The position numbers were made by a program, and so were the translations under genes. Source: Pseudomonadota bacterium (GTDB lineage: Bacteria; Pseudomonadota; Gammaproteobacteria; Burkholderiales; Burkholderiaceae_C). From it: DNA of 37,146 nucleotides. Every line of letters starts with the position of its first letter. Positions within the stretch are counted from its first letter, which is position 1. A model generated the notes under the pieces. The model was not told the origin of the DNA and made no database searches. It was given only the letters and a program-made list of their open reading frames with translations. Where the stretch lies: positions 375-37,520 of the forward strand of contig JAUNTQ010000024.1 of the NCBI GenBank assembly GCA_030538605.1. The letters run 5' to 3'. Shown here piece by piece: positions 1 to 37,146 of the stretch.

Positions 1-35
1 TTCGATAAGTTCACCGTGGTTGGCCCCCACCCCGG

Positions 36-56
36 CCCTCCCCCAGCGGGGGAGGG
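36..56. repeat. Perfect GC-rich hairpin at window edge
   Basis: A perfect 9-bp inverted repeat (CCCTCCCCC, AGC loop, GGGGGAGGG) lies in the first 60 bases, where no gene is visible. There is no clean T-run next to it, so I read it as a short repetitive extragenic hairpin rather than a terminator. The rest of positions 1-89 shows nothing else I can name. Confidence 0.5.
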
Positions 57-89
57 AGCAAGAGGTGACTGAGTTTTTGCATAAAAAGT

Positions 90-166
90 GAGCTGTTTGC
101 GTACGTTTTAAAACGATTTCAGATTGAAAACAATATGAAGTAACTGTATTTCTGCGCAAGCAGCTC
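90..166. repeat. Palindromic intergenic repeat, copy A
   Basis: Imperfect palindrome whose left arm begins GAGCTGTTTGCG and whose right arm ends TGCGCAAGCAGCTC, with a shared inner motif ACGATTTCAGAT. Copies B (4490-4565) and C (28022-28101) have the same arms. It starts 15 bases past the argF stop codon. Both outer flanks carry a run of five T in the outward direction, so the folded element could end transcription from argF. The repeat family is seen directly; the terminator role is inference. Confidence 0.8.
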
Positions 167-180
167 ATGTTTTTAAGAAG

Positions 181-1113
181 TCAAGGATGCCGCCCGCGCA
201 GCAGGTATTCCATCAGCGCCTTCTGCACGTGCATGCGGTTTTCGGCCTCGTCCCATACCACGGACTGCGGGCCGTCGATGACGTCGGCGGTGACTTCCTC
301 GCCACGGTGCGCGGGCAGGCAGTGCATGAACAGCGCGTCGGGTCTGGCGGCGGCCATCATCTCGGCGTCGACGCACCAGTTGGCAAAGGCCTTGCGGCGG
401 GCTTCGTTTTCGGCCTCGTAGCCCATGCTCGTCCACACGTCGGTGGTGACCAGGTCGGCGCCTTCGCAGGCTTTGTGCGGGTCGGCAAAGTTCTGCCAGC
501 CCTTGCCGTCGCCGTTGCCGTCCAGTGCGGCCAGTTGCGAATCGACTTCGTAGCCGCGCGGGGTGGACACGCGCAGGGTGAAGCCGAGCAGGGCGGCGGC
601 TTGCGCCCAGGTGTTGGCCATGTTGTTGCCGTCGCCGATCCAGGCCACGGTTTTGCCGGCGATGGGGCCGCGGTGCTCGATGAAGGTGAAGATGTCGGCC
701 AGGATCTGGCAGGGGTGGTATTCGTTGGTCAGGCCGTTGATGACGGGCACGCGCGAGTGCGCGGCGAACTGGTCGATGCGCGCTTGCTCGAAGGTGCGGA
801 TCATCACGATGTCGACCATGCGGCTGATGACGCGCGCGGTGTCTTCGATCGGCTCGCTGCGGCCCAGCTGGCTGTCGCCACTGGTGAGGTTGACGACGCT
901 GCCGCCCAGCTGGTACATGCCGGCTTCGAAGCTGACGCGGGTGCGCGTGCTGGCTTTTTCGAAGATGAGGGCCAGCGTGCGGTCTTTCAGCGTGCGGTGT
1001 TCTTCATAGACCTTGAACTTGCGCTTGATGAGGGCGGCGCGCTCGAAGAGGTAGGCGTATTCGCCTGAGGTGAAGTCGGCAAATTGCAGGTAGTGCTTGA
1101 TGGGCGCGGTCAT
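181..1113 (-). CDS. argF: Ornithine carbamoyltransferase
   Basis: ArgF makes citrulline from ornithine and carbamoyl phosphate in the cytoplasmic arginine pathway. The 310-residue product has the normal length. It carries the carbamoyl-phosphate-binding STRTR signature near residue 55, the HPCQ motif in the middle, and the ornithine-binding HCLPAHRGEEV region near the C-terminus. The start MTAPIKHYLQF matches the family's usual N-terminus. The argD stop codon directly abuts this start (1114-1116), so the two genes form one minus-strand operon and are probably translationally coupled. Palindromic repeat A follows the stop and may act as terminator. Confidence 0.97.
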   Translation of the reverse strand: MTAPIKHYLQFADFTSGEYAYLFERAALIKRKFKVYEEHRTLKDRTLALIFEKASTRTRVSFEAGMYQLGGSVVNLTSGDSQLGRSEPIEDTARVISRMVDIVMIRTFEQARIDQFAAHSRVPVINGLTNEYHPCQILADIFTFIEHRGPIAGKTVAWIGDGNNMANTWAQAAALLGFTLRVSTPRGYEVDSQLAALDGNGDGKGWQNFADPHKACEGADLVTTDVWTSMGYEAENEARRKAFANWCVDAEMMAAARPDALFMHCLPAHRGEEVTADVIDGPQSVVWDEAENRMHVQKALMEYLLRGRHP

Positions 1114-2316
1114 TTAAGCAGCTTCTTTCAAAAAGGCTTCGATCAGCGGCACGAGGATGGCGACGATGTCGTCGGCCTGCGCCTGGCTGAGGGTGAGCGG
1201 GGGCACGAGACGGATCACGCTGTCGGCGGTGACGCTCATCAAGAGGCCGGCGTCTGCGGCGCGTTGCAGCAGCACGCCGCAGGGGCGGGCGAGTTCGATG
1301 CCCAGCATCAGGCCCTGGCCGCGAATGTCTTTCACGCCGGGGTTGCCGGCCAGGGCTTTTTGCAGCGCGGCTTTCAGGTGCGCGCCCACGGTGGCGGCGT
1401 TGTGCAGCAGCTGCTCTTCTTCCATGATGCGGATGGTCTCGACGCCCGCGCGCATGGCCAGCGGGTTGCCGCCAAAGGTGGTGCCGTGGTTGCCGGGCTG
1501 GAAGATGCCCGCGGCTTTCGGCCCCGCCACCACCGCGCCGATGGGCACGCCCGAACCCAGGCCCTTGGCCAGCGGCATGACGTCGGGCACGATGCCGGCC
1601 CACTGGTGGGCGAACCACTTGCCGGTGCGGCCCATGCCGCACTGCACTTCGTCGATCATCAGCAGCCAGTCGCGCTCGTCGCAGAGGGCGCGCACTTGCT
1701 TCAGGTAGTCGGCGCGGGCGGGGTTGATGCCGCCTTCGCCCTGAATGGTCTCGAAGAACACGGCCACCACGTCGGGGTTGCCTTCGGTGGCGGCTCGAAG
1801 GGCGTCGATGTCGTTCATCGGCACGCGGATGAAGCCGTCGACCAGCGGCTCGAAGCCTTTCTGGATCTTGGGGTTGCCGGTGGCGCTGAGGGTGGCGATG
1901 CTGCGGCCGTGGAAGGCTTTTTCATAGACGACGATCTGCGGGCGGGTGATGCCCTTGTCGTGGCCGAATTTGCGCGCCAGTTTCAGCGCGGCCTCGTTGG
2001 CCTCCAGCCCAGAGTTGCAGAAGAACACGTTGGTCATGCCCGAGCGCTCGACCAGTTGCGCGGCCAGTTGCTCTTGCAGCGGCACGTGGTAGTAGTTGCT
2101 GCAATGAATGAGCGTGGCGACCTGCTCTTGCAGCGCGGCGGTGAGCTTGGGGTGGGCGTGGCCCAGCGTGTTGACGGCGATGCCGCCCAGGCCGTCCAGA
2201 TAGCGCTTGCCGTTCACGTCCCACACGTGGCAGCCCTGGCCGCGCGCGATGGCGATGGGCAGGCGCGCGTAGGTGTTCATCACGTGGGGCGAGGCGGCGG
2301 GGGTGGATGCGCTCAC
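1114..2316 (-). CDS. argD: Acetylornithine aminotransferase (PLP enzyme)
   Basis: Class-III aminotransferase converting N-acetylglutamate semialdehyde to N-acetylornithine (it may also serve lysine synthesis). The product shows the GGIAVNTLGHAHP glycine-rich region, a SGLEANEAALKLAR stretch, an IDEVQCGMGRTG motif with the PLP-binding Asp, and the Schiff-base lysine in PLAKGLGSGVPIGA. The reading frame stays open upstream to about 2628, but those extra residues are low-complexity. I chose the GTG at 2316 because AAGGAG lies about 8 bases before it and the 400-residue product fits the family. An ATG at 2280 is the alternative. It forms an operon with argF. Confidence 0.95.
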   Translation of the reverse strand: MSASTPAASPHVMNTYARLPIAIARGQGCHVWDVNGKRYLDGLGGIAVNTLGHAHPKLTAALQEQVATLIHCSNYYHVPLQEQLAAQLVERSGMTNVFFCNSGLEANEAALKLARKFGHDKGITRPQIVVYEKAFHGRSIATLSATGNPKIQKGFEPLVDGFIRVPMNDIDALRAATEGNPDVVAVFFETIQGEGGINPARADYLKQVRALCDERDWLLMIDEVQCGMGRTGKWFAHQWAGIVPDVMPLAKGLGSGVPIGAVVAGPKAAGIFQPGNHGTTFGGNPLAMRAGVETIRIMEEEQLLHNAATVGAHLKAALQKALAGNPGVKDIRGQGLMLGIELARPCGVLLQRAADAGLLMSVTADSVIRLVPPLTLSQAQADDIVAILVPLIEAFLKEAA

Positions 2317-2458
2317 GGCGGGGCTCCTTGGTCGCGAATGGAAATGGGGCTTGCGCCATCCGGCTTGGTTTGACCCGTTCGGCACCTGGCGATGCCTTGG
2401 GGCTGTTCCTTTTGGCGCAAGTCGTGGAAAAAAGAATGGGGCCGATGTGGCCCGTTGA

Positions 2459-2501
2459 AGATGCATTCTAGGGCGTGGCGTCGGGCGGATCGATGCATTC
2501 T
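2459..2501. promoter_or_regulatory. Direct repeat GATGCATTCT upstream of argD
   Basis: The 10-mer GATGCATTCT occurs at 2460-2469 and again at 2492-2501, each followed by GGGC-like bases. It lies between the divergent argD and DUF3579 genes. TGCAT resembles half of an ArgR box, so a repressor site is possible, but this is inference from position and a short match. Confidence 0.3.
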
Positions 2502-2560
2502 GGGCATGGCTGTGATGCGCTGGCGCGGGGGGCGCAGGCCGCATCAGGGCTGGCGGCAGA

Positions 2561-2610
2561 TAGAATTCTTGTTGCACCGCAGCAGCACTTGCACAGGCGT
2601 TCAAGCCTGT
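2561..2610 (+). promoter_or_regulatory. Possible promoter and leader hairpin of the DUF3579 gene
   Basis: A TAGAAT hexamer at 2561-2566 is a reasonable -10 element, although no good -35 is visible. Downstream, ACAGGC (2593-2598) and GCCTGT (2605-2610) form a 6-bp hairpin followed by CTTTG in the leader. The gene start at 2639 has no clear Shine-Dalgarno sequence, so this leader could matter for expression. Speculative. Confidence 0.3.
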
Positions 2611-2638
2611 CTTTGCGCGCCCCAGCACCCCTCACCCC

Positions 2639-2944
2639 ATGGCCGTCACCCCCACCAGCAGCGAAGTCGTCATCAAGGGCATCACGCGCGAAGGCCGCCC
2701 TTTTCGCCCCAGCGACTGGGCCGAGCGCCTGGCCGGCGTGATGGCGCAGTTCCGCCCCGGCGGCGGTGCGCGGCAGGGCGCGCACATCGGCTATTCGCCT
2801 TGGTGTGTGCCCAAGGCCGTGGACGGGGTGAAGTGCGTGGTGGTCAACCGCGCCCTGCACGCGCACGAGCCCATGGCCTGGGACTTCGTGATGGGTTTTG
2901 CGCGCGACAACGAACTCGAAGTGATGGGAGAGGTTGAGCGTTGA
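2639..2944 (+). CDS. DUF3579 family protein
   Basis: A 101-residue protein recognised as DUF3579, a small betaproteobacterial family of unknown function that commonly lies between argD and rpsT. Visible traits are an N-terminal VIKGITREGRPFRPSDWAERL segment, a central SPWCVPKAVDGVKCVVVN stretch with two cysteines, and a C-terminal EPMAWDFVMGFARDN helix. No signal peptide or membrane segment is visible, so it is probably cytoplasmic. The ATG at 2639 has only a weak ribosome-binding site. It is divergent from argD. No enzymatic role can be proposed from the sequence. Confidence 0.85.
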   Translation: MAVTPTSSEVVIKGITREGRPFRPSDWAERLAGVMAQFRPGGGARQGAHIGYSPWCVPKAVDGVKCVVVNRALHAHEPMAWDFVMGFARDNELEVMGEVER

Positions 2945-3000
2945 GCGTTGGGGCTTGAGCGCATAGGCGCTAACTTGAGGGAAGCGCGGCCACACATTTC

Positions 3001-3080
3001 CCCGTCATTCCCGCGCAGGCGGGCATCCAGCCTCAGTGCCTGCGCCCACGATGGATTCCCGCCTGCGCGGGAATGACGGG
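3001..3080. repeat. 80-bp REP-like element with 23-bp perfect arms
   Basis: Positions 3001-3023 and 3058-3080 are perfect inverted repeats of 23 bp, beginning CCCGTCATTCCCGCG and ending CGCGGGAATGACGGG, around a 34-base centre. This 'GTCATTCCCGCG' type is a widespread extragenic palindrome in Proteobacteria. It lies in the 375-base gene-free gap between DUF3579 and rpsT. Confidence 0.85.
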
Positions 3081-3120
3081 GTTGAATGAGGGCGCATGCT
3101 TCCTGGGTTGGCGCCTATGG

Positions 3121-3192
3121 GGTTGAGCGTGAATGCCAGGCTGCCCTCGGTATTCACGCTCAACCCTCAACGCCAAACGCCAAACGCCCAAC
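3121..3192. repeat. Inverted repeat plus degenerate TTGAGCGT/TTGGCGTT repeats
   Basis: GGTTGAGCGTGAAT (3121-3134) pairs with ATTCACGCTCAACC (3152-3165). The right arm continues into tandem CAACGCCAAACGCCAAACG units up to 3192. Related units (TTGAGCGTTGAGCGTTGGG) occur at 2935-2953 in the opposite orientation, just at the DUF3579 stop codon. This is a low-complexity repeat array of unknown role. Confidence 0.6.
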
Positions 3193-3193
3193 G

Positions 3194-3221
3194 AAAAAAA
3201 CCGCCCGAAGGCGGTTTTTTT
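3194..3221 (-). terminator. Bidirectional intrinsic terminator of rpsT
   Basis: Seven A, then CCGCC, loop CGAA, GGCGG, then seven T. The symmetric layout works in both directions, and the main user is rpsT on the minus strand, which ends at 3320. Confidence 0.85.
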
Positions 3222-3319
3222 GCGGATGTGTGTTTTGCCGACAGCGCACCCGAATCAAACGGCGGTGGCGGCAGGCGGTGCCTGCGTGTGTGCCACCGGG
3301 CTTGCCTGACGTGTGTGCG

Positions 3320-3622
3320 TCAGGCGGCGGCCTGGGCCAGGCCCTTGACCTTGGCGGACAGGCGGCTCTTGTCGCGTGCGGCCTTGTTCTTGTGGAAGAT
3401 GCCCTTGTCGGCCACCGTGTCCACCACCGATTGCATGGTGGCGAAGGCGGCCTTGGCCTTGTCGAGGTCGCCCGCTTGCACGGCTTTCTCGACGTTCTTC
3501 ACCGTGGTGCGGTATTTGGAGCGCAGCGAGGTGTTCGCGGCGTTCAGTTGAATGTTCTGGCGGGCGCGTTTGCGGCCCGATGCCAGGCGGGGGTTCTTTT
3601 TCTTGGGCTTTCCAGCGGCCAT
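3320..3622 (-). CDS. rpsT: 30S ribosomal protein S20
   Basis: S20 binds 16S rRNA in the small subunit. The 100-residue product is highly basic, with the family hallmarks [16 protein letters not shown] near the N-terminus, TSLRSKYRT in the middle, and [16 protein letters not shown] near the C-terminus. The ATG is preceded by AAGGAA about 8 bases upstream. A TATAAT hexamer on this strand overlaps the stop codon of the upstream SDR gene, so rpsT has its own promoter. An intrinsic terminator lies at 3194-3221. Confidence 0.97.
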
Positions 3623-3670
3623 GGTGTGTGTTCCTTGAGGTGTCTGTGGATGTTGTCGGCAAAACCTTCG

Positions 3671-3676
3671 ATTATA
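3671..3676 (-). promoter_or_regulatory. -10 element (TATAAT) for rpsT
   Basis: A perfect TATAAT on the minus strand at 3671-3676 lies about 50 bases upstream of the rpsT start and overlaps the TAA stop of the preceding SDR gene. The -35 region lies inside that gene's last codons and is poor (CTTCGT at the expected spacing). Confidence 0.5.
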
Positions 3677-4463
3677 TGTCCATCTTGTGGAACACGAAGC
3701 GCGGCAGGTGACGGATGACGAACATGACGAGCGCCCACTTGCCCGGCACGTAGACCACGGGCTGGCCGCGGTCGATGGCGCGCACGATGGCCTGGGCCAC
3801 GCCTTCGACGGGGGCCAGGCGCGCGCCTTGGGCTTTGAGGTGCGCGGTCATGGGCGTGTCGGTGGGGCCGGGCTGGATGAGCACGGCGCGCACGGGGCTG
3901 TTTTCAAGCGCCAGGCGGTGTTGCAGCCCTTGCATGTAGCGCGCCACCAGCGCCTTGGCCGCGCCATACACGTAGTTGGATTTGCGCCCCCGGTCGCCTG
4001 CCACCGAACCGATGACGGCCACGGTGCCGCGCCCGGCTGGCTGCATGCGCTGCACAAAGGCTTCGGCGTAGAGCGCGGGCGAGGCGCCGTTGAGTGCCAG
4101 CGCCTGGGCGTTGGTGCCCAGGTCTTGCTGGCAGCGGGCCTGGTCGGGCAGCAGGCCGTGGGCGATGAGGGCGATGTCCACCGGTACGTCGGCGGCGGCG
4201 CGCGCCACGACGTCGTCAATGGCCTGCGGGTCGGTCGCGTCGCCCTGGGGCAGCACGCCGATGTGGGCCTTGGGCGCGCGCACGGCCAGATCGGCGGCGA
4301 TGCGTTCGAGCCGCGCCACGTCGCGCCCGATGAGGGTGATGCGCGCGGGCTGGCGCATGGCCCACAGGCGCGCGCAGTGCTCGGCAATGGCAGAGGTGGC
4401 GCCGACGATGGCGATGTGGTCGGCGCGGGCGGTTTGGGTGGTTTGGGGTGAAGAAGAATTCAT
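3672..4463 (-). CDS. DprE2-like 2-ketoribose reductase (SDR)
   Basis: Short-chain dehydrogenase of the decaprenylphospho-2-keto-ribose reductase type, the second half of the epimerisation that makes lipid-linked D-arabinofuranose. It shows a nucleotide-binding loop [11 protein letters not shown], an IAHG segment, a catalytic serine in IGSVAGDRG, and YGAAK with the catalytic Tyr and Lys. Its C-terminus, [17 protein letters not shown], closely follows the mycobacterial DprE2 tail as I remember it. The 263-residue length fits from the ATG at 4463; an upstream start near 4511 would run into repeat B. It lies downstream of the DprE1-like gene, with a palindromic repeat between them. NAD(P)H-dependence is inferred from family. 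Confidence 0.85.
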
Positions 4464-4489
4464 GACCGACAGGGTTCTATCAAAAAGGG

Positions 4490-4565
4490 AGCTGCTTGCG
4501 CTTGCTGTCAAACGATTTCAGATTCTTTCCTATCTGAAAAGCTTTCGTGACGTGCGCAAGCAGCT
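4490..4565. repeat. Palindromic intergenic repeat, copy B
   Basis: Arms AGCTGCTTGCG and CGTGCGCAAGCAGCT surround the same ACGATTTCAGAT core as copy A. It fills the gap between the DprE1-like and DprE2-like genes. Reading with those genes (minus strand), the palindrome is followed by CCCTTTTTGATAG, so it could attenuate transcription into dprE2. Short TATCAAAA sequences flank both sides. Confidence 0.8.
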
Positions 4566-4613
4566 ATCAAAATGTGATTTCGCGTTTTTCGCGTCTGGCT
4601 GTCCGCATCCGCC

Positions 4614-5933
4614 TCACGCCCCCATCAGCCGCCGCGACATGGCCGAGCTGATGCCCGGGTCGCGGTGCGGCAGAAATTCGGGCAAGCGCGGGTAGGCGGC
4701 CTCGAAATGCTGGCGCGGCCAGCGCGCGTCCTTGGCCAGGTACACGCGCCCGCCCGCTTCGCGCACGATGGCGTCCAGCCGCGCCAGCAGCGCCAGCGTG
4801 GTGCCACCCCGGTTGGGGAAGTCCAGCGCCAGCGTCACGCCCGGCTGCGCGAAACTCAGCATGCCGACACTTGGCACGTCGCCCAGCGTCTTGAGCACGG
4901 CCAGAAACGAGCCCTGGCCCGCGCGTGCAATGGCCGTCAGCATGGCCTGCACCGCCTCGCGCCCGCCGGCGTGGGGCACCACGCTCTGGTATTGATAGAA
5001 GCCGTGCGGGCCGTACATGCGACTCCAGCCGTGCAGGCTGTCCAGCGGGTAAAAAAATGGCTCGTAGTGCGCTTGCGCGCGCCCGGCCTTGCGGCGCTGC
5101 GCGTGGTAGTAGGCCAGGTTGAAAGCCTTGAGCGACAGCGGGTTGACCAGCGACACGGGCGGGGTGAAGGGCATGTGCCTGTCGCGCGCGCGCGGGGCTT
5201 CGCGCACCACGCCGCTGGCCGGGTTGGCGCGCATGAAGATACCGCGCGTGCCGTCGCGGCGCGCCAGGCAGTCAAGCCACGAGACGGTGTGCACCCAGCC
5301 GTCGCGCTCGGATTCGGCCGAGAGGGCGAAGAACTCGTCCAGCGTGGCGAAGGGCAGGGTTTCGGTGTCGAGCCAGGGGCCGTCGGTGCGCGCCAGTTGC
5401 AGCTCGACCTCGGTCATTACGCCCGTCAACCCCAGGCCGCCCACGGTGGCGGCGAACAGCGCGGCGTGCGGGCCTTGCGGGGTGATGTCGAGCACCTGCC
5501 CATCGGTGCGCGCCAGGCGGACGCGCCGCACGTGGTGGCCAAAGGTGCCCGCCGTGTGGTGGTTTTTGCCGTGCACGTCGTTGGCGATGGCGCCGCCTAC
5601 GGTGACGATTTGCGTGCCGGGCGTCACAGGCAGCAGCCAGCCGCGCGGCAGGCTCCAGCGCTGGATGGCTTGCAGCAGCATGCCGGCTTCGCAGGTGAGC
5701 ACGCCGGTGGCGTCGTCAAAGTGGATGAAGCGGTCCATGCCCATGGTGGCCCACAGCGTGCCGTGCGGGTTGAGCGCCACGTCGCCATAACTGCGGCCCG
5801 CGCCGTGGGCGATGCCGGGCTGCCCGGTGCGCAAAACGTGCGGCGCCTGCGCGGGGTCGCTCAACGGCACCCAGGCGTGGGGTTGGCGCGTCAGGCGGCC
5901 CCAGCTTTCGACGGGGGTGAGGGCTTCAGGCAT
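4614..5933 (-). CDS. DprE1-like FAD oxidase (polyprenylphosphoryl-ribose 2-oxidase)
   Basis: FAD-dependent oxidase of the DprE1 type, which oxidises C2 of polyprenylphosphoryl-ribose so that DprE2 can reduce it to arabinose. The FAD-binding part carries HGAGRSYGD (about residues 43-51), the TPGTQIVTVGGAIANDVHGKNHH block (residues 104-126) and GGLGLTGV. Near the C-terminus LALDFP and YLAKDAR match the mycobacterial active-site region. The catalytic lysine is kept (K401), but the position of the benzothiazinone-reactive cysteine is alanine (A369). The length of 439 is close to the mycobacterial enzyme. It overlaps the end of gtrA by 8 bases, so the two are co-transcribed and probably translationally coupled. 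Confidence 0.88.
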   Translation of the reverse strand: MPEALTPVESWGRLTRQPHAWVPLSDPAQAPHVLRTGQPGIAHGAGRSYGDVALNPHGTLWATMGMDRFIHFDDATGVLTCEAGMLLQAIQRWSLPRGWLLPVTPGTQIVTVGGAIANDVHGKNHHTAGTFGHHVRRVRLARTDGQVLDITPQGPHAALFAATVGGLGLTGVMTEVELQLARTDGPWLDTETLPFATLDEFFALSAESERDGWVHTVSWLDCLARRDGTRGIFMRANPASGVVREAPRARDRHMPFTPPVSLVNPLSLKAFNLAYYHAQRRKAGRAQAHYEPFFYPLDSLHGWSRMYGPHGFYQYQSVVPHAGGREAVQAMLTAIARAGQGSFLAVLKTLGDVPSVGMLSFAQPGVTLALDFPNRGGTTLALLARLDAIVREAGGRVYLAKDARWPRQHFEAAYPRLPEFLPHRDPGISSAMSRRLMGA

Positions 5934-6348
5934 GGTGCGCGTCGGCGCGGGCGGCGGGCGCGCGGAAGACGAAGTGCTTGTCCAGCTGGTACTTGGCCAG
6001 GTAGCCGATGGCCAAGCCCAGCGCGCCGCCCAGGTAGCGCATCTCGCGCGTGCCGTACAGGGCGTGAAAACCGAACTCGAAGCCCCAGAAGATGACCGTG
6101 GTGAGCACGCCCATCAGCGTATAGAGCATGAAGGTCTGGCCGTCGTGCGCGGCGCTCTGGGCCTTGAAGCGGAAGATCCAGCGCTTGTCCAGCACGTACT
6201 TCACCACCAGCCCCACCGCCGTGCCCGCCAGCACCGACAGCGCAATGGCATAAGGCCCGTGCCAGATGCGCAGCCACACGTCTTGTGCGCCGATGTTGGC
6301 CGCCGTGGCCAGCGCGGCGAAAAGCGTGTACAGCAGCGCGATGCGCAT
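5926..6348 (-). CDS. GtrA family membrane protein
   Basis: A 140-residue protein with four predicted membrane segments (about residues 5-25, 35-55, 75-97 and 103-122), recognised as GtrA. GtrA proteins are implicated in transfer or flipping of polyprenyl-linked sugars, and the mycobacterial homologue Rv3789 lies next to DprE1. Conserved features include VGLVVKYVLDKRWIF near the middle and the matching KYQLDKHFVF near the C-terminus, an internal-repeat look typical of the family. The ATG at 6348 has no strong Shine-Dalgarno sequence. It is the first gene of the minus-strand operon gtrA-dprE1-dprE2, divergent from the UbiA gene by only about 35 bases. A role in moving lipid-linked ribose or arabinose is inferred. 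Confidence 0.85.
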   Translation of the reverse strand: MRIALLYTLFAALATAANIGAQDVWLRIWHGPYAIALSVLAGTAVGLVVKYVLDKRWIFRFKAQSAAHDGQTFMLYTLMGVLTTVIFWGFEFGFHALYGTREMRYLGGALGLAIGYLAKYQLDKHFVFRAPAARADAHHA

Positions 6349-6383
6349 GGGGCAGAATCAGAAGGTTTACTTGGAGCAGGGTT

Positions 6384-7259
6384 TTGGATCATAACGGTGC
6401 CACTTTCACGCCCGCGCAGCGCGTGCGGGGCCTGCTGCGGCTGATGCGCCCGCGCCAGTGGGTCAAAAACGCCTTCGTGCTGGCGCCGCTGCTGTTCACC
6501 GGCCAGTTCGCGCAGGCGGCCAGCGTGCGGCAGGCGCTGCTGGCGATGGTGCTGTTCTGCCTGGCCTCGTCGGCCACCTACGTGGTCAACGACTGGCGCG
6601 ACATCGAGCGCGACCGGCGCCACCCCACAAAGCGGCACAAGCGCCCCATGGCCGCCGGCAGCGTCACGCCGCCCATGGCCGCCGGCCTGCTGCTGGTGCT
6701 GTACGCGCTGCTGGCGCTGGGCGCGCTGGCGCAGCCGAAGGTGATGGCGGTGATCGGCATCTACATGGTGCTCAACCTGGCCTACAGCTTTGGCCTGAAG
6801 CACGAGCCGGTGGTGGACATCTTCATCATCGCCAGCGGCTTCGTGCTGCGCGTGATTGCGGGGGCTTATGCGCTGGATGTGCCCGTGTCGTCGTGGATGT
6901 TCGTCACCACGCTGTGCCTGGCGCTGTATCTGGCGGCCATCAAGCGCCGGCAGGAGCTGGCGCGCAGCGGCACCGACAGCCGCGAGGTGCTGCAGAAGTA
7001 TTCGGTGGGCCTGATCGACCGCTATGCGGAGATGGCCGCCACCGGTGCGCTGGTGTTCTACAGCCTGTTCGTCATGTCGGCGCACACCGAGCTGATCGTG
7101 ACCATTCCGCTGGTGCTGTTCGGCATCTTTCGCTACTGGTACGTGGTCGAGCAAAAAGGCGGCGGCGAATCGCCCACCGACACGCTGCTGGCCGATTGGC
7201 AGCTGATGGCTACCGCCGTGGCCTGGGTGCTGCTGTGTGCGTGGCGGCTGATGGGGTAG
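6384..7259 (+). CDS. UbiA-type polyprenyl-phosphate phosphoribosyltransferase
   Basis: Integral membrane prenyltransferase of the decaprenyl-phosphate 5-phosphoribosyltransferase branch (mycobacterial Rv3806c, Azorhizobium NoeC), which joins phosphoribosyl pyrophosphate to polyprenyl phosphate as the first step to lipid-linked arabinose. Diagnostic are RLMRPRQWVKN near the N-terminus and the first Asp motif NDWRDIERDRRHPTKRHKRP (NDxxDxxxD). Seven to nine membrane segments follow. I chose the TTG at 6384 because GGAG lies 7 bases upstream; GTG 6423 or ATG 6444 are alternatives. The frame is open further upstream, but it overlaps gtrA there. UbiA-like proteins of other function (quinone or haem synthesis) are less likely given the neighbours. 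Confidence 0.85.
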   Translation: MDHNGATFTPAQRVRGLLRLMRPRQWVKNAFVLAPLLFTGQFAQAASVRQALLAMVLFCLASSATYVVNDWRDIERDRRHPTKRHKRPMAAGSVTPPMAAGLLLVLYALLALGALAQPKVMAVIGIYMVLNLAYSFGLKHEPVVDIFIIASGFVLRVIAGAYALDVPVSSWMFVTTLCLALYLAAIKRRQELARSGTDSREVLQKYSVGLIDRYAEMAATGALVFYSLFVMSAHTELIVTIPLVLFGIFRYWYVVEQKGGGESPTDTLLADWQLMATAVAWVLLCAWRLMG

Positions 7260-7263
7260 GGCG

Positions 7264-7686
7264 ATGGATTTCAGTTACCTCATCACCCCGTTTGCCGCCT
7301 GGCTGGTGGCCGGTTGCCTGAAGTTCGCCATCAACAGCCTGCGGGCGGGCAAGCTGGCCTTTGGCCTGATCGGCTACGGCGGTCTGCCCAGCAACCACAG
7401 CGCCATCGTCAGCAGCATGGCGGCGCTGATTGCGCTGCGCGAAGGCATCGGCCACCCGGCCTTTGGCGTGGCCGTGACCCTGGCCTTCATCGTGCTGCTG
7501 GACGCCAGCAGCCTGCGCCGGCAGGTCGGGCGGCAGGCCGAAGCCATCAACCGCCTGCGCGGCCCGCAGGACACGCCCCTGCGCGAGCGCATGGGTCACA
7601 CGCCAGTGGAAATGGCCGCCGGGGTGGCGGTGGGCTGCGCGGTGGCGTGGGCAGTGAACGGGGCGGCTGCGCGGTTTTGGGGGTGA
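7264..7686 (+). CDS. DUF212 (divergent PAP2) membrane phosphatase candidate
   Basis: A 140-residue protein of the 'acid phosphatase/vanadium-dependent haloperoxidase-related' family. It contains GGLPSNHSAIVSS, corresponding to the PSxH phosphatase motif of PAP2 proteins, then FIVLLDASSLRRQVGRQAEAIN, the family's DAxxxRRxxGxxA block. Three to four hydrophobic segments are visible. It starts 4 bases after the UbiA stop. In mycobacteria a PAP2 protein (Rv3807c) is assigned to dephosphorylate decaprenylphosphoryl-ribose-5-phosphate, so the same job is a good guess here, although the two families are only distantly related. The next gene starts 2 bases after its stop codon. Confidence 0.75.
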   Translation: MDFSYLITPFAAWLVAGCLKFAINSLRAGKLAFGLIGYGGLPSNHSAIVSSMAALIALREGIGHPAFGVAVTLAFIVLLDASSLRRQVGRQAEAINRLRGPQDTPLRERMGHTPVEMAAGVAVGCAVAWAVNGAAARFWG

Positions 7687-7688
7687 GG

Positions 7689-9164
7689 ATGGACGTGAAG
7701 CATCAGGGCACGCGCGTTCAGCGCGCGGTCATCTTGTTGGCGGCTGCGTTGTTTTTGCTGGCCGCCTTGCGCGCGCTGGCATTCTGGGCACACGAGCCGA
7801 TGCTGGCGTACGCCAACAACTACGACCAGATCCGCGCCATGCGCTTTCTGCAAGTGCATCCCGACAAGCCCGACATGAGCGAGCCGCTTGGGGGAACGCC
7901 CGGCCAGCCCTGGCGCTATTTCCACCACGAAAAAGGCTGGGGCGAGATGATGTACCCGTCGAGCGACCTGGCCGTCAAGGCGGTGCAACTGGTGGTGCCC
8001 AACCTGTGGCGGCCTGCGGGGGCGCTGGTGGACATCAAGCAGGGGGCGTGGCTGTTGCTGGCCGTGTGGCTGGTGGCGATGGCCTGGGTGGCGTGGCGGC
8101 TGGGTCGTGCCAATGCCTGGCACGCGCTGGGTTTTTCGGCCTGGCTGCTGCTGGTGGCCGACCCGGTGAACCTGGTGTTTCTGAACACGTGGTACGCCGA
8201 ATTTCCGGCCTTTGCCGCGCTGACGGGGCTGGTGGGCCTGGGCTGGCTGTGGCTGGCGGGCTGCTGCCGCACGCGGGGGGCGGTGTGGTGGGGGTTGGGG
8301 ATGCTGCTGTTTCTGGCCACCAATCGCAACCAGTACATGTATTTGCCGCTGGCGTTGCTGCCGGTGGCGTGGTGGGTCTGGCGCGCGCGTACGCAGGCGG
8401 CGGGGCGGCCCTCGCCTGTGCTGGCACTGGCGGCGGTGGCCGTGGTGGTGGTGCCGCTGCTGCTGTTTGGTGCCAAGCTGGGGCAGGTCAAACAGGCCAA
8501 CAGCGCCAATCGGGTGAACACCGTGCTGGGGGCCATGCTGCCTGCCGCCAGCGACCCCGAGCGCATGCTGCGTCATCTGCGCCTGCCGCCTTCGTGCGCG
8601 CAGTTCTCGGGCCAGACCTGGTTCAGCACGCCTACCGACGCTTACCGCGCCGATTGCCCGCGGGTGCTGCGCATGTCGCTCACCAGTCTGGTGCCCGCGC
8701 TGCTGGCCGACCCGGCGGCGCTGGGCCGCATGGTGATGACGGCCACGCGCAACCACCAGGGCTTTGACCAGGCGCTGCTGGGGCAGGTGCAAGGGGTCGA
8801 GCAGGGCCGCGTGGCGGCGCTGCCTTCGCTGGCCGCGCGCTCGGTGAACGATGGCCTGCGGGCTTTGCCCACACCCGGGTGGCAGGCGCTGGTGGTCGTA
8901 TCGCTGCTGCTGCCGGGCGTGATGGCCGCATGGGCGCTCAAACGACGCGAACACGCCTGGGGCCAGGCGTGGCTGGCCTTGCAGATTGCGCTGGCCTATG
9001 TGTTTTTTTCCTCGCTGCTGGGTGACGGCTATATCGAGATCGAGCGCCATGCGGTGCTGAGCTACAGCCTGGGGTGCCTGCTGGCGGTGGCGCTGGTGGG
9101 GTGGTTGGTGCATGTGGGGGCTGCAAGCCGTCGCGAGGCTGTTGTGAAAGAGGTGTTGTCTTGA
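7689..9164 (+). CDS. Polytopic GT-C-like glycosyltransferase candidate
   Basis: A 491-residue membrane protein with roughly ten hydrophobic segments. After the first segment (about residues 12-32) comes a periplasmic stretch with ANNYDQIRAMRFLQ and GWGEMMYPSSD, whose acidic residues could serve as the catalytic Asp of a GT-C enzyme. A second conserved-looking patch is NTWYAEFPAF. A larger loop with three cysteines (about residues 290-330) is followed by more segments. I cannot place it in a named family with certainty; it vaguely resembles WsfD/TfpW-type transferases. Context, directly after the lipid-linked arabinose genes and overlapping the next transferase by 4 bases, suggests it uses polyprenyl-phospho-arabinose. 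Confidence 0.6.
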   Translation: MDVKHQGTRVQRAVILLAAALFLLAALRALAFWAHEPMLAYANNYDQIRAMRFLQVHPDKPDMSEPLGGTPGQPWRYFHHEKGWGEMMYPSSDLAVKAVQLVVPNLWRPAGALVDIKQGAWLLLAVWLVAMAWVAWRLGRANAWHALGFSAWLLLVADPVNLVFLNTWYAEFPAFAALTGLVGLGWLWLAGCCRTRGAVWWGLGMLLFLATNRNQYMYLPLALLPVAWWVWRARTQAAGRPSPVLALAAVAVVVVPLLLFGAKLGQVKQANSANRVNTVLGAMLPAASDPERMLRHLRLPPSCAQFSGQTWFSTPTDAYRADCPRVLRMSLTSLVPALLADPAALGRMVMTATRNHQGFDQALLGQVQGVEQGRVAALPSLAARSVNDGLRALPTPGWQALVVVSLLLPGVMAAWALKRREHAWGQAWLALQIALAYVFFSSLLGDGYIEIERHAVLSYSLGCLLAVALVGWLVHVGAASRREAVVKEVLS

Positions 9165-10717
9165 ATGCGTTGAAACCCGCGTCCTTGCCTGCTTGGCTGT
9201 TGGCAGTGGCGATCCTGTTGTTGCTGGCATTGGGCTGGGGCGTTCGCTTTGCGGATCTGGGGCAGCAAAGCCTGTGGGAAGACGAGCTTTTTTCGGCCGA
9301 CATCATCGTGAGCCGCCCCTTGCTTGCCGCGCCGGGCCAGCCGTGGCTGGAACGCTCGACGCTGTCGCAGGTCAAGCCCGGCGACACCTTCTGGACAGTG
9401 AAAGGGGCCGACCAGTCGCCGCCGCTGTTCGAGCTTGTGGGCAAGCTGACGACCCGGGTGTTTGGTGAGGGCGAGTTGGGTTTGCGCATGACCAGCGCCT
9501 TGTCGGCGGCGCTGCTTTTGCTCTGGCTGGCGCTGCGTGCCTGGCGCTGGCGTGCGGCGCCCGAAGGCACGGTGTATCTGACGGTGCTGGCCTTGATGGC
9601 GTCATCGGCCCTGCTGGTTTTTTATGCGCAGGAAGCGCGCGCCTACAGTCTGGGCATGGTGTTGGCCACCGTGCTGGTGGTGAAGTTCTGGGAGCGGCTG
9701 GTGCAGGGCTGGCGGCAGGCGCCGCTGCCCGGCTGGGGCGAGGTGGCACTGGCGGCGGCGGCGTGCATGGCGCACTACAACGCGCTGGTGCTCACCGGCC
9801 TGTTGTTCGTGGCGTATGCGCTGGAGGCCGTGCGGCGCCGGCATTGGTCGGCGCTGGCGCGCATGAGTTTGGTGGCCGTTGTGGTGCTGGCCTGGCTGGG
9901 TGTGGGCTACATGGGGTTTGATTCGGCTGCACAAGGTCATATTGGCTGGGTGCCTCCCATGAGCTACATGCAGGCCTTGCGCCTGGTGATGGAAAGCCTG
10001 GCGGCGCGTGCCATGGGCTACCCCTTCGTGGCACTGCTTGCGCTGCTGGTTGGCGTGGGCTTGGCGGTGGCGCTTGTCGGGGTGTGGCGCGCCCACCCTG
10101 CCGATGCCCAGGCGGCGACCCGGCGGCGGCACATTGGCGCTTTGGCGGTGATGGTGCTGCTTCTGCTGGTTTATCTGATGATCTCTGGCTATGTGGTGCA
10201 CAAGAGCCGGATCGAGAACGTCCGGCACTTGGTGTTTGCGCTGCCGGTGGTTTTCATCGTGGCAGGCGCGGTGGTGAACATGGTCAGCGCGGGCCGTCAG
10301 TGGGTGGCGGTCTTGCTGGTGATGGCACTGACAGCCACCCAGGTGCCCGCCCTGAAGACGGCGCATGCCGTGCAGAAAGGCGACTACCGTGGCGCGGCGG
10401 CCTTCGTGCTGCAACGTCTGCAAGACGGTGACACGGTGGTGGTGGGCCAGATGGCCAACGCGCTGGGCGCGCACGGCTATTACCTGAACGCGAGGTCGGG
10501 GCGGGCAATGCAGACAAGGCTGCTGAACGGTGTGGAGGCCATTGCCGCGATGTGCGCCGACATGGCAAACCAGCCGCGCTGGGGCGTGGTTTCGTCTACA
10601 CACCACACCGATCTGTTCAACACACTGGAAAACACCTGCGGCAGCAGCGGCTGGCGCATCGAGCGTTTCCAGGCGCCGGGCGTGCTGGCGCAGGTGTGGA
10701 CGCGGCAGGTGCCTTGA
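9161..10717 (+). CDS. ArnT/PMT-like (GT39-type) membrane glycosyltransferase
   Basis: A 518-residue protein with about eleven membrane segments and the topology of GT-C enzymes. The first periplasmic loop holds SLWEDELFSADII, with the acidic DE pair typical of GT39 and ArnT-like transferases, then DQSPPLFELVGKL, the PPL motif of the same loop. YAQEARAYSLGMV in the third segment is also typical (QxARxY). The C-terminal about 120 residues form a soluble domain. The start is a TTG at 9161, which overlaps the previous stop (TTGA) and has AAGAGG upstream. Such proteins move a sugar from a polyprenyl phosphate to an acceptor outside the membrane. Donor and acceptor are not shown by sequence; arabinose is inferred from neighbours. 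Confidence 0.75.
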   Translation: MNALKPASLPAWLLAVAILLLLALGWGVRFADLGQQSLWEDELFSADIIVSRPLLAAPGQPWLERSTLSQVKPGDTFWTVKGADQSPPLFELVGKLTTRVFGEGELGLRMTSALSAALLLLWLALRAWRWRAAPEGTVYLTVLALMASSALLVFYAQEARAYSLGMVLATVLVVKFWERLVQGWRQAPLPGWGEVALAAAACMAHYNALVLTGLLFVAYALEAVRRRHWSALARMSLVAVVVLAWLGVGYMGFDSAAQGHIGWVPPMSYMQALRLVMESLAARAMGYPFVALLALLVGVGLAVALVGVWRAHPADAQAATRRRHIGALAVMVLLLLVYLMISGYVVHKSRIENVRHLVFALPVVFIVAGAVVNMVSAGRQWVAVLLVMALTATQVPALKTAHAVQKGDYRGAAAFVLQRLQDGDTVVVGQMANALGAHGYYLNARSGRAMQTRLLNGVEAIAAMCADMANQPRWGVVSSTHHTDLFNTLENTCGSSGWRIERFQAPGVLAQVWTRQVP

Positions 10718-10752
10718 TGCCTGCGGCTGAACTTCATTGATGGGCGCGTGCC

Positions 10753-12306
10753 TTGAGTCTTTTCAAATCTGCCTCCACCGTTTCTCTGCTCACTTTGCTG
10801 TCGCGCATCACGGGGTTGGTGCGCGATCTGCTGATGGCGTCCAGCTTTGGGGTGAGCGGGTTGACGGATGCGTTCAACGTGGCGTTTCGCATTCCCAACC
10901 TGCTGCGGCGGCTGTTTGCCGAAGGGGCGTTCAGCCAGGCGTTTGTGCCGGTGCTGGCGCGCTCGAAGGCGGCGCGGGGCGAGGAGGCCACGCGGCTTTT
11001 GATCGACGCGGTGGCCACGGTGCTGGCCTGGATATTGGTGCTGACCTGCGCGGTGGGGATGTTGGCCGCGCCGCTGCTGGTGTGGGCGCTGGCCAGCGGG
11101 CTGGATGAGGCGAGCTTTGATGCGGCCGTGTTGATGACGCGCTGGATGTTCCCTTACATCGGCTGCATGTCGCTGGTGGCGCTGGCCGCGGGCATTCTCA
11201 ATACATGGAAGCACTTTGCGGTGCCGGCGGCCACGCCGGTGCTGCTCAACCTGTGCATGATCGCCGCCGCCTGGCTGGGCGCGCCGTGGTTCGGGCGCAT
11301 GGGGCTGGAGCCAATCTACGCCATGGCGGCGGGCGTGATGGTGGGGGGCGTGGTGCAGTTGGCGGTGCAGGTGCCTGCGCTCAAGCGCCTGGGCCTGCTG
11401 CCGCGCATTGGCCTGGGCCTGCGCCGGGTGCGTGATGCGTGGCGCGATGCGGGGGTGCGCCAGGTGCTCACGCTGATGCTGCCTGCGCTGCTGGGCGTGG
11501 GGGTGGCGCAGCTGTCGCTGCTCATCAACACGCAGATCGCCTCGCACCTGGCCGCAGGCAGCGTGACCTGGGTGTGGTACGCCGACCGGTTGATGGAGTT
11601 CCCGACCGCGCTCTTGGGTGTGGCGCTGGGTGTGGTGCTGACGCCGCAACTGGCGGCGGCGCGCGCGGCGCAGGACGATGCGCGCTATTCGCACATGCTG
11701 GACTGGGGCTTGCGCCTGGTGCTGCTGCTGGCGCTGCCCTGCGCGGCGGCGCTGCTGGTGTTTGGCACGCCGCTGATTGCCACGCTGTTTCACCACGGGC
11801 GCTTTTCTGCCGACGACGTGCAGCGCGTGGCGCTGGCCCTCAGCGGTTATGGCGTGGGCCTGCTGGGGCTGGTGGCGGTGAAGGTGCTGGCGCCGGGCTA
11901 TTACGCCAGCCTGGACATCCGCACGCCGGTGAAGATCGCCATTGTGGTGCTGGTGGTCACGCAGTTGCTCAACGTGCTGCTGGTGCCGCTGATGGCGCAC
12001 GCGGCGCTCACGCTGTCCATCGCGCTGGGGGCCATGCTGAATGCGGCCTGGCTGCTGGTGGGGCTGGTGCGGCGCGGCAGTTATCGGCCACTGGCAGGCT
12101 GGCCCGTGTTTGCCGCGCAGGTGCTGGCGGCCACGCTGCTGATGAGCGCCTTTCTGGCCTGGGCGGCGCAGGCGTTTGCCTGGCTGGCGCTGGGCGCGTG
12201 GGTGCGCGCGGGGCTGCTGGCGGGCCTGATCGCGGTGGCCGGTGCCATCTACTTTGGCACGCTGGCGCTGTGCGGGCTGAAACTGCGGCAGTTGCTGCGC
12301 CGCTGA
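10753..12306 (+). CDS. murJ: Lipid II flippase MurJ
   Basis: MurJ is the MOP-family membrane protein that flips lipid II to the periplasm for peptidoglycan synthesis. The 517-residue product has the full set of about 14 membrane segments and the conserved N-terminus with SRITGLVRD, TDAFNVAFRIPNLLRRLFAEGAFSQAFVP. The start is TTG at 10753, immediately giving the expected MSLFKSAS. It lies 35 bases after the GT39-type gene, so the envelope glycosylation genes may read into murJ. The SirB1-like gene follows in the same direction. Confidence 0.96.
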   Translation: MSLFKSASTVSLLTLLSRITGLVRDLLMASSFGVSGLTDAFNVAFRIPNLLRRLFAEGAFSQAFVPVLARSKAARGEEATRLLIDAVATVLAWILVLTCAVGMLAAPLLVWALASGLDEASFDAAVLMTRWMFPYIGCMSLVALAAGILNTWKHFAVPAATPVLLNLCMIAAAWLGAPWFGRMGLEPIYAMAAGVMVGGVVQLAVQVPALKRLGLLPRIGLGLRRVRDAWRDAGVRQVLTLMLPALLGVGVAQLSLLINTQIASHLAAGSVTWVWYADRLMEFPTALLGVALGVVLTPQLAAARAAQDDARYSHMLDWGLRLVLLLALPCAAALLVFGTPLIATLFHHGRFSADDVQRVALALSGYGVGLLGLVAVKVLAPGYYASLDIRTPVKIAIVVLVVTQLLNVLLVPLMAHAALTLSIALGAMLNAAWLLVGLVRRGSYRPLAGWPVFAAQVLAATLLMSAFLAWAAQAFAWLALGAWVRAGLLAGLIAVAGAIYFGTLALCGLKLRQLLRR

Positions 12307-12365
12307 GCGGTGTGCTGGCACGCCCGCATTGACGCTGCGGCGTCGGCCTCTGCACAATGGGCTGC

Positions 12366-13217
12366 ATGACGCTGGACTTCACGCCACCCACACCGCTGGC
12401 CTGGTTTGCCGCCCTGGTGCAAAGCGACGAACACTTGCCCCTGCTGGAAGCGGCCGTGAGCCTGGCGCAGGACGAATACCCTGAGCTTGACGTGCAGCAG
12501 GTGCTGGCCGAGGTGGACCACCTGGCCGCGCGGCTCAAGCGCCGCGTGAGCCCGCACGCCGACCCGCTCGTGCGGCTGCGCGCGCTGGAGCAGCTCTTCT
12601 TTAAGGAGCTGGGTTTTGCGGGCAACGTCAACGACTACTACAACCCCGACAACAGCTACCTGCACATCGTGCTGCACACGCGCCGGGGCATTCCCATCTC
12701 GCTGGCGGTGCTGTGGCTGGAGCTGGCGCAAGGCCTGGGGCTGGCTGCCGAGGGCGTGGGCTTTCCCGGCCACTTTCTGGTGCAGGTCAACCTGAACGAA
12801 GGCCGCGTGGTGATCGACCCGTTCACCGGCCAGTCGCTGGGCCGCGCCGAGCTGCGCGAGCGCATCGAGGAGTTGCACCCGCATCTGGCCCCGTCGCCCA
12901 ATGGCGACATGCCGCTGGCGCTGTACCTGCGCCCGTCCAGCCCCCGGCAGATTCTGGCGCGCATGTTGCACAACCTGCAGGACATCCACCGCGCGCAGCA
13001 GGACTGGCCGCGCCTGGTGCAGGTGCAGGACCGCCTGATCGCGCTGCTGCCCGAGGCCTGGCACGAATACCGCGACCGGGGCCTGGCCCTGGCTGAGTTG
13101 GGCGACCACGACCGCGCCCGCGCCGACCTGGCGCTCTACCTGCGCGAAGCCGCCGACGCCAGCGACCATGCGCAAATGGCGGAGCGGCTGGAGGCGCTGG
13201 GTGGGGATTCAGGGTGA
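12366..13217 (+). CDS. SirB1 family protein (transglutaminase-like plus TPR)
   Basis: A 283-residue protein of the SirB1/Transglut_core2 family. The central block NVNDYYNPDNSYLHIVL followed by RRGIPISLAVLWLELAQ and GVGFPGHFLVQV is diagnostic. The C-terminal third has TPR-like helices (QDIHRAQQDWPRLVQVQDR, then EYRDRGLALAELGDHDRARADL). The family lacks an evident catalytic cysteine, and its biochemical role is not firmly known. An ATG nine bases upstream (12357) is an equally possible start, and neither has a strong Shine-Dalgarno sequence. It follows murJ by about 60 bases on the same strand, a neighbourhood common in Burkholderiales. Confidence 0.85.
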   Translation: MTLDFTPPTPLAWFAALVQSDEHLPLLEAAVSLAQDEYPELDVQQVLAEVDHLAARLKRRVSPHADPLVRLRALEQLFFKELGFAGNVNDYYNPDNSYLHIVLHTRRGIPISLAVLWLELAQGLGLAAEGVGFPGHFLVQVNLNEGRVVIDPFTGQSLGRAELRERIEELHPHLAPSPNGDMPLALYLRPSSPRQILARMLHNLQDIHRAQQDWPRLVQVQDRLIALLPEAWHEYRDRGLALAELGDHDRARADLALYLREAADASDHAQMAERLEALGGDSG

Positions 13218-13275
13218 AGCTGCGTCCGTTTGCGTGGTGATTTCCTTGGTCTGAATATCACGCGCCTGAAGACGA

Positions 13276-14516
13276 TCAGGAATCACCGCCACTTGCCCCA
13301 TGCCCGGACGGGCTGCCCGCGCAGCCTGCCGCCCGCCAGGCGCGGCGCAGTTGCGTGTCGGACGAAAAGCCCGCCAGCGCGGCGGCATGCGTCACCCCGT
13401 ACCCGGCGTGCAAGGCGGCGCGTGCCGTGGCCAGCCGGATGCCGCGCAGGTAGTGCAGCGGGCTGGTGCCGGCGTGCTCGGCAAACAGGCGCGCCAGGTG
13501 GCGCGGCGAGCTGTGGGCCACGCGCGCCATGGCGGGCAGCGACCAGTCGGCGCGCGGGTCGTGGCCGATGGCGTCTTGCAGGCGGTGCAGGGCAGGGTGC
13601 AGGTGCGCCCGGTGCGCAAGAAAGGGTGACCCTAGAAACGGCAGTTGACCGCTTGCAAACGTCACAAAACGTGCATGAACACTGACATTTGCGGCTTCGA
13701 TGACGCTCACCATATGGGTGAGGGCGCTACGCACCCGATCGCACCACGCTGGCCGCGTCATGCGGCGTTGCTCGTCCTAGCAGGCAGTAGCCTGCGTCGT
13801 CCTCGCGCCTTGCCTGACACGCCCATCGCGGCACGCTCAGGCGCGTTCAACTGCCGTTTCTTGGGTGACAGCTCCGCATCGTGCGGGCCACGCCGCCAGC
13901 CGACCACCAGCGACTGCGCCACCGCTGCCGCCAGCGCCGGCCCGCAGGTGGCGGCGATGCGGTGCAGCGTCAGGTCGATGCCGCAGGTGACGCCCGCGCT
14001 GCTCCACACCGGCGCGTCGTGCACGAACACGCGGTTGGCGACCACCTCGCACGCCGGTTCGGCGGCGCGCAGTTGATCCAGATGGTGGTGGTGCGTGGTG
14101 GCGCGCCGCCCCGCCAGCAGCCCCGCGTGCGCGGCCAGCAGGGTGCCCGCGCATAAGCACAGCAGCTCCAGCCGCCCTTCGGCCAAGCGCAGGCCGCGCA
14201 GCCAGTGCAGGGCGGCGCGCGCCTCGGGTGTGTTCACGTCCAGCGTGGCCCCGGGCTGGCCGACCAGCACCAGCCAGGTCGGCCCGGGCAGGGTGGCGGG
14301 CAGCGGCTCAAGACCGCTGAGCACCGGGCCGACAGAGCTGGCCGCTTGCCGCCCCCCGCCGACAAAGCGCAGCGCAAAGCGCGCCGCCTCGTCGCGCCCG
14401 GCCAGGTGCACGTTGGCGCTGCGCAGCGCCTCGGCCGGGCCGGCCCAGTCGAGCACCAGGCTGCCGGGCAGCAGCAGAAAGACGACGTCGATGCGCGTCG
14501 CCGCCGCCATCGTCAT
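13276..14516 (-). pseudogene. GlxA-type AraC regulator interrupted by a MITE
   Basis: The N-terminal half (from the ATG at 14516) is a DJ-1/PfpI-like domain with LLCLCAGTLLAAHAGLLAGRRATTHH. The C-terminal half, in another frame (13276 to about 13630), has HLHPALHRLQDAI, SPRHLARLFAEHAGTSP and AGFSSDTQLRRAWR, an AraC double helix-turn-helix. Together they make a GlxA-family regulator, but 239 bases (234-bp element plus 5-bp target copy) separate them and bring a stop codon at 13758-13760. Removing them joins DAELSP to FLAHRAHLHP and yields a 333-residue frame, the normal size. The start overlaps the stop of the isochorismatase-like gene (ATGA), so the regulator was in one operon with it. Confidence 0.9.
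13631..13864. mobile_element. 234-bp MITE with 18-bp terminal inverted repeats
   Basis: The ends are CCTAGAAACGGCAGTTGA (13631-13648) and TCAACTGCCGTTTCTTGG (13847-13864), matching at 17 of 18 positions as inverted repeats. The element is bounded by direct repeats GTGAC at 13626-13630 and 13865-13869. It holds no transposase; inside are two small hairpins, CTCACC/GGTGAG (13706-13722) and GCAGGC/GCCTGC (13780-13795). It is therefore a non-autonomous element moved by an unknown transposase that makes 5-bp target duplications. It splits the GlxA-type regulator gene. Confidence 0.92.
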
Positions 14517-15082
14517 GCGGTGGCGGTGGCGCAGCGCTGCACGGCTTCGTCCACCGTGCACAGCGTGGCAAAGCGATCTTTCAGCACGGTGGCCGTGCGC
14601 GCCACGATGTCGGCGGCGGGCAGGGCGGTGCCGTCGGGCTGGGTCATGTCGAAAGTCAGCGTGGCGGTGGGCACGAAATCGACCTGCCAGCCCAGGTCGC
14701 TGGCGTGGCGCGTGGTGGTTTCGCAGCACTGCTCGGTGCGGATGCCGCTGACGACGAGACGCGTCACGCCGCGCTGCGTGAGCCACACGTCCAGCCCGGT
14801 GCCAACCAGCGCGCTGTGGCGCGACTTGGTGAAGGTGACGGCAGCCTCAAAGGCGGTGAGGCCATCCAGCGGGCGCACATGGCCGCTGGCGGCCGAAAAC
14901 GGGTTGTCGGGCACATTCGGCCCGGCCTGGTGGAAGATGCGCACGATGGGCACGCCGCGCGCGGCAGCGCCTGCGATCAGCGCGTTCTGCGCCGCCAGGT
15001 AGGCGGGCACGTCGGTATCGCGCCAGAACGGGCGGTGCTTGAAGGACTGCTGCACGTCGATGACGAGAAGGGCGGTGGGCAT
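14513..15082 (-). CDS. Isochorismatase-like cysteine hydrolase
   Basis: A 189-residue cytoplasmic hydrolase of the isochorismatase/nicotinamidase superfamily. The likely triad is D9 (LLVIDVQ), K86 (FTKSRHSAL) and C119 (SGIRTEQCCETTTR). The ATG at 15082 has GGAG upstream. It overlaps by 4 bases with the start of the downstream GlxA-type regulator. Pairing of such hydrolases with GlxA-type regulators is common, which suggests the regulator once controlled this gene. The substrate is unknown; it could be a nicotinamide-, carbamoyl- or ureido-type amide. With the regulator broken, expression may now be constitutive or lost (inference). Confidence 0.88.
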   Translation of the reverse strand: MPTALLVIDVQQSFKHRPFWRDTDVPAYLAAQNALIAGAAARGVPIVRIFHQAGPNVPDNPFSAASGHVRPLDGLTAFEAAVTFTKSRHSALVGTGLDVWLTQRGVTRLVVSGIRTEQCCETTTRHASDLGWQVDFVPTATLTFDMTQPDGTALPAADIVARTATVLKDRFATLCTVDEAVQRCATATA

Positions 15083-15338
15083 GGGGGCTCCGGGTGGGTT
15101 GAACGAGACGCCATGGTGGCGGCGCAGCGCGTTCGAGTCCGCGCGCGGCCAGACCTGAGTCGATCATTTTCGGACATGCGTGTGGGAGGCGGGCATGCGG
15201 GGCATCCACCGTGCGAAGCAAGACCGGATGAGTGGGCGTGCGCCAGCGCCGATCTGGTGCTGCATCTGCGGCAAGCAGGAGAGGGCGTGGAAGACCGCGA
15301 AGCCATAGCCGGGGCGTCAGTTCACTGTCTGCACATGC
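15083..15338. other. Gene-free spacer
   Basis: I see no convincing gene, repeat or terminator in these 256 bases. Open frames here have no family features and are shadows or random. It separates the isochorismatase-like gene from the end of the Bug-type gene. Confidence 0.5.
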
Positions 15339-16346
15339 TCATTCAGGCTTGATGTTGCCGTCCTTGATGACTTTGCTCCACATGGCTACTTCCCGGGCGA
15401 TGCGTTCGCTTGCTTCCTTGGGTGTGGTGTAGGAAGCCATGGCGCCCTGGGCTGCCAGCGTTTCGTTGACGCCGCGCTCGGCCATGACGGTCTTGAGCGC
15501 TTCGCTCAATCTGGCCACCACCGGATCCGGGGTTTTGGCTGGTACCGCAATGCCAAACATGGAGCTCACGTCAAATCCGGCAAGCCCAGCGGCCGCTGCC
15601 GTGGGCACATCGGGGAGGGACGCCACGGGCTGTGCTGTGGTAGTGGCCAACGCGACCAGCTTGCCACCCTTGATGAACCCCTGCGCAGCAGGCACCGTGT
15701 CGATCATGAAATCGACTTGGCCAGCCATCAGGTCCGTCAGCGCCTGGGCGCTTCCCCGGTAGGGCACATGGGCAATGGTGGCGTCAATTTCGCGCTTGAA
15801 CATTTCGCCGGACAGATGCTGCGGGGATCCATTGCCCGCGGATGCGTAGTTGAGCTTGCCTGGGCGCGCCTTGGCATCTTCGATAAGTGCTTTCAAGCTT
15901 TTGTATGGGCTGCTCGGATGGACCACGAAAACCAGCGGCACGCGACCGACGATGGACACAGGTTGAAAGCTCTCGATCATGTTGAAGCCAGCGGCTTGCC
16001 CCATCAACACGCTGTTGATGGAGTGGCTCGTCATGGCGCCCATCAGGATCGTGTAGCCGTCGGGGCTTTCGCGCGCCACGGCGGCAGCGCCAATGTTGCC
16101 TGCTGCACCCGCGCGGTTGTCCACTACCACAGGCTGGCCGAGCACCTTGCCCAACTCTTGCGCTACCGTGCGTCCGATGATGTCGGTGGCGCCACCGGGG
16201 GTGTAGGGAATGATCATTCTGATCGCCTTGCTGGGGTAAGCGGTCTGCGCCAGCGCCAGAGGTGACCAGGCGGCGGCTGTCAGCGTCAGCACAGTGGCGC
16301 CTGCGAGCCATTGGCGTTTGCTGAGGGTGCGTCGAGAGGTATGCAT
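15339..16346 (-). CDS. Bug/TctC-family periplasmic solute-binding protein
   Basis: Tripartite tricarboxylate transporter substrate-binding protein of the Bug family, which is greatly expanded in Burkholderiales. After the ATG at 16346 (AAGGAGACAAGGAC directly upstream) comes a Tat-like signal peptide: SRRTLSKRQW, a hydrophobic core, then a cleavage site near LALAQ. The mature protein begins with YPSKAIRMIIPYTPGGATDIIGR, the family hallmark, and keeps VVDNRAGAAGNIG and HVPYRGSAQALTDLMAGQVD. The 335-residue length is typical. No TctA/TctB membrane partners are nearby, as is common for orphan Bug proteins. It is divergent from the dehydratase gene, so the ligand is probably a sugar acid or similar carboxylate (inference). 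Confidence 0.92.
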   Translation of the reverse strand: MHTSRRTLSKRQWLAGATVLTLTAAAWSPLALAQTAYPSKAIRMIIPYTPGGATDIIGRTVAQELGKVLGQPVVVDNRAGAAGNIGAAAVARESPDGYTILMGAMTSHSINSVLMGQAAGFNMIESFQPVSIVGRVPLVFVVHPSSPYKSLKALIEDAKARPGKLNYASAGNGSPQHLSGEMFKREIDATIAHVPYRGSAQALTDLMAGQVDFMIDTVPAAQGFIKGGKLVALATTTAQPVASLPDVPTAAAAGLAGFDVSSMFGIAVPAKTPDPVVARLSEALKTVMAERGVNETLAAQGAMASYTTPKEASERIAREVAMWSKVIKDGNIKPE

Positions 16347-16486
16347 GTCCTTGTCTCCTTGGTTGAATCCGACGTTGGGTACTGTAGGCAATTAAATTAT
16401 CAATAATATGGGTAATTTCCCTGTTATGCCATGACGCAACATGAACGACAGTGCTGACTTCCGGTTCTCTGAAAGCGATCAACGCC
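16347..16486. promoter_or_regulatory. AT-rich divergent promoter/operator region
   Basis: The gap between the Bug-type gene and the dehydratase gene is strikingly AT-rich around 16388-16425. It contains a palindrome ATTAT-CA-ATAAT (16396-16407) and the TTGATA-like sequence on the minus strand. This is the natural place for the promoters of both genes and for binding of the GntR regulator encoded downstream. No single promoter can be assigned with certainty. Confidence 0.5.
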
Positions 16487-18259
16487 ATGACTTCCCCCCA
16501 AAAAACCGAATCCGAGTGCCATGAGATCCGCCCAGCCGCCACCGGAGGGGGCTTGGCCAAGGGATTGACCGACTATGGCGACACGGGCTTTTCTCTGTTC
16601 CTGCGCAAAGCCTTCATCAAGGGCGCTGGCTATACGGATCGGGCGCTCGACAAGCCCGTGATTGCCATCACCAACACGGGCAGTGCCTACAACCCCTGCC
16701 ACGGCAACGTGCCGCAATTGCTCGAAGCGGTGAAGCGCGGTGTCATGCTGGCCGGCGGTTTGCCAATGGAGTTTCCGACGATCTCCATTCATGAGAGCTT
16801 TTCCGCGCCCACCAGCATGTTCATGCGCAACCTGATGTCCATCGATACGGAAGAGATGATCCGTGCGCAGCCGATGGATGCGGTGGTTCTCATCGGCGGA
16901 TGCGACAAGACGGTGCCCGCCCAGCTCATGGGCGCGGCTTCGGCAGGGGTGCCGGCCATTCAACTCATTACCGGCTCCATGCTGACGGGATCGCACCGTT
17001 CGGAACGCGTGGGCGCTTGCACGGATTGCCGACGCTACTGGGGAAAGTTTCGCGCGCGGGAAATCGATGAGCAGGAAATTGCCGACGTCAACAACCAACT
17101 TGTGGCCAGTGTTGGAACCTGCTCGGTCATGGGCACGGCAAGCACCATGGCGTGCTTGGCCGAAGCGCTGGGCATGACTGTTGCCGGTGGTGCTTCGCCG
17201 CCTGCGGTGACGGCGGATCGCATTCGAGTCGCCGAGCAGACGGGTGCGGCAGCCGTGCACATGGCGCGCCAGCGCCTGGGGATTGACCAGATTCTCACCG
17301 CCAAGGCGTTTGAAAACGCGATGCGTGTCCTGCTGGCCATTGGCGGCTCCACCAACGGCATCGTGCATCTGACGGCCATCGCTGGTCGCATGGGTTTCGA
17401 GGTGGACCTGGATGCGCTCGATCGAATGGGCCGCGAAACGCCGGTTCTCCTTGATTTGAAGCCGTCCGGTGCGCACTACATGGAGGATTTCCACGCCGCT
17501 GGAGGCATGTACACGCTGCTGCGCACGCTTCGGCCTTTGCTGCACCTGGATGCGATGACCGTGACGGGCCGCACCCTGGGCGAGGAGATGGAGGCCTATC
17601 CGCCCGCATTCGCGCAAGAGGTGATTCGCCCCATGACGAACCCCGTATACCCGCAGGGCGGCATCGCGGTGCTGCGTGGAAACCTGGCGCCTGGCGGAGC
17701 GATCATCAAACAGTCTGCGGCCGACGCGCACTTGATGGAGCACGAGGGGCGGGCTGTGGTGTTCGAGAATGCCGCCGACATGGCCGCACGCATCGACGAT
17801 CCCACGTTGGATGTCAATCCGGACGACATCATCGTGCTCAAGCACATTGGGCCGAAGGGCGCTCCTGGCATGCCGGAAGCCGGCTACATTCCGATTCCGC
17901 TCAAACTCGCACGGCAGGGCGTGAAAGACATCGTGCGCATTTCCGACGGACGCATGAGCGGCACGGCGTTTGGCACCATCGTCTTGCACGTCACGCCTGA
18001 ATCGGCTGTCGGTGGAACACTTGCCTATGTGCGCAACGGTGACCGGATTCGACTCAGCGTAAGTCGGCGCGAAATCACCCTGTTGGTAAGCGATGACGAG
18101 GTCGCACGCCGTCGACAGCAGAACCCTGCGATCGTTCCATCGGCTGAGCGAGGCTATCGCAAGCTGTATCTTGACGCGGTCACTCAAGCCGACCAAGGAG
18201 TTGATTTTGATTTTCTGCGCGCCCCCCGCATGGTGGGAAAGGTGCCCGAGGGGCGATGA
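16487..18259 (+). CDS. IlvD/Edd family dehydratase, probably for a sugar acid
   Basis: A 590-residue Fe-S dehydratase. Three cluster-binding cysteines are visible: C71 in YNPCHGN, C139 in GGCDKTVPA and C212 in GTCSVMGTAST. The GACTDCRRYWGKFRAREID stretch resembles pentonate dehydratases such as L-arabinonate dehydratase rather than dihydroxy-acid dehydratase of branched-chain amino acid synthesis, and SDGRMSGT near the C-terminus is conserved. I chose the ATG at 16487; a GTG at 16451 would add 12 residues. The stop overlaps the GntR start. Codons look less GC-extreme than in the housekeeping genes, which hints at acquisition. The exact substrate is not determined by sequence. Confidence 0.9.
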   Translation: MTSPQKTESECHEIRPAATGGGLAKGLTDYGDTGFSLFLRKAFIKGAGYTDRALDKPVIAITNTGSAYNPCHGNVPQLLEAVKRGVMLAGGLPMEFPTISIHESFSAPTSMFMRNLMSIDTEEMIRAQPMDAVVLIGGCDKTVPAQLMGAASAGVPAIQLITGSMLTGSHRSERVGACTDCRRYWGKFRAREIDEQEIADVNNQLVASVGTCSVMGTASTMACLAEALGMTVAGGASPPAVTADRIRVAEQTGAAAVHMARQRLGIDQILTAKAFENAMRVLLAIGGSTNGIVHLTAIAGRMGFEVDLDALDRMGRETPVLLDLKPSGAHYMEDFHAAGGMYTLLRTLRPLLHLDAMTVTGRTLGEEMEAYPPAFAQEVIRPMTNPVYPQGGIAVLRGNLAPGGAIIKQSAADAHLMEHEGRAVVFENAADMAARIDDPTLDVNPDDIIVLKHIGPKGAPGMPEAGYIPIPLKLARQGVKDIVRISDGRMSGTAFGTIVLHVTPESAVGGTLAYVRNGDRIRLSVSRREITLLVSDDEVARRRQQNPAIVPSAERGYRKLYLDAVTQADQGVDFDFLRAPRMVGKVPEGR

Positions 18260-18966
18260 CGATGGCGGATACGGATGATCCAGAGGGGTTGACGCAGGAA
18301 CGTGTCTCAGTCGGAGAGAAACCCGGTACCTGCTGTCTCTCCGACGTGGTGAGTGTTCTGGAAGAAGACATTGTTTTCGGGCGTTTGCATCCACGCGAAC
18401 GCTTAGTGGAAGACGAACTGATGAGCCGTTTCGCGATCAAGCGCCACATCGCACGTGAAGCGCTGGCCAGCATGGAGCGTATGGGGTTGGTGGAGCGGCG
18501 CAAAAATGTCGGTGCGTTTGTTCGGTCGTTCACGTCGCGGCAAGTGGTCGAGCTGTACCAGTTGCGCAGCGTGCTGGAGACTGAAGCGGCGCGCCTGATT
18601 TCACTGCCGGTGCCGGAAGCCAGCCTTGAGGAGCTGAAGGCCACGCAGCAAAGCCACGATGAAGCGGTTGCGGCGGCTGATCCGCGCCTAGTGTTCAGGC
18701 TTAACTTGCTGTTCCACCAGCAGTTGTTTGCATTGTCGAACAATGAAGTCCTGGTGCAGGCCATCGGTGAATATGCGCGTCAGACGCATGCCATACGCTT
18801 CTTGTCACTTCTGTCAGCGGACTACCGCGAGCAGGCACGGGTCGATCACTGGCAGATGATAGAAGCCCTGGAAAACGGTGAACGAGAACGTTTGCTTGGG
18901 CTTTGTGCCGCGCACCTGATCCCTTCAAGGGATACGTATTTGGAGGCGCAGCGCCATCGCCATTGA
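18256..18966 (+). CDS. GntR-family regulator (FCD domain)
   Basis: A 236-residue transcription factor. Residues about 30-85 form the winged helix-turn-helix (IVFGRLHPRERLVEDELMSRF, HIAREALASMERMGLVERR), and the remainder is an all-helical FCD ligand domain with LRSVLETEAARL and a later DHWQMIEALENGER. FCD domains usually bind carboxylates or sugar acids through a metal site. The start overlaps the dehydratase stop by 4 bases (ATGA), so it is probably an autoregulated partner acting on the AT-rich region at 16347-16486. It ends 16 bases before the convergent gene. Confidence 0.92.
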   Translation: MTMADTDDPEGLTQERVSVGEKPGTCCLSDVVSVLEEDIVFGRLHPRERLVEDELMSRFAIKRHIAREALASMERMGLVERRKNVGAFVRSFTSRQVVELYQLRSVLETEAARLISLPVPEASLEELKATQQSHDEAVAAADPRLVFRLNLLFHQQLFALSNNEVLVQAIGEYARQTHAIRFLSLLSADYREQARVDHWQMIEALENGERERLLGLCAAHLIPSRDTYLEAQRHRH

Positions 18967-18982
18967 GTGTGCCGCCGCAGGC

Positions 18983-19507
18983 TCAGCGGCTGTCGTGCGA
19001 ATGGATTTGCAGCGCCTCCAGAAAGCGCGACACCATGTTGTAGGCGGCAACCGTGGCGGTGAGTTCAACCAGCAGGCGGTTGTCCAACTGTGCATGAACC
19101 GCATGGAACACCTCGTCTTGCACCTGCACGTTGCGCGTCATCACGTCGGTGTAGGCCAGCACGGCCCGCTCGCGCGCGTCGAACAGGTCGCTGCGCTCCC
19201 AGTCCGTCAGTGCATCGAGCTGCGCCTGCGTCATGCCTTCCTTGAGGGCGATGGGTGCGTGCTGGTCGGCCTCGTAGGGCGCGCCGTTGAGGATGGAGAT
19301 GCGCATGATGACCATCTCGCGCAGATCGCCCGGCAGCGTGGACGTCTGGCGGATCGCCGTCAGGTAGCTCAGCCATCCGGCTGCCACCGGCGGGCTGTGC
19401 AGCAGCATCTGGTAGAGGTGAAGCACGCTGCCGCGCTCGGCCACGATGCGGTCAACCAGAGGCTTGGCCTGCGGGTGTTGTAGGTCGGCGTAGGGAATGC
19501 GTGCCAT
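18983..19507 (-). CDS. Carboxymuconolactone decarboxylase-like protein
   Basis: A 174-residue all-helical protein of the CMD/AhpD-like superfamily. The core motif region reads RISILNGAPYEADQHAPIALKEG. The histidine is kept, but both cysteines of the AhpD-type CxxC motif are absent, so it is not a peroxidase-type enzyme. ARERAVLAYTDVMTRN and the C-terminal VELTATVAAYNMVSRFLEAL are typical. It lies 33 bases after the SDR gene on the same strand and probably belongs to its operon. The reaction is unknown; a ring-opening, decarboxylation or lactone step in a catabolic pathway is plausible. Confidence 0.82.
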   Translation of the reverse strand: MARIPYADLQHPQAKPLVDRIVAERGSVLHLYQMLLHSPPVAAGWLSYLTAIRQTSTLPGDLREMVIMRISILNGAPYEADQHAPIALKEGMTQAQLDALTDWERSDLFDARERAVLAYTDVMTRNVQVQDEVFHAVHAQLDNRLLVELTATVAAYNMVSRFLEALQIHSHDSR

Positions 19508-19540
19508 GTGAGGATTGCTCTTTGTCTGGTGGGGCAGGGT

Positions 19541-20335
19541 TCAGCGGGTGGCAGCGATCAGGCCGCCATCGACCACGATGTGCGTGCCCGTGATGTAGCG
19601 GCTTTCGTCCGCCGCGAGAAAGAGTACCGCGTGTGCGGTGTCCCAGCCGTCGCCCATGCGCTTCATGGGCACCTGGTTGTTGCGGTGGTCGATGAAGCCT
19701 TGCGTATCGCCTTGCGCGTACTTCGCGGCAAGCCCTTCAATCAGGGGTGTATGCATCAGGCCCGGCACCACGCAGTTCAGGCGAATGCCTTCGGCCGCGT
19801 GAATGACCGCCGTCGCTTTGGTGAACTGGATCAGCCCCGCCTTGGCGGCAGCATAGGCGACCTGTGGTTTGCCGATGTAACGCATGCCGGCTACCGACGA
19901 TACGTTCACGACCGATCCCGAGCCCTGTCGCTTCATGATCGGCAACACATGCTTGCAGCCGAGAAACGCGCTTTTCAGATTGACCTGCATTTGTGCGTCC
20001 CACGTCTGCTCTTCCATATCGACGGGCCCGCCGGGTTGCGAAAGGCCGACGTTGTTGACCAGGATGTCGATGCGACCAAACGCCGCCATGCAGGATTCAA
20101 CCACTTGCCGAACCTGCTCAGCGTTCGTGCTGTCGCATGCGGCCACCATGGCCTGGTGGCCTTCCGCCTCGATCAGGCGGCATGTTTCCTGGGCGTTTTC
20201 CAGCTTCAGATCGGTGCCATAGACGGCTGCGCCCTGGCGGGCCAGCAGCACCGAGGTGGCACGCCCGTTGCCCCAGCCAGATGCGACGGCGCCACAGCCC
20301 ATTACCAAGGCAACTTTTCCCGAGAGATTCAGCAT
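19541..20335 (-). CDS. SDR-family oxidoreductase
   Basis: A classical short-chain dehydrogenase of 264 residues. It has the cofactor loop GCGAVASGWGNG (an unusual long version of TGxxxGxG), D in GTDLKL favouring NAD, NNVG, the catalytic Ser in VNVSSVAG and Tyr/Lys in AYAAAKAG, and a C-terminal YITGTHIVVDGG. AGGAG lies upstream of the ATG at 20335. Together with the CMD-like gene downstream and the convergent dehydratase-GntR pair it probably completes a catabolic cassette, for example oxidising a sugar or hydroxy-acid. The substrate is not identifiable. Confidence 0.9.
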   Translation of the reverse strand: MLNLSGKVALVMGCGAVASGWGNGRATSVLLARQGAAVYGTDLKLENAQETCRLIEAEGHQAMVAACDSTNAEQVRQVVESCMAAFGRIDILVNNVGLSQPGGPVDMEEQTWDAQMQVNLKSAFLGCKHVLPIMKRQGSGSVVNVSSVAGMRYIGKPQVAYAAAKAGLIQFTKATAVIHAAEGIRLNCVVPGLMHTPLIEGLAAKYAQGDTQGFIDHRNNQVPMKRMGDGWDTAHAVLFLAADESRYITGTHIVVDGGLIAATR

Positions 20336-20369
20336 CGGCTTCTCCTGTATTTGTCAATTTGTGGCCGGC

Positions 20370-21422
20370 TCACACCCAGCCCTCCGCCTCCAGCTCTTTC
20401 TTGGCGTAGGCGTAGAACAGCGGCGCGGCCACCAGGCCGGCGGGGCCGAAGATGGCTTCCATCACGAACATCACGGCCAGCAGCTCCCACACGCTCATGT
20501 GCGTGCGGTGGCCGATGACCTTGGCGTTGATGAAGTATTCGGCCTTGTGGATGACCACCAGAAAAGTCAGGCAGGCCAGCGCCACCCAGGGTGAGACAGA
20601 CAGGCCCACCAGCGTGAGCACGGCGTTGCAGATCAGGTTGCCGACGATGGGCACCAGCCCCGCCACGAAGGTCAGCAGGATCAGCGCCGTGGTGTAGGGC
20701 AGGCGATGCCCCAGCCACAGCGGCAACACCACCATGAGGAAGATGGACGTGAGAAAGGTGTTGAACAGCGCAATCCAGAACTGCGCCACCACGATCTGCC
20801 GGAAGGTTTCGCCAAAGCGGCTCACGCGCAGGTGCAGTTGCGCCGCGAGCGGTCGCAGCGCGGGTTTGCTCGGGCGTGCGGCGGCCAGCGCGCCGATGAC
20901 GATGCCGATGAAGGCAAACAGCAGCCCGGCCAGCCAAGCGCGCCCGGTGGTGGCGAGCGTACCGGCCTTGCTGGCCAGGTAGGCGGCGATGATGCGCTGT
21001 ATCTCGCTGGCGCCTTCGGGCAGTTGCGCGGCCATGTCGGGCGGCAGCCGGTCGCGAAACTCCAGCACCGTGCGCGCCAGAAAGGCCAGCAGGTCGCGGT
21101 AGTGCGCGGGCGCATCCAGAATGATGCCGCGCGTGCGCGGCAGCGCCAGCGCAATGAGCAGCATCGGCAGCAGCGCCACCAGCAAGGCGGCCAGGCGCGG
21201 GGCCGTGCCGTCGGGCACGCGGCCCAGGGGACGGCCAAGCGAATCGGCCACCACGCCCAGCCGCGGGCTGAACCAGCGCGTGGCGAAAAACCCCACGCAC
21301 ACGCACAGCAGGCCGGGCAGCAGGCCCTGCCACATGATGAGCAACAGTGCGCCGACGATCAGCAGATGGCTGGCGACCGTGGCGGCGCGCTGGCGTGCTT
21401 CGGGGGAGAGCAGAAGGCTCAC
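20370..21422 (-). CDS. AI-2E/PerM family permease
   Basis: A 350-residue inner-membrane protein of the AI-2E transporter (PerM, DUF20) family. Two N-terminal membrane segments (LLIVGALLLIMWQGLLPGLL), a cytoplasmic or periplasmic helical region, and five or more C-terminal segments are visible. FVAGLVPIVGNLICNAVL and the last GPAGLVAAPLFYAYAKKEL are the diagnostic blocks. The frame stays open far upstream across purM in the wrong frame; I chose the GTG at 21422. It lies 50 bases after purM on the same strand. The transported substrate is unknown. Confidence 0.88.
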   Translation of the reverse strand: MSLLLSPEARQRAATVASHLLIVGALLLIMWQGLLPGLLCVCVGFFATRWFSPRLGVVADSLGRPLGRVPDGTAPRLAALLVALLPMLLIALALPRTRGIILDAPAHYRDLLAFLARTVLEFRDRLPPDMAAQLPEGASEIQRIIAAYLASKAGTLATTGRAWLAGLLFAFIGIVIGALAAARPSKPALRPLAAQLHLRVSRFGETFRQIVVAQFWIALFNTFLTSIFLMVVLPLWLGHRLPYTTALILLTFVAGLVPIVGNLICNAVLTLVGLSVSPWVALACLTFLVVIHKAEYFINAKVIGHRTHMSVWELLAVMFVMEAIFGPAGLVAAPLFYAYAKKELEAEGWV

Positions 21423-21472
21423 GGCAGACGCGGGCAGGGCCGGTGAAGGGGGAGAGAAGGGGGCGGGCCGCT

Positions 21473-22540
21473 TCAGCCCACCACCACGGCGGCGCCTTCG
21501 CCGCGCGCAGAGATGCGGCCGATGTCGAACACCTGCTCGCCCGCGCCGCGCAGCGTGGCGGCCACCGTCTCGGCCGCTTCGGGCGCCACCACCAGCACCA
21601 TGCCGATGCCGTTGTTGAAGGTGCGGTTCATTTCCACGTCGTCGATGCCGGCGGTGGCTTGCAGCCAGGCGAACAGCTCGCTTTGCGGCCAGCTGGCCTT
21701 GGCGAGGTGCGCGGCCATGCCTTGGGGCAGCACGCGGGGAATGTTCTCCAGCAGGCCGCCGCCGGTGATGTGGGCCAGCGCCTTGATGCCGCTGCTGGCA
21801 GCGGTGTGCGGGTGTGCGGCCAGCGCGGCCAGCACGGGCTTGACGTACAGGCGGGTGGGGCGCATCACCGCTTCGCGCAGCGGCATGCCGTCCAGCGTGT
21901 CCGGCAGGCTGCCTTGCGCCTGCGCGCGCTCCAGGCATTTGCGCACCAGGCTGAAGCCGTTGCTGTGCACGCCATGGCTGGCCAGGCCCAGCACCACGTC
22001 GCCAGGGGCCACGTCTGCACCGGTGAGGATGCGGGCTTTTTCCACCACGCCCACGCAAAAACCGGCCAGGTCGTATTCGCCTGGCGGGTACATGCCGGGC
22101 ATTTCCGCGGTTTCGCCGCCGATCAGCGCGCAGCCGCTTTCTTCGCAGCCGCGCGCAATACCGCCCACCACGGCAGCGGCGGTGTCGACTTCGAGCTTGC
22201 CGCAGGCGAAGTAGTCCAGAAAGAACAGCGGCTCGGCCCCCTGCACCAGCACGTCGTTCACGCTCATGGCCACCAGGTCGATGCCCACGGTGCTGTGCAT
22301 GTCCCATTCGAACGCCAGCTTGAGCTTGGTGCCCACGCCGTCGGTGCCGCTGACGAGCACCGGCTCCTGATACCGCTTGGGCACCTCGAACAGCGCGCCG
22401 AAGCCGCCGATGCCGGCCATCACGCCTTCGCGCAGCGTGCGCTTGGCCAGCGGCTTGATGCGCTCGATGAGAGCATCGCCCGCGTCGATGTCAACGCCAG
22501 CGTCTTTGTAACTGAGGGGGGTGGGGGCGGCAGAACTCAT
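21473..22540 (-). CDS. purM: Phosphoribosylformylglycinamidine cyclo-ligase
   Basis: PurM (AIR synthetase) closes the imidazole ring in purine synthesis, using ATP. The 355-residue product shows [19 protein letters not shown] at the N-terminus, [14 protein letters not shown], the [11 protein letters not shown] motif and [18 protein letters not shown] chose the ATG at 22540 ([15 protein letters not shown]); 15 more codons upstream are open but do not look like PurM. It is divergent from hda, with two palindromes in the gap. Confidence 0.97.
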
Positions 22541-22586
22541 GAAAAAAGCGTGGGCTGAAGACCGGGTCAAAACCTGGCGAAACAAC

Positions 22587-22632
22587 GGGGCGCTTTGACC
22601 AAAGCGCCCCGCATAAAATCAAGCCCTTGATT
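22587..22632. promoter_or_regulatory. Two palindromes between purM and hda
   Basis: GGGGCGCTTT (22587-22596), loop GACC, AAAGCGCCCC (22601-22610) is a perfect 10-bp hairpin. Seven bases later AATCAAG-CC-CTTGATT (22617-22632) is a second perfect palindrome. A TAAAAT (22614-22619) between them could be a -10 for hda. The divergent position suggests operators rather than terminators. Neither matches the E. coli PurR box. Confidence 0.45.
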
Positions 22633-22730
22633 CTAGGCGTTGCATTCTCCTTGTTTCCCCCTTTTCCACCGCACTGCGTGCGTCCCCACGCCCATGCCAT
22701 CGCATGGGCCGCATGGCTGCCGCGCGAGCC

Positions 22731-23417
22731 ATGAAGCAGCTCGCCCTCGACATTGGCCTGGTGCCCGAACCCACCCTGGATGCCTATCTGCCCGGTGCCA
22801 ACGCCGCTGCCGTGCAGCACCTGCGCGTGTGGGCGGGTGGCGCGCTGCGCTCGCCCGTGCCGACCTACCTGTGGGGCGGCGGGGGCAGCGGCAAGACGCA
22901 CCTGCTGCGTGCCGCGCGCGCGGCGCTGGCCGCGCAGGGTCTGGCCGTGGGCTGGCTGGACGCGGCCTCGCCCGCGCGCTGGCCTTTCAGCCACGCCTGG
23001 GACGCCGTGCTGATGGACGATGTGCAGCTTTTCAGCGCCGAGCAGCAGCACACCGCCTTCAACTGGTTCGTGAACGCCGTCTCGCCCCTGTCGGGCCCCC
23101 CGCGCGCCGTGCTGGCCGCAGGCGCGCTGCCCCCGGCGGATTTGCCGCTGCGGGACGACCTGCGCACGCGCCTGGGCTGGGGCCATGTGTTCGAGCTGCA
23201 AGCGCTGCCCGAGCGCGACGTGCGCGCCGTGTTGCGCCGCGCTGCCGATGCGCGCGGGGTGTTTCTGTCTGATGATGTGATGGACTTCGTGCTGGGGCGT
23301 TTCTCGCGCGATCTGGCCAGCCTGATGGAGCTGCTTGAGCAGCTTGACCGCTACGCACTGCAAACGCAGCGCGCCATCACCATTCCGCTCGTCAAGTCGA
23401 TGCTGGAAAATGAATAG
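22731..23417 (+). CDS. hda: DnaA regulatory inactivator Hda
   Basis: Hda binds the beta clamp and stimulates ATP hydrolysis by DnaA, which limits replication initiation. The 228-residue AAA+ protein begins MKQLALDIGL, which contains the clamp-binding QLALD motif, and this decides the start at 22731 rather than an upstream ATG. Walker A is GGGGSGKTH, Walker B-like is VLMDDVQLF, and RDDLRTRLGWG holds the family's sensor/Arg region. C-terminal FSRDLASLMELLEQLD and AITIPLVKSML match the family. It leads the hda-HAD-pcnB-folK order common in Burkholderiales. Confidence 0.95.
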   Translation: MKQLALDIGLVPEPTLDAYLPGANAAAVQHLRVWAGGALRSPVPTYLWGGGGSGKTHLLRAARAALAAQGLAVGWLDAASPARWPFSHAWDAVLMDDVQLFSAEQQHTAFNWFVNAVSPLSGPPRAVLAAGALPPADLPLRDDLRTRLGWGHVFELQALPERDVRAVLRRAADARGVFLSDDVMDFVLGRFSRDLASLMELLEQLDRYALQTQRAITIPLVKSMLENE

Positions 23418-23463
23418 CATTCAGCGAACGCTGGAAAAGCGCAAAAGCCACGCCTGAGATGAA

Positions 23464-23584
23464 ACATGACTTCGCTTCGCTCAATGACCGGTGCTTGCGC
23501 GCCATGACAAATGACAAAGCCGCTGTGCACACCGATGCCGTGAGTCATTTGTCATGCGCTCGTCAGAGCGCAGTCATTCGTCAT
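23464..23584. repeat. GTCAT-box intergenic repeat, copy 1
   Basis: ATGACAAATGAC (23504-23515) pairs with GTCATTTGTCAT (23544-23555), then a small hairpin GCGCTC/GAGCGC (23556-23571) and a further box GTCATTCGTCAT (23573-23584). Upstream at 23464-23488 lies an ATGACTTCGCTTCGCTCAATGAC segment split over two boxes. The same order of boxes recurs at 35107-35232. It fills the 214-base gap between hda and the HAD gene. Confidence 0.75.
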
Positions 23585-23631
23585 GCGTTGCATGCCCCGC
23601 GGCTGGCGCGCCACCGCCATGGACAACCTAC

Positions 23632-24324
23632 ATGAAACTTGCCCTCTTCGACCTCGACCACACCCTGATCCCCATCGATTCCGACCACGCCTGGGGTGAG
23701 TTCACCACCCGCATCGGCTGGACCGACGCCGCCGAGTTCACTCGGCGCAACGACGCGTTCTACGCGCAATACCAGGCGGGCACGCTGGACATTGCCGAAT
23801 ACATCCGCTTCACCACCGACGCCGTGCGCCGCCAGGGGCCGGGCCGCGCGGCCGAGGCACAGGCGCGTTTCATGCGCGAGGTGATTGCGCCCGCCATTCG
23901 CCCCGCCGCGCGGGCGCTGCTGCAAAAGCACCGCGACGCGGGCGACACGCTGGTCATCGTCACCGCCACCAACGAATTCGTCACCCAGCCCATCGCGCAC
24001 AGCCTGGGCGTGCCCGAGCTGATCGCCGTCAATCTGGCGCGCGGGCCCGGCGGCTGGATCACGGGCGACATCGCCGGCACGCCCTCGTTTCGTGAAGGCA
24101 AAGTCACCCGCGTGGCCGAATGGCTGGCCGCGCGCGGGCTGGCCTGGGCCGATGCGGACATCACCTTCTATTCCGACTCGCCCAACGACCTGCCCCTGCT
24201 TGAAAAAGCCCAGCACCCCGTTGCCACCAACCCCGACGCCCGCCTGCGCGCCATCGCCGCCGAGCGCGGCTGGCCCGTGCTCGACCTCTTTTCACCCCAC
24301 GCCACACAAGAACAACACGCATGA
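23632..24324 (+). CDS. HAD-IB family phosphatase
   Basis: A 230-residue HAD-superfamily hydrolase of the SerB-like IB subfamily (often annotated as TIGR01490). Motif I is LFDLDHTL with the nucleophile Asp, motif II lies in VIVTATNEFVTQP, the lysine in FREGKVTR, and motif III/IV is FYSDSPNDLPLLEKA. A helical cap domain lies between motifs I and II. Its stop overlaps the start of pcnB by 4 bases. The substrate is unknown; histidinol-phosphatase-, phosphoserine- or lipid-type phosphates have been assigned to relatives. Confidence 0.9.
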   Translation: MKLALFDLDHTLIPIDSDHAWGEFTTRIGWTDAAEFTRRNDAFYAQYQAGTLDIAEYIRFTTDAVRRQGPGRAAEAQARFMREVIAPAIRPAARALLQKHRDAGDTLVIVTATNEFVTQPIAHSLGVPELIAVNLARGPGGWITGDIAGTPSFREGKVTRVAEWLAARGLAWADADITFYSDSPNDLPLLEKAQHPVATNPDARLRAIAAERGWPVLDLFSPHATQEQHA

Positions 24325-25922
24325 TCAAGAAATTCATCGACAAGCTCATCGACAAGGCCACTGGCAGAGCCGCTGGCAGCCGCAAGCGCCTGGGCAAGCG
24401 GGTAGAGGTGGGCCCCGAAGGCCACGGCATCAACCCCGCGCTGGTGGACGAGCGCGCGGCCAACGTCGTGCATGTGCTGAAGGAGGCGGGCTACGAGGCC
24501 TACATCGTCGGCGGCGCGGTGCGCGACTTGCTGCTGGGCCTCAAGCCCAAGGACTTCGACGTGGCCACCAACGCCACGCCCGAGCAGGTCAAGCAGCTCT
24601 TTCGGCGTGCCTTCATCATCGGGCGGCGCTTTCGCATCGTGCACGTGGTGTTCGGGCGCGGGCGCGAGCACGAGGTGATCGAGGTCAGCACCTTCCGCGC
24701 CAACCTCGACAACGCCGCCGCCGAGGCCGTCAAGGGCAATGAGCGCACGGCCAAGGGCCAGCTGGCGGGCATGACGCACGCCGTCGATGCCTTGGGCCGC
24801 GTTCTGCGCGACAACGTGTGGGGCCCGCAGGACGAAGACGCCGCGCGGCGCGATTTCAGCGTCAACGCCATGTACTACGACCCCGAAACCCGCGTGGTGG
24901 TGGACTACCACGGCGGCATTGCCGACGCGCAGAAAAAGCTGCTGCGCATGATCGGCGACGCCCCCACGCGTTACCGCGAAGACCCCGTGCGCATCATCCG
25001 CGCCGTGCGCTTCGGGGCCAAGCTCTCGGCGCTGGGCTTCAAGCTCGAACCCAAGACCGCCCGGCCCCTGGTCGAAGCGCGCGCCCTGCTGGCCGAAGTG
25101 CCGCAAAGCCGCCTGTTCGACGAGATGCTCAAGCTGCTGCAAACCGGCCACGCCCTTGCCAGCGTCGACCAGTTGCGCAAGCTGGGCCTGGCCAAGGGCA
25201 TCTACCCCCTGCTCGATCTGGTGGTCGAACGCGCCGACCAGCCCTTCGTGAAAGCGGCGCTGGCCGACACCGACCGCCGCGTGGGCGAAGGCAAGCCCGT
25301 GGCACCCAGCTTTCTGCTGGCCTGCGTGCTGTGGCAGGAAGTGCGCGAAGGCTGGCAGCAGCGCCTGGCGCGCAAGGAGCACCCTTTCCCCGCCCTGCAA
25401 GACGCCATCGACGAAGTCTTCGACGCCCGCGTGGGCGACGTCTCCGGGCGCGGCAAGCTGGGCGCCGACATGCGCGAGATCTGGATGATGCAGCCGCGCT
25501 TTGAAAAACGCAGCGGCTCCAGCCCCTTCAGCATGGCCGAGCAGCCGCGCTTTCGCGCCGGCTTCGACTTCTTGCGCCTGCGTGCCGACGTGGGCGAAAC
25601 CGGCGAAGAGCTGGCCGACTGGTGGCAGCAGTTCAGCCTGGCCAGCGAAGGCGCGCGCGAAAGCATGGTGCAAGAACTGCGCGCTGAAACGCAGCGCGCC
25701 AAGCGCCAGCAGCCGCGCGTGCATCGGCTGCCCAAGTCCGCCCCGCCGCTTGATGGATCGGCCCCGGCCACCGTTGCGGCAACACCTGCCGATGGTGACA
25801 ACCCTGATGCGGCCGGTGCGAACGACGCCGCCGACATGGCCGACACCCCCGCGCCCGCCAAGAAGCGCCGCCGCCGTCGCCGCAAGCCCGCTGCCGGTGG
25901 CGATGCGCCAGCGGCGGAGTAA
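24321..25922 (+). CDS. pcnB: Poly(A) polymerase I
   Basis: PcnB adds poly(A) tails to RNA 3' ends and so promotes decay. The 533-residue protein has the nucleotidyltransferase motif YIVGGAVRDLLLGLKPKDFDVATNATPEQ, with the catalytic Asp pair, then RDFSVNAMYYD and YREDPVRIIRAVRF, which fit poly(A) polymerase rather than CCA-adding enzyme, as does the GHGINPALVDE lead-in. The C-terminal tail is Ala/Pro-rich and ends with a strongly basic KKRRRRRRKP stretch, probably for RNA binding. It overlaps the HAD gene and is followed by folK. Confidence 0.94.
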   Translation: MIKKFIDKLIDKATGRAAGSRKRLGKRVEVGPEGHGINPALVDERAANVVHVLKEAGYEAYIVGGAVRDLLLGLKPKDFDVATNATPEQVKQLFRRAFIIGRRFRIVHVVFGRGREHEVIEVSTFRANLDNAAAEAVKGNERTAKGQLAGMTHAVDALGRVLRDNVWGPQDEDAARRDFSVNAMYYDPETRVVVDYHGGIADAQKKLLRMIGDAPTRYREDPVRIIRAVRFGAKLSALGFKLEPKTARPLVEARALLAEVPQSRLFDEMLKLLQTGHALASVDQLRKLGLAKGIYPLLDLVVERADQPFVKAALADTDRRVGEGKPVAPSFLLACVLWQEVREGWQQRLARKEHPFPALQDAIDEVFDARVGDVSGRGKLGADMREIWMMQPRFEKRSGSSPFSMAEQPRFRAGFDFLRLRADVGETGEELADWWQQFSLASEGARESMVQELRAETQRAKRQQPRVHRLPKSAPPLDGSAPATVAATPADGDNPDAAGANDAADMADTPAPAKKRRRRRRKPAAGGDAPAAE

Positions 25923-25958
25923 GCCAACGGGGCAGCCCGCCCGCCTCACCTGCTGCCC

Positions 25959-26441
25959 ATGACGCCGCTGCCAGACACCCCGTTCGTGACGGCCTACGTC
26001 GCGCTAGGTGCCAACCTGGGCGACGCCGTCGGCACCGTGCGCCATGCCATGCACGCGCTGGACGCGCTGGCGCACACGCGGGTCATCGCCCGCTCGCCCC
26101 TTTACCGCAGCGCGCCGGTGGATGCCGCCGGGCCTGACTACATCAACGCCGTGGCAGCCTTGTCTACCTGCCTGGGTGCGCCAGAGCTGCTGCATGCGCT
26201 GCAAGCAATGGAGCAGACGGCGGGCCGCCAGCGCCCCTACCGCCACGCGCCGCGCACGCTCGACCTGGACCTGCTGCTGCACGGCGACACCCGCATCAAC
26301 ACGCCTTCGCTCACGCTGCCCCACCCGCGCATGATGGCGCGCGCCTTCGTGCTGCGCCCCCTGGCCGACATCGCCCCCGCGCTGGTGCCGCCTGAGGCGC
26401 TGGCTGCGGTGGCGGGGCAGGGCATCGAGCCGCTGGCATGA
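25959..26441 (+). CDS. folK: 2-amino-4-hydroxy-6-hydroxymethyldihydropteridine pyrophosphokinase
   Basis: FolK transfers pyrophosphate from ATP to hydroxymethyldihydropterin in folate synthesis. The 160-residue product has the N-terminal VALGANLGD, the SPLYRSAPVD loop with pterin-binding residues, QRPYRHAPRTLDLDLLL with the metal-binding DLD, and LPHPRMMARAFVLRPLADIAP. It follows pcnB by 36 bases, as in many Proteobacteria. Confidence 0.96.
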   Translation: MTPLPDTPFVTAYVALGANLGDAVGTVRHAMHALDALAHTRVIARSPLYRSAPVDAAGPDYINAVAALSTCLGAPELLHALQAMEQTAGRQRPYRHAPRTLDLDLLLHGDTRINTPSLTLPHPRMMARAFVLRPLADIAPALVPPEALAAVAGQGIEPLA

Positions 26442-26491
26442 GCCGTGTTCTTCAGGTGTTTTCGCCACCCGGCCCGAATGCACCTGCGCTG

Positions 26492-26938
26492 CTACTGCGA
26501 AATCTTGCGTGCTTCCTCGATCTGGTACTCGAAGTAACGCTGAAAGCTGAACGCCAGCGAGGCCATCAGCACCGCCGTGCCGATCATCAGCGCAGCGCCC
26601 AGCGCCACCACGGTGAACCAGTTCGTGCGCCCCGGCGCGGCGTCGGGCGCGGCCTGGGGGTTGAAGCGGGCGTTCCATTTTTCGGGCGCCATCAGGCCGT
26701 AGACGATGGCCGTGAGCGCGCACGCGGCTACGGTAAAGCCCAGCAGCGGAATCAGCAGCCAGCTCCACAGATCGTCCTGGCCAAAGCGCTGCACCCGCTC
26801 GATGCCATACAGCCCCAGCGCCGTGGGAATCGGCAGCAGCCAGCCCAGCCAGTCGCCCAGGCCCTTCAGGTAAAAGCGGTGCAGGCCCAGCGGGCCGCCC
26901 ACGAAGGCGAGCCAGGTGGCGAGGGTCTTGTTTTTCAT
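26492..26938 (-). CDS. TM2-domain membrane protein
   Basis: A 148-residue protein starting MKNKTLATWLAFVGGPLGLHRFYLKG, the first half of a TM2 domain, followed by three more hydrophobic segments (about residues 31-45, 62-85 and 112-134). A polar loop around residue 95-105 separates the last two. It is convergent with folK and divergent from rpsP. I chose the ATG at 26938; the open frame further upstream overlaps the rpsP leader and shows nothing conserved. Function unknown. Confidence 0.75.
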   Translation of the reverse strand: MKNKTLATWLAFVGGPLGLHRFYLKGLGDWLGWLLPIPTALGLYGIERVQRFGQDDLWSWLLIPLLGFTVAACALTAIVYGLMAPEKWNARFNPQAAPDAAPGRTNWFTVVALGAALMIGTAVLMASLAFSFQRYFEYQIEEARKISQ

Positions 26939-26998
26939 GGGGTTTGAGGCAGATGGGTGAGGGCGCAGACAGCGGCATGCGCAGTGCGCGCGGCAGGC

Positions 26999-27155
26999 TA
27001 TAATCATAGGCTTTTCGATGTGTCGCTGGCCGGGTGGCCATGTCGCGTGTCTCAGCATCGAAAGAAAAAACTGCCGCGCGGCCCATCCGCACCTCGCCCC
27101 AACCGGGTTGCCAGGCGCTGCCGTCAGACCCACCACCCACAGGATTTTCACCATC
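26999..27155 (+). promoter_or_regulatory. rpsP promoter and structured leader
   Basis: A perfect TATAAT lies at 26999-27004, with no clear -35. The following leader of roughly 145 bases contains an outer stem TTTCGATG (27013-27020) with CATCGAAA (27056-27063) and an inner hairpin TGGCC/GGCCA (27027-27040). A structured leader ahead of a ribosomal protein operon could be an autoregulatory site. The pairing is seen; the function is inference. Confidence 0.5.
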
Positions 27156-27416
27156 ATGGTCGTTATTCGTCTTTCCCGTGGCGGCGCCAAGGCCCGTCCG
27201 TTCTTCAACATCGTCGTGGCTGACAAGCGCGTGCGCCGCGATGGCCGCTTCATCGAGCGCATCGGCTTCTACAACCCCGGCGCGGTCGAGGGCGAAGAGG
27301 GCCTGCGCATTGCGCAAGACCGCCTGAGCTACTGGCAAGGCGTGGGCGCGCAGGCCTCGCCCACCGTGCAGCGCCTGGTCAAGCAAGCTGCCAAAGCCGC
27401 GCCCGCTGCTGCCTGA
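27156..27416 (+). CDS. rpsP: 30S ribosomal protein S16
   Basis: S16 is a small-subunit assembly protein. The 86-residue product has [22 protein letters not shown], the [13 protein letters not shown] block and [11 protein letters not shown], all diagnostic. The start at 27156 gives the normal N-terminus. It is the first gene of the rpsP-rimM operon, with a TATAAT promoter and a structured leader upstream. rimM starts 8 bases after its stop. Confidence 0.97.
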
Positions 27417-27424
27417 ACGCCGCC

Positions 27425-27994
27425 ATGTACCCAGGCGCGCCCGAGCCGGCCGAGCTGCCGGCAGATGCGGTTGAAGTCGGCCGCATTCTGGACGCCTGGG
27501 GCATCAAGGGCTGGTTCAAGATACTGCCCTACAGCGCCTCGCCCGAGGCGCTTTTTTCTTCCAGACGCTGGTTTCTGCTGCCGCCCGAGCGCGGTGCGAA
27601 AGCCGCTTTTGAGGGCACGGTGCGTCTGTCCATCGTGCAGGCCAAGGAGCACGGCAGCGCCGTGGTGGCCAGCGCCCGCGAAGTGGCCGACCGCAACGCC
27701 GCCGAAGGCCTCAAGGGCGCGCGCATTTTCATTGCCCGCTCGTCTTTTCCCACGCCCGCAGAGGGCGAGTATTACTGGGTCGACTTGATGGGCCTGGCCG
27801 TGGTCAACCGCGAAGGCGTGGCCCTGGGCACCGTGACCGACCTGCTGACCACCGGTCCGCACCAGGTGCTGGTGATGACCCACGAAGACAGCGGCAAGCC
27901 GGAAGAACGCATGGTGCCGTTCGTCGATGCCTATGTGGACGACGTCGACCTGCAAGCGCGGCGCATCACGGTGGATTGGCAGAAGGACTATTGA
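27425..27994 (+). CDS. rimM: Ribosome maturation factor RimM
   Basis: RimM assists late assembly of the 30S subunit and binds S19. The 189-residue product has the N-terminal VGRILDAWGIKGWFKILPYS block and the C-terminal PRC-barrel, with EYYWVDLMGLAVVNREGVALGTVTDLL and VPFVDAYVDDVDLQARRITVDW. It follows rpsP by 8 bases. The usual next genes, trmD and rplS, are not present; instead a palindromic repeat with a T-run follows and the next gene is on the other strand. Confidence 0.96.
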   Translation: MYPGAPEPAELPADAVEVGRILDAWGIKGWFKILPYSASPEALFSSRRWFLLPPERGAKAAFEGTVRLSIVQAKEHGSAVVASAREVADRNAAEGLKGARIFIARSSFPTPAEGEYYWVDLMGLAVVNREGVALGTVTDLLTTGPHQVLVMTHEDSGKPEERMVPFVDAYVDDVDLQARRITVDWQKDY

Positions 27995-28021
27995 GCGGAT
28001 ACAAGGCGAAGTCTTGAAAAT

Positions 28022-28101
28022 ATAGCTTCTTGCGCACGTTATAAAAGCATTTCAATACAAAAAGTATTTGAAATTCCTATATAACGTACGCAAGCAGCTA
28101 T
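28022..28101. repeat. Palindromic intergenic repeat, copy C
   Basis: Arms AGCTTCTTGCGCACGTTATA (28024-28043) and TATAACGTACGCAAGCAGCT (28080-28099) pair with two mismatches. The inner part (ATTTCAATAC / GTATTTGAAAT) pairs too, so the element is almost fully self-complementary. It begins about 28 bases after the rimM stop and is followed by ATTGTTTTTTT, so it can act as the terminator of rpsP-rimM. Confidence 0.85.
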
Positions 28102-28127
28102 TGTTTTTTTGTATTCCAAACGATTGA

Positions 28128-28172
28128 ACAGCCGGACGCAGAGGACGCAAGGATTCCGCAGAGAACGCAAAA
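28128..28172. repeat. CGCAGAG/CGCAAAG type short repeats
   Basis: Several near-copies of the unit ACGCAGAGG/ACGCAAGG/CGCAGAGAACGCAAAAG lie in tandem here. Such arrays are scattered in many proteobacterial intergenic regions. No function can be assigned. The rest of the gap up to 28249 is AT-rich and gene-free. Confidence 0.4.
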
Positions 28173-28249
28173 GAAACGGCCGAATTTCTGGTTTTCTTTT
28201 TTGCTTTCTTGGCATGAGGTTTTTGTTTGCTGCCCGTGCGCAGCCCGTG

Positions 28250-29062
28250 TCAAACGGCGGCATCGCGCAGGAAAGTGGCGATGGCCTGGTTCACGGCAGC
28301 GGGCTGGTCGCGGTGGGGTGAGTGGCCGCAGTCGGGCAGCTTGATGAGGTGTGTGCGGGGAGCGGCAGCGGCGATGTCGTCGATTTGCGCCATGCTGCCG
28401 TAGGGGTCGTCCACGCCCTGAATGGCCAGCACCGGCGCGGTGACGGCGCGCACGTCGGCGCGAATGTCGAAGCGGCGGAAGGCGGCTGACAGCCACACGT
28501 CGTTCCATTGCCAGAAGGCGGTGTCCACGTCGGCGTGGTAGCGCGCCAGGCGCTGGCGCAGTTCGCCGTTTTCGTAGGCCGCGCGGGCTTGTTCGATGGC
28601 TTGCACCGACACGTCTTCCACCATGACGTGCGGGGCCATCACCACGCAGGCGGCCACCGGGTGGGCGGCGGCGTGGAGCAGGGCGATGGTGCCGCCGTCG
28701 GAGTGGCCCACCAGCACGGGCCGCTCGATGCCCAGCGCGGCCAGCAGCCGGGGCAGCACGTGCAGGGCTTCGCGGTGCATGTAGTCGGGCAGCAGGCGGC
28801 CTGCGCGCGTGCCGTCTGGCTGCACGCGCGGCGCGCCACGCACGTCGGGCACGGGGCTGGACTGGCCATAGCCGCGCCGCGAATACACCCAGCCCGCGCG
28901 CTGCGTGGCGGCACACAGCGCAGCCGGCCAGTCGCGCCACATGGCGACCGAGCCCAGCCCCTCGTGCAGAAAGATCAGCGGGGCGGCGTGCGCGCTGGCG
29001 CCGGGGGGCGGGGGGAGGTGGGCGATTTCGAGCGCGGCGCCGTCGATGGGAATCGTGTGCAT
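28250..29062 (-). CDS. Alpha/beta hydrolase
   Basis: A 270-residue alpha/beta-fold hydrolase. The oxyanion region is FLHEGLGSVAMWRDWP, the nucleophile elbow is VGHSDGG with the catalytic serine, the acid is the Asp in QGVDDPYG, and the histidine is in DCGHSPHRDQP. A lid region lies at about residues 140-200. No signal peptide is seen. The ATG at 29062 is chosen; a TTG at 29095 would overlap the terminator of the gene upstream. The substrate is unknown (esterase, lactonase or C-C hydrolase are possible). Confidence 0.85.
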   Translation of the reverse strand: MHTIPIDGAALEIAHLPPPPGASAHAAPLIFLHEGLGSVAMWRDWPAALCAATQRAGWVYSRRGYGQSSPVPDVRGAPRVQPDGTRAGRLLPDYMHREALHVLPRLLAALGIERPVLVGHSDGGTIALLHAAAHPVAACVVMAPHVMVEDVSVQAIEQARAAYENGELRQRLARYHADVDTAFWQWNDVWLSAAFRRFDIRADVRAVTAPVLAIQGVDDPYGSMAQIDDIAAAAPRTHLIKLPDCGHSPHRDQPAAVNQAIATFLRDAAV

Positions 29063-29099
29063 GTCTGGATGGTAGTCAGCCAGTGGGGTGCGCAAAAAA

Positions 29100-29129
29100 A
29101 AGCCGCAGGGCTGGTGGGCCCTGCGGCTT
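29100..29129 (-). terminator. Intrinsic terminator of the DUF11-type pseudogene
   Basis: A 12-bp stem (29100-29111 with 29118-29129, based on AGCCGCAGGGC/GCCCTGCGGCT) and a six-base loop, followed on the minus strand by a run of eight T (29094-29101, overlapping the stem foot). It lies 37 bases after the stop codon of the large secreted protein. Confidence 0.85.
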
Positions 29130-31268
29130 GCGTTGCGCGCGGTGTGCGTGCGTTGTTGCGCGCGATCAGCGGCGGCGGCGCGCGCGTGCGTTCAACTGGC
29201 GGCGGCCCGCGAAGGCGGCACCTGCCATCAGCAGGCTGAGCAGCAGCAAGGCCTGCGCGCTGGTGGTGGGCACGGCAGCGATGCCGCCCCCGCCGCCACC
29301 GCCTGCACCAGCCACGACAGTGGCCGGAGCGGTGCTGGTGTTGTTGGCGGGGTCGTCGCCTTGCAGCCAGGTGGGCACGGCGATGGTGGCGGTGTTGTCG
29401 ATCTGCGTGCCGGGGCCGCGCCCGCGCCGACGGCGGTGTCGATGGTGAAGGTCAGGGTGCCGCCGGCAGGCAGGTTCAGCGGCACGTCGGCCAGGTTGCC
29501 CGTGCCGTCTGGCGGGCACACGGCGTTGCCGGTGGCGGTGCAGACCCAGTTGCCGTAGCTCAGGCCGGGCGGGGCGTTGTTGGTCAGGGTGGCACCGTTG
29601 GGCACGTCGACCGTGCCGTTGTTGCTGACGACGACGGTGTATTGCGTGTTGCCGCCGGGTGTCAGCGGGCCTGCGGGGCCGTTGATGACCACGCCCAGCT
29701 CGCCGCCGGTGGGGGCGTTGACCGGGTCGCTGGTGGTGCTGCGGTTGTTGGTGGTGTCGGTTTCGTTGACCGCGCCGTCCACCACGATGGTGGCGACGTT
29801 CTCGATCTGCGTGCCCGAGGCCACGCCGGCGTCCACCGTGGCGTCGATGGTGAACACCATTTCGCCATCGACGGGCAGCGTGACGCGCAGGGCGTTCAGG
29901 TCGCCCGTGCCGCTGGCGGCCGGGCACACCGTGGGGGCGGCGGCGGTGCACGTCCAGCTGCCGTAGGTGATGCCGGCGGGGGCGGCGTTGCTCAGCTGCG
30001 CACCGGCCAGCATGTTGCCGTGGTTGGTGACGGTGACGGTGTATTCGGTGCCCTGGCCGGCTTGCAGCGTGGCGCCGGTGCGCGCGATGACCACGCCCAC
30101 GTCGCCGTCGCCGGCAGTGGTCACCGTGGCTTCGGCCACGCCGGTGTTGGACAGGCCCGAAGCCGACCGCAGGCGGCCGGGCGGCACCGTGTTGATGAGG
30201 TTGCCGACGGCTTCACTGACCACGGTCACGCGCAGGTAGCAGGTGGTGTCGGCGGGCAGCGTGGCGCCGGTGACGCCCACGCTGGTGGCACCGGCCACGG
30301 CCTGGATGCTGGCGGGCGCCACCGCGCAGGCGGCGGGCGTCAGGCTGGCGTCGGGCGTGGGGGCCACCACCATGCCTTGCGGCAGGTTGTCGGTCAGGCT
30401 CACGCCGGTCTGGGTGGGCGCGCCTTCGGTGTTGCTGAGGGTCAGGGTCAGCTCCGACGTCTGGTTGATGCCGGTCAGCGTGGTGGGGTTGAACGCCTTG
30501 CTCAGGCCAGGCCGGCGGCGGACAGCGTGACGTTGGCGCTGGCCGCAGTGCGGTTGCTGACGCCTTCGGCGGTGGTGACCGCGCCCGCGGCCAGGGTGTT
30601 GGTGCGCACGCCGCTGGCACCGGCGGTGGCGCCCACGCGCACGGTGATGACGCAACGGGACAAGGCGGTGCTGTTGGCGAGCGGGTCGATGACGCCGCCC
30701 GTCAGTTGCACGCCGGTGGGCGACACGGTGGCGCTGCCCGGGGCGCCGCAGGTGTTGGTCAGCACGTCTTCGGCCAGCAGGTCGGCGGGGAAGGCGTCGT
30801 TGAAGGCGACACCCGTCAGCGCCGCGGCGCCGGCGTTGCGGGTCAGCGTGATGGTCAGCGTGGCCCTGGTCTGGCCCGACGAGATGGTGGTGGCGTCAAA
30901 GCTTTTGGCCACACTCAGCGCGTCGCGCACATAGCTTTCGGCCCATGTTGGTGCCGTTCCAGGTGACGTCGGGGCCGGTGCCGATGCGGGTGACCAGGGC
31001 GTTGGGGCTTGCGCCGACCGGGGCGGTGGTGCTGTAACCCAGGGTGTTGCGATGCCAGCTGTTGGCGGTGGCATCACCGCTGATGCGTACCGGCACGGTG
31101 ATGGTGCAGGTGCCGTTGATGGTGCCCGAGCGCGCAGGCACGGTGCCGCCGGTCACGGTGATGACGGCGTTGTCGCCAGACACCCCCACGCTGCTGCCGC
31201 AGGTGTTGTCGGTATTGCCATTGACGCGGAAGGCGGTGCTGGGGGTGGTGCTGTTGGTCGGGCGCATC

Positions 31269-31304
31269 AGCTTCAGGTCGTCGATCAGCTTCAGGTCGTC
31301 GGTC
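31269..31304. repeat. 18-bp tandem duplication inside the DUF11-type pseudogene
   Basis: AGCTTCAGGTCGTCGATC is followed at once by AGCTTCAGGTCGTCGGTC (one mismatch). It encodes the doubled peptide DDLKLIDDLKLM and keeps the frame. Confidence 0.8.
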
Positions 31305-32046
31305 AGGCAGACGATGGTGGCGGGCTGCACGGCCGAGTTGTGCAAGGTGATGACCATGGGGAAGGTGTTGGTCTGCACGGCGATGTTGGTGGTGCTCAGG
31401 CGTTGCGTGCCGTTGAAGGTCTTGGTGGCGCTCACGCCGCCGCCAGGGCCGGGGCCGCCGGGGTTGATGACGACGCTGTCACCCGCCACGCTGGGCACCA
31501 CGCCGCCAAAGTTGGGCGCGCCCAGGTTGCTGACGCCGTTGGTGCGGGTGATGGGGTGCTGCCGACGTTCTCACCCCGGTAGGTGAACCGGATGAAGCAG
31601 CTTGAATAATTTTCGGTGCTGGGTGCGCCATCCAGCGAACCGCCGGTGTAGGTAACCGATCCGCTGTCCGACGCGACGGTGGCCGTGCCGCCACAGGTGT
31701 TGTTGCTGGCACCGGAGGAAATACCCGTGGCCACCACGCCCGCCGGCAGGTTGTCGGTGAAGGTGATGGGGGTCAGGGTCGTGCTGTTGAAGTTGCGGAT
31801 TTCCAACCTGAAGGTGGATGTACCGTTGTGGTTCACCGGGTTGGCATCGAAGCTCTTGACGATTTGCGCGCCGGTGCGCAGGTTTACACGGCCTGAAAAC
31901 GCGGCGGTGTTGCGCCCGCCGTTGTCGGCGGTGACGCCGCCCACGGCGATGGTGTTGTCGAGGTTGGCGCTGAGGTAGGCGTTGGGATCGACAGGGGTGA
32001 CGTTGAAGGTGAGCGTGCAACTGCCCAGGGCGGGAATGGTGCCGCC

Positions 32047-32617
32047 GGTCACCCGCGCTGCACGACCCGCAGCACGCAGCGCCAAGGCAAGCGCCTGCCC
32101 GCGCGCAAGGGCCAGCCGTTGGCGGCGCGGCTTGTGCTCAGCCAGGTACGCGACAGCGCGGGCCGGGTGCTGGCCCAGTGGTACTTGCTCAGCAACGAGG
32201 ATGAATCGGTGGGAGCCAGCACGCTGGCGCTGTGGTACTACTGGCGCTGGCGCATCGAGTCGTACTTCAAGCTGCTGAAATCGGCGGGCCAGCAGGTGGA
32301 GCACTGGGAGCAAGAAAGCGGCCCAGCGATCTTCAAGCGATTGCTGCTGGCGTCGCAGGCGTGCGCGCTGGCGTGGCGTCTGATGCGCGCAAGCGGTGAG
32401 CAAGCCGAGCACACGCGGCAGCTGCTCACTCGCCTGTCGGGCAGGCAGATGAAACGCGCCAGACCCGTGACGGCCAGCGCTTTGCTGGCGGGCATGTACA
32501 TGCTGTTCGTGATGAATGAGACGCTGGAGCATTACTCACCTGCGGAGATCGCCCAGCTCACGCGCCAGGTTCGTGGCTTGGGGCCGGGGCCTTCAAATGC
32601 GGATGTGTAGATACCTA
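32047..32617 (+). mobile_element. IS4-type transposase remnant (C-terminal part)
   Basis: The plus strand reads an open frame to the stop at 32608-32610, with clear transposase homology from about 32055 (RQGKRLPARKGQPLAARL onward). YYWRWRIESYFKLLKSAGQQ carries the Y-2-R-3-E-6-K signature of the IS4 superfamily, with the third catalytic acid. The first two catalytic Asp residues and the 5' half are missing, and there is no clear start or pair of inverted ends. It is therefore a dead fragment. It sits inside the DUF11-type gene, apparently with loss of host sequence. Confidence 0.85.
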
Positions 32618-33084
32618 TGCCGTGATGGTGCAGGCGCCGGCCGTGGTGCCGACGCGGGCGGGCACGGTGCCGCCCGTCAGTTGCAGGTTGCTGCCTTGCA
32701 AGGTGGCGGTGCCGCTGCCGCAGTTGGTCTGGGCGTTGGTCACGGTCAGGCCCGCCAGCGGCACGGCCAGCGCGGTGCCGCTGGCGGCCGTGTCGTTCTG
32801 GTTGATGAGGTTGACGGTGAGCGTGGCCGGCTGGCCCGCCACCACGGTGGAGGGGTTGAACGCGTGGTTCAGCCCCAGGGCCGCCAGCGCGGCCCCGCTG
32901 AAGGCGCTGCCGGCGAGCGCCAGGCCGCAGGCGCGCAAAAAGCGCGATTTCATGAAAAACCTTCCTTGTTTGACTTTGAACTGTCGATGAATGGCCCGCC
33001 ACGGAGCCGGCAGGCAGAAGACGGCACAGCGTGCCCTTGACGAGGCCGCAGAACCTGCACCGTAGGGCAGGGGGTGTGCTGCCC

Positions 33085-33113
33085 ATAGTATGTAGAAGAC
33101 GAATTTAATGCAA
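33085..33113 (-). promoter_or_regulatory. Sigma-70-like promoter for the DUF11-type gene
   Basis: On the minus strand TTGCAT (33108-33113) and TACTAT (33085-33090) are separated by exactly 17 bases, giving a leader of about 125 bases before the start at 32953. The surrounding 33085-33155 stretch is AT-rich and also holds a direct repeat GTGACTTGTT/GTGACTTAGTT at 33119-33139, a possible operator. Confidence 0.5.
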
Positions 33114-33271
33114 AAAAAGTGACTTGTTGTGACTTAGTTGTTTTCTTGATGTTGAGGTGAAACGCTTCTCGTGCTTGGCATGTGCCTGCCTGAACTTGAT
33201 GCCGAGCGGCATGGGTGGCCGACTACACTGCGGTGCCTTCGTGAACACGCTCTCGGAAACAGGTGGCTGCC

Positions 33272-34294
33272 ATGGCATCGCTTTCGGCTTTTTTTGGGGT
33301 GGCTGCCACGCGGCGGCGCTGGCTGGGCCTGGCGGCTGCCGTGCTGGCATGGCCGGGCCAGGTGAGGGCGTCTGCGCCCGGGCGGGCGCCGGTGTTCGTG
33401 CTCAATTCGCTGGATGGCGACGTGAGCGTGATCGATGCGGTGACGTGGACCGAGACCAAGCGCATTCCCACCGGCAAGGAGCCGCACCACCTGTATCTGA
33501 CGCCGGACGAGAAGTCGGTCATCGTGGCCAACGCGGGCAGCGATTCGCTGACTTTCATCGACCCGCGCACGGCCGAGGTGCAGCGCACGCTGCGCGGCAT
33601 CCTCGATCCGTATCACCTGCGCTTTTCGCCCGACATGAAGTGGTTCGTCACTGCCGCCAACCGGCTGAACCACGTGGACATCTACAGCTGGGACGGCCAC
33701 CAGCCCACGCTGATCAAGCGCATTGCCACGGCCCGCACGCCCAGCCACCTGTGGATCGACACGCGCAGCACCACGGTCTGGGTGAGCATGCAGGACAGCA
33801 ACGAGCTGGTGGTGATCGACTTGCCCACGCAAACGCTCACGCACCGCGTGAAAACCGGCCCGCTGCCCGCCGACGTGTTCGTCACGCCCGACGACAGGCA
33901 CCTGCTGCTGGGGTTGACCGGCGGCGACGGGGTGGAGGTCTACGACGTGGCGGGCGGCAAAGCGCCCGAGCTGGTGAAGAAGATCGCCACCGGCAAGGGC
34001 GCGCACGCCTTTCGCGCAGCGGGCGACGGCCAGCATGTGTATGTGAGCAACCGCGTGGCCAACACCATCACCAAGATCGACTACCGCGCGCTGGCACCGG
34101 TGTACAGCATGCCCGCGCCTTCGGGGCCGGACTGCATGGACATCTCTGCCGATGGCACGCTCATCATGGTCGGCTCGCGCTGGGCCGGGCGGCTGACGCT
34201 GATCGACACGCGCACGCGAAAGGTGGTGCACCAGGTGCGCGTGGGCAAGTCGCCGCATGGGGTGTGGACGCTTGACCATGCGGCAAGGCAGTGA
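33272..34294 (+). CDS. YVTN-type beta-propeller protein, exported
   Basis: A 340-residue protein beginning with a Tat- or Sec-type signal (ATRRRWLGLAAAVLAWPGQVRA). It is followed by six to seven propeller blades of the YVTN/YncE type. Recurrent blade cores are VFVLNSLDGDVSVIDAVTW, SVIVANAGSDSLTFIDPRT, VWVSMQDSNELVVIDL and VYVSNRVANTITKIDY. The start ATG at 33272 has AGGTGG 5 bases upstream; an earlier GTG (33263) is less likely. It is transcribed with the deacetylase gene 10 bases downstream. Propellers of this kind bind protein or ligand partners; none is identifiable here. Confidence 0.85.
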   Translation: MASLSAFFGVAATRRRWLGLAAAVLAWPGQVRASAPGRAPVFVLNSLDGDVSVIDAVTWTETKRIPTGKEPHHLYLTPDEKSVIVANAGSDSLTFIDPRTAEVQRTLRGILDPYHLRFSPDMKWFVTAANRLNHVDIYSWDGHQPTLIKRIATARTPSHLWIDTRSTTVWVSMQDSNELVVIDLPTQTLTHRVKTGPLPADVFVTPDDRHLLLGLTGGDGVEVYDVAGGKAPELVKKIATGKGAHAFRAAGDGQHVYVSNRVANTITKIDYRALAPVYSMPAPSGPDCMDISADGTLIMVGSRWAGRLTLIDTRTRKVVHQVRVGKSPHGVWTLDHAARQ

Positions 34295-34304
34295 GGCGCT
34301 GGTG

Positions 34305-35111
34305 ATGCGTGTGCCGTTTGCTTTTGTTTTTATAGCTGTCAGCGCTTTATTTTCAGTCGCAAATGCCCAGAATGCTTCTGATGCATGCAAGCCGGTGTAC
34401 CTCACCTTCGACACGGGCCACATGGGCGTGGCGCCGCTGATTGCCGACGTGCTGGCGCGCCAGAACGTGCGCGTGACCTTTTTTGCCGCGCATGAGCGCA
34501 CGCAGCAGGGCGACGGCACGCTGGGTGCGCATTGGGCACCGTGGTGGAAGGCGCGCGCTGGCGAGGGGCATGCGTTTGCCTCGCACACCTTCACGCACGA
34601 CTACTGGCGCGCCGATGTGCCGCCTGCGCAGCCGGGCGGCGCGGTGCGCTTTCGCATTCGCCCATCGGCGGGGCCGCAGGCGGGCAAGAACCTGACGTGG
34701 TCAGCGGCGCAGTATTGCGAAAGCCTGCGCCTGGCCAGCGACCGGCTGGCTTCGATCACGCAACAAAAGCCGCTGCCGCTGTTTCGCGCCGCAGGCGGCA
34801 AGACCTCGCCCGCGCTGCTGGCTGCCGCCGAGGGGTGCGGCTACCGGCACGTGGGCTGGGCCAGTGCCGGTTTTCTGGGCGACGAGCTGCCCAGCGACAA
34901 ATACCCCAACGCGGCGCTGCTGAAAAAAGCGCTGGCGGGCATCCGCAACGGCGACATCCTCATGGCGCACCTGGGCATCTGGTCGCGGCAAGACCCGTGG
35001 GCACCTGCCGTGCTGGAGCCGCTCATCACAGGGCTGAAAAGCCGCAACTTCTGCTTCAAGACCCTGCGCGAGCACCCTGATTACCAGGACTGGATTCGCG
35101 CACATGAATGA
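34305..35111 (+). CDS. Polysaccharide deacetylase family protein, exported
   Basis: A 268-residue NodB-fold protein with a signal peptide (MRVPFAFVFIAVSALFSVANAQ). Motif 1 reads YLTFDTGHMG; the first Asp is kept, but the usual second (metal-binding) Asp of TFDDG is Thr. Motif 2 is SHTFTHDYW (HxxxH), and LFRAAGGKTSPALL gives the third motif with its Arg. AHLGIWSRQDPWAP near the C-terminus gives the histidine of the last motif. The ATG at 34305 has GAGG upstream. It probably acts on a periplasmic or surface polysaccharide or peptidoglycan, but the altered motif leaves catalysis open. Confidence 0.85.
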   Translation: MRVPFAFVFIAVSALFSVANAQNASDACKPVYLTFDTGHMGVAPLIADVLARQNVRVTFFAAHERTQQGDGTLGAHWAPWWKARAGEGHAFASHTFTHDYWRADVPPAQPGGAVRFRIRPSAGPQAGKNLTWSAAQYCESLRLASDRLASITQQKPLPLFRAAGGKTSPALLAAAEGCGYRHVGWASAGFLGDELPSDKYPNAALLKKALAGIRNGDILMAHLGIWSRQDPWAPAVLEPLITGLKSRNFCFKTLREHPDYQDWIRAHE

Positions 35112-35232
35112 CGAATGGCTTCGCTGCGCGTCAATGCCCCATGACACACGACACATGGCGAAGCGCGTGCGGCGTGCGCACGGCCTGGGTCATTTGTCAT
35201 TGCTGCCGCGCAGCGGCAAGGTCATTCGTCAT
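35107..35232. repeat. GTCAT-box intergenic repeat, copy 2
   Basis: GTCATTTGTCAT (35189-35200), then a hairpin TTGCTGCCGC/GCGGCAA, then GTCATTCGTCAT (35221-35232) have the same order and spacing class as copy 1 at 23544-23584. Upstream ATGACGAATGGCTTCGCTGCGCGTCAATG parallels copy 1's upstream box (given here as related, not identical). It fills the gap between the deacetylase and the desaturase-like gene. Confidence 0.75.
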
Positions 35233-35247
35233 TTCCTTTGACCCCCC

Positions 35248-36207
35248 ATGTTCGACACCCTGACCGACACCTTCGCCACCGCCCAGCAGTGGCTGTTCGA
35301 GACCTGCATCGTGCCGCTGGCTTTTGCCCTGGGCATGGGCAACCTGCTGGAAGACGGCTACGTGGCGGCGGGCTGGCTGCTGGTGGGGATGCTGCAGATC
35401 GCGGTGCTGGTGCTGGTGATCGGCCCGCTGCAACGCCTGTGGCCGGTGGAGCGCGTGAGCGACCGCCGCGCCATTCGGGTGGACGTGGTCTACACCCTCA
35501 TTCACCGGCTGGGCGTGTTCAAGCTGGTGATGTTCTTCACCGCGCAGGCTTGGCTGCTGCACGGCATCGGCTGGCTGCGCGCGCACGGCCTGCCCACGCT
35601 GCAAATCGACCAGCTCTGGCCCGGCGTGACCGAGCGCGCGTGGGTCAGCTTTGCGATCTACCTGGTGGTGTTCGACCTGCTGGGCTACCTGGTGCACCGC
35701 GCGCAGCACCGCTGGCACTGGTGGTGGCAGCTGCACGCCGTGCACCACAGCCAGCGGCAGATGACGATGTGGAGCGACAACCGCAACCACCTGCTCGATT
35801 CGGTCATCACCGATGCGGTCTTCGTCCTGGCTGCCATCCTGATCGGCGTGGCCCCCGCGCAGTTCGTGGCGCTGGTGGCCGTCACCCAGCTGCTGGAAAG
35901 CCTGCACCACGCCAACCTGCGCTGGTCGTGGGGCCGCGTGGGCAACCGCCTGCTGGTCAGCCCCAGCTTTCACCGCCGCCACCACGCCATCGCGCTGGGC
36001 CACGCGCCGGGCAGCACGCCCCTCAGCCCCTACGGCGGCAACTACGGCGTGCTGTTTCCGTGGTGGGACATGCTGTTCAAAAGCGCCGACTGGCGCCCCG
36101 GCCTGGACGCCACCGGCATCGGCGACCAGCTCGCGGGGCGCGACTACGGGCGCAGCTTCTGGGCGCAGCAGTGGCTGGGCCTCAAGCGCCTGGCGGGACG
36201 GGCGTAA
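35248..36207 (+). CDS. Sterol desaturase/fatty acid hydroxylase family protein
   Basis: A 319-residue membrane di-iron hydroxylase. Histidine clusters are HRAQHR (motif 1), HAVHHS (motif 2) and HRRHH (motif 3), with a further HH in ESLHHANLRW. Four or so hydrophobic segments surround them (about residues 40-62, 85-105, 130-150 and 190-215). The family hydroxylates or desaturates lipids, including carotenoids, fatty acids and hopanoid-like lipids in bacteria. It starts 15 bases after repeat copy 2 and is followed 5 bases later by the EI24-like gene. The substrate is unknown. Confidence 0.9.
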   Translation: MFDTLTDTFATAQQWLFETCIVPLAFALGMGNLLEDGYVAAGWLLVGMLQIAVLVLVIGPLQRLWPVERVSDRRAIRVDVVYTLIHRLGVFKLVMFFTAQAWLLHGIGWLRAHGLPTLQIDQLWPGVTERAWVSFAIYLVVFDLLGYLVHRAQHRWHWWWQLHAVHHSQRQMTMWSDNRNHLLDSVITDAVFVLAAILIGVAPAQFVALVAVTQLLESLHHANLRWSWGRVGNRLLVSPSFHRRHHAIALGHAPGSTPLSPYGGNYGVLFPWWDMLFKSADWRPGLDATGIGDQLAGRDYGRSFWAQQWLGLKRLAGRA

Positions 36208-36212
36208 GGGCC

Positions 36213-37031
36213 ATGCCCCGCGCGGTGCTTGACGCTTTCTGGCGCGCGCTGGCCGACACGCTGCGCCCGCGCATGCTGGCGCTCACGCTGCTGCCGCTGG
36301 CCATCTTGCTGGCGCTGGTGGCGGGCGTGGCGCATGTCTGGGGCGATGCGCTGCTGGCTGCGGCCGACCGGCTGCTGTCGGCCACGTTGATGCGGTCGGA
36401 CTGGTGGAGCCGCTGGGCGGGCGGCGGTTTTCAGCGCATGGCGCTGGGCGTGCTGATGCTGCTGGCGCTCAGCGTGCCGGCCATCGTGGTGCTGGCGCTG
36501 CTGCTGGTGTCGCTGATCGTGGCCCCGGTGGCCCTGCGGCGGGTGGCCGTGCGCCGCTTTGCCGGGCTGGCGCGGCGGGGCAGGGCGTCGGTGTGGGCAT
36601 CGGTGGGGGTGTCGCTGGGCGCGTCGGCGCTGGCGGGCGCGGCCTTCGTGCTGACCCTGCCGCTGTGGCTGGTGCCCGGGCTGGTGCTGGTGCTGCCGCC
36701 GCTCATCTGGGGCTGGCTGGCCTGCCGCGTGCTGGCGTTCGACGCGCTGGCCGAGCACGCCAGCGCGCATGAGCGCCGCGCCCTCATGCGCGCGCACCGC
36801 GTGCCGCTGCTGCTGATGGGCATGGCCTGCGGCTGGCTGGGCGCGGCACCTGGGCTGATGTGGATGTCGGGCCTGCTGTTTGCGGCGCTGTTCTGGCTGC
36901 TGGTCCCGCTGGCCATCTGGGTACACACGCTGGTGTTCACCTTCTCGTCGCTGTGGTTTGCGCACTACGGGCTGCGGGCCTTGCAGGTGCAGCGGGAAGA
37001 ACAAGCTATCCATGGTCCATCCCACGGATAA
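36213..37031 (+). CDS. EI24/CysZ-like membrane protein
   Basis: A 272-residue inner-membrane protein with about six hydrophobic segments (for example ALTLLPLAILLALVAGVAHVW, then LSVPAIVVLALLLVSLIVAP). The block VALRRVAVRRFAGLARRG between segments 2 and 3 and the later LPPLIWGWLACRVLAFDALAEHAS fit the EI24 domain family to which CysZ belongs. The start ATG at 36213 has AAGGG just upstream. It is probably co-transcribed with the hydroxylase. A transport role is possible but not shown. Confidence 0.75.
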   Translation: MPRAVLDAFWRALADTLRPRMLALTLLPLAILLALVAGVAHVWGDALLAAADRLLSATLMRSDWWSRWAGGGFQRMALGVLMLLALSVPAIVVLALLLVSLIVAPVALRRVAVRRFAGLARRGRASVWASVGVSLGASALAGAAFVLTLPLWLVPGLVLVLPPLIWGWLACRVLAFDALAEHASAHERRALMRAHRVPLLLMGMACGWLGAAPGLMWMSGLLFAALFWLLVPLAIWVHTLVFTFSSLWFAHYGLRALQVQREEQAIHGPSHG

Positions 37032-37097
37032 ATCGACAGACGCTCGGGCTGTTGGCTCCTTGCCCGGCCGGGCTTGTGTATGCACACATCTTCGTAG

Positions 37098-37126
37098 GCT
37101 GGGTAGAGCCGAAGGCGAAACCCAGC
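37098..37126. repeat. Extragenic palindrome (GCTGGGT ... ACCCAGC)
   Basis: GCTGGGT and ACCCAGC flank AGAGCCGAAGGCGAA. This resembles the common 'TGGGTAGAGC...GAAACCCA' repeat of proteobacterial intergenic DNA. It lies in the last gene-free 115 bases of the window. Confidence 0.5.
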
Positions 37127-37146
37127 AACCCGGCTCGCGAGAGCGC

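Follow-up and report, generated by a model that had tools for sequence, protein, structure and literature searches.

A predicted lipid-linked D-arabinofuranose gene set and a candidate pilin transferase in a betaproteobacterial draft genome

The window analyzed here is a stretch of 37,146 nucleotides from a draft assembly of a Burkholderiales bacterium (GCA_030538605.1, contig JAUNTQ010000024.1). Positions 3672 to 7686 hold a divergent five-gene unit, with genes for a DprE2-like reductase, a DprE1-like oxidase, and a GtrA protein on one strand and genes for a UbiA-type transferase and a DUF212 protein on the other. Downstream of the unit are genes for two multi-TM proteins, followed by murJ (Table 1). 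Every reported gene was found as a long open frame at the coordinates listed. The DprE2-like frame opens at 4511 (TTG), and the ATG at 4463 is the likely start; the starts of UbiA, for which the TTG at 6384 is proposed, and of the second GT-C-like protein are uncertain.

Table 1. Predicted genes of the locus and its borders
Feature	Coordinates	Strand	Basis
rpsT, left border of the insertion	3320..3622	-	adjacency in genus
DprE2-like SDR reductase, 2-keto to D-arabino step (predicted)	3672..4463	-	family and PDB matches, YxxxK
DprE1-like FAD oxidase	4614..5933	-	family and PDB matches, alignment to solved DprE1
GtrA-family small membrane protein, putative flippase for the lipid-linked sugar	5926..6348	-	family match
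UbiA-type polyprenyl-phosphate phosphoribosyltransferase	6384..7259	+	family and PDB matches, kept residues
DUF212 (divergent PAP2) protein, candidate 5'-phosphatase for lipid-linked ribose-5-phosphate	7264..7686	+	Pfam, kept residues, co-occurrence
GT-C-like membrane protein 1 (WsfD-like, NF051875)	7689..9164	+	91.3 bits versus cutoff 80; relatives at other cassettes
GT-C-like membrane protein 2 (ArnT-like by weak model)	9161..10717	+	Foldseek; relatives beside other cassettes
murJ, right border of the insertion, outside the system	10753..12306	+	adjacency in genus

The insertion site of the unit is the gap between rpsT and murJ, which are ordinary neighbors in the genus: in 16 of 25 genus genomes they stand side by side with no unit between them. 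For this reason we rejected murJ as a member of the system; it is incidental, and does not point to a surface acceptor as the initial annotation had supposed.

The UbiA protein scored above the cutoff of one decaprenyl-phosphate phosphoribosyltransferase model (NF008978, 233 versus 207) and below those of two models of the same name (NF008977, 223 versus 234; NF008976, 182 versus 474). The best NCBIfam match of the oxidase is DprE1, at 332 bits under a curated cutoff of 500. For the reductase, the top NCBIfam model is an unnamed SDR (NF005489; 234.9 bits, under the cutoff of 267), and DprE2 comes second at 155.7 bits, under its curated cutoff of 250. GtrA reached 189.9 bits against a cutoff of 50. 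The top PDB matches were a decaprenyl-phosphate phosphoribosyltransferase for UbiA, an entry named DprE1 for the oxidase, and decaprenylphosphoryl-2-keto-erythro-pentose reductase (DprE2) for the reductase. These assignments agree with the initial annotation, which had placed UbiA, a phosphatase candidate, DprE1-like and DprE2-like proteins, and GtrA side by side. Alignment to solved DprE1 showed that the oxidase retains the DxHGKNHH, QYQ, and AKD stretches. Y182 and K186 of the reductase (YxxxK) are kept in 66 of 66 aligned rows, and N62, D63, D66, D70, R181, and E184 of UbiA (numbered from position 6405) in 89 of 89. With one constant offset of 185, the UbiA residues match by spacing those mutated in an earlier study, N247, D248, D251, D255, R366, and E369 (PMC11127046). 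The residues checked are all present in the window proteins, except for two near-conserved SDR positions.

The small protein encoded after UbiA matches a single Pfam family, DUF212 ("divergent PAP2"; 113.7 bits versus 26.5), and so does not have the character of an Rv3807c-type PAP2 phosphatase; its residues K20, P42, S43, H45, H112, and E116 are kept in 70 of 70 rows. A close UbiA is present in 10 of 299 sampled family genomes. DUF212 is found in 9 of the 299, all within these 10, and in the 9 genomes it begins 8 to 29 bases past the end of the UbiA match. In variant cassettes, a predicted fused HAD phosphatase replaces DUF212. Because of this co-occurrence and replacement, which bear out an earlier proposal that the protein is a phosphatase, DUF212 is likely to be the 5'-phosphatase of the D-arabinose donor route; the comparative evidence for this role of an uncharacterized family is strong.

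The grouping of these genes is not due to chance, since most other loci retrieved with the UbiA protein hold the same partners. Among 80 such loci (the window's own locus, L001, is left out), at least 69 contain DprE1, at least 64 DUF212, at least 61 DprE2, and at least 58 GtrA, these counts being lower bounds because contig ends cut many loci. Within the genus, the distribution is uneven: 8 of 29 genomes have a close UbiA. The rarity first ascribed to the block was, however, overstated: the five-gene unit was found in many Gamma- and Betaproteobacteria, and pentofuranose systems of this kind have already been termed widespread (PMC11127046).

In the same draft assembly, a second contig (G000:C234) carries a pilin gene, pilA, followed by a gene for a TfpW homologue that is 35% identical to PA7 TfpW over 613 amino acids (E = 2e-113). 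The idea that the locus serves a surface acceptor not yet described therefore fails. The cassette and tfpW lie on separate contigs of a draft that is 91.9% complete; the C234 flanks match in composition (r = 0.949 and 0.987), a match that is not specific, because a stretch of another genus member gives 0.952. The pilA-tfpW pair itself forms a low-GC island (0.465).

At a threshold of E = 1e-20, 4 of 29 genomes of the genus and 6 of 299 sampled genomes of the family have a TfpW-family gene; each of these genomes belongs to the set with a close UbiA (8 in the genus, 10 in the family). Counted by genus the figure is 4 of 141, all among the 7 with a close UbiA (P = 2e-6), although such hypergeometric values overstate the case because the genomes are related. 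In 6 of the 8 TfpW-family genomes, a pilin gene is adjacent to tfpW or separated from it by a single small three-TM gene, and in 4 of the 8, pilin, tfpW, and cassette share one 16- to 19-kb stretch. The TfpW-family proteins of G026, G027, G235, and G315 are distant (24 to 30%), and no pilin gene was found beside those of G026 and G027. At the same threshold, a TfpW-family match is absent from 4 of the 8 genus carriers and 4 of the 10 family carriers of a close UbiA; pilin is therefore not the acceptor in all of them, unless it is reached via another transferase.

Azorhizobium noeCHOP is a proteobacterial precedent for D-arabinose, with Nod factor as the acceptor. Like the genome studied here, P. 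(par)aeruginosa PA7/Pa5196, with its D-Araf pilin system (PSPA7_6245-6251, pilA-tfpW-tfpX), has the divergent five-gene unit, with UbiA, DUF212, GtrA, DprE1, and DprE2 in one locus, and, elsewhere on its genome, a tfpW gene next to one for type IV pilin. Identities between the PA7 and window proteins are 70% for UbiA, 77% for DUF212, 66% for GtrA, 41% for DprE1, and 40% for DprE2. The window differs in that its DprE1 belongs to a distinct lineage, it has two extra GT-C-like genes, and its unit occupies another insertion site (rpsT-murJ); moreover, no small three-TM (tfpX-like) gene was called beside tfpW in this genome. PSPA7_6245-6251 are reported as the PA7 pilin D-Araf glycan genes (PMC12369383), and from its gene content we infer that locus L028 of our set is this locus.

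The mycobacterial synthesis of decaprenyl-phospho-arabinose (Rv3806c, Rv3807c, DprE1, DprE2, and Rv3789) has the same order of reactions as predicted here and homologous UbiA, DprE1, and DprE2 proteins, and the lipid-linked arabinose chemistry would resemble, in outline, an essential mycobacterial pathway. The phosphatase candidate in the window is a DUF212 protein, whereas the mycobacterial one is an ordinary PAP2 protein (Rv3807c type); UbiA neighbors on two actinobacterial plasmids are annotated "phosphatase PAP2." Rv3789 is presumably GtrA-like. It has been called an SMR-family transporter (PMC11127046). The three-component pentofuranose system of Citrobacter youngae O1/O2 (GT136) likewise has a UbiA-type phosphoribosyltransferase, a periplasmic GT-C transferase, and auxiliary epimerization (PMC11127046), but its phosphatase is of the fused HAD type and its flippase carries a MATE annotation, in contrast to DUF212, GtrA, and an arabinose-type oxidase/reductase pair in the window. 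Genes of each class of that system (PPPRS, flippase, GT-C, and phosphatase) are predicted here from sequence.

Given the gene content, gene order, conserved residues, and co-occurrence observed, we consider it quite probable that the unit makes polyprenyl-phospho-D-arabinofuranose for type IV pilin glycosylation. The DUF212 protein would strip off the 5'-phosphate; C2 would be inverted from ribo to arabino by the DprE1-like oxidase together with the DprE2-like reductase; and GtrA would aid the move of the lipid-linked sugar to the periplasm, where the TfpW homologue encoded beside pilA would pass it to pilin. The family and PDB matches and the PA7 unit thus support the initial annotation on this point: the four steps and GtrA are read as a route to lipid-linked D-arabinofuranose of the kind that serves pilin in Pseudomonas. 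A full set of predicted lipid-loading genes for D-arabinose, a rare sugar, together with a predicted pilin-transfer gene, looks like the pilus-coating system known from Pseudomonas, here in another group, which would extend that system to Betaproteobacteria and names a candidate acceptor gene. By analogy with P. paraeruginosa (PMC12369383), protection from pilus phages may be one benefit of such a coating. Apart from the papers cited, the matches listed in a literature search, which did not reach most subscription papers, included none on this group or linking DUF212 to the pathway, and a search on arabinofuranose with betaproteobacteria and pilin found no papers.

Neither GT-C-like protein exceeds a Pfam cutoff. 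AlphaFold models of the two, built on three-row alignments, had mean pLDDT values of 46.3 and 55.8; a Foldseek search with the latter, a low-confidence model, gave ArnT (5ezm) as the best hit of protein 2 (E = 7.6e-6, TM 0.35). Of 299 family genomes, 3 have protein 1 and 6 have protein 2 at E = 1e-15. Relatives of at least one of the two lie in or beside the cassettes of G024, G026, G012, and G028, and also at murJ in G018; in G003, G011, and G021, murJ comes after DUF212 with no GT-C-like gene between. The two proteins probably draw on the D-arabinose donor to form another linkage or to modify a second acceptor. More tentatively, and with the balance somewhat against it, they could found two unrecognized families of periplasmic D-arabinofuranosyltransferases. 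Such families would share no sequence relationship with TfpW, would accompany D-Araf cassettes with either phosphatase version, and would act on a second surface glycan or lengthen that of pilin.

These genes also bear on whether pilin is the main acceptor. That the donor is made as proposed and goes mainly to LPS or exopolysaccharide through the two GT-C-like proteins, with pilin secondary or unused, seems to us rather unlikely; the position of both genes directly after the unit, their relatives at other cassettes and at murJ, and the use of lipid-linked pentofuranose donors for O-antigen side chains (PMC11127046) speak for it, whereas the genome has pilA-tfpW and the GT-C-like genes are not general to carriers. 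We think it improbable that the sugar is another pentofuranose, unchanged ribose or xylose, instead of D-arabinose. Both versions have been shown (PMC11127046), and several loci lack DprE1/DprE2 in the available stretch although they contain UbiA and DUF212 (L016, L020, L041, L065, and L075 among those longer than 16 kb), which would be consistent with a core that runs without epimerization; the DprE genes of L075, however, turned out to lie about 10 kb away. Against this reading, the window has homologues of DprE1 and DprE2, which PMC11127046 ties to arabinose, with their catalytic stretches kept, and TfpW accompanies each of the two DprE1 lineages, at the locus or in the genome. The patchy distribution, the insertion between rpsT and murJ, and the low GC of pilA-tfpW would fit a silent or decaying import, which we regard as very improbable: all frames are open, the checked residues are present save the two SDR positions, and the cassette fits the rest of the window in composition (tetranucleotide r = 0.982).

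The DprE1 lineages were compared in 88 loci, of which 70 yielded a DprE1 row covering 80% or more. Compared with the window protein, 36 rows are 55.5 to 83.5% identical and the other 34 are 37.4 to 47.0% identical, with none between. On the UbiA tree, four changes of the DprE1-lineage label are needed, two of them forced by starred branches. The two lineages suggested a swap of the DprE1/DprE2 module against a common core, which we do not claim, as the AU test, run after removal of six rows (one duplicate and five long branches), did not reject one clade (P = 0.455). A Tsukamurella "FAD-binding oxidoreductase" tried as a DprE1 outgroup turned out not to be a DprE1 (with an end branch of 10, and 29% identical to the protein of the window) and was discarded. 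In Hydrogenophaga taeniospiralis (L019), the donor unit is adjoined by a tfpW-family gene, and culturable environmental relatives such as this species would offer lipid-linked arabinose chemistry for safe study.

The initial annotation read the unit, which is bordered by rpsT on the left and murJ on the right, as a lipid-linked D-arabinofuranose pathway. This reading is supported by matches to families and solved enzymes, by retained active-site residues, and by recurrence of the unit in other bacteria. The best solved relatives are DprE1 for the oxidase (E 5.4e-69), decaprenylphosphoryl-2-keto-pentose reductase, i.e., DprE2, for the reductase (E 3.8e-26), and decaprenyl-phosphate phosphoribosyltransferase 8j8j, the M. 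tuberculosis enzyme according to PMC11127046, for the UbiA protein (E 3.4e-42). Neither the DprE1 nor the DprE2 score reached its NCBIfam equivalog cutoff, and a model for SDR proteins without a name gave the reductase a better score (234.9 bits against a cutoff of 267); the UbiA protein exceeded the cutoff of one of three NCBIfam models for the transferase. Against solved DprE1, the oxidases of the window and of Pseudomonas aeruginosa PA7 score about equally (236 and 255 bits).

Features of the unit and of related loci, with coordinates in the window or in fetched loci (L numbers)
Feature	Location	Strand or remark
DprE2-like reductase, DprE1-like oxidase, GtrA protein	window, in this order from 3672	minus
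UbiA-type transferase, DUF212 ("divergent PAP2") protein, two multi-TM proteins	window, in this order up to 10717	plus
Frames with repeated stretches	window 29228-32953	minus
D-Araf-type cassettes with HAD-UbiA fusion instead of UbiA + DUF212 (DprE1 56-58%)	L191:8034-9485, L190:6307-7758, L192 (G028, G114, G012)	Pfam in G028, G114; G012 candidate
pilA-tfpW low-GC island	L197:3116-5743	GC 0.465 within 66-69% GC contig
PglL-type O-oligosaccharyltransferase (Wzy_C_2, Wzy_C, PglL_A)	L197:9981-11543 (window's genome, contig C234); L162:5865-7481 (G018)	downstream of pilA-tfpW
GtrII-type glucosyltransferase (Pfam Glucos_trans_II, 86.3 bits)	L144:4550-6058 (G018)	between unit end and GT-C 2 relative at murJ

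Reductase residues Y182 and K186 are kept in all 66 aligned rows, and the oxidase has the stretches DxHGKNHH, QYQ, and AKD in common with solved DprE1; these count as active-site residues. In DUF212, K20, P42, S43, H45, H112, and E116 are kept in 70 of 70 rows and resemble a PAP2 signature. UbiA residues N62, D63, D66, D70, R181, and E184 are kept in 89 of 89 rows of an alignment of relatives, and their spacing fits, at a constant offset of 185, that of Citrobacter residues N247, D248, D251, D255, R366, and E369. Mutants described in PMC11127046 indicate that the first four of these matter, and that R366A and E369A are active in vivo.

A scan with the UbiA protein found relatives encoded in 219 of 235 candidate stretches. 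Among the best 80 of these 219 loci, with the window's own locus subtracted, DprE1 is present in at least 69, DUF212 in at least 64, DprE2 in at least 61, and GtrA in at least 58, lower bounds since many loci are broken by contig ends. The 80 include a PA7 locus (L028) with identical divergent gene order, which by its gene content is probably PSPA7_6245-6251. According to PMC12369383, those genes specify the D-arabinofuranose glycan that type IVa pili carry, and TfpW is the oligosaccharyltransferase adjoining pilA; PMC11127046 describes pentofuranose systems of this sort as widespread and ties DprE1/DprE2 homologues to arabinose. Judged by sequence, pilin arabinosylation systems of the P. paraeruginosa type gain a new predicted member in the window unit.

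Two distinct DprE1/DprE2 lineages stand beside one UbiA family (DprE1 55-84% versus 37-47% identity to the window; rows of L002-L081, L142, and L166-L169); a swap of lineages against UbiA is not proven. Five loci (L016, L020, L041, L065, L075) have UbiA and DUF212 with no DprE1/DprE2 within the fetched stretch, the pair lying ∼10 kb away in L075, whose contig is, going by length, that of L167. UbiA relatives below 60% identity occur in 1 of 50,697 phage records (MT837543.1) and 100 of 72,556 plasmid records, a sign that systems of this kind are widely mobile.

The surface acceptor had been supposed to be one not yet described; instead, the window's genome encodes a pilin with a TfpW homologue. 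At one of 13 places with an N-methylation motif, on contig C234, a 142-residue pilin (Pfam Pilin, 51.6 bits) is followed by a 625-residue protein with ∼10 TM segments by simple hydropathy count, 35% identical over 613 residues to PA7 TfpW (E 2e-113), taken as the gene adjoining the PA7 pilin in L152. The C234 flanks correlate with window composition at r 0.949 and 0.987; a stretch from a different member of the genus reaches 0.952 as well, so these values point to the genus, not the strain. A PglL-type gene lies ∼4.2 kb downstream of pilA-tfpW here and 0.5 kb downstream in G018; the pilin might thus also receive glycosylation of another type.

At E 1e-20 or better, TfpW-family matches are present in 4 of 29 genus genomes, all within the 8 with UbiA of at least 76% identity (three more have a UbiA match of 30-37% only), and in 6 of 299 family genomes, all within the 10 with UbiA of at least 63% (p 2e-10). 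Counted by genus, they occur in 4 of 141, all within 7 with close UbiA (p 2e-6); these p values overstate the case because related genomes are non-independent. Among the 8 TfpW-family genomes of both samples, a pilin gene directly precedes the TfpW-family gene in four (G000, the window's own, G056, G181, G315) and is separated from it by one small three-TM gene in two (G018, G235); none was found beside it in G026 or G027. Cassette and TfpW-family gene share one stretch in four (G056, G181, G235, G315), and four of these eight TfpW-family proteins are only distantly related (24-30%) to that of the window's genome. Among the carriers of close UbiA, 4 of 8 in the genus and 4 of 10 in the family gave no TfpW-family match, and hence there must be further acceptors or transferases.

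The neighboring murJ, previously taken as a sign of the acceptor, proved no pointer to function. Among the 25 of 29 genus genomes with murJ (E 1e-60 or better), 16 have rpsT 88-296 bases from it, divergent, with no unit between, and 7 of 8 carriers (G000, G003, G011, G018, G021, G026, G027) have the unit or one of its GT-C-like genes at murJ, the contig ending before the remainder of the unit in G018 and G026. In the eighth, G024, rpsT adjoins murJ and the unit is elsewhere; in the noncarriers G013 and G025 no rpsT was found in the ∼1.5 kb fetched upstream of murJ. The rpsT-murJ site is an insertion point, and murJ is uninformative on function.

Neither of the two multi-TM, GT-C-like proteins (GT-C 1, then GT-C 2 in gene order) passed Pfam cutoffs, and BLASTP found no likeness of either to the other or to TfpW. 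GT-C 1 matches NCBIfam WsfD (91.3 bits, cutoff 80); the GT-C 2 model is poor (pLDDT 55.8), with ArnT its sole Foldseek match under E 0.001 (TM 0.35). Relatives of GT-C 2 are in or adjoining the G024, G026, and G028 cassettes and, in G018, at murJ; those of GT-C 1 are by cassettes in G026 and G012, and a 23% relative adjoins UbiA-DUF212 in Comamonas koreensis (L065). G114, away from its cassette, and G289 have relatives of both. Against a tight link, the family genomes G048, G175, and G258 lack a UbiA match at E 1e-20 yet have weak relatives of GT-C 2 (27-31%). The likeliest reading is that both are GT-C transferases using the unit's donor, and together they are a plausible new pair. The GtrII-type gene at murJ in G018 is another sign of varying transferases in this slot.

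Nine of the 299 family genomes have DUF212 (E 1e-6 or better), and these nine are within the 10 with close stand-alone UbiA (p 2e-16), DUF212 each time starting 8-29 bases past the UbiA match end; it was not found in the tenth, G225. The G028 and G114 cassettes encode a UbiA protein whose N-terminal part is a HAD domain (Pfam HAD, 38.0 and 45.1 bits; NF006088, 640 bits against a cutoff of 351 in G028), adjoined by DprE1 of 56-57% identity, and DUF212 was not found in the 18-kb stretch of G028 or in the G114 genome. In G012, a 538-residue frame matching UbiA, its HAD part only putative, adjoins DprE1 and DprE2. According to PMC11127046, Citrobacter relies for removal of the 5'-phosphate on a HAD domain that is fused to UbiA. 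That an unrelated phosphatase stands in its place argues well, on comparative grounds, for DUF212 as the predicted 5'-phosphatase.

Elsewhere in the window, minus-strand frames with "FNP(T/S)T" and "KTFNG"-like repeats, read by eye, resemble fragments of one large, repeat-rich surface protein.
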